NCBI GenBank assembly: GCA_027012955.1
Contig: JALUYL010000069.1
Location: 1-40,433 of the forward strand
Direction: 5' to 3'
Source of the DNA: Sulfurovum sp.
Lineage (GTDB): Bacteria; Campylobacterota; Campylobacteria; Campylobacterales; Sulfurovaceae
Length of the DNA: 40,433 nt
Shown here: in pieces, positions 1 to 40,433 of the stretch
Numbering within the stretch: the first letter of the stretch is position 1
How the letters are laid out: every line of letters starts with the position of its first letter
Made by a program: the position numbers and the translations under genes
The notes under the pieces: generated by a model
The model's input: only the letters and a program-made list of their open reading frames with translations
Databases searched by the model: none
Told to the model about the DNA's origin: nothing

Positions 1-60
1 TCCAAATAAATCTCTTTATTATTTATAATACGTTAAAGTTATAGCAATAGAATAAAGTTC

Positions 61-66
61 TATACT
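61..66 (+). promoter_or_regulatory. possible -10 box for the coiled-coil lipoprotein gene
   Basis: TATACT lies 18 bases before the start codon of the lipoprotein gene at 85. No convincing -35 box is seen. An AGGGA ribosome binding site sits between it and the ATG. The implied leader is very short, so this is a weak call. Confidence 0.3.
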
Positions 67-84
67 TAAAACTTAGGGATTTTC

Positions 85-1719
85 ATGTTTTATAAAACAC
101 TTTTACGTACCACACCTTTGCTACTCTCTGGACTTTTTCTTTTTACTGCCTGTGTCGAAAGAGGGTTTGAACTGAAAGTCAATGACCATACTCGCACTGT
201 CACTGCTGAAAAAGTAGTCGATATACGTGTCACTACGCCTACCACAGAAGCCAAAGACATCAAAGAGATGAACAAAGCTGTCACAAAAGCACAAAAAAGG
301 CAAAAAACAAAAACAACACCTGTTGCAAAAGATGTAGAAGTAAAAGAAGAGGCTAAAAAACAGACCTCTACAAATAAAGCACAAGAAGCTACTTTAGCAA
401 AAGAGAAGGCAAGAGCAGCGGAAAAAGCCCTAGCTGAACAAAAAGCATTAGCAGACAAAAAAGCAAAAGAAGCTAAACGTCTTGCCGTAGAAGAAGAAAA
501 AGCACACCGTGCGCTCGAAGCCAAGCAAGCCAAAGAACAAGAAGCCAAACGTATCGCTGCACAAAAAGAAAAAGCACGTATCACAAAACAAGCTGAAGAA
601 GAACGTAAAGCACTTGAAGCAAAACACTTAGAAGAAGAGAAAGCCAAACGTCTAGCAACCCAAAAAGAGCAAGAACGCCTTGCTAAAAAAGCCCAAGCCG
701 AGCGCAAAGCACTTCAAGCCAAACTTGCCAAAGAAAAAGAAGCCAAACGTCTAGCAGATGAAAAAGAAAAAGCGCTCCTTGCTAAGAAAGCTGCACAAGA
801 AAAAGCTACTCTTGAAGCGAAACTCTCCAAAGAAAAAGCTGCACAAAAAGTCAAACTTGAAAAAGAAGCCCAAGCACGTAAACTTCTTGCAGACAAAAAA
901 GAGCAAGAACGTCTTGCTAAAAAAGCTGCTGCTGAGAAAGCTGCCTTAGAAAAAAGACTCGCTGAAGAAAAACTTGTACAAGCTATCAAAGAGAAAAAAG
1001 AAAAAGACGCCTTAGAACGTAAACTTGCTACACAAAAAGCAGCACAGGCTAAAAAAGAAAAAGACGCCCAAAATGCCCTAGCACGAAAAATGGCTATCCA
1101 AAAGGCAGCACAAGCAAAAAGAGAAAAAGAAGCGCAAGAAGCACTTGTTAAAAAAGTAGCGGCACAAAAAGCGGCACAGGCTAAAAAAGAAAAAGCAGAA
1201 AAAGTAAGCTTAGCTTTAGCACTCCAAAAAGAAAGAGACAAAAAAGCCAAAAGAGAAGAGGTGTACAAAAAGGCTACAGAGAAAAAAGCATCTCATACTG
1301 CAAGTACAGAATCCCTCATCTTTAGACCTTCAGCTCAGACCTACCAAAAGTTTGGTACTTCAGAGATACACGGACATGTCGTCTACCTTACCCCATCGGG
1401 AGAAGAGATAGCCCTTGAAAACAGTAAAATCTACCTTGTATCTAAAAATACAAAAACAGATTATTGGTACAAAAACTACTACCTAAAAAACAGAGAAAAT
1501 GCAACGCTACGTAAAACCATGGTGAACTACATCAATGCCACGCACCTAAACATAGACAGAAACTTTGCTTTTTATGGTTTGGCTACGGGAACCTACTATG
1601 TGATTATCGAGTCACAGTACCCTCGTCACATCGCTAAAAACAAAAAGGTCTACATCGCCAAAGAGATAAAAGTAGAGAAATACAAAAAAATCATGACCGT
1701 CTTTAGTAAAAGACTCTAA
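85..1719 (+). CDS. coiled-coil lipoprotein with Lys/Ala/Glu-rich TolA-like rod
   Basis: This is a predicted envelope lipoprotein of 544 residues. The N-terminus is a signal peptide ending in the lipobox LFTAC, so Cys23 should be lipidated. Residues about 60 to 410 are almost entirely Ala, Lys, Glu, Gln, Leu and Arg in repeating EAKRLA, EKERLAKKA and KAAQAKKEK units, which predicts one very long charged alpha-helical rod like the middle domain of TolA. The last 130 residues are a different, mixed-composition domain (GHVVYLTPSGEE, GTYYVIIESQYPRH) that looks like a small beta-sandwich, perhaps of the carboxypeptidase-regulatory/Cna-B kind. An AGGGA site precedes the ATG. The pgsA gene starts 6 bases after the stop, so they are probably co-transcribed. 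A role as a spacer between outer membrane and cell wall is inference from architecture only. Confidence 0.75.
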   Translation: MFYKTLLRTTPLLLSGLFLFTACVERGFELKVNDHTRTVTAEKVVDIRVTTPTTEAKDIKEMNKAVTKAQKRQKTKTTPVAKDVEVKEEAKKQTSTNKAQEATLAKEKARAAEKALAEQKALADKKAKEAKRLAVEEEKAHRALEAKQAKEQEAKRIAAQKEKARITKQAEEERKALEAKHLEEEKAKRLATQKEQERLAKKAQAERKALQAKLAKEKEAKRLADEKEKALLAKKAAQEKATLEAKLSKEKAAQKVKLEKEAQARKLLADKKEQERLAKKAAAEKAALEKRLAEEKLVQAIKEKKEKDALERKLATQKAAQAKKEKDAQNALARKMAIQKAAQAKREKEAQEALVKKVAAQKAAQAKKEKAEKVSLALALQKERDKKAKREEVYKKATEKKASHTASTESLIFRPSAQTYQKFGTSEIHGHVVYLTPSGEEIALENSKIYLVSKNTKTDYWYKNYYLKNRENATLRKTMVNYINATHLNIDRNFAFYGLATGTYYVIIESQYPRHIAKNKKVYIAKEIKVEKYKKIMTVFSKRL

Positions 1720-1725
1720 GTATCT

Positions 1726-2274
1726 ATGTTTAACATACCAAATACCCTAGCCTTCATACGCCTACTTTTGGCACCCGTCATGTTTTTCTTACTGGTTAAC
1801 CGTGACAGTGCTCTACTCTCAGGCATCCACTACACTTGGCTAGACTATATGGCTGCGTTCATTTTCGTACTTGCTTCTGCTACAGACTTTTTCGATGGCT
1901 ACATCGCACGTGCCTTCAACCAGATTACTACACTAGGGAAGATACTCGACCCACTAGCAGACAAGATGCTCACTCTCGCAGGTTTTCTAGGGCTTATGAT
2001 GTTAGACCGTGCTTCTGAGTGGGCTATCTTTCTTATCATCACGCGTGAACTTTTCATCACAGGTTTGCGTGTTTCTGCTGTAAGCCAAGGCTTAGATATC
2101 GCGGCTTCATGGATGGGTAAAGTAAAAACTGTGGTACAGATGATAGCCATTGGCTTTTTGTTAATGAACTGGACGGGAGCCACCCTCATCTTATGGATTT
2201 CTGTCTTTTTCACCCTCTATTCTGGCTATCAGTATGTTGTTGTCTTCTTTCGTAACACGCCAAAACTACCCTAA
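1726..2274 (+). CDS. pgsA: CDP-diacylglycerol--glycerol-3-phosphate 3-phosphatidyltransferase
   Basis: This enzyme makes phosphatidylglycerophosphate, the committed precursor of phosphatidylglycerol, at the inner membrane. The 182 residues include the full CDP-alcohol phosphotransferase signature D-x2-D-G-x2-A-R-x8-G-x3-D-x3-D, seen as DFFDGYIAR followed by GKILDPLAD. Several hydrophobic segments fit a membrane protein with about four to six helices, and the length is normal for the family. It starts 6 bases after the coiled-coil lipoprotein gene and probably shares its transcript. The porin downstream has its own promoter. Confidence 0.93.
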   Translation: MFNIPNTLAFIRLLLAPVMFFLLVNRDSALLSGIHYTWLDYMAAFIFVLASATDFFDGYIARAFNQITTLGKILDPLADKMLTLAGFLGLMMLDRASEWAIFLIITRELFITGLRVSAVSQGLDIAASWMGKVKTVVQMIAIGFLLMNWTGATLILWISVFFTLYSGYQYVVVFFRNTPKLP

Positions 2275-2317
2275 AACCGTCAAAACAACAAAAAAATAAC
2301 AAATTATTAACAATCTA

Positions 2318-2347
2318 TTGACTTTCTATTAATCTTTATGTTATACT
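2318..2347 (+). promoter_or_regulatory. sigma-70 promoter of the porin gene
   Basis: A -35 box TTGACT (2318-2323) and a -10 box TATACT (2342-2347) are separated by 18 bases. They lie 35 bases before the porin start at 2383, which has a clear AAAGGAA ribosome binding site. This is one of the few promoters in the window with a recognisable -35 element, which fits a highly expressed outer membrane protein. Confidence 0.7.
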
Positions 2348-2382
2348 CATCTCGTTTTAAACAAACTACAAAAGGAAACAAC

Positions 2383-3711
2383 ATGAAATTTACAAAATTA
2401 AGTCTAGTCGCTGCACTAGCAATGAACGTAGCGTTCGCAGGTGGAGACATCGCTCCAGTAGAGCCAGTAGTAGAAGCTGCTCCAGTAGTATCTGAAAGTA
2501 CTATCTCAGGTAACATCAAATTATTCTATGGTACAAATGATGCAGGTACAAATAAATTATTTAGTGCAGGTCATCTTAGAAATGCTACAAACACAGCTTT
2601 AGGTGCGAATGTAGGCAACTCTGTTGGCGATGCATACGCAGACATCAAATACTCTAGAAAAGTAATGGATAATATTACTCTTAACTTAGGTATGGCTTAC
2701 CTTTCTACACTTGGTCTTGAAAATGACTTAGTATCTGGAACATGGGCTGACCATGGTGCTGCTAATGCTGCTGCACAACCTGGTGCAACATTTGGCAGTG
2801 TTATTAATGGTGCTGTAAGTGATGCTGCTTGGATTAACGAAGCAAACGTAGTTATCGGTGGTCTTCCAGGAAGTTCATTCCTTAAAATCGGTCGTCAAGA
2901 ACTTGACACGCCTTTCTTCTACTCAGAAAAATGGAATATCGCTACAAACACATTTGATGCTGCTGTTGCAGGAACAAACGTACTTCCAGACACTACACTC
3001 ATCGCTGCATGGGTAGGTAGAGGAAATGGTGCTGCAGGTTCTGTTGTTGCTTTGGCAAATACAAACTTTGGTGGTGGACATGCTGCATTTACTGCTGCAG
3101 TTAAACCAGCATACGCATATGCTATTATCAACAAAAGTATCTCAGATACAACACTACAAGCTTGGTACTATGAAATACCTTCAGTAGCAACTGCATACTG
3201 GTTACAAGCAGATGTAGGTCTTGGTGAATTTTCTCTAGGTGGTCAATATGCTGGTACAAAGTTAAGTGTTTCAGGTGTTAAAACATCTGCTTATGCATTT
3301 AAGCTTGGTTATGCTGATGGTCCATTAAGCGCACATGTAGCTTACTCAAAAAGAGATAACAAAGCTTTTGGTATCGATATCTCTAATATCGCTACAGGTC
3401 ACACTGCAGGTTCAGAGTCTAGACTTTACACAGAAGCTTACTGGAACTACGGTTTTGTAGGTGCTCAAGATGCTAAAACCATCGCAGCAGGTGCTTCGTA
3501 TGACTTAGGTATGGCAAAACTTGGTGCACAATACACTAACGTAAGTACTAGTCTTCTTGCAAATGCTGGAGATATGGAAGAATTTGCTGTTACAGCTTCT
3601 ACAAAAGTAGGTCCAGTAAATGCTGATCTTGCATACATCAATGCTAAACGTAATGGAAGCGCTAAAGACAACACTGTTCTTGTAATGCTTTCTATGCCTT
3701 TCTCACTATAA
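2383..3711 (+). CDS. outer membrane porin (Campylobacterota OprD/MOMP-like)
   Basis: This is a beta-barrel pore for small solutes in the outer membrane. I place the start at 2383 (MKFTKLSLVAALA) because AAAGGAA lies just upstream and a typical signal peptide follows, ending near AFAGG. An in-frame ATG at 2338 lies upstream of the signal peptide and overlaps the promoter. The mature protein of about 420 residues begins with a Pro/Val/Glu-rich linker (APVEPVVEAAPVV). Alternating hydrophobic strands and Gly/Asn/Ala-rich turns follow, and the chain ends MPFSL with an aromatic third from last, as in many barrels. The motif KIGRQELDTPFF resembles that of the Campylobacterota OprD-like porins. It is monocistronic with its own promoter and a downstream hairpin. 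Substrate specificity cannot be told. Confidence 0.85.
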   Translation: MKFTKLSLVAALAMNVAFAGGDIAPVEPVVEAAPVVSESTISGNIKLFYGTNDAGTNKLFSAGHLRNATNTALGANVGNSVGDAYADIKYSRKVMDNITLNLGMAYLSTLGLENDLVSGTWADHGAANAAAQPGATFGSVINGAVSDAAWINEANVVIGGLPGSSFLKIGRQELDTPFFYSEKWNIATNTFDAAVAGTNVLPDTTLIAAWVGRGNGAAGSVVALANTNFGGGHAAFTAAVKPAYAYAIINKSISDTTLQAWYYEIPSVATAYWLQADVGLGEFSLGGQYAGTKLSVSGVKTSAYAFKLGYADGPLSAHVAYSKRDNKAFGIDISNIATGHTAGSESRLYTEAYWNYGFVGAQDAKTIAAGASYDLGMAKLGAQYTNVSTSLLANAGDMEEFAVTASTKVGPVNADLAYINAKRNGSAKDNTVLVMLSMPFSL

Positions 3712-3724
3712 GTTAGAAACCGCA

Positions 3725-3744
3725 ACCATCTTCTCTTAGATGGT
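3725..3744 (+). other. short hairpin after the porin stop
   Basis: ACCATCT and AGATGGT form a 7-bp stem with a 6-base loop. Adding the flanking GCA and GC gives a longer stem with one bulged A. It precedes the stronger terminator hairpin at 3763 and may add stability to the 3' end of the porin mRNA. Confidence 0.4.
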
Positions 3745-3762
3745 GCATGATGTTTACATCTT

Positions 3763-3801
3763 TTTCACTCTCTTTCGAGAGTGAAACTCCCCCTTTTTTT
3801 T
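3763..3801 (+). terminator. rho-independent terminator of the porin gene
   Basis: A perfect 10-bp stem, TTTCACTCTC with GAGAGTGAAA, closes a TTTC loop. The stretch CTCCCCC and then eight Ts follow. The seven bases between stem and T tract are more than usual, so efficiency is uncertain, but position and structure fit termination of the porin transcript. Confidence 0.65.
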
Positions 3802-3864
3802 ATTGCTACAAAAATCACATAAACAAACTAAAACATCTATGCCATTCACATTATTACATTTCCT

Positions 3865-5097
3865 TTATCTTGTTTCGCCATTCCCATAAATCTTATATTT
3901 ATACGTAGTAAGTTCACTCACACCCATTGGTCCTCTAGCATGAAGCTTATTCGTACTGATGCCCACTTCTGCCCCAAAACCGAACTCTCCACCATCAGTA
4001 AACTGAGTACTTGCATTTAAGTAAACACACGCTGCATCAACACTATTTAAAAAGTGCTCTGCCGTGGTGTAGTTTTCAGTGATAATCGCCTCAGAGTGTC
4101 CAGAACCATACTGCTCTATGTGAGAAATGGCACCTTCTACACCCACCACTACTTTAATCGTTAAAATATTATCTAGGTACTCCGTGGCATAGTCCTCGGC
4201 ATTTGCAGCATTCACTTCTATGATTTCTTGTGTTTTAGGACAGCCTCTTATCTCTGTGCCCTGTGCATCATACGCTTCTTTTATACTTGGCAATATCTCA
4301 AGTGCTACGGCTTCATCTATCAGTAAAGTCTCTAGCGCTCCGCAAATCCCTGTACGGCGACACTTTGCATTGACCATCACGGCTAATGCTTTGTCAAAGT
4401 CTGCATCTTCATCAACATACGTATGGCACAGCCCTTTGTCATGCTTGACTACAGGTACGGTAGCATTGGAAGAGACATACTTAATGAGTGCTTCTCCACC
4501 ACGTGGCACTATGAGGTCTACATAGGCATCTTGTTTGATGAGTTTTGCCACACCCTCACGAGAAGAGTCTGGTAAAAGTGCTATGGCACCTTTTGGTAAA
4601 TCATGGGTTTCAAGTACACCTTGTAGCACAGAAGCTATGGCTTTGTTAGAGTGTTCTGCCTCTTTTCCACCTTTGAGTATGGCTACATTTCCACTCTTAA
4701 AACAAAGTGCGCCCACATCTGCTGTCACATTCGGACGAGACTCATAGATCACCCCTATCACACCAATAGGCACAGAAACTTTCTCTATCTTAAACCCTGC
4801 ATCAGCATACCAACCATCCAGTACACGCCCTACTGGCTCTTTCAGTGCTGCTATCTCTTCTATGGCTACAGCCATACCCTCTACGCGTCCATCATCTAAA
4901 AGAAGTCTGTCTTTTAGGGCTGCGGTTAGGTTGTTGGTTTCAGCATCAACCATATCAAGTGCATTGGCTTCAAGTATCTGTGCCTTGTTGTCACGCAACC
5001 CTTGTGCCATGGCTTTGAGTATGCTGTTTTTTTCTGTACCACTCAACGTAGAGAGCACTCTGCTTGATGCTTTGGCTTCTTGTAAAAATGTTTCCAT
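3865..5097 (-). CDS. proA: gamma-glutamyl phosphate reductase
   Basis: ProA reduces gamma-glutamyl phosphate to glutamate-5-semialdehyde with NADPH, the second step of proline synthesis in the cytoplasm. The sequence has the aldehyde dehydrogenase-like fold with IYESRPNVTAD, ILKGGKEA and the catalytic cysteine in RRTGICGALETLL. The C-terminal FGAEVGISTNKLHARGP is diagnostic. I place the start at 5097 (METFLQEAKA, 410 residues) because GAAGG lies correctly upstream. An in-frame ATG at 5112 would place that site inside the coding region. It is divergent from proC, while proB is about 17 kb away at 22425, so the three proline genes are not one operon here. Confidence 0.95.
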   Translation of the reverse strand: METFLQEAKASSRVLSTLSGTEKNSILKAMAQGLRDNKAQILEANALDMVDAETNNLTAALKDRLLLDDGRVEGMAVAIEEIAALKEPVGRVLDGWYADAGFKIEKVSVPIGVIGVIYESRPNVTADVGALCFKSGNVAILKGGKEAEHSNKAIASVLQGVLETHDLPKGAIALLPDSSREGVAKLIKQDAYVDLIVPRGGEALIKYVSSNATVPVVKHDKGLCHTYVDEDADFDKALAVMVNAKCRRTGICGALETLLIDEAVALEILPSIKEAYDAQGTEIRGCPKTQEIIEVNAANAEDYATEYLDNILTIKVVVGVEGAISHIEQYGSGHSEAIITENYTTAEHFLNSVDAACVYLNASTQFTDGGEFGFGAEVGISTNKLHARGPMGVSELTTYKYKIYGNGETR

Positions 5098-5125
5098 TGT
5101 TTTAACCTTCATAAATAATTATATT

Positions 5126-5131
5126 ATTATA
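5126..5131 (-). promoter_or_regulatory. extended -10 promoter of proA
   Basis: On the minus strand TGCTATAAT gives a consensus TATAAT with an upstream TG, 29 bases before the proA start. The position expected for a -35 box falls inside the REP-like hairpin at 5142-5165. Confidence 0.5.
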
Positions 5132-5141
5132 GCAACTTAAA

Positions 5142-5165
5142 GGTGTGGTGGCAACCACACCCTAC
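5142..5165 (-). repeat. REP-like palindrome in the proA/proC intergenic region
   Basis: On the minus strand the tetranucleotide GTAG is followed by GGTGTGGT, the loop TGCC and ACCACACC, a perfect 8-bp hairpin. GTAG directly before a hairpin is the hallmark of REP elements mobilised by RAYT transposases. The GGTG/CACC stem base is shared with copies at 31980, 34228, 34318, 40211 and 40256. It occupies the -35 positions of both divergent promoters. Confidence 0.7.
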
Positions 5166-5173
5166 AAATTTTG

Positions 5174-5182
5174 TGTTATAAT
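5174..5182 (+). promoter_or_regulatory. extended -10 promoter of proC
   Basis: TGTTATAAT is an extended -10 element (TG, one base, TATAAT) 30 bases before the proC start. No -35 is visible. The REP-like hairpin lies just upstream. Confidence 0.5.
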
Positions 5183-5212
5183 TTAATCAATTTAAATTAA
5201 AGTGAGTACATC

Positions 5213-5971
5213 ATGCAAACTATCACATTTATAGGTAATGGCAATATGGGGCTGAGTATCGCCAGGGGTCTTGTGGGTAAATACAACATTGAAGTTGTCG
5301 GTAGAAATATGGATAAACTGGATGCTTTTGAAACAGCATTAAACCACAAAATAGACAAATATCTACTAGATGATTTTAATATTTCAGATAAAACCATCCT
5401 TTTTTGTGTCAAACCTGCCAACGTTGAAGAGGTGTCTAAAAAGCTTAAAGGTAAAGCAAGGGTTGTCTTTTCTGTACTTGCAGGCACAACGGTCGAAAAA
5501 CTTAAGTCACATCTAAAAACAGAAGGGGTTGTACGGTGCATGCCTAACCTTGCCGCCTCCGTAGGCAAATCTATGACCACACTCACAGGTGACATCGCCT
5601 GCAAAGAAGAGTCTCATGCACTTTTAGGTGCCATAGGTGAAACCCTTTGGCTTGGTAGTGAAAAAGAGATAGACATCGCCACAGCCTTAGCTGGCTCTGG
5701 TCCTGCCTATCTGGCACTCATAGCAGAAGCTCTTGCAGATGGTGCAGTAAAACAAGGACTTAAAAGAGAAGATGCCATGGCAACGATGAGAGGTCTTTTT
5801 AATGGTTTTGGAACACTTATACAAGAAACACACCCCTCACTACTCAAAGATGGAGTAATGAGTCCAGGAGGTACAACTGCCGCAGGTTACGCTGCCTTAG
5901 AAGCAGGTAATGTAAGAGCCTCATGCATAAACGCCATCGAAGATGCTTATAAAAGAGCTACAGAACTCTAA
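5213..5971 (+). CDS. proC: pyrroline-5-carboxylate reductase
   Basis: ProC catalyses the last step of proline synthesis, reduction of 1-pyrroline-5-carboxylate with NAD(P)H. The N-terminus TFIGNGNMGLSIA is the Rossmann nucleotide-binding loop. AGSGPAY and the C-terminal signature MSPGGTTAAGYAAL are the family motifs for substrate binding and dimerisation. The 252 residues are close to the usual 260-270. It is transcribed alone, divergent from proA, and converges on the L,D-transpeptidase-like gene 29 bases downstream with no clear terminator between them. Confidence 0.95.
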   Translation: MQTITFIGNGNMGLSIARGLVGKYNIEVVGRNMDKLDAFETALNHKIDKYLLDDFNISDKTILFCVKPANVEEVSKKLKGKARVVFSVLAGTTVEKLKSHLKTEGVVRCMPNLAASVGKSMTTLTGDIACKEESHALLGAIGETLWLGSEKEIDIATALAGSGPAYLALIAEALADGAVKQGLKREDAMATMRGLFNGFGTLIQETHPSLLKDGVMSPGGTTAAGYAALEAGNVRASCINAIEDAYKRATEL

Positions 5972-6000
5972 AGGAAACCCATAAACAGAAACTATATGTC

Positions 6001-6588
6001 CTATTTATCTATATAAATTTTACGTAAATTGTCTTTTGCAAAAGGCATATAGGTATGCCTAGTGATAATCACTTTGGTTTTAAAAGTACTCCAATGATAA
6101 ATCACAGGGACATCTTTAGGGTCTATATGTATACATCCACGAGAAAGCCAATCAACACTGCCTTCATGTAACGCATGCCCTTGTTGTGTAAACTTCATCA
6201 TATAGTTCATGTTATTCACACCATAGGCATCGGGGAAGTCCTTTGACATATATAAACGCTTTTTTTCAAGTATAGGGAAAATACCTGAAGGACTTTTAAA
6301 CTCTGGTGCCCCTGAAGTCACAGGACCAGACCACCACACGGTACCATCAACATCAACAGCATAAAACCGTCCATCACTCCCCTCTTCTCTCACCGAAACC
6401 ACGATAAAGTTCTGACCCGTCAAATCAACAATCTTTTCACTACCATTTTTCCGAATCTGCTGAAATGTTGTTTTAGACACAGGGATAGTTTCTATCCCTT
6501 TAAATGGAAACTCTGTTGGTGCCTCTTTACTAGGTTCACTCGCGAAAGAAATAACGATAAGTATAGGTATAAAGCATAATTTTTTCAA
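6001..6588 (-). CDS. L,D-transpeptidase (YkuD) family periplasmic protein
   Basis: The YkuD domain forms 3-3 peptidoglycan cross-links, or attaches or removes cell-wall-linked proteins, in the periplasm. The 195-residue protein has an N-terminal signal peptide (about 1-17) and the catalytic motif His141-Glu-Gly followed by Ser149-Arg-Gly-Cys152-Ile-His, with Cys152 as the expected nucleophile. The canonical motif has S-H-G-C, so Arg150 is a common variant. The start codon is TTG, supported by a strong GGAGGA ribosome binding site. It follows cpoB by 9 bases, so it ends the tolB-pal-cpoB transcript. That places it among genes for outer membrane and cell wall attachment. Substrate is unknown. 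Confidence 0.85.
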   Translation of the reverse strand: MKKLCFIPILIVISFASEPSKEAPTEFPFKGIETIPVSKTTFQQIRKNGSEKIVDLTGQNFIVVSVREEGSDGRFYAVDVDGTVWWSGPVTSGAPEFKSPSGIFPILEKKRLYMSKDFPDAYGVNNMNYMMKFTQQGHALHEGSVDWLSRGCIHIDPKDVPVIYHWSTFKTKVIITRHTYMPFAKDNLRKIYIDK

Positions 6589-6597
6589 CCCGTCCTC

Positions 6598-7383
6598 CTA
6601 CAACTTTTTCAATCTATCTGCAGCCATCTTCGCAGTTTTTTTGACCTTATAGTTTTCGATGATATTTTCATAAAAAACTTTCGCTTGGCTTTTCTTGCCC
6701 GTTTTGTCTAAGGATATAGCCGTATGAAGGAGTAACACATCCATATAACTCGCTTTGTCATACAAACCTGCACTCTTTTTAAAGTAAAAAATAGCATCTT
6801 TATACTGTTTCGTATAGTATGAAATCTCACCCAGATAATAGTTTGATGCCGCAGGTTTATAGTTTTTACTGTCCGTTAGTGTAAACCTCTTTCTAGCTTC
6901 ATCATAACGTTGCTTCACAAAATGGCGTACACCCTCACTGTAGATCGTAGCATTACTTTTGTTACTTACATTCTCTTTGGGTTTATTTTTACTTGTAGTC
7001 ATACTTTTTGTTTTTTTACCTAGTGCTTTATCTAACTCACTTTTACGCACATAGTTTGCATTAATCTCATCTATCATTTTTGCTAATTTTTGTAATACAG
7101 CATCATCATTTTGACTAGTAGATACAGCGCTATGCGTGCCTTTTTTCATTTGCAATTTATGCAAAGAAGCACTTAACCCTTCAATAATAGTCGTTAACCC
7201 ATCGATGCGTTCATCTTGTTCTCGTATCTTTTGTCGCATGGCAGACATCGTGTTTAGAGAACTTGTTGTTGATGTCACTTTTTGAGGTTCATCGCTACCA
7301 AAACCATAAACAGTTGACCCAGCTTGTGCACTCACTATGTTTATAGCGAACAAGAAAAATATCGTTTTAAACGGCATAGACAT
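6598..7383 (-). CDS. cpoB: Tol-Pal system protein CpoB/YbgF
   Basis: CpoB is a periplasmic protein that coordinates peptidoglycan synthesis with Tol-driven outer membrane constriction. The 261 residues show a signal peptide (about 1-21), a heptad coiled-coil near residues 45-80 (KIREQDERIDGLTTIIEGL) that trimerises in the E. coli protein, a polar linker, and C-terminal TPR repeats from about 145 (GVRHFVKQRYDEARKRF, YYLGEISYYTKQYKDAIFYF). Its ATG overlaps the pal stop by one base (TAATG), showing translational coupling. Position after tolB and pal is the standard context. Confidence 0.88.
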   Translation of the reverse strand: MSMPFKTIFFLFAINIVSAQAGSTVYGFGSDEPQKVTSTTSSLNTMSAMRQKIREQDERIDGLTTIIEGLSASLHKLQMKKGTHSAVSTSQNDDAVLQKLAKMIDEINANYVRKSELDKALGKKTKSMTTSKNKPKENVSNKSNATIYSEGVRHFVKQRYDEARKRFTLTDSKNYKPAASNYYLGEISYYTKQYKDAIFYFKKSAGLYDKASYMDVLLLHTAISLDKTGKKSQAKVFYENIIENYKVKKTAKMAADRLKKL

Positions 7384-7883
7384 TATTTGACAAGACGCAT
7401 ATCAACTCTTCTGTTTCTGTCATAACACCCATCGCTAGGCTCTGTACAGACGGGGCTACTCTCACCAAAACTCACCATCACCATATTGGCAGAAGCGATA
7501 CCTTGTGCTACCATTGCGTCTTTTACTGCTTTTGCACGTTTGAGTCCAAGGGCATAGTTGTATTCATCGGTACCAAATTCATCACAATTTCCCTCTATTT
7601 TTATCTTTGCATTGGCGCTTGTTGCACGTTGTATGTTTGCTTTCATCGTAGCTTCCATCTTTGGCGCGATAGCATATTCACCAAAGTTAAAATACACAGA
7701 ATTAAACCCATCTGTGCTACTGTTATAACCATTGCCATAACTGGTTTCATCAATGCTGACTGTCTCACCCGTAATCGCATTTGCACCGTTCACATTACTA
7801 CCACCCAAGGCAGGTGCAGTTTGCGCACAGCCACTGAAGAGAAGTGCAATTAGTGTTGATATCATCCATAATTTATGTGTCAT
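7383..7883 (-). CDS. pal: peptidoglycan-associated lipoprotein Pal (Omp18-like)
   Basis: Pal anchors the outer membrane to peptidoglycan and is released or relocated by TolB. The signal peptide ends in LFSGC, with lipidated Cys19. The C-terminal OmpA-like domain (about 60-166) contains EGNCDEFGTDEYNYALGLKR and DRNRRVDM, with the Asp and Arg that bind the meso-diaminopimelate of the wall peptide. The length of 166 matches the Campylobacter Omp18 type. It lies 23 bases downstream of tolB and is coupled to cpoB. Confidence 0.95.
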   Translation of the reverse strand: MTHKLWMISTLIALLFSGCAQTAPALGGSNVNGANAITGETVSIDETSYGNGYNSSTDGFNSVYFNFGEYAIAPKMEATMKANIQRATSANAKIKIEGNCDEFGTDEYNYALGLKRAKAVKDAMVAQGIASANMVMVSFGESSPVCTEPSDGCYDRNRRVDMRLVK

Positions 7884-7906
7884 TTTGTATCCTTTTTGAT
7901 GCTAGA

Positions 7907-9160
7907 TTACCAATCGATAGATTGTATTTTATTGCCGTTAAACGGGAAAAGTAAACTTTGAAAACTACTTAGGTTAATGTACCCCACAGAAGTACCGCGA
8001 CCTTGTTGTTTTAAGAAAAATACCACTGAACCATCTGTTGAAAAACGTGGGAACTGATTGGCTCCTGTTGTTGTGATGGGTCTTGTGTCTGAACTGTTTG
8101 AAGCCGTTAGGTAAAGGTTAAAGGTATTACCACCAAAGGCGTTGTTACTTTCTCTGCTGGCATATACGATTTTCTCTCCATTCGCATCACAGGCATTGTT
8201 GTTATGCCCATGATACACCACTTGTGAAGTCGCTGCACTGTTGAGTGACTTTTTAAATACATTGGCATATCCTAAACGGTTTGAGACAAAAAGCACTTGC
8301 TGTTCATTGTTCACATAACGTCCATTTACATCAATACCCTTAAATTTAGTCACTCTTTTCTTAGCTTTCGTTGCCAAAGAAAGTTCATAAATATCTGCCT
8401 GTCCGTTAGGCGCCATGGTAAGTAACATTTTAGAGCCATCTTTACTCACATCTGAACAAACTAACATCCCTTCAGAACTCACCACTTTACTTTTAGCACC
8501 AGAATAAATGTCTAACTTATACAGCGTAGGCAAAGCCTCTCTATACGAGGTGTAGTAGACACTACGTTGCTTTGCATCTGCCCATTTTGGAAAGAGATTT
8601 AGTCCCCCTCTTATAATGGTTTTTCTATAGGTAAAAGTATAGTCTGCTAAACGCACTTCACTTTGCCCTGGTCGTGTATATGTAGCATACACAATATAAC
8701 GGTTTATCCATGAGATATCAGGATAATGCAAAATGGCATTTACATCACTCACTGCTTTGTGTACCAAAAAAGGCATCTTAGCAGTACCACCTAAAGCATA
8801 ACTCTTTTTAAAGACCTGTGTCCCATCAGATGCTTTAAAAAGACGTACCAACAGTTTACTACCACTTGTGTGTGTCATCACGTATTTCAATACGTATTCC
8901 TGACTTTTCAGTGCAGGCAAAATAAAGTTGGTTTTTATATCGCCTTTATAGTGCTTCTTATCTGGTAAAAAGTGCCCAGATATTTTCAAGTCTGAAACGA
9001 AAAGGTCAAAGGCTTTACTGTTCTGTACACTTGAGCCATCTACTAAAGCTATGCGTGCACGTTGTTCTACATCTTTTTCTATCTTAAGTGTCGCATCTAC
9101 AGCAAAAACTGCTGAAAATGTCAAAGACATTCCTATTAAAATCAACCATAATTTACGCAC
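7907..9160 (-). CDS. tolB: Tol-Pal system periplasmic beta-propeller TolB
   Basis: TolB is the periplasmic partner that binds Pal and is pulled by TolA. The 417 residues have a signal peptide (about 1-20), an N-terminal domain to about residue 140, and WD40-like/PD40 propeller blades (DVSKDGSKMLLTMAPNGQADIYEL, FPRFSTDGSVVFFLKQ). The start is GTG with AAAGGAAAA upstream. Unlike most Campylobacterota, tolB is separated from tolA by an opposite-strand gene, so it must have its own promoter in 9161-9315. Confidence 0.92.
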   Translation of the reverse strand: MRKLWLILIGMSLTFSAVFAVDATLKIEKDVEQRARIALVDGSSVQNSKAFDLFVSDLKISGHFLPDKKHYKGDIKTNFILPALKSQEYVLKYVMTHTSGSKLLVRLFKASDGTQVFKKSYALGGTAKMPFLVHKAVSDVNAILHYPDISWINRYIVYATYTRPGQSEVRLADYTFTYRKTIIRGGLNLFPKWADAKQRSVYYTSYREALPTLYKLDIYSGAKSKVVSSEGMLVCSDVSKDGSKMLLTMAPNGQADIYELSLATKAKKRVTKFKGIDVNGRYVNNEQQVLFVSNRLGYANVFKKSLNSAATSQVVYHGHNNNACDANGEKIVYASRESNNAFGGNTFNLYLTASNSSDTRPITTTGANQFPRFSTDGSVVFFLKQQGRGTSVGYINLSSFQSLLFPFNGNKIQSIDW

Positions 9161-9315
9161 ACGTTTTCCTTTTTTTAGACATCATAGAGTATTGTATCAA
9201 GGCTGTGTTGAAGTAATGATTAATTATTACCCCACGAAGTAAATACCTCGGTACACATACTTTACGCATATCTTATCTTACAATAGTAAATAAATCGTGA
9301 AAAAGAGACAAAGAG

Positions 9316-9759
9316 ATGAAAAAACTTACATTAGAAAAGATACAGCAAAAACTTGCAACATACCAATACATTGTCATGATGAGTTTTATCTTTGGGGTAT
9401 TGGGTTTTGTCTATAACAATTGGCGCTATGAACACAATGAAACCAATAATAACATCCGTGTAGCAAGCTTTCAAATGATACAGGAACTCGCATCACTCGA
9501 ACAAAATGTCTATGCAAACCATTATGACAATGATATGCATAAAGGAAGCCCAAGAGATGGCTGGGTAAAAGTAGGACTCATAAACGACCTTGCATTGTTC
9601 ATTGACCCTACATGCAAAGCAAGCTCAGATGCGTTAAAACAGATATGGAAAAAAGAGTGGAGCCACATCCATACAAGTAAAAAATCTACAGACAGTGTGG
9701 TACAAGAAATAGAGAAAGTAAAGGCATGTACGAGAAGTGTTTTAAATGAGTTGTATTGA
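9316..9759 (+). CDS. single-pass membrane protein of unknown function
   Basis: I do not recognise this 147-residue protein. It has a basic amphipathic N-terminus (MKKLTLEKIQQKL), one hydrophobic segment near residues 16-36, then a soluble, probably helical domain with Trp, His and three Cys residues (CKASSDA, VKACTRSV). It is on the plus strand between tolB and tolA, interrupting an otherwise one-strand Tol-Pal cluster, and its stop codon directly abuts the tolA stop with no gap or terminator. The ATG has AAAGAGA upstream. Its position suggests insertion into the tol region, but nothing shows a functional link to Tol. Confidence 0.7.
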   Translation: MKKLTLEKIQQKLATYQYIVMMSFIFGVLGFVYNNWRYEHNETNNNIRVASFQMIQELASLEQNVYANHYDNDMHKGSPRDGWVKVGLINDLALFIDPTCKASSDALKQIWKKEWSHIHTSKKSTDSVVQEIEKVKACTRSVLNELY

Positions 9760-10566
9760 TTATTCCGTAGCCACAAACTCAACATTCAAAGTATAAGCCC
9801 TACCCCCTTTATGGGGTCCAAAACCTAAGCGTTGAAGCTGTTTCAAATAGGCAACCAGTCCTGTGTTAAAATCTTCATTTGACGAAGCCGTCGTGACTTT
9901 AAATACAAATCGACCACTTGATTCTACTTTAAGCCATACCTTTGCCATTTCCCCTGCATATTCACTCTGGGCAGGCCAACCATAGAGTTTTGTTTCTATC
10001 AATGCAAAATAGGCTGTTTCTTTTCCTTTGTCTAAGATTTTAAGCGATGAAGAGACTAAATCACTTGCACTTGGCCTGTTAGAAACTTTTATAAGGTTGT
10101 TTTGTTTTGTTTTTATAGGTTTATCTGTAACCTCTATAATATTTTTCTTTTTAGGTTTCTTACCTGAACTGACATTGGCAAACAGATCTTTAGGTTTATT
10201 GACTTTTTTAGGTGGCACTTTTTTTACAACTTCTTTAGGCTTTTTCTTTACCTTTTTCACTACTTGTTCTCTAATCACTTTTTTACGGGTATCTTTTTGT
10301 TTTTTAACAGTATCTTTTGTTTTCTTTTTGACAACATGCTTTTTTTTGTGTGTTGTTTTTTTCTTTGTAGGGTGTTTCTTTTTTGTTTTTGCTTTATTCT
10401 TAGGTGCAGACATCGTGACGCGTATACGGTCTTCATTTTTCTTTACGTAATGTATAGATTTTTGACTCTCTCGTGTGTTAAAATAAAAAAGAAGTAACCC
10501 TATCACAAAGACATAAATACCTATCGCCAAGACCCCAGAAATGAAGGTAGAAGACTTTTTATTCAT
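9760..10566 (-). CDS. tolA: TolA/TonB-type energy-transducing protein
   Basis: This protein bridges the inner-membrane TolQR motor to periplasmic TolB-Pal. The 268 residues comprise a short cytoplasmic end, one transmembrane helix (about 8-29), a very lysine-rich stretch from 55 to about 135 (KKKHPTKKKTTHKKKHVVKK), and a C-terminal TonB/TolA-like domain from about 170. The latter has VWLKVESSGRFVFKVTTASSN and ends in VEFVATE. The order tolQ-tolR-tolA and the neighbouring tolB/pal favour TolA over TonB, although in Campylobacter the same position is often labelled tonB3. It overlaps tolR by 4 bases (ATGA). Confidence 0.85.
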   Translation of the reverse strand: MNKKSSTFISGVLAIGIYVFVIGLLLFYFNTRESQKSIHYVKKNEDRIRVTMSAPKNKAKTKKKHPTKKKTTHKKKHVVKKKTKDTVKKQKDTRKKVIREQVVKKVKKKPKEVVKKVPPKKVNKPKDLFANVSSGKKPKKKNIIEVTDKPIKTKQNNLIKVSNRPSASDLVSSSLKILDKGKETAYFALIETKLYGWPAQSEYAGEMAKVWLKVESSGRFVFKVTTASSNEDFNTGLVAYLKQLQRLGFGPHKGGRAYTLNVEFVATE

Positions 10567-10949
10567 AATGTTATAAGTGAGACCTGTTCAAAACCTGCAG
10601 ACTTAACACTCTTCAAAATGTAGATCACATTTTTATACTGTAAATTTTTATCTGCACGTATGTAAACATCTGAGGTTTTATCATATTTTATAGATTTATT
10701 CACAAAATCATCTGCAAAAGTATCCATCTCGTACACATCTTTACCCAAATATATCTTTTTATTTTTATCCATACGTATGGTAAGTGTTTTAGGCTTGGTT
10801 ACACTAACTGTTTTGGAGCCCTGAGGTAAAGTAATTTGTTCTTGAAAAGTAATCGTAGGTGCAGTCACCATCAAAATAGCCATCAACACAAGCATCACAT
10901 CTACAAGCGGTGTTATGTTTAGGTCTGGACTATCATCCCATGAAAACAT
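10563..10949 (-). CDS. tolR: TolR/ExbD-family motor subunit
   Basis: TolR is the proton-channel partner of TolQ. The 128 residues have one N-terminal transmembrane helix (about 11-31) preceded by DLNITPLVDVMLVLMAIL. Asp17 is the conserved membrane aspartate that carries protons in ExbD/TolR/MotB proteins. The periplasmic domain follows, ending KSVKSAGFEQVSLIT. The start codon directly follows the tolQ stop, and the gene overlaps tolA by 4 bases. Confidence 0.9.
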   Translation of the reverse strand: MFSWDDSPDLNITPLVDVMLVLMAILMVTAPTITFQEQITLPQGSKTVSVTKPKTLTIRMDKNKKIYLGKDVYEMDTFADDFVNKSIKYDKTSDVYIRADKNLQYKNVIYILKSVKSAGFEQVSLITL

Positions 10950-11546
10950 CTAATCAACCTGTGATAATATAACTTCTGATTGAGAAGAGAGCAAAGAAGA
11001 GAGTTCATATGCCTTACGCTTTAATATAAGATGAAACGTATAAGCAAAGATAGCTACAGCAATCCCTGCTGCGGTTGCTATGAGTGCTTCAGAGATGGCT
11101 GGAGCAACCACAGACAGTGAAGCACTTGACTGAGAACCCAACTTTGTAAATGTCTCCAATATACCTATCACCGTACCAAAAAGACCGATAAACGGTGATG
11201 TTGAAGCAATGATAGAGAGCCAAGTAAGCCCTTTGGTGGAAACCCTGATAGCATCTGATGATGCCGCTTCCATAATGGCTTTATTGGGTGTATCAACACG
11301 AGACAGATAAGTAAAAATAAGTGAGTTTTTTGCCACTGATTTTGACTGACCTGTGTAGAGTGCTTTAAGTGATTTTGCTTCTGCAGTGATACGTGAATTT
11401 AAAATGTAAAATCTGTCTAAAAATACCCAAAAGGTAGCGACAAAATATATAGATAGCAAAAGCAGTACAAAAATGGTTATTGCACTGCTTTGACTGAAAT
11501 AAGTAGTTAAGGCACTCAAGTTAGAGAGACCTTCCGATTTGTTCAA
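10950..11546 (-). CDS. tolQ: TolQ/ExbB-family motor subunit
   Basis: TolQ forms the membrane ring around TolR that uses the proton gradient to move TolA. The 198 residues show three hydrophobic segments near 20-42, 108-130 and 145-172, with the conserved region ISTKGLTWLSIIASTSPFIGLFGTVIGI that lines the channel and the APAISEALIATAAGIAVAI helix. The start lies 26 bases inside the 3' end of atpC in another frame, so the tol genes continue the ATP synthase transcript. This fusion of atp and tol operons is usual in Campylobacterota. Confidence 0.9.
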   Translation of the reverse strand: MNKSEGLSNLSALTTYFSQSSAITIFVLLLLSIYFVATFWVFLDRFYILNSRITAEAKSLKALYTGQSKSVAKNSLIFTYLSRVDTPNKAIMEAASSDAIRVSTKGLTWLSIIASTSPFIGLFGTVIGILETFTKLGSQSSASLSVVAPAISEALIATAAGIAVAIFAYTFHLILKRKAYELSSLLSSQSEVILSQVD

Positions 11547-11907
11547 CTTTACTTACTGCTGAGGCGATAGCCATTGCAGAAGATTCTGTTTTCTTCAATA
11601 ATTCTTTTGCTGATTCAAGTGCTTTTGCAAGATCACTGTCATCACCAGAGAGAGCCACTGCACCGTCTACGATACATGTTGTTTTCTCTTCTTCAACTTT
11701 TACATATCCCGAGTTAATAGCAACTGCTACTTCACTTCCATCTGCTTTGCTAATGACAATCACACCCGTATCAAGCAATGATACCAATGCAGCATGTCCA
11801 GCTAAAACACCAAACTCACCTTCAGAACCAGGTAAGTCTACTTGTTTAACTTCACCATCAAATATAACACCGTTTGGTGTTACAATCTCTAGTTTTAAAA
11901 GTTCCAT
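11521..11907 (-). CDS. atpC: F1 ATP synthase epsilon subunit
   Basis: The epsilon subunit couples the rotating gamma shaft to the c ring and can inhibit ATP hydrolysis. The N-terminal beta-sandwich is clear (LEIVTPNGVIFDGEVKQV, PGSEGEFGVLAGHAALV). The C-terminal helices are shorter and the total is 128 residues. Its end overlaps the tolQ start by 26 bases. It follows atpD by 23 bases. Confidence 0.95.
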   Translation of the reverse strand: MELLKLEIVTPNGVIFDGEVKQVDLPGSEGEFGVLAGHAALVSLLDTGVIVISKADGSEVAVAINSGYVKVEEEKTTCIVDGAVALSGDDSDLAKALESAKELLKKTESSAMAIASAVSKVEQIGRSL

Positions 11908-11930
11908 ATTAATCCTTTAAAGACTAATGC

Positions 11931-14233
<2,303 letters not shown>

Positions 14234-14245
14234 TTTTAGCCTTTC

Positions 14246-15760
14246 TTATTCAGAAAAAGATGCTTTGAAATCTTCAATTGCTTTTCTAAGCGCAGCATCT
14301 GTATCATCAGAGATTTTTTTCTCATTTCTGATAGCATCTAAAATATTTGAATATTTTGCTTCCATAAATGGCATAAGATCTGCTTCAAATTTTGTTACTG
14401 AAGATGCAGCAATATCATCAAGATATCCATTTGCACCAGCAAAGATAATCACAACTTGTTTTTCAATAGCAACAGGAGCATAAGGTCCTTGCTTAAGTAC
14501 TTCAACCATTCTTTGTCCACGCTCTAATTGACCTCTAGTATAGTCATCAAGATCAGATGCAAACTGTGCAAATGCTTGAAGCTCTCTAAATGAAGCCAAG
14601 TCAAGTCTAAGTGTTCCAGAAACTTGCTTAGTTGCTTTAATCTGAGCAGCACCACCAACACGTGAAACTGAAAGTCCTACGTTAATCGCTGGTCTGATAC
14701 CCGAGTTAAAGAGGTCAGTCTCTAAAAAGATTTGACCATCTGTAATTGAAATAACGTTAGTTGGGATATATGCCGCAACATCCCCCGCTTGTGTTTCAAT
14801 GATTGGGAATGCAGTAATAGAACCAGCACCTAATGCATCAGAAAGCTTTGCCGCTCTTTCAAGTAGTCTTGAGTGTAAGTAAAAAACATCCCCTGGATAT
14901 GCTTCACGACCCGGAGGACGTCTCAAGATTAATGACATCTCTCTGTATGCAACCGCATGTTTAGAAAGGTCATCATAGAAGATAACTGCATGTCTACCAT
15001 TGTCTCTAAAGTACTCAGCCATAGTAACACCTGCATAAGGAGCAAGAAACTGTAATGCTGAAGAATCAGCAGCAGAAGCTGTTACGATGATTGTGTAATC
15101 CATTGCTCCATGCTCTTCAAGTTTTTTCACTGTTGCCGCTACTGTTGATTGTTTTTGACCAATCGCAACATAGATACATACAACATCCTGACCTTTTTGG
15201 TTGATGATTGTATCGATAGCCAAAGTTGTTTTACCAGTTTGTCTATCACCAATGATAAGCTCTCTTTGCCCACGTCCAACAGGAACAAGTGCATCAATCG
15301 CTTTGATACCGGTTTGAAGTGGTTCATGAACTGACTTTCTAGCCATAATCCCTGGTGCTTTTTCTTCGATAAATCTTTGCTCTGCAGCATCAATTGTACC
15401 TTTTCCATCTACAGGTTCACCAAGTGAATTTACCACTCTACCCATCAATGCATCACCAACTGGTGTTTTAAGAAGTTCGCCCGCTCTTTTTACGCTCATA
15501 CCTTCTTTAATCCCTGTACTTGAACCAAGAACAACAACACCAACGTTTGCTTCTTCTAGGTTTAATACAAGACCTTTTGCACCATTATCGAACTCTACAA
15601 CTTCTCCAGCCATAACATTGTTAAGACCATATACTGTTGTAATACCATCCGCGATACCTACTACTTTTCCTATTTCATTGATGTCAACATCAATTTCAAA
15701 GTTTTCAATTCTTTCTTTGATAATCGAAGATATTTCATCTGCTTGCAATTTGTTTGCCAC
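14246..15760 (-). CDS. atpA: F1 ATP synthase alpha subunit
   Basis: This is the non-catalytic nucleotide-binding subunit that alternates with beta. The P-loop GDRQTGKT is at 171-178, and the alpha/beta signature region [28 protein letters not shown] is present in pattern. The 504 residues are normal. It lies in the operon between atpH and atpG. Confidence 0.98.
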
Positions 15761-15783
15761 TATTACTCCTTTACTTTAGATAA

Positions 15784-16311
15784 CTATAGTGATTTCTTAA
15801 TGAAATCAATTAACTGTTCTTTAACTCTCTGCTTCGAGAAGTTTACCTCTATACCTAAATCATCCACTGAAACACGTAATCCTTCAAGATCCGTTTTTTC
15901 CTGTGTTAACTTAATTGTTGAACCTGTGTACTTTTTAAGTGTTGATTCTAAATCTTCCAATGCTTTTACATCAAGTGTCGATGCACTTTTCAATACACCT
16001 TCATACTCATTTGCTACACGTTGTTGATCTGCATTAAGCACTTTAGCAATAGCTGGAATCAAATCCAATCTATTGTTTTCACCCAAAATCTTAATAAAAT
16101 TTACAAGTGAAGCATCTGCACCATTACCAAGAGAAGAAAGGATCATTTCTGTTTTCTTTTCAGTTGAGATAATAGGAGATATTAATACTGCTTTTACTTC
16201 AGGTGATGTAGTCACTGCAGAAAGTACATTAAGTACTTCTAGAATGGCAGGTAAATCTTTAGCGACTGAAGAGAGTGCACTTGCATATCTTTTAGCGATT
16301 AATTCTTCCAT
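15784..16311 (-). CDS. atpH: F1 ATP synthase delta subunit
   Basis: Delta holds the peripheral b-subunit stalk to the top of F1. The 175 residues start with an OSCP-like helical domain (MEELIAKRYASALSSVAKDL) and end with the beta/helical part DDLGIEVNFSKQRVKEQLIDFIKKSL in pattern. It immediately follows atpF with no gap. Confidence 0.94.
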   Translation of the reverse strand: MEELIAKRYASALSSVAKDLPAILEVLNVLSAVTTSPEVKAVLISPIISTEKKTEMILSSLGNGADASLVNFIKILGENNRLDLIPAIAKVLNADQQRVANEYEGVLKSASTLDVKALEDLESTLKKYTGSTIKLTQEKTDLEGLRVSVDDLGIEVNFSKQRVKEQLIDFIKKSL

Positions 16312-16872
16312 CTATGCCACCTTTCCATTCACATTCTTAGAAATAATGTCAACGACTTTTGTTTCATTAAGATTGATATCTTCTGTTGTAATGTTTTCAC
16401 TCAATACTTCATCAATAGCTTCTCTTGCTGATTTACGCTCTTCAAAGTTCATTTTATCTTCAAGTTGTTTTTCAAGAAGTAGCAAGTCGTTTTGATTTGC
16501 TGTAGCAATTTTTTCAGCTAAGATAACTGCTTCTGCTTTTGCATCAACAAGAATTTCATCTGCTTTTTTCTCACTTGCATCTAAACGTGTTTGTGCTTCT
16601 TTTTTCTCATTTTTAGCCGCTTGAAGTTTCTCTTCTATTTCGTTAAGTTGTGATGCAATACCTTTAGATCTTCCTGTGAAGAAATCTTTGATTGGGTTAG
16701 CAACCAAATAGTAAAGCAATGCAGCAAAAATAGTAAAGTTAATGACTCTAGGCCAAAAATCATTTTCTCTACCTGTTTGCATCAAATAACGACTTGTCTC
16801 ACTCTCTGCATGTCCACTAGCTAAAAGAATAGCTGGCACTACAAGTAGAGACAATAGTATAATTTTTTTCAT
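16312..16872 (-). CDS. atpF: Fo ATP synthase b subunit with N-terminal signal-like segment
   Basis: This is a peripheral stalk subunit. In contrast to the usual 156-residue b subunit, the 186-residue protein begins with a cleavable-looking signal segment (KIILLSLLVVPAILLASG). A short periplasmic stretch, a transmembrane helix near residues 44-60 (VINFTIFAALLYYLV) and a long charged helix (IASQLNEIEEKLQAAKNEKKE) follow. Two hydrophobic N-terminal segments are a known trait of Campylobacterota b subunits. It pairs with the b' subunit encoded just upstream. Confidence 0.9.
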   Translation of the reverse strand: MKKIILLSLLVVPAILLASGHAESETSRYLMQTGRENDFWPRVINFTIFAALLYYLVANPIKDFFTGRSKGIASQLNEIEEKLQAAKNEKKEAQTRLDASEKKADEILVDAKAEAVILAEKIATANQNDLLLLEKQLEDKMNFEERKSAREAIDEVLSENITTEDINLNETKVVDIISKNVNGKVA

Positions 16873-16886
16873 ATTTTCATCCCTTC

Positions 16887-17309
16887 CTATAACTTGCTAA
16901 ACTTAGCTTTAAGGCTCTCTTTGAAAAGAGGCATTTGTGAAAGAAGAGAATTTTTAAGGTTCTCTTTCTCAGAGTTAAGTTTTTCTACAAACTTGTTATA
17001 CTCAGTATCTAGCTCATTTTGTTTGGTCTCAACCTTACTTGCAGCCAATGTTTTTTCATCATCGCTTGCTTTCTGTCTGATAGACGCAGCTTCATTTTTA
17101 GCATTGCTAATAATTTCATCTGCCTTTGCATTGAGTTCGTCAGTGTTGCCACTAAGCCCTTTTGCTGCTTCCAAATCTTTTGCTATAGAGGCATCTCTGT
17201 CATCCATAAATTTCACCAATGGCTGAAATAGCATATTATTTAAAAGAACAAGTAGGGTTAGAAACAAAGCTAAGACGAACAACATCAATGGTAAATGTAT
17301 GTCAAGCAT
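16887..17309 (-). CDS. atpF': Fo ATP synthase b' subunit
   Basis: This is the second, non-identical peripheral stalk subunit. The 140 residues have one N-terminal membrane helix (about 6-26, LPLMLFVLALFLTLLVLL) followed by NNMLFQPLVKFMDDRD and a long charged amphipathic helix. It is the first gene of the ATP synthase cluster. Genes for subunits a and c are not in the window, in line with their separate location in this phylum. Confidence 0.9.
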   Translation of the reverse strand: MLDIHLPLMLFVLALFLTLLVLLNNMLFQPLVKFMDDRDASIAKDLEAAKGLSGNTDELNAKADEIISNAKNEAASIRQKASDDEKTLAASKVETKQNELDTEYNKFVEKLNSEKENLKNSLLSQMPLFKESLKAKFSKL

Positions 17310-17335
17310 TAAAACTCCTCATGTAATTTCGCGCT

Positions 17336-17344
17336 ATTTTAGCA
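17336..17344 (-). promoter_or_regulatory. possible extended -10 promoter of the ATP synthase operon
   Basis: On the minus strand TGCTAAAAT resembles an extended -10 element, 27 bases before the atpF' start. It falls in the 62-base gap between parB and atpF', the largest break in this run of genes. No -35 is seen. Confidence 0.4.
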
Positions 17345-17371
17345 TTTTGGAGATGAGAGGTCGGTTAAAAA

Positions 17372-18241
17372 TTACTGTTTAGTAAGGAATGTAAGAAAGT
17401 TTTTTAACTCTTTTTCATCCGCAAAAGAGATTTCAATACTTTTTGCTTTAAGTTTATGCGTAAAAGGAAGTAATGTATTAATCTCTGCTTCATATGCTTT
17501 TGTAAGATTTTTAACAGCTGTAGCTATTACATTTTTTGTAGGATTTTCTTTATGATTTTTTACCATATTTTCTGTTTCACGAACACTTAATTTTTGCCCT
17601 TTCACAGAGTTGATAATCACTTTTTGTTTTTTATCATCTAATCCAACCAAAACTTTTGCATGACCTTGCGATATGTTACCTTCTATCAATTGATCTTGAG
17701 CATAGGTACTTAATGATAAAAGACGCATTGTATTGGTAATCTGAGAACGGCTTTTATGTACTATACTTGAGAGTTCATCGTGTGTGATTTCATGTACTTC
17801 AATCAACTCAGCATATGAGTTTGCAAGTTCTACAGCATTGAGATTTTCTCTTTGTATATTTTCAAGGAGTGCGAGTTCACGAAGTTTAACATCATCTATA
17901 TCTGCATCAGCAATAATCGCTTTTACTGTATCTATCTTAGCAAGTTTATGTGCACGTAAACGACGCTCACCCGCGATAAGCAAATATCCATCTTCTTTTT
18001 CGATGACAACGATAGGTTGTAGTAGCCCATGTTCAGAGATAGACTCACTCAGTTCTTTTAAAGCTTGTTCATCAAAATGTTTACGTGGTTGGAAAGGGTT
18101 AGGCGTAATACTCTCAACATCTATCTCTTCCACGCGAGCACCTTGTGCTTCAAGGTCAAAACTATTTAACTCGGAAAAATCTTTTTCGTACGCTTCTTCA
18201 ACTTCAGAGAGTATCGCTCCCAAACCTCTACCCAATGCCAT
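17372..18241 (-). CDS. parB: chromosome partitioning protein ParB
   Basis: ParB (Spo0J family) is the CTP-dependent clamp that loads at parS sites near the origin. The 289 residues begin MALGRGLGAIL, followed by the ParB/Srx domain (ESITPNPFQPRKHFDE, LLIAGERRLRAHKLA). The helix-turn-helix comes next (ITHDELSSIVHKSRSQITNTMRLL region), then a C-terminal dimerisation part. It follows parA by one base. No parS-type 16-bp palindrome was noticed in the window. Confidence 0.95.
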   Translation of the reverse strand: MALGRGLGAILSEVEEAYEKDFSELNSFDLEAQGARVEEIDVESITPNPFQPRKHFDEQALKELSESISEHGLLQPIVVIEKEDGYLLIAGERRLRAHKLAKIDTVKAIIADADIDDVKLRELALLENIQRENLNAVELANSYAELIEVHEITHDELSSIVHKSRSQITNTMRLLSLSTYAQDQLIEGNISQGHAKVLVGLDDKKQKVIINSVKGQKLSVRETENMVKNHKENPTKNVIATAVKNLTKAYEAEINTLLPFTHKLKAKSIEISFADEKELKNFLTFLTKQ

Positions 18242-18242
18242 A

Positions 18243-19028
18243 CTAACCTCTTACTATGACAGTTGCCAAATCTCTATACGCTATTGAACCTTTAGAAGTC
18301 GATGCATAGGTAGTCACTGGCTTACCAAAACTTGGGCTCTCAGCTATTTTTACATTCCGTGGAACAACAATGCATTCTTTACCTTTTTTCATATGAAAAA
18401 GCTTATCTTTAAAGTGATGAGAAAGATCTTCAAGTACCTGCTTAGACAAGTTATTTTGACCTGAATACATCGTAGGCAAGAAACCTTTGATTTTCAATTT
18501 AGGATTAATCGTTTTCTTCAATAAAGAAACTGTGTTCAACAACTGAGCCAAACCTTCTAAAGCAAAAAATTCACACTGAATAGGAATAATCACTGAATCA
18601 GATGCACTCAATGCATTGATAGTAATAGGTCCCAAAGCAGGAGGTGAATCAATAATAATAAAATCAAATTTTTTAGAAACTTCTTTTAGTTTCTCTTTTA
18701 AGACCAATTCTCTATTTTTCTTTTTAGGATTGTAAAACTCTTTTTCTATACCTACCAAACCTATGTTTGAAGGTGCTAACTGAAGGTTTTTAATGTTGGT
18801 TTCAAGCAAGACTTCTGAGAGCTTTTTAGAACCTATGAGTACATGATAAATATTGAATTCATAGTCCCCTCTTGAGAACCCTAAACTTGTGGTGGCATTA
18901 GACTGGGGATCAATGTCTAAAAGAAGTACTTTCTTACCTTTTTCAGCCAAAGATGCTGCTAAATTGACTGCTGTAGTTGTTTTTCCTACGCCACCCTTTT
19001 GGTTGGCTATACTGATTATTTCGCTCAT
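18243..19028 (-). CDS. parA: chromosome partitioning ATPase ParA (Soj)
   Basis: ParA is the Walker-type ATPase that moves ParB-parS complexes over the nucleoid. The deviant P-loop KGGVGKTT is at residues 11-18, and LLLDIDPQSNATTSLG and FIIIDSPPALGPIT give the other ATPase motifs. The 261 residues, without an N-terminal DNA-binding domain, are typical for chromosomal ParA. It overlaps birA by 4 bases. Confidence 0.96.
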   Translation of the reverse strand: MSEIISIANQKGGVGKTTTAVNLAASLAEKGKKVLLLDIDPQSNATTSLGFSRGDYEFNIYHVLIGSKKLSEVLLETNIKNLQLAPSNIGLVGIEKEFYNPKKKNRELVLKEKLKEVSKKFDFIIIDSPPALGPITINALSASDSVIIPIQCEFFALEGLAQLLNTVSLLKKTINPKLKIKGFLPTMYSGQNNLSKQVLEDLSHHFKDKLFHMKKGKECIVVPRNVKIAESPSFGKPVTTYASTSKGSIAYRDLATVIVRG

Positions 19029-19660
19029 CGTAAACTATACACCTTTTTTTCTCTAATAATTAGTGAACCATCATCACACAAGTGTGCGTCCCCTAGGCTC
19101 TCTTGATAGCTTTCAATATGAACTGAAAACCTTCTACTTAACTCAAATTCTATCTCATATTCACTAAAAATTTGCTTCCAATTTGGAAATTTTTCCAGTG
19201 CAACAAGGTATTTTTCTAACAATATTTTCGGTGAAATATCGCTCTGTAAGGCACTGTAGCCGTTTTGAGATTTTTTCAAATTTATTCCAATTCCACACAC
19301 CAAAGTATCATTTACTTTTTTAGTGATGGTTCCACCTATTTTTTCATCATTTTTATAGAAGTCATTAGGCCATTTTAACCAAATATTCTCACCTAAACTT
19401 AAGAGGGTTTGTTTCATGATAAATGAGAAATATATCGAAGCGGAGGAAAGTGGTAAATCGTTAGGTAAATCTTCTAATTTTAAGGCAAATGAAGCAAAAA
19501 AGTTACCTTCTCCGCCTACCCATTCATTATCACGACTCCCTACCCCTGCATTCTGCTCAAGTGCAAGTATTCCTATAGGTGCAATGAACCTTTTTTCTAA
19601 GATTTTCTCTACAAGATACGTTTGCGTAGAGGCTAAAGTATCAAAATAAAGTATGTCCAA
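19025..19660 (-). CDS. birA: biotin--[acetyl-CoA-carboxylase] ligase, no DNA-binding domain
   Basis: This enzyme activates biotin as biotinyl-AMP and attaches it to carboxyl carrier proteins. The 211-residue protein starts directly at the ligase domain (FDTLASTQTYLVE). GVGSRDNEWVGGEGNFFASF covers the biotin/ATP loop and WLKWPND is the catalytic signature with the biotin-contacting Lys. It lacks the helix-turn-helix repressor domain of E. coli BirA, as is usual in this phylum. The start is TTG, 20 bases inside the 3' end of fmt. Confidence 0.92.
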   Translation of the reverse strand: MDILYFDTLASTQTYLVEKILEKRFIAPIGILALEQNAGVGSRDNEWVGGEGNFFASFALKLEDLPNDLPLSSASIYFSFIMKQTLLSLGENIWLKWPNDFYKNDEKIGGTITKKVNDTLVCGIGINLKKSQNGYSALQSDISPKILLEKYLVALEKFPNWKQIFSEYEIEFELSRRFSVHIESYQESLGDAHLCDDGSLIIREKKVYSLR

Positions 19661-20555
19661 TTTTAATTCCTCTTCCTACACAGTATGCTTTGGCTGACAT
19701 CGCTTTTTTAGAAGCTGGTTGCAAAGTGCCTATCTTCAATGCTCCACTTTCACATCCTATAACAACAGCTTCATCTTCAAAATAAAGTACTTCCGAAGCT
19801 TTGTGGTTTTTCTGAGTTTCAATCAAACTTATCTCGTCAAACTTTGTACCATTACTGGTAAATATACCTGGCCAACCTTCAAATGCTTTATATTTGTTAT
19901 AAATACTCTGAGCATCATCAAAATCTATCTGCCCGTCAGATTTTTTAATCTTCTTACAGAGTGTTGCTTGGGCGTCATCTTGCTCCTCTGGTATAAGCTC
20001 TTTAAAGTTACGTATTGTATGTAAAGTAAGTTTGCATGCATCGTCTGTGAGTTGCTGCATTAATGCATTCAAACGCATATTTTTAGGGATGATAAACTCT
20101 ATTTTTTCAAGTATATCTCCCGTATCTAATCCTTCTTCCATCAACATAGAAGTCACACCTGTTTTTTTATCACCATTAAGTAATGATTGTTGTACCGGTG
20201 ATGCCCCTCTATACTGAGGTAAAATGGATGCATGAAGGTTCATGCATGGAGCAATATCTAGTATATTTTTAGGCAATATCTGCCCAAAAGCCGCCACGAT
20301 GATAAAATCTGGTTTCTCTTTTTCTATAGCCTCAAAAATACCCTCTTCAGAGAGTCTACTTGGCTGTAATACTTTTATATCATGTTCTTCTGCCAAAACC
20401 TTCACTGGTGGTGGTGTCAAAACCTTTTTACGTCCTACAGGACGGTCAGGCTGTGTTAACACTAATGATACATCCATATCTTCAACATTCACTAAAGCCT
20501 CTAATATCTCTTTTGCATAATGGGGTGTACCCATGTAAACTATTTTATTTTTCAC
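19641..20555 (-). CDS. fmt: methionyl-tRNA formyltransferase
   Basis: Fmt formylates the initiator Met-tRNA using 10-formyl-tetrahydrofolate. The 304 residues start KIVYMGTPHYAKEIL. The catalytic Asn106, His108 and Asp145 lie in MNLHASILPQYRGASPVQ and GLDTGDIL. The C-terminal OB-like domain follows. The start is GTG immediately after the stop of the HigA-like gene, with GAGG inside that gene as ribosome binding site. Thus fmt is now translated behind an acquired antitoxin gene rather than behind proB. Confidence 0.95.
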   Translation of the reverse strand: MKNKIVYMGTPHYAKEILEALVNVEDMDVSLVLTQPDRPVGRKKVLTPPPVKVLAEEHDIKVLQPSRLSEEGIFEAIEKEKPDFIIVAAFGQILPKNILDIAPCMNLHASILPQYRGASPVQQSLLNGDKKTGVTSMLMEEGLDTGDILEKIEFIIPKNMRLNALMQQLTDDACKLTLHTIRNFKELIPEEQDDAQATLCKKIKKSDGQIDFDDAQSIYNKYKAFEGWPGIFTSNGTKFDEISLIETQKNHKASEVLYFEDEAVVIGCESGALKIGTLQPASKKAMSAKAYCVGRGIKIGHTLF

Positions 20556-20861
20556 CTATGCTACCTCAAATTTCCCTATTTCTATCTCTTCTAGCTCTTT
20601 TTGCTTTTTCATACTCACCTTATATATATCAAATTGATTTTGTAGATTGAGCCATAACTGTGGAGAAGTGCCAAAGTACTTCGCCAGTTTCAGTGCCATC
20701 ACTGTTGTGATGCCTCTTTTTTCATTGACCAGTTCATTGATAGCACGAAAAGAGGTATGCAGTGCCTTTGCCAAATGACTTTGTGTCATACCAAGCGGTT
20801 CTAAAAACTCCTCTTTGAGTATCTCCCCTGCGTGTGTTGGCTGATTGTTTAGTTCTATCAT
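20556..20861 (-). CDS. orphan HigA-family antitoxin
   Basis: This 101-residue HTH protein begins with the typical HigA/VapI N-terminus (PTHAGEILKEEFLEPLGMTQSHLAKAL), followed by the recognition region SFRAINELVNEKRGITTVMALKLAKYFGTSPQLWLNLQ in pattern. HigA normally neutralises HigB, an mRNA interferase encoded just upstream. Here the 65 bases upstream and the next gene (20927-21190) contain no HigB-like sequence. It abuts fmt with no spacing. It may be an orphan regulator, an antitoxin relic or anti-addiction protein. An AGGAGG-like site (TTAGGAGGTTAAA) precedes the ATG. Confidence 0.85.
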   Translation of the reverse strand: MIELNNQPTHAGEILKEEFLEPLGMTQSHLAKALHTSFRAINELVNEKRGITTVMALKLAKYFGTSPQLWLNLQNQFDIYKVSMKKQKELEEIEIGKFEVA

Positions 20862-20926
20862 TTTAACCTCCTAATGGTAATCTGTAATTGTCACATCATA
20901 CGAGGACGGAGTGGGAGCAAAGGAAC

Positions 20927-21190
20927 TTATTTACATTCCCTTATTTTACGTCCCCATCTTGCATTAAGTTCTCCGTATTCTCCGTCTTCTTCTATCTCTT
21001 TAAACTCTTTTTTTTGCAGTTCTCTTTTTTGCAGTTCTTTTTCTTGAAGTTCTTGAATATACTCATCTTGCAACATCTTAGCTCTTAACTCTATGTAGAT
21101 AGAGTTTGCTTTAGCTTCATCTCCAGCAGTCATAGCTATAGATTTACCATTGATACCTTTGTCTTTAAATCCGTTTTCCAACTCTTCCAT
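20927..21190 (-). CDS. small charged protein of unknown function with pentapeptide repeats
   Basis: I do not recognise this 87-residue, highly charged protein. Residues 46-65 are four imperfect five-residue repeats (QELQE, KELQK, RELQK, KEFKE) encoded by 15-bp tandem repeats at 20996-21055, predicting a charged helix. The C-terminus is ELNARWGRKIRECK. It has no membrane segment. A 26-codon ORF precedes it with 3 bases between the TAA and this ATG, so the two probably form a unit. It sits in the accessory patch between fmt and proB. Confidence 0.55.
   Translation of the reverse strand: MEELENGFKDKGINGKSIAMTAGDEAKANSIYIELRAKMLQDEYIQELQEKELQKRELQKKEFKEIEEDGEYGELNARWGRKIRECK
20996..21055 (-). 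repeat. 15-bp imperfect tandem repeat, four units, within a coding region
   Basis: Four consecutive 15-base units of the type AAAGAACTGCAAAAA encode Q/K/R-E-L/F-Q/K-E/K in the 87-residue protein. Because the unit is a multiple of three, copy-number slippage would lengthen or shorten the helix without a frameshift. Confidence 0.6.
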
Positions 21191-21193
21191 AAC

Positions 21194-21274
21194 TTATGCA
21201 AAGAAATGGTTGTTAATTTCTTCTGTAGTGTCAACTGAAGTTTTAAGTTTTTTAACTAAATTTTTTAGAAACAT
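21194..21274 (-). CDS. possible 26-residue peptide upstream of the 87-residue gene
   Basis: An ATG with a well-placed AAGGAATTAAAT leader opens a 26-codon frame (MFLKNLVKKLKTSVDTTEE then INNHFFA) that ends in TAA, three bases before the ATG of the next gene. The peptide is amphipathic and basic at its N-terminus. A -10 element lies about 30 bases upstream. It could be a real small protein, a leader peptide coupling translation of the downstream gene, or a coincidence. Confidence 0.45.
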   Translation of the reverse strand: MFLKNLVKKLKTSVDTTEEINNHFFA

Positions 21275-21683
21275 ATTTAATTCCTTATCTGTTTATTTTG
21301 ATATTATAGCTACTTCTATACAACCTATTACTGAAGAGATTAGTTCCACTTGTAAATAAATAAAATCCCCACAAAAACCCATATTATTTCTTTGAACACA
21401 TTTATTTGAAGTACTACTCCATAGGTAAAACACAATCCCCTGATGGTTTTAACACCTAAAACAACATCCTGACTTTCACTTTAGTGTCAGGTGTTGAATA
21501 TATACTTTTATAAGCGCGTTATTAAAAACATTAATGTACAGCAACGCATAAACTTCGCCACACCATCAGCCCTTACGGAAAACATTAAACCTTATACATT
21601 TTACCCAACATGGTGAGTGTTACCCACTCTACAAAATTTTGCCTATGCATTAATGATAGAGAAACAAAGATACTCAGTGTATT
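21275..21683. other. 409-bp stretch without a recognisable gene
   Basis: I see no open frame above about 50 codons outside antisense overlap with vapC. A TATAAT (minus, 21303-21308) likely serves the small genes to its left. One short inverted repeat, CCTGAC/GTCAGG with a 12-base loop, is at 21468-21491. No tRNA-like cloverleaf, terminator with U tract or insertion sequence end is seen. The stretch may be decayed remains of an inserted element. Confidence 0.5.
21303..21308 (-). promoter_or_regulatory. -10 box upstream of the 26-residue/87-residue gene pair
   Basis: TATAAT on the minus strand, 29 bases before the 26-codon ORF. No -35 match is seen, as for most promoters in this window. Confidence 0.4.
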
Positions 21684-22121
21684 TCACAATAAAGACAGCC
21701 TCCTCAACGCTTCCTCACTACTAAGCACAGGCACATCCCCAGAAGCAAAGTTTTTATCATTTGTGACGATGTAGTCACATTTTTCTTTGCGTGCCATCAC
21801 ATACTGTATGGTATCTTCCAAGTCTTTGTATTTGTCGTTTCTTTCCATAAGTTCTATGGCTTCATCTACTTCTTTGTTTCCAAATTCAATAATAGAGATA
21901 AATTTACTTATTAATTTTATCTGCTGTAATGCTCCACTATTATTTAATTTTTTTCTCGTAATATAATATATAGTTGTTATCAAATCACAAGAGGTATAGA
22001 GTTTATACCTATCCATATTGTCAAACATACTATCCATAAATGCGATACTAGCTGCTGAAGATTTTCTACTGCTATCTGTTACATCAACAAATATATTGGC
22101 ATCTATAAAAAGTCTAATCAT
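21684..22121 (-). CDS. vapC: VapC-like PIN-domain ribonuclease toxin
   Basis: PIN-domain toxins cleave tRNA or rRNA and stop translation until neutralised. The 145 residues begin MIRLFIDANIFVDV, with the first acidic metal ligand Asp7. DLEDTIQYVMA (Glu102/Asp103) and YIVTNDKNF (Asn121-Asp122) supply the other acidic residues of the active site. It overlaps the antitoxin gene by 4 bases (ATGA), the usual arrangement. It may act as a stabilising or stress module, and its target cannot be read from sequence. Confidence 0.85.
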   Translation of the reverse strand: MIRLFIDANIFVDVTDSSRKSSAASIAFMDSMFDNMDRYKLYTSCDLITTIYYITRKKLNNSGALQQIKLISKFISIIEFGNKEVDEAIELMERNDKYKDLEDTIQYVMARKEKCDYIVTNDKNFASGDVPVLSSEEALRRLSLL

Positions 22122-22363
22122 ATATCATCTCTATTGGCTTTAATTACTTGAATATCTGGAGTATTTGCGTTAATAATGCCAAACATCTTTTTAGCTTCTT
22201 GTGTCAACTCTTTACGTCTATTTTTGTCTATATAGTCAGCTATTGCCTCAGCAACAATATGGCTCTTTTTCTTATGTGTCTCTTGTGCATAATTTTTTAA
22301 CGTCTCTACAACATTGGATGGTAAAGAGTACAACTCTTTTTTATACTCAACTTTTGCAGTCAT
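22118..22363 (-). CDS. vapB: antitoxin of the VapBC-type module
   Basis: This 81-residue partner has a ribbon-helix-helix N-terminus (VEYKKELYSLPSNVVETLKNYAQETHKKKSHIVAEAIADYI in pattern) for DNA binding and a C-terminal tail likely to bind the toxin (MFGIINANTPDIQVIKANRDDI). The ribosome binding site is AAAGGAG. Its promoter overlaps two direct repeats that look like its own operator. Confidence 0.8.
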   Translation of the reverse strand: MTAKVEYKKELYSLPSNVVETLKNYAQETHKKKSHIVAEAIADYIDKNRRKELTQEAKKMFGIINANTPDIQVIKANRDDI

Positions 22364-22374
22364 CCTAGCTCCTT

Positions 22375-22405
22375 TATATACTTTTTATTTAATAGTATAT
22401 ACTTT
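22375..22405 (-). promoter_or_regulatory. probable antitoxin operator: two direct repeats 21 bases apart
   Basis: The plus-strand decamer TATATACTTT occurs at 22375-22384 and again at 22396-22405, exactly 21 bases apart or two helical turns. The second copy covers the -10 box and extends into a palindrome AGTATATACT (22394-22403). Ribbon-helix-helix antitoxins commonly bind such repeats to repress their own operon. Confidence 0.6.
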
Positions 22406-22422
22406 ATAGAGTAAAATGTCAA
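22394..22422 (-). promoter_or_regulatory. consensus sigma-70 promoter of the vapBC pair
   Basis: On the minus strand TTGACA (22417-22422) is followed 17 bases later by TATACT (22394-22399), 30 bases before the antitoxin start. The -35 box begins just after the proB stop codon. It is the best match to the sigma-70 consensus in the window. Confidence 0.75.
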
Positions 22423-22424
22423 AC

Positions 22425-23186
22425 TTATTTTTTAAACAACGTTCCACCCACATGCTCACCATCAACAAGAAAAGCCTTGACATCACTAAGTTCAAATCCC
22501 GAAGCTAGAAACATCTCTCTACCATGTTTCATAAGAAAATCTGCCGATTGCAGTTTTGTAACTATACCACCTGTGGCAAATTCGTTATTGGGTGTATGTT
22601 CTGCTTCTAACTCATCTTGTGAAATTTCAGAGACTACTGCACGACGTTTTGCATCATCATATCGGTTAGGGTCTTTATCATAAAATGCATCTATGTCAGA
22701 AAGGATGATAAGTATCTGTGCATCAAAATAGTGTGCAACATGTGCTGAGAGTCTGTCATTGTCGCCAAATACAAGCTCTTCTACACTCACGGTGTCATTT
22801 TCATTGATGATAGGCACAACATTGTTCTCTAACAATGTATCTATAGCTACTTTTGCATGTTTAATATGCTTAGGAGAATCAAATACATCTGCAGAAAAAA
22901 GAACTTGAGAACAAAGCAAACCAAACTTCTCAAACTTCTCTTGATACATCTTAAGTAGGAGTGGTTGACCGATAGCAGCAAGCGCTTGTTTATTGGCTAC
23001 ATTGCCTCTATCTAAAGGTAACAATGTATAGCCAGCAGCCACAGCACCCGAGCTCACAAGAATGACTTCATACTTATGAGCTTTGAGTTCTGCAATGAGT
23101 TGTACCAATGCTAACATACGCATACTGGCGACAGCACCATCTTGGGTGAGTACATGAGACCCAACTTTTATGACTAACCGTTGCAT
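22425..23186 (-). CDS. proB: glutamate 5-kinase, short form without PUA domain
   Basis: ProB phosphorylates glutamate, the first and feedback-controlled step of proline synthesis. The amino acid kinase fold is clear: [42 protein letters not shown] and GTGGI-like [13 protein letters not shown]. It lacks the C-terminal PUA domain of the E. coli enzyme, as in other Campylobacterota. I choose the ATG at 23186 because AGGAG lies at proper spacing; a GTG at 23192 would overlap that site. It follows obgE by only a few bases. Downstream, the usual neighbour fmt has been displaced by 1.9 kb of accessory DNA. Confidence 0.93.
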
Positions 23187-23194
23187 ACTCACTC

Positions 23195-24307
23195 CTAAGC
23201 CTCGTTTTCTTCTTTTACACTTTTGATGAAATCACCTAATGCATAGCGTAGAGGTTCCGTATTTATATGTGCTACAGAAGAAATAGGAAGTACAAAAAGT
23301 GGCTTCTCTTCAGGAAGTTTTACACCAAAGTCTTTTTCAAACCCATAGGAGATGTAGTCTTCTTTTGCCTTATATTGACTAAGCGTTTTATTGGCTTCAA
23401 GGTCAATATCTTTTAAAAATGTTTCTGTTAAGGCATTAACTTCATCTCGTGATAGAGAATCTATCTTCGTTATGGCTATAGCATGTTTACGTGTTGCCAA
23501 AGTCTCAGAATAACGCGTGAGTTCAACAAGCAGTGTTTCATACTGGTATTTCATCTCTCTATAGTTTGCTGCATCAATCATAAGCAGTAATGTTTTCGTA
23601 CGCTCAATGTGCCTTAAAAACTCTAATCCAAGCCCTCTTCCATCACTTGCACCCTCGATAATACCAGGGATGTCTGCCATCATAAATGAATCAAAATCAC
23701 CCATATGCACCACACCTAGTTTTGGTGTGAGTGTTGTAAACTCATAGTTGGCAACCTGTGGTCTAGCATTTGAAAGTGTGGCGATGAGAGTAGACTTTCC
23801 TACATTTGGATACCCTACAAGACCTACATCGGCTATGAGTTTCATCTCAAGTCTTATCTGCTTGCTGATTCCAGGAAGCCCAGGTTGTGCATAGGTTGGT
23901 CTTTGGTTACTTGAAGATTTAAAGTGCATGTTTCCAAGTCCACCTTTTCCACCTTCTAAAAAGAGTACTGTTTCTCCTTCTGTTAGCAAATCCATAAGTT
24001 CTTCACCAGTCTCCATATCTACCACAGTAGTTCCTGGAGGTACGGTAACAATCAAGTCTTGACCTTTGCGTCCGTAACATTTACTCCCAGTTCCTGGCTG
24101 ACCATTTTCTGCTTTCATATGCACGCGTCCACGAAGTCCTGAGAGAGTATCGGTATTGTTATCTACTTTAAAAAAGACCGCACCACCACGACCACCATCT
24201 CCACCATCGGGACCACCATTAGCTACAAATTTCTCTGTCCAAAAAGAGATGGAACCCGCGCCACCTTTTCCAGAACTCACCATAAGTTCTACACTATCTA
24301 CAAACAT
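23195..24307 (-). CDS. obgE: GTPase ObgE/CgtA
   Basis: ObgE is an essential GTPase linked to 50S ribosome assembly and stress control. The 370 residues contain the glycine-rich Obg domain (about 1-158, [29 protein letters not shown]). The GTPase domain has G1 GYPNVGKS at 165-172, DIPG (G3) and TKID (G4). The usual context is directly after rpmA, but here a plus-strand lipoprotein gene intervenes, so obgE needs its own promoter. Confidence 0.96.
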
Positions 24308-24369
24308 TCATTACACCTTTACTTCTATGAAAACCACTCACATTTTGAGTAGAATAAATTAATTACGTG

Positions 24370-24375
24370 ATTATA
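24370..24375 (-). promoter_or_regulatory. -10 box of the obgE-proB transcript
   Basis: On the minus strand TATAAT followed by CACG lies 63 bases before obgE. Similar TATAAT-CACG sequences precede rplU and ileS. It is close to the divergent promoter at 24398. Confidence 0.45.
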
Positions 24376-24394
24376 TCTAAATTGAGGAAATTAT

Positions 24395-24403
24395 TGCTAT
24401 AAT
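24395..24403 (+). promoter_or_regulatory. extended -10 promoter of the small lipoprotein gene
   Basis: TGCTATAAT is an extended -10 element 28 bases before the start at 24431. It lies back to back with the obgE promoter. Confidence 0.5.
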
Positions 24404-24430
24404 CCATCTATTAATTTAAAAGGAATGAAT

Positions 24431-24739
24431 ATGTCTAAAGCAAAACATCTATCAATCATATTTTCATTTTCTCTCTCAGTTATGTTTACAGGATGTGCGA
24501 CAAGCCGTATACCAGAAAGTGAAGGTGGATACTATCATGAAAAAATTTATTTTGGGAAAGATTTATCTACTAACATGCAAAAAGGTATCGTAGATGGCTG
24601 TATCACAGCAAAAGGGCATTATAAAAAATCTCACACACGGTTTAACCATGACAAAGACTATTATGAAGGATGGTTTTTAGGTCGTAAACAGTGTAAACAT
24701 TTATTGAAGTTTGATGAAAAAGGAGATATTATTTCATAG
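24431..24739 (+). CDS. small lipoprotein of unknown function
   Basis: The 102-residue protein has a signal peptide ending in MFTGC, with lipidated Cys22. The mature part carries two further Cys residues (DGCITAKGHY, GRKQCKHLL) and several Tyr/Trp residues (DYYEGWFLGRKQC), suggesting a compact disulfide-bonded domain. I prefer the ATG at 24431 because AAAGGA is six bases upstream; the ATG at 24425 touches that site. It separates rpmA from obgE on the opposite strand and has its own promoter and terminator, so it is a free-standing insertion in a conserved cluster. Confidence 0.75.
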   Translation: MSKAKHLSIIFSFSLSVMFTGCATSRIPESEGGYYHEKIYFGKDLSTNMQKGIVDGCITAKGHYKKSHTRFNHDKDYYEGWFLGRKQCKHLLKFDEKGDIIS

Positions 24740-24780
24740 AAAACTCCTAGAGAGTTTGTAAATGAGTGTAAAAGTGTAAC

Positions 24781-24806
24781 AAAAGCTATCTAAAGAGATA
24801 GCTTTT
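24781..24806. terminator. bidirectional terminator between the lipoprotein gene and rpmA
   Basis: A perfect 11-bp stem, AAAAGCTATCT with AGATAGCTTTT, closes an AAAG loop. The stem ends give Ts on both strands, and it sits between two converging genes, so it can end transcripts from both sides. Confidence 0.75.
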
Positions 24807-24815
24807 AAAGAGTGA

Positions 24816-25070
24816 CTATGCAGGTATTACTGAAACTTTTTTCTGAGTAGAAGTTCTGTTATCAAATTTAACTACACCTTCAACAAGTGCAAATATAGTA
24901 TGGTCTTTACCCATTCCTACACCATTACCTGGGTGAACTTTAGTTCCTCTTTGTCTGATGATAATGTTACCAGGAATTACTGCTTCCCCACCAAATTTTT
25001 TAACGCCTAAACGACGTCCAGCTGAATCACGGTTATTCTGAGTGGACCCTTGTCCTTTCTTGTGTGCCAT
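24816..25070 (-). CDS. rpmA: 50S ribosomal protein L27
   Basis: L27 reaches the peptidyl transferase centre of the ribosome. The 84 residues begin [20 protein letters not shown] and continue with [19 protein letters not shown], the family signature. No N-terminal cleavage extension of the Firmicutes kind is present. It follows rplU by 31 bases and ends at the bidirectional terminator. Confidence 0.97.
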
Positions 25071-25101
25071 ACTGTGCTCCTTCTTTTAATTAATTTGCGA
25101 T

Positions 25102-25407
25102 TTACGCGATTTTAGTAATTCTAACTCTTGTAAAGTCTCTTCTGAAACCACGTTTGAGTTTTGAATCTTTTCTTCTTCTTTTCTTGTAGATGATAACTTT
25201 TTTATCTCTACCTTCATTGATCACTTCACCTTTAACTACTGCGCCTTCTACGAAAGGAGTACCTACAGTTAAGTCACCATTGTCTAGTGCTAGAACTTCT
25301 TTAAATTCTACAGCTGATTTTGGATCAAGACCCATGTTGTCAAAACAGATGATATCACCCTCTTGAACTTTGAATTGTTGACCACTTGCTTTAATGATTG
25401 CGTACAT
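25102..25407 (-). CDS. rplU: 50S ribosomal protein L21
   Basis: L21 binds 23S rRNA in the large subunit. The 101 residues [18 protein letters not shown] through [23 protein letters not shown] match the family in length and basic C-terminus. It is the first gene of rplU-rpmA, with a -10 box 42 bases upstream. Confidence 0.97.
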
Positions 25408-25448
25408 TGCAAACCCTTTGTTATTCGATGTTTTTTAAAAAGTTCGTG

Positions 25449-25454
25449 ATTATA
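25449..25454 (-). promoter_or_regulatory. -10 box of the rplU-rpmA operon
   Basis: On the minus strand GGGTATAATCACG carries a consensus TATAAT 42 bases upstream of rplU. No -35 consensus is seen. Confidence 0.5.
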
Positions 25455-25508
25455 CCCAAAACTATTTTAATCTAATTTGAAATATAGATACTATTTGACT
25501 ATATAAGT

Positions 25509-25898
25509 CTAAAAAGTATAATCTGCTCCCGCAAGTGCTATACATTCTATCTCAACCAATGCATTTTTAGGTAAAGTTTTTACAGCTATCGTACTACGTG
25601 CCGGCTTGTGTGCACAAAAGTAATGTGCGTACACATTATTGACTGTAGTAAAGTCGTCCATATCTGCCAAATATATAGTTGTTTTAATCACATCATTAAA
25701 GTGTGCACCCGCAGCTTCTAGTACATAAAAAAGGTTTTTCATCACTTGGTGTGTTTGATGTTCAACATCTCTTGTCTCCATCGTACCATCTGGTTTTAAT
25801 GCAATCTGTCCAGAGGTATAGATAAATCCATTTGCTTCTATCGCCTGTGAGTATGGTCCTATCGCTGCTGGTGCCTCTTTTGTTTCTATAAATTTCAT
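25509..25898 (-). CDS. ridA: 2-iminobutanoate/2-iminopropanoate deaminase RidA
   Basis: RidA hydrolyses reactive enamine/imine intermediates released by PLP enzymes. The 129 residues contain IGPYSQAIEANGFIYTSGQI, the conserved Arg101 (in KPARSTIAV) that binds the substrate carboxylate, and the C-terminal VEIECIAL. Full length for the family. It lies 12 bases after a small lipoprotein gene. Confidence 0.93.
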   Translation of the reverse strand: MKFIETKEAPAAIGPYSQAIEANGFIYTSGQIALKPDGTMETRDVEHQTHQVMKNLFYVLEAAGAHFNDVIKTTIYLADMDDFTTVNNVYAHYFCAHKPARSTIAVKTLPKNALVEIECIALAGADYTF

Positions 25899-25910
25899 GT
25901 TTTGTTCCCT

Positions 25911-26252
25911 TTAGTTTGTATTTCTTTCATAGAAGATGTAAGATGTTGAGTAGTCTGAAAATTCAAAATAGACTTTTTTCTCCCCCTTGTCTTTTTTACC
26001 ATTTAAATTTAAATCATCAATCCCATAGCCATATCTATATGGTCTTGCTCCACCATCCGTTGTACCTTTTGCTGTTGATAACTTATCGATGTTGATAAAT
26101 TTATGTACAAGTTTATCTCCTGCATAGATATCAAGCACTCCATTAGTTCCTGTCCAGTTTTGAAGTGAACGGCTCAAGCTGTTTTGTGTCTCTTGCGTAC
26201 ATGCAGTTAAAAGTAACAATGCGACACCTATTAAAAATAATTTTAATTTCAT
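25911..26252 (-). CDS. small lipoprotein of unknown function
   Basis: The 113-residue protein has a signal peptide ending in LLTAC with lipidated Cys18. The mature part contains the acidic loop DDLNLNGKKDKGEKK, which resembles an EF-hand or dockerin-like calcium loop, and ends in aromatic-rich YSTSYIFYERNTN. I choose the start at 26252 because GAGGAGA is correctly placed. A longer frame extends to 26339 into the ThiF-family gene but lacks a site and would bury the signal peptide. Confidence 0.7.
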   Translation of the reverse strand: MKLKLFLIGVALLLLTACTQETQNSLSRSLQNWTGTNGVLDIYAGDKLVHKFINIDKLSTAKGTTDGGARPYRYGYGIDDLNLNGKKDKGEKKVYFEFSDYSTSYIFYERNTN

Positions 26253-26286
26253 AGTCTTCTCCTCAATTTTTAATATTGTAACACTA

Positions 26287-26961
26287 TTAGGCTTTTGGCA
26301 TTCCAAATTTCTGAGTAATAAGTTCACCTTCATCATCAAAATAGAGATAATACAACTTATCTTTCTTCACGGGCAAGCCTGCTAAATATCTCAATGCCAA
26401 GTTTGCTTGCAATGACCCAATATGCATCACAATAGGTGCAGTAATTCCACCGGGTTTATGATCTGAGATATTAAAGACTTGAAAGTTTGCCTCATCAAAG
26501 AAACAGACTTGTCCGTTGAACTCTTCTACAGAAGCATATACCCATGGCGTGTTTGTTGCTTTGGCATGTTTGTCTATCTCTCCACGTACAGGTAGGTTAT
26601 CGGTAGCATCAAGTATGAGGTCATAGCTGTTACACATCTCTTGAAAATCTTCAAAACGCATATCAAAAGCCACTGCTTTGACAAAAGGATTTTTCGACTC
26701 CACAAGTGCACATACAGCTTTGGCTTTATTTTTGCCTTCATCATTCAGAGTAAAGGCTATCTGTCTGTGAATGTTATGAGAAGAGACCGTATCAAAGTCA
26801 ACCATATGTATCTCACCTATACCTGAAGTCCCCAGTGCCATAGCAAGCGTACAGCCAAGTCCACCCGAACCGATAATAGCGATTTTCTTTTTTTCCAAAT
26901 TCTGTTGAACGCTAGAACCCCATAGTTGTATCTGTCTATTAAAGTATTCATTTTGTGTCAT
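26287..26961 (-). CDS. MoeB/ThiF/HesA-family adenylyltransferase
   Basis: Proteins of this family adenylate the C-terminal glycine of small sulfur-carrier proteins (MoaD, ThiS) for molybdopterin, thiamine or sulfur transfer. The nucleotide-binding loop IGSGGLGC is at 30-37. VDFDTVSSHNIHRQ and LDATDNLPVRGEID are the ATP and substrate motifs. At 224 residues it lacks the CxxC zinc cysteines and rhodanese domain of longer members. It overlaps the upstream Abi-like gene by 4 bases. No carrier-protein gene is nearby, so the pathway is uncertain. Confidence 0.82.
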   Translation of the reverse strand: MTQNEYFNRQIQLWGSSVQQNLEKKKIAIIGSGGLGCTLAMALGTSGIGEIHMVDFDTVSSHNIHRQIAFTLNDEGKNKAKAVCALVESKNPFVKAVAFDMRFEDFQEMCNSYDLILDATDNLPVRGEIDKHAKATNTPWVYASVEEFNGQVCFFDEANFQVFNISDHKPGGITAPIVMHIGSLQANLALRYLAGLPVKKDKLYYLYFDDEGELITQKFGMPKA

Positions 26962-27560
26962 ACTGTGTCCTTATTTTTATCATATATTAAAGCTTGAGCA
27001 AAATTACTTATTTCACTATCAAAATATTCTAATAGTGTCAATATATCAGTCTCAATACTTATGTATTCGGATTTATTTATAATTCTTTCATAATGAAATA
27101 CTCTATTTCTAAACTTTCGGATATGATTTAATTTTTTATCCAAGACATTACGATTAATAAATTTAATTTGTTTTCTTGGCATATTAGGGAAAATTTTATT
27201 TATGTCTTGTATTCTTATCAAATTAGAATATGATTTTCTAAAAAGTGAAGTCCAAAATCCAAATGATAATTCAGCAATGACTTTATCATACGTCACTATT
27301 TCTCTTCGACCTAATATTTTATTTTTTGCCTCTTGCACTCTTTTTTTAGTATCACCATGCAAATAATCACTAGAAAGCCAATCAAGAGAGATTTTCTTTT
27401 TAAAATAATCATCTATAGAATTTCGCAAAGAAACTTCAAAAACAGAAAGTAATATATAATGTTTCTCACTTTGTAAAAGGTTTTGTTTATATGCATTAAA
27501 GTTATCATAATTTTCTAAACGTATACTTGTTATAAATCTACACTTGACTTTATCTTGCAC
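26958..27560 (-). CDS. Abi-like (AbiF/AbiD type) HEPN protein
   Basis: Abi_2-family proteins give abortive infection against phages. This 200-residue protein has VFEVSLRNSIDDYF near 40-53, AELSFGFWTSLFRKSYSNL near 96-114, and IRKFRNRVFHYERI. In the last, Arg151 to His156 fits the HEPN RNase motif R-x4-H. It is visibly more AT-rich than its neighbours and has a GTG start with AAAGG. It lies between a nitrilase-fold gene and the ThiF-family gene, overlapping the latter by 4 bases, so it appears to be an acquired defence gene spliced into a housekeeping operon. Phage defence is inferred from family only. Confidence 0.8.
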   Translation of the reverse strand: MQDKVKCRFITSIRLENYDNFNAYKQNLLQSEKHYILLSVFEVSLRNSIDDYFKKKISLDWLSSDYLHGDTKKRVQEAKNKILGRREIVTYDKVIAELSFGFWTSLFRKSYSNLIRIQDINKIFPNMPRKQIKFINRNVLDKKLNHIRKFRNRVFHYERIINKSEYISIETDILTLLEYFDSEISNFAQALIYDKNKDTV

Positions 27561-27639
27561 TTGACATATCCTTTCAATTTTTATATAATAGCATCATGAC
27601 ACCTAGTAAGCCTTTAGCCTTTGAGTTAAAGCTTAGGGT

Positions 27640-28452
27640 TTATATCACGTCTTCTCTTAATTTTAATTCTCTCTCAAATCCCCATGCTTTACGATGTTCT
27701 GTAACCTCAGCTTTGTCTATCACTTCTACAAGCATAGATTCTTTATCTTCAAGCATCATCTCTACTTCGCCTTCAGGTGAGACAAGCATCGTATCACCAT
27801 AAAATTTCCACTTCACTTCATCATCACTGTACTCACCCAGTCTATTGGCACGGAGTACATAACATCCATGTAAGAAGGCTTTGGTTTTAATGATCTCTCT
27901 CCATCTGTTATGAGAGCCAAAAGTAGAAGCCGTAGGGAGTAAAACCAAATCTACTTTTTTACGTGCCACTTGCTCCCAAAAAGGGTCAAAATGCAGCTCA
28001 AAACCTGCCATTACCATTACTTTAAAACCTTTCATAGTAAATGTCATTGCATCTTTCAAAGGTACTACTTTATTGGAAAAAAACTTCTTCTCATTCCAAT
28101 GTGTATAAGGAAGTAAAATCTGCTGTTCATAATAACGCGTATTTTTAGGTGTAATCTTCACAATGGTTTTATAATACCCATCTTTTTTAGTAATGATAAT
28201 AGGTGCCACAAAAACAATGTCATATTTGATAGAAAGATTTTTAAGTAGTTCAAGATGCTTAGTCGTTTGTGCTTTCACCATATTTGGTGCCATCGTTGCA
28301 AACTCTTTAAAAAAGTGGTTCAACACATACTCACCAAGAAGCATCACATCTGCTCCACGTTCATGTGCTTTTTTGAGGTAAAACTCTAGTCGTGTTGCAT
28401 TCATACCAAGTGTTGGTAACTGAAGTGCTGCGACGACTAGCTGTTTCGACAT
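27640..28452 (-). CDS. carbon-nitrogen hydrolase-fold protein with altered catalytic triad
   Basis: The fold of nitrilases/amidases is recognisable: ALQLPTLGMN, ERGADVMLLGEYVL, LLPTASTFGSHNRWREIIKTKA, VLRANRLG and GDTMLVSPEGEV. Glu41 of the Glu-Lys-Cys triad is present. Yet the position of the Lys (Y-x-K-x-x-L-x-P) reads YEQQILLP, with Gln110. The nucleophilic Cys (normally C-Y/W-D/E-x-R-F) reads AGFELHF, with Gly150. The only nearby Cys is 197, outside the active site. As aligned by eye the protein should not hydrolyse nitriles or amides. Its start overlaps the xseB stop by one base (TAATG), so it is expressed with metX-xseB. Confidence 0.8.
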   Translation of the reverse strand: MSKQLVVAALQLPTLGMNATRLEFYLKKAHERGADVMLLGEYVLNHFFKEFATMAPNMVKAQTTKHLELLKNLSIKYDIVFVAPIIITKKDGYYKTIVKITPKNTRYYEQQILLPYTHWNEKKFFSNKVVPLKDAMTFTMKGFKVMVMAGFELHFDPFWEQVARKKVDLVLLPTASTFGSHNRWREIIKTKAFLHGCYVLRANRLGEYSDDEVKWKFYGDTMLVSPEGEVEMMLEDKESMLVEVIDKAEVTEHRKAWGFERELKLREDVI

Positions 28453-28658
28453 TAGTCACTCTCCACATTTTGATTGGCTTGCTCGATGATTGTTATCTTC
28501 GTTTTTGCATCTTCTATCAGTGTTTGTGCTTCTTTAATGTTCTTTAAACCCTCTTCATAAAGCTTCACTGACTCTTCGAGTGTTATCTCAGGATTCATAA
28601 GTTTTTCAAGTAGCTCTTTTGAGTGTTCTAATTTTTCTTCAAAACTTTGTGCTTTCAT
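28452..28658 (-). CDS. xseB: exodeoxyribonuclease VII small subunit
   Basis: XseB forms a complex with XseA that degrades single-stranded DNA. The 68 residues SFEEKLEHSKELLEKLMNPEITLEESVKLYEEGLK in pattern match the family, including the helix with L-E-x-S-V/L-x-L-Y-E-x-G. It overlaps metX by 4 bases (ATGA) and the nitrilase-fold gene by one. The gene xseA is not in the window. Confidence 0.92.
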   Translation of the reverse strand: MKAQSFEEKLEHSKELLEKLMNPEITLEESVKLYEEGLKNIKEAQTLIEDAKTKITIIEQANQNVESD

Positions 28659-29749
28659 TTCAGTACCTCTTTTATATTTTCTTCAAATTTATCTAACTCT
28701 ACCAAAAAGGCATCATGCCCATAGTCACTCTCTACTTCCAAGTACGTATGTTTCTGCCCATTACGTTCCATCATCTTAGCGATGTGCTCCATTTCCGAAG
28801 GAAAGAACAGATAGTCCGAAGAAAAGCTTATGAGATGCACATTGGCTTTTATGCGACTAATAGCATCATGTAAAGAGTCATATCCACGGCTCAAGTTAAA
28901 CGTATTAATTGCTTTGACTATATAAAGGTAAGAGAGTGGGTCAAAAATACGTGAGAAATTGTTCGTATTATACTCCATATAACGCTCTACTTCATAACGT
29001 CCAAAGAGTTCAAAAAGACCATCATTGTTTACATAGTTACGTCCAAACTTATCATCCATCGAATCAGGAGAAAGGTAAGAGATGTGCCCTGCGATGCGTC
29101 CTATAGCTAGTCCATCTAAGCCCTCTTCTTTAAAGTCATCTTTCTCATAGTTCCCATGCTTAAAACGTGGGTCTCTACGTATAGCTTCTACAGCTACTTT
29201 GTTAAAGGCTATCGTCCAAGGACGTGTGGCATACGTGGCTGCCAAAGAGATGATGTCATCTGCAAAGTTAGGATAATCTACAGCAAATTGAAGTGCCTGC
29301 ATACCACCCATAGAACCACCCACTACAGCCCGTACATGGTGAATGCCAAGATCAGAGAGTAAATGCATTTGCGCACGTATCATGTCTTTGATGGTTACGA
29401 CTGGGAATTTAAGTCTGTAAGGTGCTTGTGTCATATAGTTATTACTCATGGGTCCCGTAGTACCAAAACAAGAGCCTACAACATTTGTAGAGATGATAAA
29501 ATATTTATTCGTATCTAAGGCTTTACCCTCACCGATGAGCCCATCCCACCAACCAGCTTTACGCTCACCTTCATACACACCAGCAGCATGATGAGAACCA
29601 GAAAGCGCATGACAGACTAAAATAACATTAGACTTGTCCTCATTTAACGCACCATAGGTCTCATACGCTATCTCATAAGGCTCTAAAATACGCCCACTTT
29701 CTAGGTACAAAGGGGAGCTAAAATGGGCTGTTTTGGTTTCGATTTTCAT
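28655..29749 (-). CDS. metX: homoserine O-acetyltransferase
   Basis: MetX acetylates homoserine from acetyl-CoA for methionine synthesis. The alpha/beta-hydrolase fold has the nucleophile Ser146 in VGGSMGGMQAL, the acidic residue in SFSSDYLFFP and the His in ESDYGHDAFL. CHALSGSHHAAG and NVVGSCFGTTGP match the MetX family. The length of 364 is normal. It works with MetY encoded 154 bases upstream on the same strand, separated by an inverted REP pair. Confidence 0.95.
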   Translation of the reverse strand: MKIETKTAHFSSPLYLESGRILEPYEIAYETYGALNEDKSNVILVCHALSGSHHAAGVYEGERKAGWWDGLIGEGKALDTNKYFIISTNVVGSCFGTTGPMSNNYMTQAPYRLKFPVVTIKDMIRAQMHLLSDLGIHHVRAVVGGSMGGMQALQFAVDYPNFADDIISLAATYATRPWTIAFNKVAVEAIRRDPRFKHGNYEKDDFKEEGLDGLAIGRIAGHISYLSPDSMDDKFGRNYVNNDGLFELFGRYEVERYMEYNTNNFSRIFDPLSYLYIVKAINTFNLSRGYDSLHDAISRIKANVHLISFSSDYLFFPSEMEHIAKMMERNGQKHTYLEVESDYGHDAFLVELDKFEENIKEVLK

Positions 29750-29807
29750 AGACTGCTTTTGTGCTTAAATTTATTGATAATATTTTATCGTATTTGTGCT
29801 TTGTTTT

Positions 29808-29899
29808 GTAGGTCGGGGTGTCCTCTCCCCGACATGAAGTTGAAAATCATAATATATTTGCATGCAAAGTGATGTCGGGGAGAGGACACCCCGACCTAC
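29808..29899. repeat. inverted pair of REP-like palindromes between metX and metY
   Basis: A 28-bp perfect inverted repeat (29808-29835 and 29872-29899) surrounds a 36-bp spacer. Each arm starts with GTAG followed by GTCGGGG, an 8-base loop and CCCCGAC, so each arm is itself a REP-like hairpin, with the two GTAG heads facing outward. The spacer holds a perfect 12-bp palindrome TTTGCATGCAAA (29857-29868). The element begins four bases after the metY stop. Confidence 0.8.
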
Positions 29900-29903
29900 G
29901 ATT

Positions 29904-31163
29904 TTACCCCAAAGCTCTTTTCAAATCCTCTATCAAATCTTGTGTATCTTCAAGCCCAACAGAAAGACGTACAAGTCCTGCAGGAATGCCAGCTTCTACA
30001 AGCTCTTTGTCTGAAAGCTGTTGGTGTGTAGTACTTGCAGGATGCGTGATAATAGACTTAGAATCACCTATGTTTACTACTACTGCAAATATATCTGTAC
30101 CATCAGCTATTTTCTGTGCTGTCTCTTTATCTGCTACCTCAAAAGAGAGTAGTCCTGAGTGTCCACCTTTGAAGTACTTTTGTCCTAATTCATAATTGGC
30201 ATCAGATTTCAACCCTGGATAGTTTACTTTACTCACTTTAGGATGTGCTTCTAAAAACTCTGCGATGCTAAGAGCCGATGAAGAATGTTGCTTCATTCGT
30301 AAAGGTAAAGTCTCTAAACCTTGTATATTCAGCCAAGAGTTAAACGGTGCAGGTGTAGCACCCAAGTCACGCATGAGTGATAGTCTTACTCTAAGTGTAA
30401 AGAGTGGCAAAGGTAAATCACTATACACAAGCCCATGATAACTTTCATCTGGCTCGTTAAAGTGTGCGTAACGTGGGTTGCCTTTTATCTTCTCTACCAA
30501 GTCATTACGCTCTATCATCATACCACCAAGCGCAATCCCTTGCCCTGTCGTGTATTTACTCGTACTATGCACAGTCAAGTCCACTCCATGGCTAAACGGT
30601 TTACAAAGTATTGGTGTACCCACAGTATTATCTACACAGGTCAAGATGTTATGCTTGTTAGCAATAGCCACAATCGCATCAAAATCGGCTACATCAATGC
30701 TAGGATTTGTGATACTTTCAAAAAGGATGATCTTTGTTTTATCATCTACCAATGCTTCTATCTCAGAGGGGTTTCGCACATCAAAGTAACGTGTCTCAAT
30801 ACCAAAACGTTTAATGGTATGCCCAGTCAGCGTAGTAGTCCCACCATACACTTGTTTTGCCACGATGATGTTATCTCCAGCTTCAGCCACATTGGCAATG
30901 GCATAAAAGATTGCCGCCATTCCAGATGCAGTAGCAATCCCTGCCAATCCACCTTCAAGTGCAGCAAAACGCTTTTCAAACACATCTGAAGTAGGATTCA
31001 TAAGCCGTGTATAGATATTCCCAAGTTCTTTGAGTGCAAAGAGGTTTGCCGCATGTTCCGTATCTCTAAACTCATACGCTGTCGTTTGATAAATAGGAAC
31101 AGCCATAGTCCCCATACTGTCTTTATCATATCCTGCGTGTATTGCTATTGTTTGTTCATGCAT
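29904..31163 (-). CDS. metY: O-acetylhomoserine sulfhydrylase
   Basis: MetY is the PLP enzyme that condenses O-acetylhomoserine with sulfide to homocysteine. The 419 residues include TVHSTSKYTTGQG with the PLP-binding Lys203, NPTSDVFEKRFAALEGG near the N-terminus, and CVDNTVGTPILCKPF. The C-terminal HPASTTHQQLSDKELVEAG and VRLSVGLED are typical. It pairs with metX. Its ATG lies only 12 bases downstream of the stop of a ParE-like toxin gene, with AAGGAAAAA as ribosome binding site inside that gap, so metY may be transcribed from the toxin-antitoxin promoter. Confidence 0.95.
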   Translation of the reverse strand: MHEQTIAIHAGYDKDSMGTMAVPIYQTTAYEFRDTEHAANLFALKELGNIYTRLMNPTSDVFEKRFAALEGGLAGIATASGMAAIFYAIANVAEAGDNIIVAKQVYGGTTTLTGHTIKRFGIETRYFDVRNPSEIEALVDDKTKIILFESITNPSIDVADFDAIVAIANKHNILTCVDNTVGTPILCKPFSHGVDLTVHSTSKYTTGQGIALGGMMIERNDLVEKIKGNPRYAHFNEPDESYHGLVYSDLPLPLFTLRVRLSLMRDLGATPAPFNSWLNIQGLETLPLRMKQHSSSALSIAEFLEAHPKVSKVNYPGLKSDANYELGQKYFKGGHSGLLSFEVADKETAQKIADGTDIFAVVVNIGDSKSIITHPASTTHQQLSDKELVEAGIPAGLVRLSVGLEDTQDLIEDLKRALG

Positions 31164-31175
31164 TGTTTTTCCTTT

Positions 31176-31454
31176 TTATATATAGATTGGCTTTTTATGT
31201 TGATGAGCTATTGATATTATTGTAATAACCTCTTCTTTGTAGTTGTAAAAAATATTGTAAGGAAATTTTGATAACACTATTCGACGTACATTTGGAGATA
31301 TTTGCATATAAAGTTCGGGGAATATTTCTAATTTACCAATAGCCTCTATAGCAATCGTTTTAAATAGCTCACCTAAGCCTTCTTTTTCTGATTCATAATA
31401 AAGTGCTGTTTCCTCTAGCTCTATATGAGCCACTAGCGAAAAAACAATTTTCAT
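31176..31454 (-). CDS. ParE/RelE-superfamily toxin
   Basis: The 92-residue protein fits the ParE fold: MKIVFSLVAHIELEETALYYE, GLGELFKTIAIEAIGKLEIFPELY, RRIVLSKFPYNIFYNYKEEVITIISIAHQHKKP in pattern. ParE proteins poison gyrase, while RelE-like ones cleave mRNA at the ribosome. The C-terminal H-x-H/Q-K-x-P ending is common to ParE-type proteins. It overlaps its antitoxin gene by 4 bases (ATGA) and ends 12 bases before metY. Confidence 0.85.
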   Translation of the reverse strand: MKIVFSLVAHIELEETALYYESEKEGLGELFKTIAIEAIGKLEIFPELYMQISPNVRRIVLSKFPYNIFYNYKEEVITIISIAHQHKKPIYI

Positions 31455-31654
31455 TTACCAAATACTTCTTCATAACTTACTGTTTTCATCGTACCATCTT
31501 GTATAGCTTGGTAACGTCTCTCGCACTCTTCTATCCATGCCTGTTCTATCTCTTTAGACATAGGATTTACTGTTTGGGACAACATTTCAGAAATTTCTAA
31601 ACGTTCATTTTCTTCCAAATCCATCAAAGCATCAATCAGTTCTTGTTTTGACAT
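31451..31654 (-). CDS. antitoxin, putative addiction module component family
   Basis: The 67-residue protein matches the Unstab_antitox type: ELIDALMDLEENERLEISEML, then AWIEECERRYQAIQDG, and the terminal TVSYEEVFGK. It neutralises the ParE-like toxin encoded by the overlapping downstream gene. Expression is expected from the promoter in the 28-bp repeat at 31680-31707. Confidence 0.85.
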   Translation of the reverse strand: MSKQELIDALMDLEENERLEISEMLSQTVNPMSKEIEQAWIEECERRYQAIQDGTMKTVSYEEVFGK

Positions 31655-31679
31655 AGATACTCCTTTTTATTTGCATTTA

Positions 31680-31707
31680 AAATATTATAACATAATTTGA
31701 TTATTGA
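31680..31707 (-). repeat. 28-bp direct repeat, copy 1, carrying the promoter of the ParE module
   Basis: This 28-base sequence is repeated exactly at 31902-31929. On the minus strand it contains TGTTATAAT, an extended -10 element (-10 at 31684-31689), 30 bases before the antitoxin start. It also supplies the stop codon (31701-31703) of the lone antitoxin gene upstream. Similarity between the copies continues into the leader (CATAGA, CCTT, ATTTG). Confidence 0.75.
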
Positions 31708-31877
31708 GCTATATCATTTTCCATCTCTTTATTTGAAATCACTTTACCAACATCAACATCATTCAGCCCTCGCTGTATCATTGTATCAAAGGCTAACTCT
31801 CTCACTATCTCTTCATATGTTGAATCTTCAGGCAAAGCATCTATAATTTTCTTGGCTTCTTCTTTAGGTGCAGTCAT
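31701..31877 (-). CDS. lone, probably truncated antitoxin
   Basis: A 58-residue frame begins MTAPKEEAKKIIDALPEDS, continues TYEEIVRELAFDTMIQRGLN, and ends DVDVGKVISNKEMENDIAQ. This resembles small antitoxins usually paired with ParE/RelE toxins, whose members commonly run on for several residues after the last helix. Here the frame ends within the 28-bp repeat, and no toxin gene follows. An AGAAGGA site precedes the ATG. It is probably the remainder of a second module whose toxin was lost by recombination between the repeats. Confidence 0.6.
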   Translation of the reverse strand: MTAPKEEAKKIIDALPEDSTYEEIVRELAFDTMIQRGLNDVDVGKVISNKEMENDIAQ

Positions 31878-31901
31878 AGAACATCCTTCTATTTGTATTG
31901 G

Positions 31902-31929
31902 AAATATTATAACATAATTTGATTATTGA
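31902..31929 (-). repeat. 28-bp direct repeat, copy 2, carrying the promoter of the lone antitoxin
   Basis: This is identical to 31680-31707 and has the same extended -10 element (-10 at 31906-31911), 29 bases before the lone antitoxin start. The duplicated promoter shows that the two antitoxin operons share ancestry or regulation. Confidence 0.75.
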
Positions 31930-31952
31930 AGTTTGATTATTGGATTATGCAG

Positions 31953-32006
31953 ACATTTGTAATTTTTTCAAGAAGCATTGTAGGGTGCTGTTGCTACAGC
32001 ACCTTT
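31953..32006 (+). repeat. direct repeat A at the left edge of the XRE/Sel1 cassette
   Basis: This 54-base segment matches 34200-34254 at 50 of 55 aligned positions, with four substitutions and one gap. The last 27 bases, including a complete REP-like hairpin, are identical. The matching part of the other copy is the 3' end of the XRE regulator gene, so this copy contains a relic of the same coding end (frame LDYADICNFFKKH compared with LDVNICDFFQEEL). Confidence 0.7.
31980..32003 (+). repeat. REP-like palindrome left of the cassette
   Basis: GTAG is followed by GGTGCTGT, loop TGCT and ACAGCACC, a perfect 8-bp hairpin. It is identical to 34228-34251. Confidence 0.75.
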
Positions 32007-32010
32007 GACT

Positions 32011-32036
32011 AGTATCACAGCTCCAGCTGTGATACT
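32011..32036. repeat. 26-bp near-perfect palindrome
   Basis: AGTATCACAGCT and AGCTGTGATACT pair over 12 bases with only CC between them. It has no T tract and no GTAG head directly before it, so it is neither a clear terminator nor a standard member of the REP family. It lies 7 bases after direct repeat A-REP and about 100 bases beyond the stop of the Sel1 gene. Confidence 0.6.
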
Positions 32037-32132
32037 TTATATCAGTATATGAATTTGTATACTATATATGCTACTGAGAGAAATTCAATATTTTATTTAA
32101 TTGACACAGAATTATTTACACGCTCATCTATT
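32037..32132. other. AT-rich spacer after the Sel1 gene
   Basis: I see no gene, hairpin with T tract or promoter of note here. Together with the repeats at 31878-32036 it makes about 255 bases without coding sequence. Confidence 0.4.
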
Positions 32133-33206
32133 CTAAAAACCAAAAAATGATAATTTAAATGCTTTCCACCATGTCGCGAACAACTCTCCTCCATTTTTAC
32201 TTACATCAATATACCAATATATGACCATCAATGGTATAATAATTATTCCGGTTAATATATTTTTAATTTTTTCATTCTTTTTAGAGAAAAGATATGCTGA
32301 TAAGATTAACAGAGCAAGTATTCCAACAAGGTACCTCGCCCATGAATGATTAATTGACTTTAATAAATATTCTTCATCCTCCTCAGTAATAGTCTTATAA
32401 TACTCACACCCATTTTCTAAGCCTTGTTCACAAACTTTAGAAAATAAGTATTTTGCTTTATCTTTATCTTGATTTACTCCTGTCCCATAAGCATACGATA
32501 CACCAAGGTTAAGACATCCCTCAGCACTACCAGCATCACAAGCCTTACCAAATAACTCTACCGCCCTAGAATAATCCTGCTTCACACCTTCACCATTAGA
32601 ATACCAAACCCCAAGGTTAGTACATCCCCCAGTGCCTCCAGCATCACAAGCCTTACTAAACAACTCTATCGCCTTAGAGTAGTCCTGCTTCACACCTTTC
32701 CCTTCCTTGTACATATTCCCAAGGTTATCACATCCTATAGCATCCCCACCATCACAAGCCTTAGCATAAAACTCTACTGCTTTAAAATAATCCTGTTTCA
32801 CGCCTAAACCACCATAATACGAAACCCCAAGGTTACAACATACAATAGCAAGACCACCATCACAAGCTCTCTCAAATAGCTGGATTGATTTAATGTAGTC
32901 CTTTTCTACAACTATACCTTCAGAATATATATTCCCAAGACCATAACATCCAATATTATCACCATCATCACAAGCTTTTTTAAAAAGTTGAGCCTCTTTA
33001 TCGAAGTCTTGTTTTACTCCCTCTCCTGCACCATACAAAATAGCAAGCCTAGAACAGCCATCGGCATGTCCACTCTCACAAGCTATAGAAAGGATTTTAA
33101 TACCTTTTGCGTAATCTCCATTTTTAATAGCTTCTACACCATCATCTACAATATTTGCATAGAGAAGCATTCCTAGTATAAAAAATAACCCTATTATTTT
33201 CTTCAT
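32133..33206 (-). CDS. Sel1-repeat (Hcp-like) protein with C-terminal membrane anchor
   Basis: The 357-residue protein has a signal peptide (about 1-18) and then six complete 36-residue Sel1-like repeats plus a partial seventh (to about 270). Each has the pattern K-A-C-D-x-G-x-x-x-G-C-x-N-L-G and G-V-K-Q-D. The two Cys per repeat are spaced as in the Helicobacter cysteine-rich Hcp proteins, where they form disulfides. Unlike Hcp proteins it ends with two hydrophobic segments (YLVGILALLILSAYLF and ILTGIIIIPLMVIYWYI), so it should sit in the inner membrane with repeats in the periplasm. It is the last gene of the cassette operon. Confidence 0.85.
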   Translation of the reverse strand: MKKIIGLFFILGMLLYANIVDDGVEAIKNGDYAKGIKILSIACESGHADGCSRLAILYGAGEGVKQDFDKEAQLFKKACDDGDNIGCYGLGNIYSEGIVVEKDYIKSIQLFERACDGGLAIVCCNLGVSYYGGLGVKQDYFKAVEFYAKACDGGDAIGCDNLGNMYKEGKGVKQDYSKAIELFSKACDAGGTGGCTNLGVWYSNGEGVKQDYSRAVELFGKACDAGSAEGCLNLGVSYAYGTGVNQDKDKAKYLFSKVCEQGLENGCEYYKTITEEDEEYLLKSINHSWARYLVGILALLILSAYLFSKKNEKIKNILTGIIIIPLMVIYWYIDVSKNGGELFATWWKAFKLSFFGF

Positions 33207-33225
33207 TTTTTATTCCCAAATTTCA

Positions 33226-33540
33226 TCAATAAGCCTTATAGTTATCTAACGGTTTACCTGTCCCACCATTAATTTTTAATTCTCTACATACTATTTTATA
33301 GTATTCAGGTTGTATACCTGGAATGTCTTTATGAATTCCATGGGTATTCAAAGAACGAATTGTCGGATAATATTCCCATTCTTCATTCTTCGTGATGTAG
33401 TTATTAAGCTCATTAAGATTTTGAAAAAAATTCTCTTTAAAATCTCTCATATAATTAAATATTTCCATAGATTCATGGACAGTAATGTTATGTTGTCTAC
33501 AAAGAGAACCATATATCTCAGGTATCTGAACCCTATTCAT
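33226..33540 (-). CDS. 104-residue protein of unknown function
   Basis: I do not recognise this protein. It is hydrophilic, with no signal peptide or membrane helix, and includes YGSLCRQHNITVHESMEIF, WEYYPTIRSL and a C-terminal GGTGKPLDNYKAY. Its ATG lies 8 bases inside the 3' end of the lipoprotein gene, and the Sel1 gene starts 19 bases after its stop, so the three genes form one transcript. Confidence 0.6.
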   Translation of the reverse strand: MNRVQIPEIYGSLCRQHNITVHESMEIFNYMRDFKENFFQNLNELNNYITKNEEWEYYPTIRSLNTHGIHKDIPGIQPEYYKIVCRELKINGGTGKPLDNYKAY

Positions 33541-33892
33541 GCTTAATCTTTTTATCTACTTTGATAGATACCGCTGAATCAACTTCATATTTTGTATATC
33601 CTTTATACTCTTGACTATTTGTATTAAGACATTTATAATCTATAATTGTATTGTAAAGGTCATCCTCTTTATTTTTATTATTTTTTCTTTCATTTAAAAC
33701 TTTCATTGCTAATCCCATACTCTTACAATGCTCTAAAGCATCATGATAAGTCGTCATTCTTGTCATTCTTTGTAACGTATATACATTATTTCCTATTTGT
33801 ACTGGTGCATAATCACCAGCACAACCACTTAAACTTACTCCTGCCAAAATCAATAGCGCTATACTAACTCCAAAACTTACTATATTCTTCAT
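33533..33892 (-). CDS. small lipoprotein, first gene of the cassette operon
   Basis: The 119-residue protein has a signal peptide ending in SLSGC with lipidated Cys24. The mature part contains YAPVQIGNNVYTLQRMTRM and a charged Lys/Asn/Glu stretch (LNERKNNKNKEDD), and two Cys residues. The first mature residues resemble small YgdI/YgdR-like lipoproteins only vaguely, and the function is unknown. It is divergent from the XRE regulator across an 87-base region with two operator-like palindromes. Confidence 0.65.
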   Translation of the reverse strand: MKNIVSFGVSIALLILAGVSLSGCAGDYAPVQIGNNVYTLQRMTRMTTYHDALEHCKSMGLAMKVLNERKNNKNKEDDLYNTIIDYKCLNTNSQEYKGYTKYEVDSAVSIKVDKKIKHE

Positions 33893-33909
33893 CGCATTTC
33901 CCTATTTAG

Positions 33910-33923
33910 ACTACAACTGTAGT
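33910..33923. promoter_or_regulatory. operator-like palindrome 1 in the XRE/lipoprotein intergenic region
   Basis: ACTACA and TGTAGT form a perfect inverted repeat with a 2-base spacer. It touches the -35 box of the XRE promoter and lies downstream of a candidate -10 for the divergent lipoprotein gene. Confidence 0.5.
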
Positions 33924-33952
33924 TTGATAAAATATTATCACACAGTCATACT
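33924..33952 (+). promoter_or_regulatory. promoter of the XRE regulator gene
   Basis: TTGATA (33924-33929) and CATACT (33947-33952) are separated by 17 bases, 28 bases before the start codon. The two palindromes flank this promoter exactly on each side, as expected for autorepression. Confidence 0.5.
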
Positions 33953-33972
33953 TACACTACGATTATAGTGTA
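33953..33972. promoter_or_regulatory. operator-like palindrome 2 in the XRE/lipoprotein intergenic region
   Basis: TACACTA and TAGTGTA form a perfect inverted repeat with a 6-base spacer directly after the -10 box, covering the expected transcription start of the XRE gene. Confidence 0.5.
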
Positions 33973-33979
33973 GGATATT

Positions 33980-34231
33980 ATGAATAAAAAGTTAAATAAT
34001 TTAAGTAGTGACGCATTACATATACATATAGGGAAAAATGTCGCATGTCTTAGAAAAAAGGCGAACTTCAGTCAATTAGAATTATCTTTAGAAATAGGAA
34101 ATAAATCTCCTAGTTTACTTAGTTCAGCAGAAGTTTACAAAAATAAACGCCATTTCAATATTACACAACTACATAAAATTGCAAAAGTTTTAGATGTAAA
34201 TATTTGTGATTTTTTTCAGGAAGAATTGTAG
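33980..34231 (+). CDS. XRE-family transcriptional regulator
   Basis: This 83-residue DNA-binding protein consists almost only of a Cro/C1 helix-turn-helix domain (HIGKNVACLRKKANFSQLEL, NKSPSLLSSAEVYKN, FNITQLHKIAKVLDVNICDFF). It is divergent from the lipoprotein-104aa-Sel1 operon and likely represses both directions through the palindromes between them. The TAG stop codon is part of the GTAG head of a REP-like hairpin, so the gene ends exactly where the repeat begins. Confidence 0.82.
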   Translation: MNKKLNNLSSDALHIHIGKNVACLRKKANFSQLELSLEIGNKSPSLLSSAEVYKNKRHFNITQLHKIAKVLDVNICDFFQEEL

Positions 34232-34254
34232 GGTGCTGTTGCTACAGCACCTTT
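34200..34254 (+). repeat. direct repeat B at the right edge of the XRE/Sel1 cassette
   Basis: This 55-base segment overlaps the last ten codons of the XRE gene and the REP-like hairpin after it. It matches 31953-32006 in the same orientation, enclosing about 2.2 kb with the four cassette genes. Confidence 0.7.
34228..34251 (+). repeat. REP-like palindrome overlapping the XRE stop codon
   Basis: GTAG is followed by GGTGCTGT, loop TGCT and ACAGCACC. It is identical to 31980-32003. With the minus-oriented copy at 34318 it forms an outward-headed pair. Confidence 0.75.
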
Positions 34255-34317
34255 AAAAGTTTATTCATTTTATTAAGCCTTTCGGCGAAAGTTTATCTAT
34301 ATGCAAATTGTCCCATT

Positions 34318-34341
34318 GGTGCGTTAGCAAACGCACCCTAC
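34318..34341 (-). repeat. REP-like palindrome downstream of guaB
   Basis: On the minus strand GTAG is followed by GGTGCGTT, loop TGCT and AACGCACC. Compared with the copies at 31980 and 34228 the loop is identical, while stem positions differ on both sides so that pairing is kept. It ends four bases from the guaB stop. Confidence 0.75.
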
Positions 34342-34344
34342 AGA

Positions 34345-35793
<1,449 letters not shown>

Positions 35794-35825
35794 TTAGTCC
35801 TTTAGGGTTTTTATTTATTTTCTTC

Positions 35826-35852
35826 TTAATCACGAGCAAAGCTCTTGATTAA
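35826..35852. other. hairpin between gatA and guaB
   Basis: TTAATCA-x-GAGC and GCTC-x-TGATTAA form an 11-pair stem with one internal mismatch and an AAA loop. On the minus strand it follows gatA and is followed by A-rich rather than T-rich sequence, so it is not a standard terminator. It could be an mRNA processing or attenuation element. Confidence 0.45.
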
Positions 35853-35887
35853 TTCATCTCACTAAAGCTTCGGCTATCACCTCAGAC

Positions 35888-37228
35888 TCACTTGTAATTT
35901 ACAGCTTTTTCGAGGCTAGCAGCGCCATCAAAAAGTACTTTTTCGTTAAATGCCTTAGCAATAAGTTGGAGTCCAACTGGCATACCTTCATCATTTTTAG
36001 CAACAGGTACAGAGATACCAGGAAATCCAGCCAAGTTCACACCAAGCGTGTACATATCTGACTTGTACATCTCAAGTGGGTCTTCGCTCTCACCTATCTT
36101 AGGTGCAACAGATGGAGCCACAGGAGACAAGATAAGATCAGCCACCTCAAAGATAGCGTTAAACTCATCACGTATGAGGTGTCTTACTTTCTGTGCTTTG
36201 ACATAGTATGCATCATAATATCCTGAAGAGAGTACAAAGTTACCAAGCATGATACGTCTTTTCACCTCTTCACCAAAACCTTCGCTTCGTGTGTTAAAGA
36301 AAAGCTCTTCTGTGCTCTTAGACTCAGCTCTTGTTCCATAACGCACACCATCATAACGTGCCAAGTTTGTCGCTGCTTCTGCAGTCGCAAGTACATAGTA
36401 GGTTGCAATGTCATACTTAGTATTACTTAGCTCTTTACGTACGATGGTATGTCCCGCGGCTTCTAACTTAGCCACCGTATCAAAAAATGCTTTTTGCACA
36501 TCTGTATCTGCAGCCTCTACATAAGAGTCAATGACTGCAATAGTGAGTTTCACATCTGGGTTAAGATTATTAGCAATGTCTTCTATCTCAAAGTCTGCTG
36601 ACGTTGAGTCTTTGTCATCATGCCCTTTAATGGCATCATACAAAATAGCAGCATCTTCTACATTTTGAGCGATGGGGCCTATTTGGTCAAGACTTGATGC
36701 ATATGCACCCAAACCAAAACGAGATACGCGTCCATAGGTAGGTTTCATACCTACCACACCACAGTACGCTGCAGGCTGACGGATAGACCCACCCGTATCT
36801 GATCCAAGTGCTGCGATAGCAATGCCACCAGCAACTGCCGCAGCAGATCCACCTGAACTTCCACCTGGTACTCTGTTGTCACCATGTGGGTTGATGGTTG
36901 CACCATAACAAGAACTTTCCGTTGTTGAACCCATCGCAAACTCATCCATATTTGCACGACCAAATGCCATCATGCCTTTAGACTTAAGGTTAGTAATGAC
37001 TGTCGCTTCATACGGAGCGATATACCCTTGAAGGATTTTAGACCCTGCTGTCACAGACCAATCTTTGACTTGAATGTTGTCTTTAATGAGTATGGGCACA
37101 CCCTCACCAGAACTCTCAAAACCTACATAAGCGTTAAGACCAGACGCTTTTGCTTTTGTTTCAAGTTCGCGTCTTAGTGCTTCCATCTCTTCGTTAGATT
37201 TTGTTAATGCTTCTTTTAAAGTAATCAA
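35888..37228 (-). CDS. gatA: Asp-tRNA(Asn)/Glu-tRNA(Gln) amidotransferase subunit A
   Basis: GatA releases ammonia from glutamine for GatB to amidate mischarged Glu-tRNA(Gln) or Asp-tRNA(Asn). The amidase signature is complete: Lys49 in ILIKDNIQ, Ser124 in PGGSSGGS and the nucleophile Ser148 in [16 protein letters not shown]. The 446 residues are normal. The start is TTG with AAGGA eight bases upstream, and that site overlaps the stop region of the 42-residue gene before it. The genes gatB and gatC are not in the window. Confidence 0.96.
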
Positions 37229-37231
37229 ATA

Positions 37232-37360
37232 TTATCCTTGTCTATCTTGTTTCTTCTTATAATACGCCACTACAGCCAACCCAACACCTACCAATCCAAA
37301 AATGAAAACAATCGAACCGACAATCACTTCCATCTGTATAGGTTGAGTCATATCAAACAT
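37232..37360 (-). CDS. 42-residue single-pass membrane peptide between ileS and gatA
   Basis: A short frame begins MFDMTQPIQMEVIVGSIVF and ends AVVAYYKKKQDRQG. It has one hydrophobic helix (about 11-33, rich in Val, Ile, Gly) followed by a basic tail, so it should be an inner membrane peptide. Its ATG overlaps the ileS stop (TAATG), and its own stop lies beside the ribosome binding site of gatA, so it is well placed for translational coupling. I do not recognise a family. The tight fit on both sides argues that it is a real gene. Confidence 0.65.
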   Translation of the reverse strand: MFDMTQPIQMEVIVGSIVFIFGLVGVGLAVVAYYKKKQDRQG

Positions 37361-40116
37361 TACGCACCTACCACTTTGGCACAGCGTTCACAGGCACAAT
37401 CTTCTGAAATCGAAGTAAATCTCCAACATCTAGGACATTTTGCTGCCGTTGCTTTGTGTACAGTAAATGTTTTGCCTTCTAGTTCAAAGGTAGCCACTTG
37501 CTCACCCTCAGAACTTGCTTTCATAGCCGATACTACAAACCAGTCTTCTAAATCTTTACTGTCACTGATAGCGAAGATACTCATATCTCCTGCTATTTCC
37601 ACTTCAAGTGTAGACTTCATGAGTTTCTCTTTTTTGAGTTTATCAACCGCTTCTGAGAATTTTACTCTTGCTTCCAAAAGTACTGCATCATCAAAACTTG
37701 CCTCTACTTCTGGTACTTCTACATAGACTAAGTCAAAGACATTTTTCATACCATCTTTAAAGAGTGCTGGAGCATATTCGAGTATTTCATCTGCTGTATA
37801 TGTAAGTACAGGTGCTACAAGCCCAAGCATCGCTTTAGAGATGTGCGCCATAGCAGACTGTGTTGCACGTCTTATTGGATCATTTTTATCTTCACAATAG
37901 AGTCTGTCTTTGGTAATGTCCATATAGATACCAGAAAGCTCATTGGTAATGAAGTGATTCAGTGTGGCAAATCCACCTAAGAAATCATAGGCATCAAAGC
38001 TAGCTTTCACTGAAGCAAATACCTCTCTAGCTTTTATAAGTATCCATCTGTCTAGTTCACCATAGGCGTCTACTTCAACATACACTTCTAAGTCATCTAC
38101 GTTTGCAAGTAAAAATCTAAAGGTATTACGTATCTTTCTGTACTGCTCTGCAGTTTGCTTCAAAATACCATCAGATATTTTCAAGTCTGTCTGGTAGTTA
38201 CTAAGTGCTACCCATAGACGTAGTATCTCAGAGCCATACTGCTTGATGACCTTATCTGGAGCAACTACGTTACCCTTAGACTTAGACATCTTCTCACCCT
38301 TCTCATCTACGGTAAACCCGTGTGTGATGAGTGTTTTGTATGGAGAGACTTGGTTCACTGCTGAAGAGAGTAACAATGAAGACTGGAACCAACCTCTATG
38401 CTGGTCAGAACCTTCTATGTAAAGTGACGCTGGGTATTCCCCTGCATCATAGTTACCGCTACTAAGCACTGAGTTCCATGTCGAACCTGAGTCAAACCAT
38501 ACATCTAAGATATCAGAGATTTTTTCCAAATCATCAGGGTTGTATTTTGACCCTGCTGGCAATAACTCTGCATTGCTCATAGAGTACCAAGCATCTGCGC
38601 CATGTACATCAAAGAGTGCTGCGATGTGCTCTAACACATCATCATCAAAGATGACTTCTTTCGTACTTTTGATTCTAAAGAATGCTATCGGCACACCCCA
38701 AGAACGTTGACGAGAGATACACCAGTCAGGTCTTCCCTCTATCATAGGCTTGAGTCTATTTTTAGAGCTCGCTGGGTAGAAGTTTACATCTTCTATCGCA
38801 CCCAGTGCAGACTCTCTAAGTGTATCGTTAGAACCCTCTGGCTTATCGTCAATAGAGATAAACCACTGATTTGTTGCTCTATAGATAAGTGGCTTTTTCG
38901 TTCTCCAACAGTGTGGGTACGAGTGGGTAAACTTACTTTGTTTTAAGAGGTTATCACCAAGAAGCTCCAAAATAGGCTCATTGGCTTTAAAGATGTGCAT
39001 ACCTACAAACTCATCGGGGTTAGGAAGCAGGTTAAGTCCTTTGACTGACTCATCATAACATCCTCTTTCATCTACAGGCATAACGACATCTAAGCCATAC
39101 TTGAGCCCTACTTTGTAGTCATCTTCACCATGTCCTGGGGCAGTATGTACTGCACCTGTACCACCGTCCATCATGACATGTTCACCTAAGACTACCTTAG
39201 ATGTACGCCCATTAAGTGGGTTAATGGCAAGTAAGCCTTCTAGCTCAGTTGAAGCTATCTTACGTGAAGCATGTCCGCTTACCACACCCTCTTCTATCAT
39301 CGCATCGTAACGTACTTCAGCCACAATGTGTCCATCATCTGTAAGTACATACATCTCTTCAGGGTTAAGAGAGATACCTGTGTTTGCAGGAAGTGTCCAC
39401 GGCGTTGTTGTCCAGATAACAAGTCCAGCTTTACCCTCTACACCTATCTGCTCTTTGGCTGCATCGCTTAACTCGAAGTGTACATAGATAGAGTAATCTT
39501 CTTTATCTTCATACTCTACTTCTGCATCTGCAAGCGCTGTACGTGCTGCCCATGACCAAAAGATAGGTTTATGACGCTCTACAAGCAGCCCCTTTTGAGC
39601 CACTTCACAAAGTGTACGGTAGATGTTTGCTTCAAATTTAAAGTCCATCGTTACATAAGGGTTTTCCCAATCAGCGATGATACCCAGTTGCTTAAAGCCA
39701 TCTCTTTGGATGTCCACAAATTTTGCTGCATGTGCACGACAAAGCTCTCTAAACTTTTCAGTTGGCATCGCCTCTTTTTTGCTTTTACCAAGTTTCTCTT
39801 CTACTTTTTGCTCGATTGGCAGACCATGACAGTCCCAACCTGGCGTCATACGTACAGCTTTACCTTGAAAGTAGTTGTATTTTAAGATGATGTCTTTGAG
39901 TGTCTTGTTAAGAGCATGACCGATGTGAATGTCACCGTTGGCATACGGAGGGCCATCATGAAGCGTAAACATTTCTGCATCAGCTCTTTTATTTTTCATC
40001 TGCTCATAAATATCTGCATCATACCATGCATGATACTTTTTAGGTTCATTTGTTGGAAGATTTCCACGCATCGGGAAGTCAGTTTTTGGAAGGAGAAGTG
40101 TGTCTTTGTAATCCAT
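37360..40116 (-). CDS. ileS: isoleucyl-tRNA synthetase
   Basis: IleS charges tRNA(Ile) and edits valine. The 918-residue class I enzyme has the HIGH motif in PPYANGDIHIGHALNK and KMSKS in DEKGEKMSKSKGN. The editing domain contains VIWTTTPWTLPANTGI and GTGAVHTAPGHGEDDY. The C-terminal zinc finger uses Cys894, Cys897, Cys909 and Cys912. This is the bacterial form with C-terminal zinc, as in E. coli. The start is an ATG, preceded by AAGG. It heads a probable operon ileS-42aa-gatA. Confidence 0.98.
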   Translation of the reverse strand: MDYKDTLLLPKTDFPMRGNLPTNEPKKYHAWYDADIYEQMKNKRADAEMFTLHDGPPYANGDIHIGHALNKTLKDIILKYNYFQGKAVRMTPGWDCHGLPIEQKVEEKLGKSKKEAMPTEKFRELCRAHAAKFVDIQRDGFKQLGIIADWENPYVTMDFKFEANIYRTLCEVAQKGLLVERHKPIFWSWAARTALADAEVEYEDKEDYSIYVHFELSDAAKEQIGVEGKAGLVIWTTTPWTLPANTGISLNPEEMYVLTDDGHIVAEVRYDAMIEEGVVSGHASRKIASTELEGLLAINPLNGRTSKVVLGEHVMMDGGTGAVHTAPGHGEDDYKVGLKYGLDVVMPVDERGCYDESVKGLNLLPNPDEFVGMHIFKANEPILELLGDNLLKQSKFTHSYPHCWRTKKPLIYRATNQWFISIDDKPEGSNDTLRESALGAIEDVNFYPASSKNRLKPMIEGRPDWCISRQRSWGVPIAFFRIKSTKEVIFDDDVLEHIAALFDVHGADAWYSMSNAELLPAGSKYNPDDLEKISDILDVWFDSGSTWNSVLSSGNYDAGEYPASLYIEGSDQHRGWFQSSLLLSSAVNQVSPYKTLITHGFTVDEKGEKMSKSKGNVVAPDKVIKQYGSEILRLWVALSNYQTDLKISDGILKQTAEQYRKIRNTFRFLLANVDDLEVYVEVDAYGELDRWILIKAREVFASVKASFDAYDFLGGFATLNHFITNELSGIYMDITKDRLYCEDKNDPIRRATQSAMAHISKAMLGLVAPVLTYTADEILEYAPALFKDGMKNVFDLVYVEVPEVEASFDDAVLLEARVKFSEAVDKLKKEKLMKSTLEVEIAGDMSIFAISDSKDLEDWFVVSAMKASSEGEQVATFELEGKTFTVHKATAAKCPRCWRFTSISEDCACERCAKVVGA

Positions 40117-40168
40117 AGTCGATAATACCTTCGTTTAGAGGCGTCTGCCTGTGTTATATTATCGTGAG

Positions 40169-40174
40169 ATTATA
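40169..40174 (-). promoter_or_regulatory. -10 box of the ileS operon
   Basis: On the minus strand GGATATAATCTCACG has a TATAAT 53 bases before ileS. A second TATAAT lies at 40186-40191. Neither has a good -35 box. Confidence 0.4.
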
Positions 40175-40210
40175 TCCAAAAGATGATTATAATTTACTGT
40201 TATTTATATT

Positions 40211-40236
40211 GGTGTTGTCAGGGGACAACACCCTAC
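40211..40236 (-). repeat. REP-like palindrome upstream of ileS
   Basis: On the minus strand GTAG is followed by GGTGTTGTC, loop CCCT and GACAACACC, a perfect 9-bp hairpin. It faces the plus-strand copy at 40256, with 19 bases between the two GTAG heads. Confidence 0.75.
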
Positions 40237-40255
40237 AGTGCTAAAATGAGTTTGC

Positions 40256-40281
40256 GTAGGGTGTCGTACCCTTACAACACC
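40256..40281 (+). repeat. REP-like palindrome upstream of ileS, second of a pair
   Basis: GTAG is followed by GGTGTCGTA, loop CCCT and TACAACACC. Eight of nine pairs form, with one C-A mismatch. The loop equals that of the copy at 40211. Confidence 0.7.
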
Positions 40282-40388
40282 ATTAATTCAAAATGAATTC
40301 CAAACTAATGAGCCACTTGCAGATTCCCAAAGACAACCCACAATTTAAGCTAAATTGAATTTCAAAAAAGCCCTTAAACCCTCATAAA

Positions 40389-40397
40389 TGTTATAAT
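40389..40397 (+). promoter_or_regulatory. possible extended -10 promoter pointing out of the window
   Basis: TGTTATAAT is an extended -10 element 36 bases from the right edge, so a plus-strand gene may begin just outside. Confidence 0.35.
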
Positions 40398-40433
40398 TAT
40401 CTACCAAAAAAAAACAACACTACAAGAACAAAC

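Follow-up and report, generated by a model that had tools for sequence, protein, structure and literature searches.

Among the housekeeping genes of Sulfurovum sp., a short Abi-type gene ends within the start of a ThiF-family gene, which raises the question of what this gene works with: the ThiF-family protein whose start it overlaps, or something else nearby. We addressed it in the window, the whole 40,433-nucleotide stretch of contig JALUYL010000069.1 that was analysed. The contig is part of a 1.72-Mb genome of 110 contigs, with a completeness of 75.8%.

An acquired Abi gene between two host genes

The gene, termed abi (26958-27560, minus strand), starts with GTG and encodes a 200-residue protein, a putative RNase toxin of short AbiF-like HEPN type. 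Its stop codon shares the ATGA at 26958-26961 (-) with the start codon of the downstream ThiF-family gene thiF (26287-26961, -), and a carbon-nitrogen hydrolase gene, nit (27640-28452, -), lies upstream. Both neighbours are host genes outside the module, assigned by Pfam matches to ThiF (158.5 bits) and CN_hydrolase (66.4 bits), respectively. The G+C content of abi is 24.7%, compared to 37.6% for the window; of 797 stretches of 603 bases sampled, 2 reach this value or fall below it. The first-pass annotation, which described an AT-rich Abi gene with an R-x4-H motif between housekeeping genes and a four-base overlap with its ThiF-family neighbour, was correct on these points. The neighbour belongs to the ThiF family, as annotated; however, its name "moeB" is not established, because the 224-residue protein, with ThiF as the sole Pfam domain above cut-off, scores far under the NCBIfam cut-offs for both MoeB (104 against 376.55) and ThiF (132 against 275.25). 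Downstream of thiF, an ORF at 25911-26339 (-) contains a lipoprotein-like stretch (read by eye) and has no Pfam match; taken in its longest frame, it overlaps the last part of thiF.

Comparison with relatives revealed that abi is an insertion. Of 150 relatives, counting the genome of the window, 149 contain a ThiF-family match, and the best 30 loci of these ThiF-bearing relatives, one of them the window itself, were compared. At all 29 non-self loci, nit directly adjoins thiF with no Abi match in between. Alignment of these empty sites to the window gives an insert of ~680 bases (26962-27640, -, approximate extent), which consists of abi and its upstream sequence, including the RNA gene described below. 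No convincing direct repeats or target-site duplication were found at the insert edges. An Abi protein match occurs in only nine of the 150 relatives, again counting the genome of the window, and the named relatives of the Abi gene among genome contigs are three, all of them Sulfurimonas records. The conservation of its homologues, together with a confidently predicted fold, shows that abi is a genuine gene rather than a random ORF.

The pairing of abi with thiF is not repeated elsewhere. Within the stretches fetched, thiF lies beside Abi at none of 15 other Abi loci (L003-L017), a set that includes some distant, partial or perhaps chance Abi matches. Counting the window, eight of 15 close homologues have an abi stop that overlaps the beginning of the following gene by 1 to 11 bases (L004 is among the eight only if its ATG is used), and the overlapped genes are thiF in the window and, in the others, those of HsdS, MurB, FlhB, an Eco57I-type methylase and a recombinase-like gene. 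HsdS in L003, MurB, FlhB, the methylase and a CAP12/TIR protein mentioned below were named by Pfam, and hsdM, hsdR, the recombinase and the HsdS of L072, L074, L075 and L104 from their translations by eye. The module often ends within the start codon of whichever gene follows, so the overlap with thiF needs no functional link. Since the homologues of abi sit in such unrelated contexts and thiF is kept in place in relatives that lack abi, the suggestion of the first-pass annotation that the two genes are more than a chance pair is not supported; its simpler alternative, that a defence-type gene was acquired between a nitrilase and a ThiF-family gene, fits the empty sites and the sparse distribution of Abi. 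A CBASS or Bil-like E1 system was also considered and rejected, as the ThiF domain stands alone and thiF stays without abi at the 29 loci; among the ORFs of 24000-31000, whose translations were read by eye and in part profile-searched, there is no E2, JAB or CD-NTase partner. A probable divergent RNA, which had been overlooked, is a more interesting candidate partner of abi than ThiF.

The Abi protein resembles AbiF

Profile searches place the protein near, rather than within, the Abi_2 family. The match to Pfam Abi_2 (PF07751) is weak, with 20.2 bits and an E-value of 8e-4, below the gathering score of 25.6, so the earlier label "Abi_2-type" holds only loosely. The best PADLOC defence profile is PD-T4-5, with 49.9 bits and an E-value of 6e-14; it is a partial match to a profile without a curated cut-off, as the window protein covers only part of the 309 positions. 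PD-T4-5 is the best PADLOC profile for the relatives of the protein as well, with 48-177 bits where matching. Residues 151-156 read R-N-R-V-F-H, an R-x4-H motif (R151 and H156) that is conserved among the homologues; the R/H pair is reported to be required for AbiF toxicity (PMC12373285).

The AlphaFold model, computed from an alignment of 20 sequences, is all-helical, with a pLDDT of 93.2 and a pTM of 0.87. Structural similarity search using Foldseek gave PbAbiF bound to its ncRNA as the top PDB match, with an E-value of 0.14 and a probability of 1.00, and no match reaches an E-value of 0.001. Alignment by VIA-align against the same complex (PDB 8vz6) yielded a Z-score of 11.7, with an rmsd of 4.1 over 188 of 200 residues, although for helical bundles a Z-score under about 13 may reflect a common arrangement. 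The following matches are Csm6' (5.7), Csm6 (4.7) and HEPN-MNT (4.1). Kinship with AbiF is suggested by this gap in Z-score, by the coverage and by the shared R-x4-H motif, and the model is consistent with abi encoding a short, AbiF-like, putative HEPN ribonuclease. No Cas13 chain is found among the best 50 structural matches listed, which is no evidence against kinship.

A putative structured RNA upstream of abi

A conserved non-coding element lies upstream of abi and of its relatives. A search with alignment A1 over 397 genomes of the phylum gave matches at E <= 1e-3 in 56 of them, and 15 close homologues, the window included, were gathered from this search and from earlier loci for carrying the window-type element. 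In the window, model R1 matches 27593-27646 on the plus strand, the ends being approximate, with 68.3 bits and an E-value of 5.1e-18; the window belongs to the training set of R1. We propose this element to be a divergent structured small RNA and a putative antitoxin. Its core is a conserved bulged hairpin of 38 nt (27601-27638, +) with 14 consensus pairs and the loop CUUUGA. It is a single divergent hairpin, with no tandem repeats.

Covariation analysis supports this hairpin. RNAalifold on alignment A2 gave 14 pairs at -15.3 kcal/mol, nine of which show compensatory changes. Over 14 distinct rows, 96.4% of the 196 cells are paired, compared to at most 57.1% when the pairing is slid, and the covariation score of 0.574 (0.225 in shuffles) was equalled by none of 500 shuffles. 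Folded as a single sequence, the window RNA differs from the consensus, with a z of -1.40.

The same 14 pairs also indicate the strand. Read on the abi strand, 85.2% of the cells are paired. The 22 cells that no longer pair equal in number the G-U cells of the divergent strand; on the abi strand, these pairs contain no G-U. Because the consensus pairs come from folding the divergent strand, this comparison somewhat favours that strand. Within the inner helix, columns 25-34 by themselves contribute eight G-U cells. When the abi strand was folded independently, it attained no better than -6.15 kcal/mol, and two other column pairs there contain G-U pairs. An RNA on the abi strand was rejected as the weaker candidate, both by the mirrored pairs and by this independent fold. 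The G-U cells of the 14 shared pairs are thus confined to the strand that does not encode abi, and transcription of the RNA is probably divergent from that of abi.

Terminator-like hairpins are distributed in the same sense. Over 36 loci, the better hairpin is on the divergent strand in 19 and on the abi strand in none, with 17 tied or absent; hairpins are present on the divergent strand in 21 loci and on the abi strand in six, in a scan run without a shuffle control in which some hits lie beyond the RNA. For the window RNA, neither of two scans called an intrinsic terminator. Searches against Rfam found no match at E <= 5 in 26200-28600, no RF03085 match at E <= 1 in this genome, and no match at E <= 1 in ten relatives. 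Among 17 further loci there are six matches at E <= 5; the single one to pass its cut-off is a tmRNA in L070, located at a distance from the element.

A consensus promoter divergent from abi

Between abi and the RNA lies a sigma-70-type promoter, TTGACA-17-TATAAT (27561-27589, +), which matches the consensus at 12 of 12 positions, points away from abi and has its -35 box abutting the abi GTG. It is the only 12/12 site in 26900-28700. The genome assembly contains 23 such consensus sites, this one included, with spacers of 16-18, compared to none for the reversed control pattern.

The promoter signal extends to the homologues. In 23 of 26 loci, which include near-duplicates such as L066 and L067, the promoter score is higher on the divergent strand. 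It exceeds shuffles at p <= 0.05 on the divergent strand in 17 of the 26 loci and on the abi strand in one, and the mean scores are 9.5 for the divergent strand, 5.3 for the abi strand and 5.5 for divergent-strand shuffles. Ten later plasmid loci gave a higher divergent score in eight, with p <= 0.05 in only three on the divergent strand versus one on the abi strand. Around four RF03085 RNAs, taken as a control, the same strand scores better in two. Since the abi strand has no promoter exceeding shuffles at 25 of the 26 loci, transcription of abi would probably start in front of the gene upstream and read through into abi.

RNA copies that lack a toxin gene nearby

Searching R1 over 298 genomes of the phylum gave ten matches with E < 1e-9. 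Five lie beside abi, all of them in the training set, and the other five (L099, L100, L102, L103 and L104) are orphans, with no match to this particular Abi family in 1.5 kb on either side. The orphan RNAs lie at about 1501-1554 of each locus, have E-values from 3e-15 to 7e-10, and none of them belongs to the training set. In the 150 relatives, R1 passes E < 1e-9 six times: four hits adjoin abi (training set), and two are orphans counted already. The orphan RNA of L104 is located between HsdM-like and HsdS-like genes, and that of L100 beside a CAP12/TIR protein. Weak R1 matches, with E-values from 3e-5 up, were set aside: 19 of the 20 fetched (L105-L124) have no abi match, with one at E 0.80, and those of L105-L109, the five for which ORFs were listed, overlap long ORFs. 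The weak matches were treated as chance.

Some loci keep the RNA beside a damaged toxin gene. In L079, abi is truncated and the RNA is retained (R1 54.2 bits, outside the training set); in L015 (4151-4747), five residues covering R-x4-H are lost in-frame and the RNA is kept. L016 (1684-2244) lacks eight residues of a helix in-frame and also keeps the RNA. From their sequences, L015 and L016 are perhaps inactivated toxins. The reverse case, abi without the RNA, does not occur among the 15 close homologues, a set gathered for having the element. An RNA that is kept without its toxin is the asymmetry expected of an antidote.

In viral contigs, the type A RNA pattern was not found, and the type B pattern, described below, was found in nine contigs. 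Five of these are accompanied by Abi on the opposite strand at a distance of ~150 nt, four of them being nearly identical, and the other four (L127, L134, L129 and L132) have no Abi in the stretch examined. L129 (1887-1916) and L132 (773-802) share one sequence, which is adjacent to tRNA-Trp and has HNH-like genes in its vicinity; this type B-like phage RNA is possibly a decoy antitoxin. Type B-like RNAs without Abi also lie at 7657-7688 of L127 and at 4113-4145 of L134. In L134, a prophage-like contig, the RNA follows a 387-residue ORF without a Pfam match, which is perhaps a different partner of the RNA. A lytic cyanophage carrying abiF RNA has been reported (PMC9964418).

Related elements beyond the close homologues

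Plasmid homologues from Pseudomonas, E. coli, Bacteroides, Klebsiella and Aeromonas carry an element of a second kind, type B, in which a short stem is flanked by CCUCUC and GUGAU. A divergent promoter-like site with p <= 0.05 is present in four of these five homologues. Covariation was left uncounted for type B, the alignment being poor in the outer stem. R1 finds no element at 11 homologous loci (L006, L007, L011, L060-L064 and L076-L078), where the elements were assigned by eye; position, short motifs and promoter scores are therefore what joins these loci to the RNA family. The divergent strand of L007 reads GCCUCUCAACGAUGCU, identical to part of the RF03085 consensus, and on account of this identical stretch type B RNA and RF03085 RNA are probably related. 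The L007 RNA shares only 16 contiguous nt with that consensus, and an RF03085-like pattern of 17 specified bases has no match in L007.

Ten more plasmid homologues come from Alphaproteobacteria, Gammaproteobacteria, Actinomycetota and Bacteroidota. Six of the ten were scanned, among them a nearly full-length relative of PD-T4-5 (L158, 177.4 bits). Within 260 nt, a terminator-like hairpin is present on the divergent strand in nine of the ten and on the abi strand in two, which makes these candidate RNA genes.

Canonical AbiF with its RF03085 RNA is also present in the phylum, with four strong matches in 150 relatives, three of them over the cut-off. In all three loci that have an AbiF gene (L048, L049 and L051, the last with its gene identified by eye), the RNA and the AbiF gene are on the same strand, and the two scanned proteins (L048 and L049) score 172 and 204 bits for Abi_2. 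At 1501-1537 (-) of L050, an RF03085 abiF RNA over the cut-off has no AbiF gene beside it, its ORFs having been judged by eye. In other families of the phylum, L080-L092 and L094 contain distant Abi-like genes with 22-41% identity in the aligned parts. The distant Abi loci L080-L094 have no R1 match below an E-value of 0.26 and were left out of the counts; L080-L092 and L094 possibly use another antitoxin.

Proposed mode of action and alternatives

We consider it likely that abi and the divergent RNA form a ~680-base RNA-protein toxin-antitoxin module inserted between nit and thiF. AbiF toxins are reported to be neutralised by direct RNA binding (PMC12373285). In the window, an RNA of roughly 50 nt would be read from the consensus promoter pointing away from abi, and would bind the HEPN dimer and silence it, as AbiFr and RCd22 do for AbiF. 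The abi gene, which has no clear promoter of its own, would probably be expressed by read-through from nit. Were host transcription to halt, for instance upon takeover by a phage, or the module to be lost, the RNA would decay first; the freed RNase would then cut RNA and growth would stop, an outcome that might serve phage defence.

The RNA could instead act on the message, as a type I-like or mixed antitoxin that base-pairs with the abi leader and blocks translation or destabilises the mRNA. It is encoded opposite that leader, which would be fully complementary to it if abi is read through from nit, and such read-through fits the finding that, at 25 of 26 loci, no promoter on the abi strand exceeds shuffles. 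However, pure antisense pairing needs no covarying hairpin, RNA copies are kept far from any abi leader, and the core is shared with abiF RNA, which acts on protein; we regard this mechanism as unlikely.

Quite improbable is a cis-acting leader, in which the hairpin would be part of the abi mRNA and work as an attenuator or translational switch rather than as a separate RNA. The hairpin does lie directly upstream of abi and could partly form on the abi strand, as seen from the mirrored cells and from the independent fold with its own G-U pairs, but the G-U cells of the shared pairs are confined to the opposite strand, the promoter is divergent and the RNA also exists without abi. That the RNA is a guide, a precursor of crRNA which directs the nuclease to its target RNAs, seems more improbable still: AbiD/F has been proposed as an ancestor of Cas13 (PMC12165695) and there are weak Cas13d profile matches, with E-values of 0.005 (window protein) and 0.0014, yet the aligned element of 15 relatives has no variable spacer-like part, and orphan RNAs would be useless as guides. 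For Abi and ThiF as one functional defence pair there remains scarcely any likelihood, because, against the translational overlap and the ThiF domains contained in PADLOC E1-E2 profiles, thiF is kept at all 29 empty sites and is missing from the stretches fetched around the 15 other Abi loci, and abi overlaps unrelated genes elsewhere.

Comparison with known systems

The proposed toxin-antitoxin module most resembles AbiF-AbiFr and AbiF-RCd22 of C. difficile (PMC12373285), where the toxin is Abi_2 and the antitoxin an RF03085-type RNA. They share the HEPN fold (8vz6), the R-x4-H motif and a small structured RNA adjoining the gene, but differ in layout and in both components. In AbiF-AbiFr, the RNA precedes the toxin gene and is read in the same direction, compared to the divergent RNA of the window, as judged from promoter, G-U cells and fold; the window RNA is unmatched by RF03085; and canonical AbiF has 292-297 residues (L048 and L049), whereas the window protein has 200 and stays under the Abi_2 cut-off. 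PD-T4-5, whose profile is the best PADLOC match of the window protein, is described as a plasmid-borne abortive-infection gene of E. coli and a distant relative of AbiF/D (PMC9519451); in the main text of that paper, the term "non-coding RNA" does not occur.

By analogy, the pairing of an RNA antitoxin with an RNase toxin also recalls the classical type III systems ToxIN, CptIN and TenpIN (PMC5086642). In these, RNA repeats, terminator and toxin follow one another on one strand as a single operon, an arrangement common to all type III systems according to a review of 2016 (PMC5086642); by contrast, the window RNA is divergent and has no repeats. Among the matches listed in a literature survey that covered subscription journals thinly, no title or abstract opening reports short Abi_2/PD-T4-5 genes with a divergent RNA. 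If no other paper has it, the divergent layout is new among AbiF-like and type III-like systems.

The anticodon nuclease PrrC is encoded within a type I restriction locus. Several Abi homologues and one orphan RNA similarly lie between or beside hsd genes; however, PrrC is a different protein, and the genes that surround the module in the window are metabolic.

Implications

The homologues of abi, up to PD-T4-5, may share the divergent layout. We put forward, as a proposal for which the balance is about even, that short AbiF-like HEPN toxins, PD-T4-5 included, and divergent structured RNAs absent from Rfam constitute a separate branch of modules, with members in Campylobacterota, Gamma- and Alphaproteobacteria, Bacteroidota and phages. 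Such modules would nest in operons by ending in the next start codon, and their RNA would be kept alone, in bacteria and on phage contigs, as an anti-addiction gene or an anti-defence decoy. AbiF has been proposed as an ancestor of Cas13 (PMC12165695), and its RNA is a possible forerunner of crRNA. If the proposal is true, an independent RNA gene with its own promoter would show how the RNA partner uncouples from the toxin gene, a step that any RNA-guided system needs. PD-T4-5, described without an RNA in the main text of its report (PMC9519451), would become a testable RNA-toxin pair, and a PD-T4-5 clone that omits the divergent RNA would lack its antitoxin. The orphan RNAs, in turn, predict a role in anti-addiction or in phage counter-defence.

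Follow-up and report, generated by a model that had tools for sequence, protein, structure and literature searches.

In the window, by which we mean the whole 40,433-nt stretch of Sulfurovum DNA that was analysed, four AT-rich genes lie in the guaB-metY interval between two direct repeats that each carry a REP. The question raised by this arrangement is whether the genes constitute a cassette that moves between REP sites, as a preliminary description had proposed, or a regulatory unit for which the repeats are of little consequence. Judging from the comparisons described below, we consider it likely that the small XRE-type protein encoded at the guaB end is an autorepressor acting over a divergent, exchangeable and mostly envelope-directed operon.

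The open reading frames of the four genes are as previously described (Table 1), and their GC content is mostly 29-34%, with 41% within the Sel1 gene and 37-46% on the guaB side. The regulator passes the Pfam gathering score for HTH_3 with 28.3 bits (cut-off 23). The Sel1 protein contains six repeats (PF08238, E 4e-52), matches HcpC/HcpB-type structures, and has many Sel1 paralogues in the genus; it resembles Helicobacter HcpB and HcpC (1klx, 1ouv) in its secreted 36-residue Sel1 repeats, but adds membrane segments at the C-terminus. No homologue of the lipoprotein was found in 60 relatives, phage records or viral contigs, and the 104-aa protein has one distant relative (32%) among 249 genomes of the order. 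AlphaFold models made without alignments gave pLDDT values of 43 for the lipoprotein and 55 for the 104-aa protein and were set aside. A type II toxin-antitoxin system was considered and rejected, as the XRE gene is divergent from the operon rather than part of a co-directional pair, and the cargo has no match to a toxin family.

Table 1. Features of the guaB-metY interval in the window (positions on the 40,433-nt stretch).
Feature	Position	Strand	Remarks
Relic of XRE gene 3' end	31953..31979	+	one T shorter than the G008 copy
Single GTAG REP	31980..32003	+	abuts the XRE relic; identical to 34228-34251
Cargo 3, Sel1-repeat (Hcp-like) protein, 357 aa	32133..33206	-	signal peptide; C-terminal membrane segments
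Cargo 2, 104 aa	33226..33540	-	no signal peptide; overlaps cargo 1 by 8 bp
Cargo 1, lipoprotein, 119 aa	33533..33892	-	lipobox LSGC
Conserved regulatory module	33900..34390		guaB, REPIN, XRE, promoter, both palindromes; from blastn and alignment
Predicted operator 1 (cargo-proximal)	33910..33923		ACTACAACTGTAGT; 17 nt before lipoprotein ATG; kept in G021, G027
Predicted operator 2 (XRE-proximal)	33954..33971		ACACTACGATTATAGTGT; core 33956-33969; 10 nt before XRE ATG; kept in G021, G027
XRE/Cro-type regulator, 83 aa	33980..34231	+	HTH_3 E 1.8e-6; homologues at guaB in G021 (88%) and G027 (81%)
REPIN	34228..34341		between XRE and guaB 3' ends; two GTAG REPs, 34228-34251 (+) and 34318-34341 (-)

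Global alignment reproduces the direct repeats: 31953-32006 and 34200-34254 agree in 50 of 55 columns, with a single gap, and share a core of 44 nt without gaps (31963-32006 / 34211-34254) that is 95% identical in the same orientation. Both copies had been said to end in the same REP. The two REPs are indeed identical, but the right one is half of a REPIN, with its inverted partner at 34318-34341, and the left one is single. These elements show the features of GTAG REPs and REPINs, namely a GTAG-tagged palindrome, a high copy number, many inverted pairs, and a RAYT in the genome: the pattern GTAGGGTGN(8-16)CACC has 107 matches in the 1.7-Mb assembly of the window genome and none when reversed as a control, and of 41 genomes examined in the genus, 30 encode a RAYT-type Y1_Tnp protein that scores above the cut-off, the window genome (G000) among them. 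GTAG REPs have been reported in Sulfurovum NBC37-1 and tend to supply the TAG stop codons of genes (PMC3733652). In the window, the TAG stop codon of the XRE gene sits within the GTAG tag at 34228-34231. The window REPs are therefore ordinary and no different in kind, and because a REP is a repeat of such high copy number, the two REPs by themselves tell little; the informative part of the direct repeat is the 28 nt preceding the REP, i.e. the junction with the XRE end. A perfect 12-bp palindrome (AGTATCACAGCT/AGCTGTGATACT, 32011-32036) adjoins the left REP and has a 100% copy at G000:C72:1428-1456, and is perhaps a second dispersed palindromic repeat.

The proposal that the left copy joins a relic of the XRE gene's 3' end to the REP is borne out. 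Of the 36 different REP flanks compared in the window genome, only the one in the left copy is similar to the XRE tail, with a score of 17 where the runner-up reaches 11 and the median is about 6. A close relative (G008, metX 97%) has the same relic, the same junction to the promoter of the neighbouring toxin-antitoxin genes and the same REP, and an XRE gene of the window kind was not found in its genome. The G008 relic reads in frame as DICNFFQEAL-stop, where the window XRE gene ends in NICDFFQEEL-stop. Since relic, junction and REP are shared, the relic probably predates the split of G008 and the window genome, and a recent insertion of the present genes is unlikely to have produced it. In another relative (G024), about 55 nt of an XRE 3' end is fused to the guaB REPIN and no XRE gene is present. 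In G018, an XRE module with a REPIN at the purB 3' end is tandem-duplicated with a purB 3' fragment (L089, G018:C11, 1-6395), the cargo sitting between the two copies, and this tandem may show an earlier stage of relic formation. Taken together, the G008 relic, the G024 stub and the G018 tandem suggest that the left repeat most likely descends from a previous or additional module of which a deletion has left only a stub, in agreement with the earlier suggestion that another cassette had once been present. The left repeat would then be the remnant of the 3' end and REP of that module, presumably left by the deletion.

Another conceivable source, an XRE tail travelling within a REP-RAYT element, was discarded, as the match beside a RAYT at G027:C11 consists of a REP and T-rich sequence with no XRE tail. 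The XRE copies of L089 are very similar, yet their two REPINs have unlike stems; the REPs may have been swapped or acquired separately. On the far side of the left repeat, the window also contains an orphan antitoxin-like ORF of about 58 aa on the minus strand (31711-31880). It adjoins an intact antitoxin/ParE pair, and the 43 nt of its promoter region occur twice, at 91% identity (31665-31707 / 31887-31929); for the same antitoxin, the toxin partner is still present at G021:C35.

The preliminary description had suggested a comparison of the metY-guaB interval in related strains, and this comparison reveals a variable site. The two neighbours have a readable interval in 26 genomes, and 15 of these intervals are empty (113-235 bp, where empty denotes 250 bp or less); the remaining ones carry unrelated genes, including toxin-antitoxin and Uma2 genes. 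An XRE gene adjoins guaB with different cargo in G021 and in G027 (Sulfurovum sp. NORP62, of the same genus as the window genome), and relics are found in G024 and G008. A more distant XRE, at guaB in G025 and without a REPIN, belongs to a different clade (SH-aLRT 96), the one with the TCTAATA class of operator; the guaB site has therefore been entered at least twice, and the notion that all XREs at this site are one orthologue was rejected.

Alignment with G021 and G027 delineates what is conserved. The window DNA is alike from guaB through the REPIN, the XRE gene, the promoter and both palindromes (89% to G021, 77% to G027), and the homology ends at 33907 in the former and at 33900 in the latter, 8-15 bp short of the lipoprotein ATG at 33892. 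Beyond the break, the window has the lipoprotein, 104-aa and Sel1 genes, G021 has a small membrane protein, and G027 has another lipoprotein with a relative of the small membrane protein of G021. The alignments of these three relatives indicate that the regulator and its control region persist while the cargo is replaced.

The conserved control region of the window contains a pair of matched palindromes between the XRE gene and the divergent operon (33910-33923 and 33956-33969), and only 1 of 100 shuffles reaches the score of this pair. Of 91 loci, 51 have two matching 14-bp palindromes upstream of XRE, with a score that no more than 1 of 100 dinucleotide shuffles attains. A score of at least 22 is attained by 54 of 93 XRE upstream regions (58%) versus 14 of 360 control upstream regions of other genes (4%), and about 40% of the loci are without a clear operator pair. 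A spacing of 49-54 nt separates the two sites in 43 of 54 loci, and they typically start about -73 and -20 from the XRE start codon; in the window the spacing is 46 rather than 53 nt. The predicted operator sequence varies among loci, and both sites within one locus match. Moreover, the half-site varies with the residues in what is presumed to be the recognition region (Mantel, 0/500); for instance, CTAACTA accompanies HKAVGT, CTTGTTA accompanies HKS(V/L)SI, TCTAATA accompanies YKSVSP, and ACTACAA accompanies NKSPSL. The nearest neighbour shares at least 6 of 7 half-site positions in 45 of 60 cases (10.4 expected), a covariation that partly reflects shared ancestry.

The arrangement extends far beyond the guaB site. 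A profile built from 13 XREs identifies 80 loci in named genomes, nearly all in Campylobacterota and two in Piscirickettsiaceae, and nine plasmid records carry a family member. A divergent ORF starts 20-260 nt upstream of XRE (median 98 nt) in 81 of 87 loci. The first cargo is predicted to be an envelope or secreted protein in 57 of 81 cases (70%) versus 125 of 379 (33%) for other ORFs in the same loci (Fisher p 7e-10), the signal-peptide and ORF calls being crude home-made heuristics; about 30% of first cargos are without a predicted envelope signal. Clustering of the 81 cargos gives 58 groups between which no similarity is detected. Together with the predicted paired palindromes, the envelope bias is consistent with the self-regulated envelope operon of the preliminary description. 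Certain cargos are plainly not of the envelope type. A plasmid-borne member drives a GGDEF gene, a further member lies beside hipA in a different arrangement, and tandem XRE modules are seen in L089, L133, L151 and L159. A set of XRE and lipoprotein with conserved cargo stands beside relaxase/mobilisation genes in three loci, L102 (G000:C13), L092 (G035) and L093 (G023), so family members ride on mobilisable elements in the genus, the window genome included. In L047 and L049, hydrophobic peptides of 26-27 aa (e.g. MDTHSLIALLGYLFLAVYYLIQLFKH) are encoded just past the XRE 3' end and are followed by a hairpin; they resemble small membrane peptides, possibly type I toxins. We found no description of the family in the open-access literature, and a small XRE regulator with its own matched sites and changing envelope genes is apparently a widespread, undescribed pattern in Campylobacterota.

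Comparison with known systems places the regulator among familiar folds. The best PDB sequence match to the XRE profile is SinR of Bacillus (3qq6, 1b0n; E 5.4e-8), which has the same type of DNA-binding domain. SinR possesses a separate multimerisation/SinI-binding domain and a dispersed regulon, whereas the window XRE is the DNA-binding domain alone. The restriction-modification controller C.BclI (2b5a; profile E 3.6e-6) is likewise a small XRE-fold regulator of about 80 aa, and C proteins have palindromic operators upstream of their own gene, as predicted for the window XRE. However, C proteins control a restriction endonuclease and both activate and repress, whereas the XRE regulators described here face mostly envelope cargo, each of the two divergent genes having its own predicted operator; restriction-modification genes are absent from the cassette and its neighbours, and the PADLOC matches to control proteins are weak (E 2e-4). 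Phage cI/cro-type switches are similar in their divergent promoters and repeated operators between two genes, but the window module has no opposing second repressor, prophage genes or viral-contig homologues.

We propose that the XRE protein most likely dimerises and binds the two matched 14-bp palindromes, one before each divergent start codon, and would thereby repress its own gene as well as the lipoprotein-104aa-Sel1 operon until a signal lifts the repression. Repression, rather than activation, is suggested because the predicted operators lie close to both start codons. Regulator, promoter and operators would stay together, while the cargo past the cargo-proximal operator would be replaced, mostly by small envelope or secreted proteins. 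The window module occupies the variable guaB-metY interval, the left repeat probably being a leftover of the earlier module.

A different reading has the four genes excised and inserted through recombination of the REP-ended repeats. The near-identical 44-nt core in the same orientation, the G024 relic with REPIN and guaB but neither XRE gene nor cargo, as excision would leave, and the tandem at purB are all in keeping with it. Nevertheless, it appears very improbable. The XREs close to that of the window (in G021 and G027) are found only at the guaB 3' end among 78 genomes of the genus, REPIN without XRE (G020) and XRE without REPIN (G025) both occur there, and no recombinase is encoded in 31953-34254. 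Away from guaB, only the purB case in G018 combines an XRE 3' end with a REP; a cassette moving between REP sites is therefore not supported. Flanking direct repeats surround 6 of 73 family loci versus 8 of 127 controls, which shows no enrichment, so such repeats were dismissed as a general feature of XRE modules. An autonomous mobile cassette would have a recombinase or defined ends and recur as the same unit at several sites, and the window locus does not fit this description. We regard the REPs as incidental; what deserves attention is a regulator whose predicted operator pair is private to it and whose exchangeable cargo is mostly directed to the envelope.

Two further readings leave the REPs aside. 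An old XRE operon inherited at guaB and now decaying, with cargo differences arising from gene turnover in a hot spot next to toxin-antitoxin modules, would explain the patchy losses and relics within one clade and the presence of toxin-antitoxin, Uma2 and further genes in this interval in relatives. Yet random turnover would not be expected to yield the sharp boundary of cargo replacement at the operator in three relatives, or the family-wide divergent envelope-cargo pattern, and the XREs at guaB come from two clades; we consider such an ordinary islet unlikely. It is also unlikely that the module derives from a plasmid or mobile element and serves exclusion or defence, with XRE controlling a surface lipoprotein by which phages or plasmids are kept out of the cell. 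The XRE-lipoprotein sets beside mobilisation genes and the plasmid-borne members agree with this possibility, but the cargo is too diverse for a single exclusion mechanism, PADLOC, PHROGs and NCBIfam give only generic HTH and Sel1/TPR-type matches with no defence family, and the XRE profile, the lipoprotein and the 104-aa protein have no relatives in viral contigs.

Returning to the divergent autorepressor module, we speculate that it may act as a socket: mutually orthogonal autorepressors with private operator pairs, into which recombination at the cargo-proximal operator plugs new envelope genes, on chromosomes and mobilisable elements across Campylobacterota, as a general route to surface proteins without constitutive cost. 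This generalisation is tentative. If the proposed module is real, dozens of Campylobacterota operons for small lipoproteins and membrane proteins, hitherto without annotation, would come under one regulatory logic with predictable operators, and the covariation of XRE and operator would offer a ready set of candidate orthogonal repressors. New surface genes would then arrive under immediate control, the regulator being kept and the cargo exchanged at the operator boundary.
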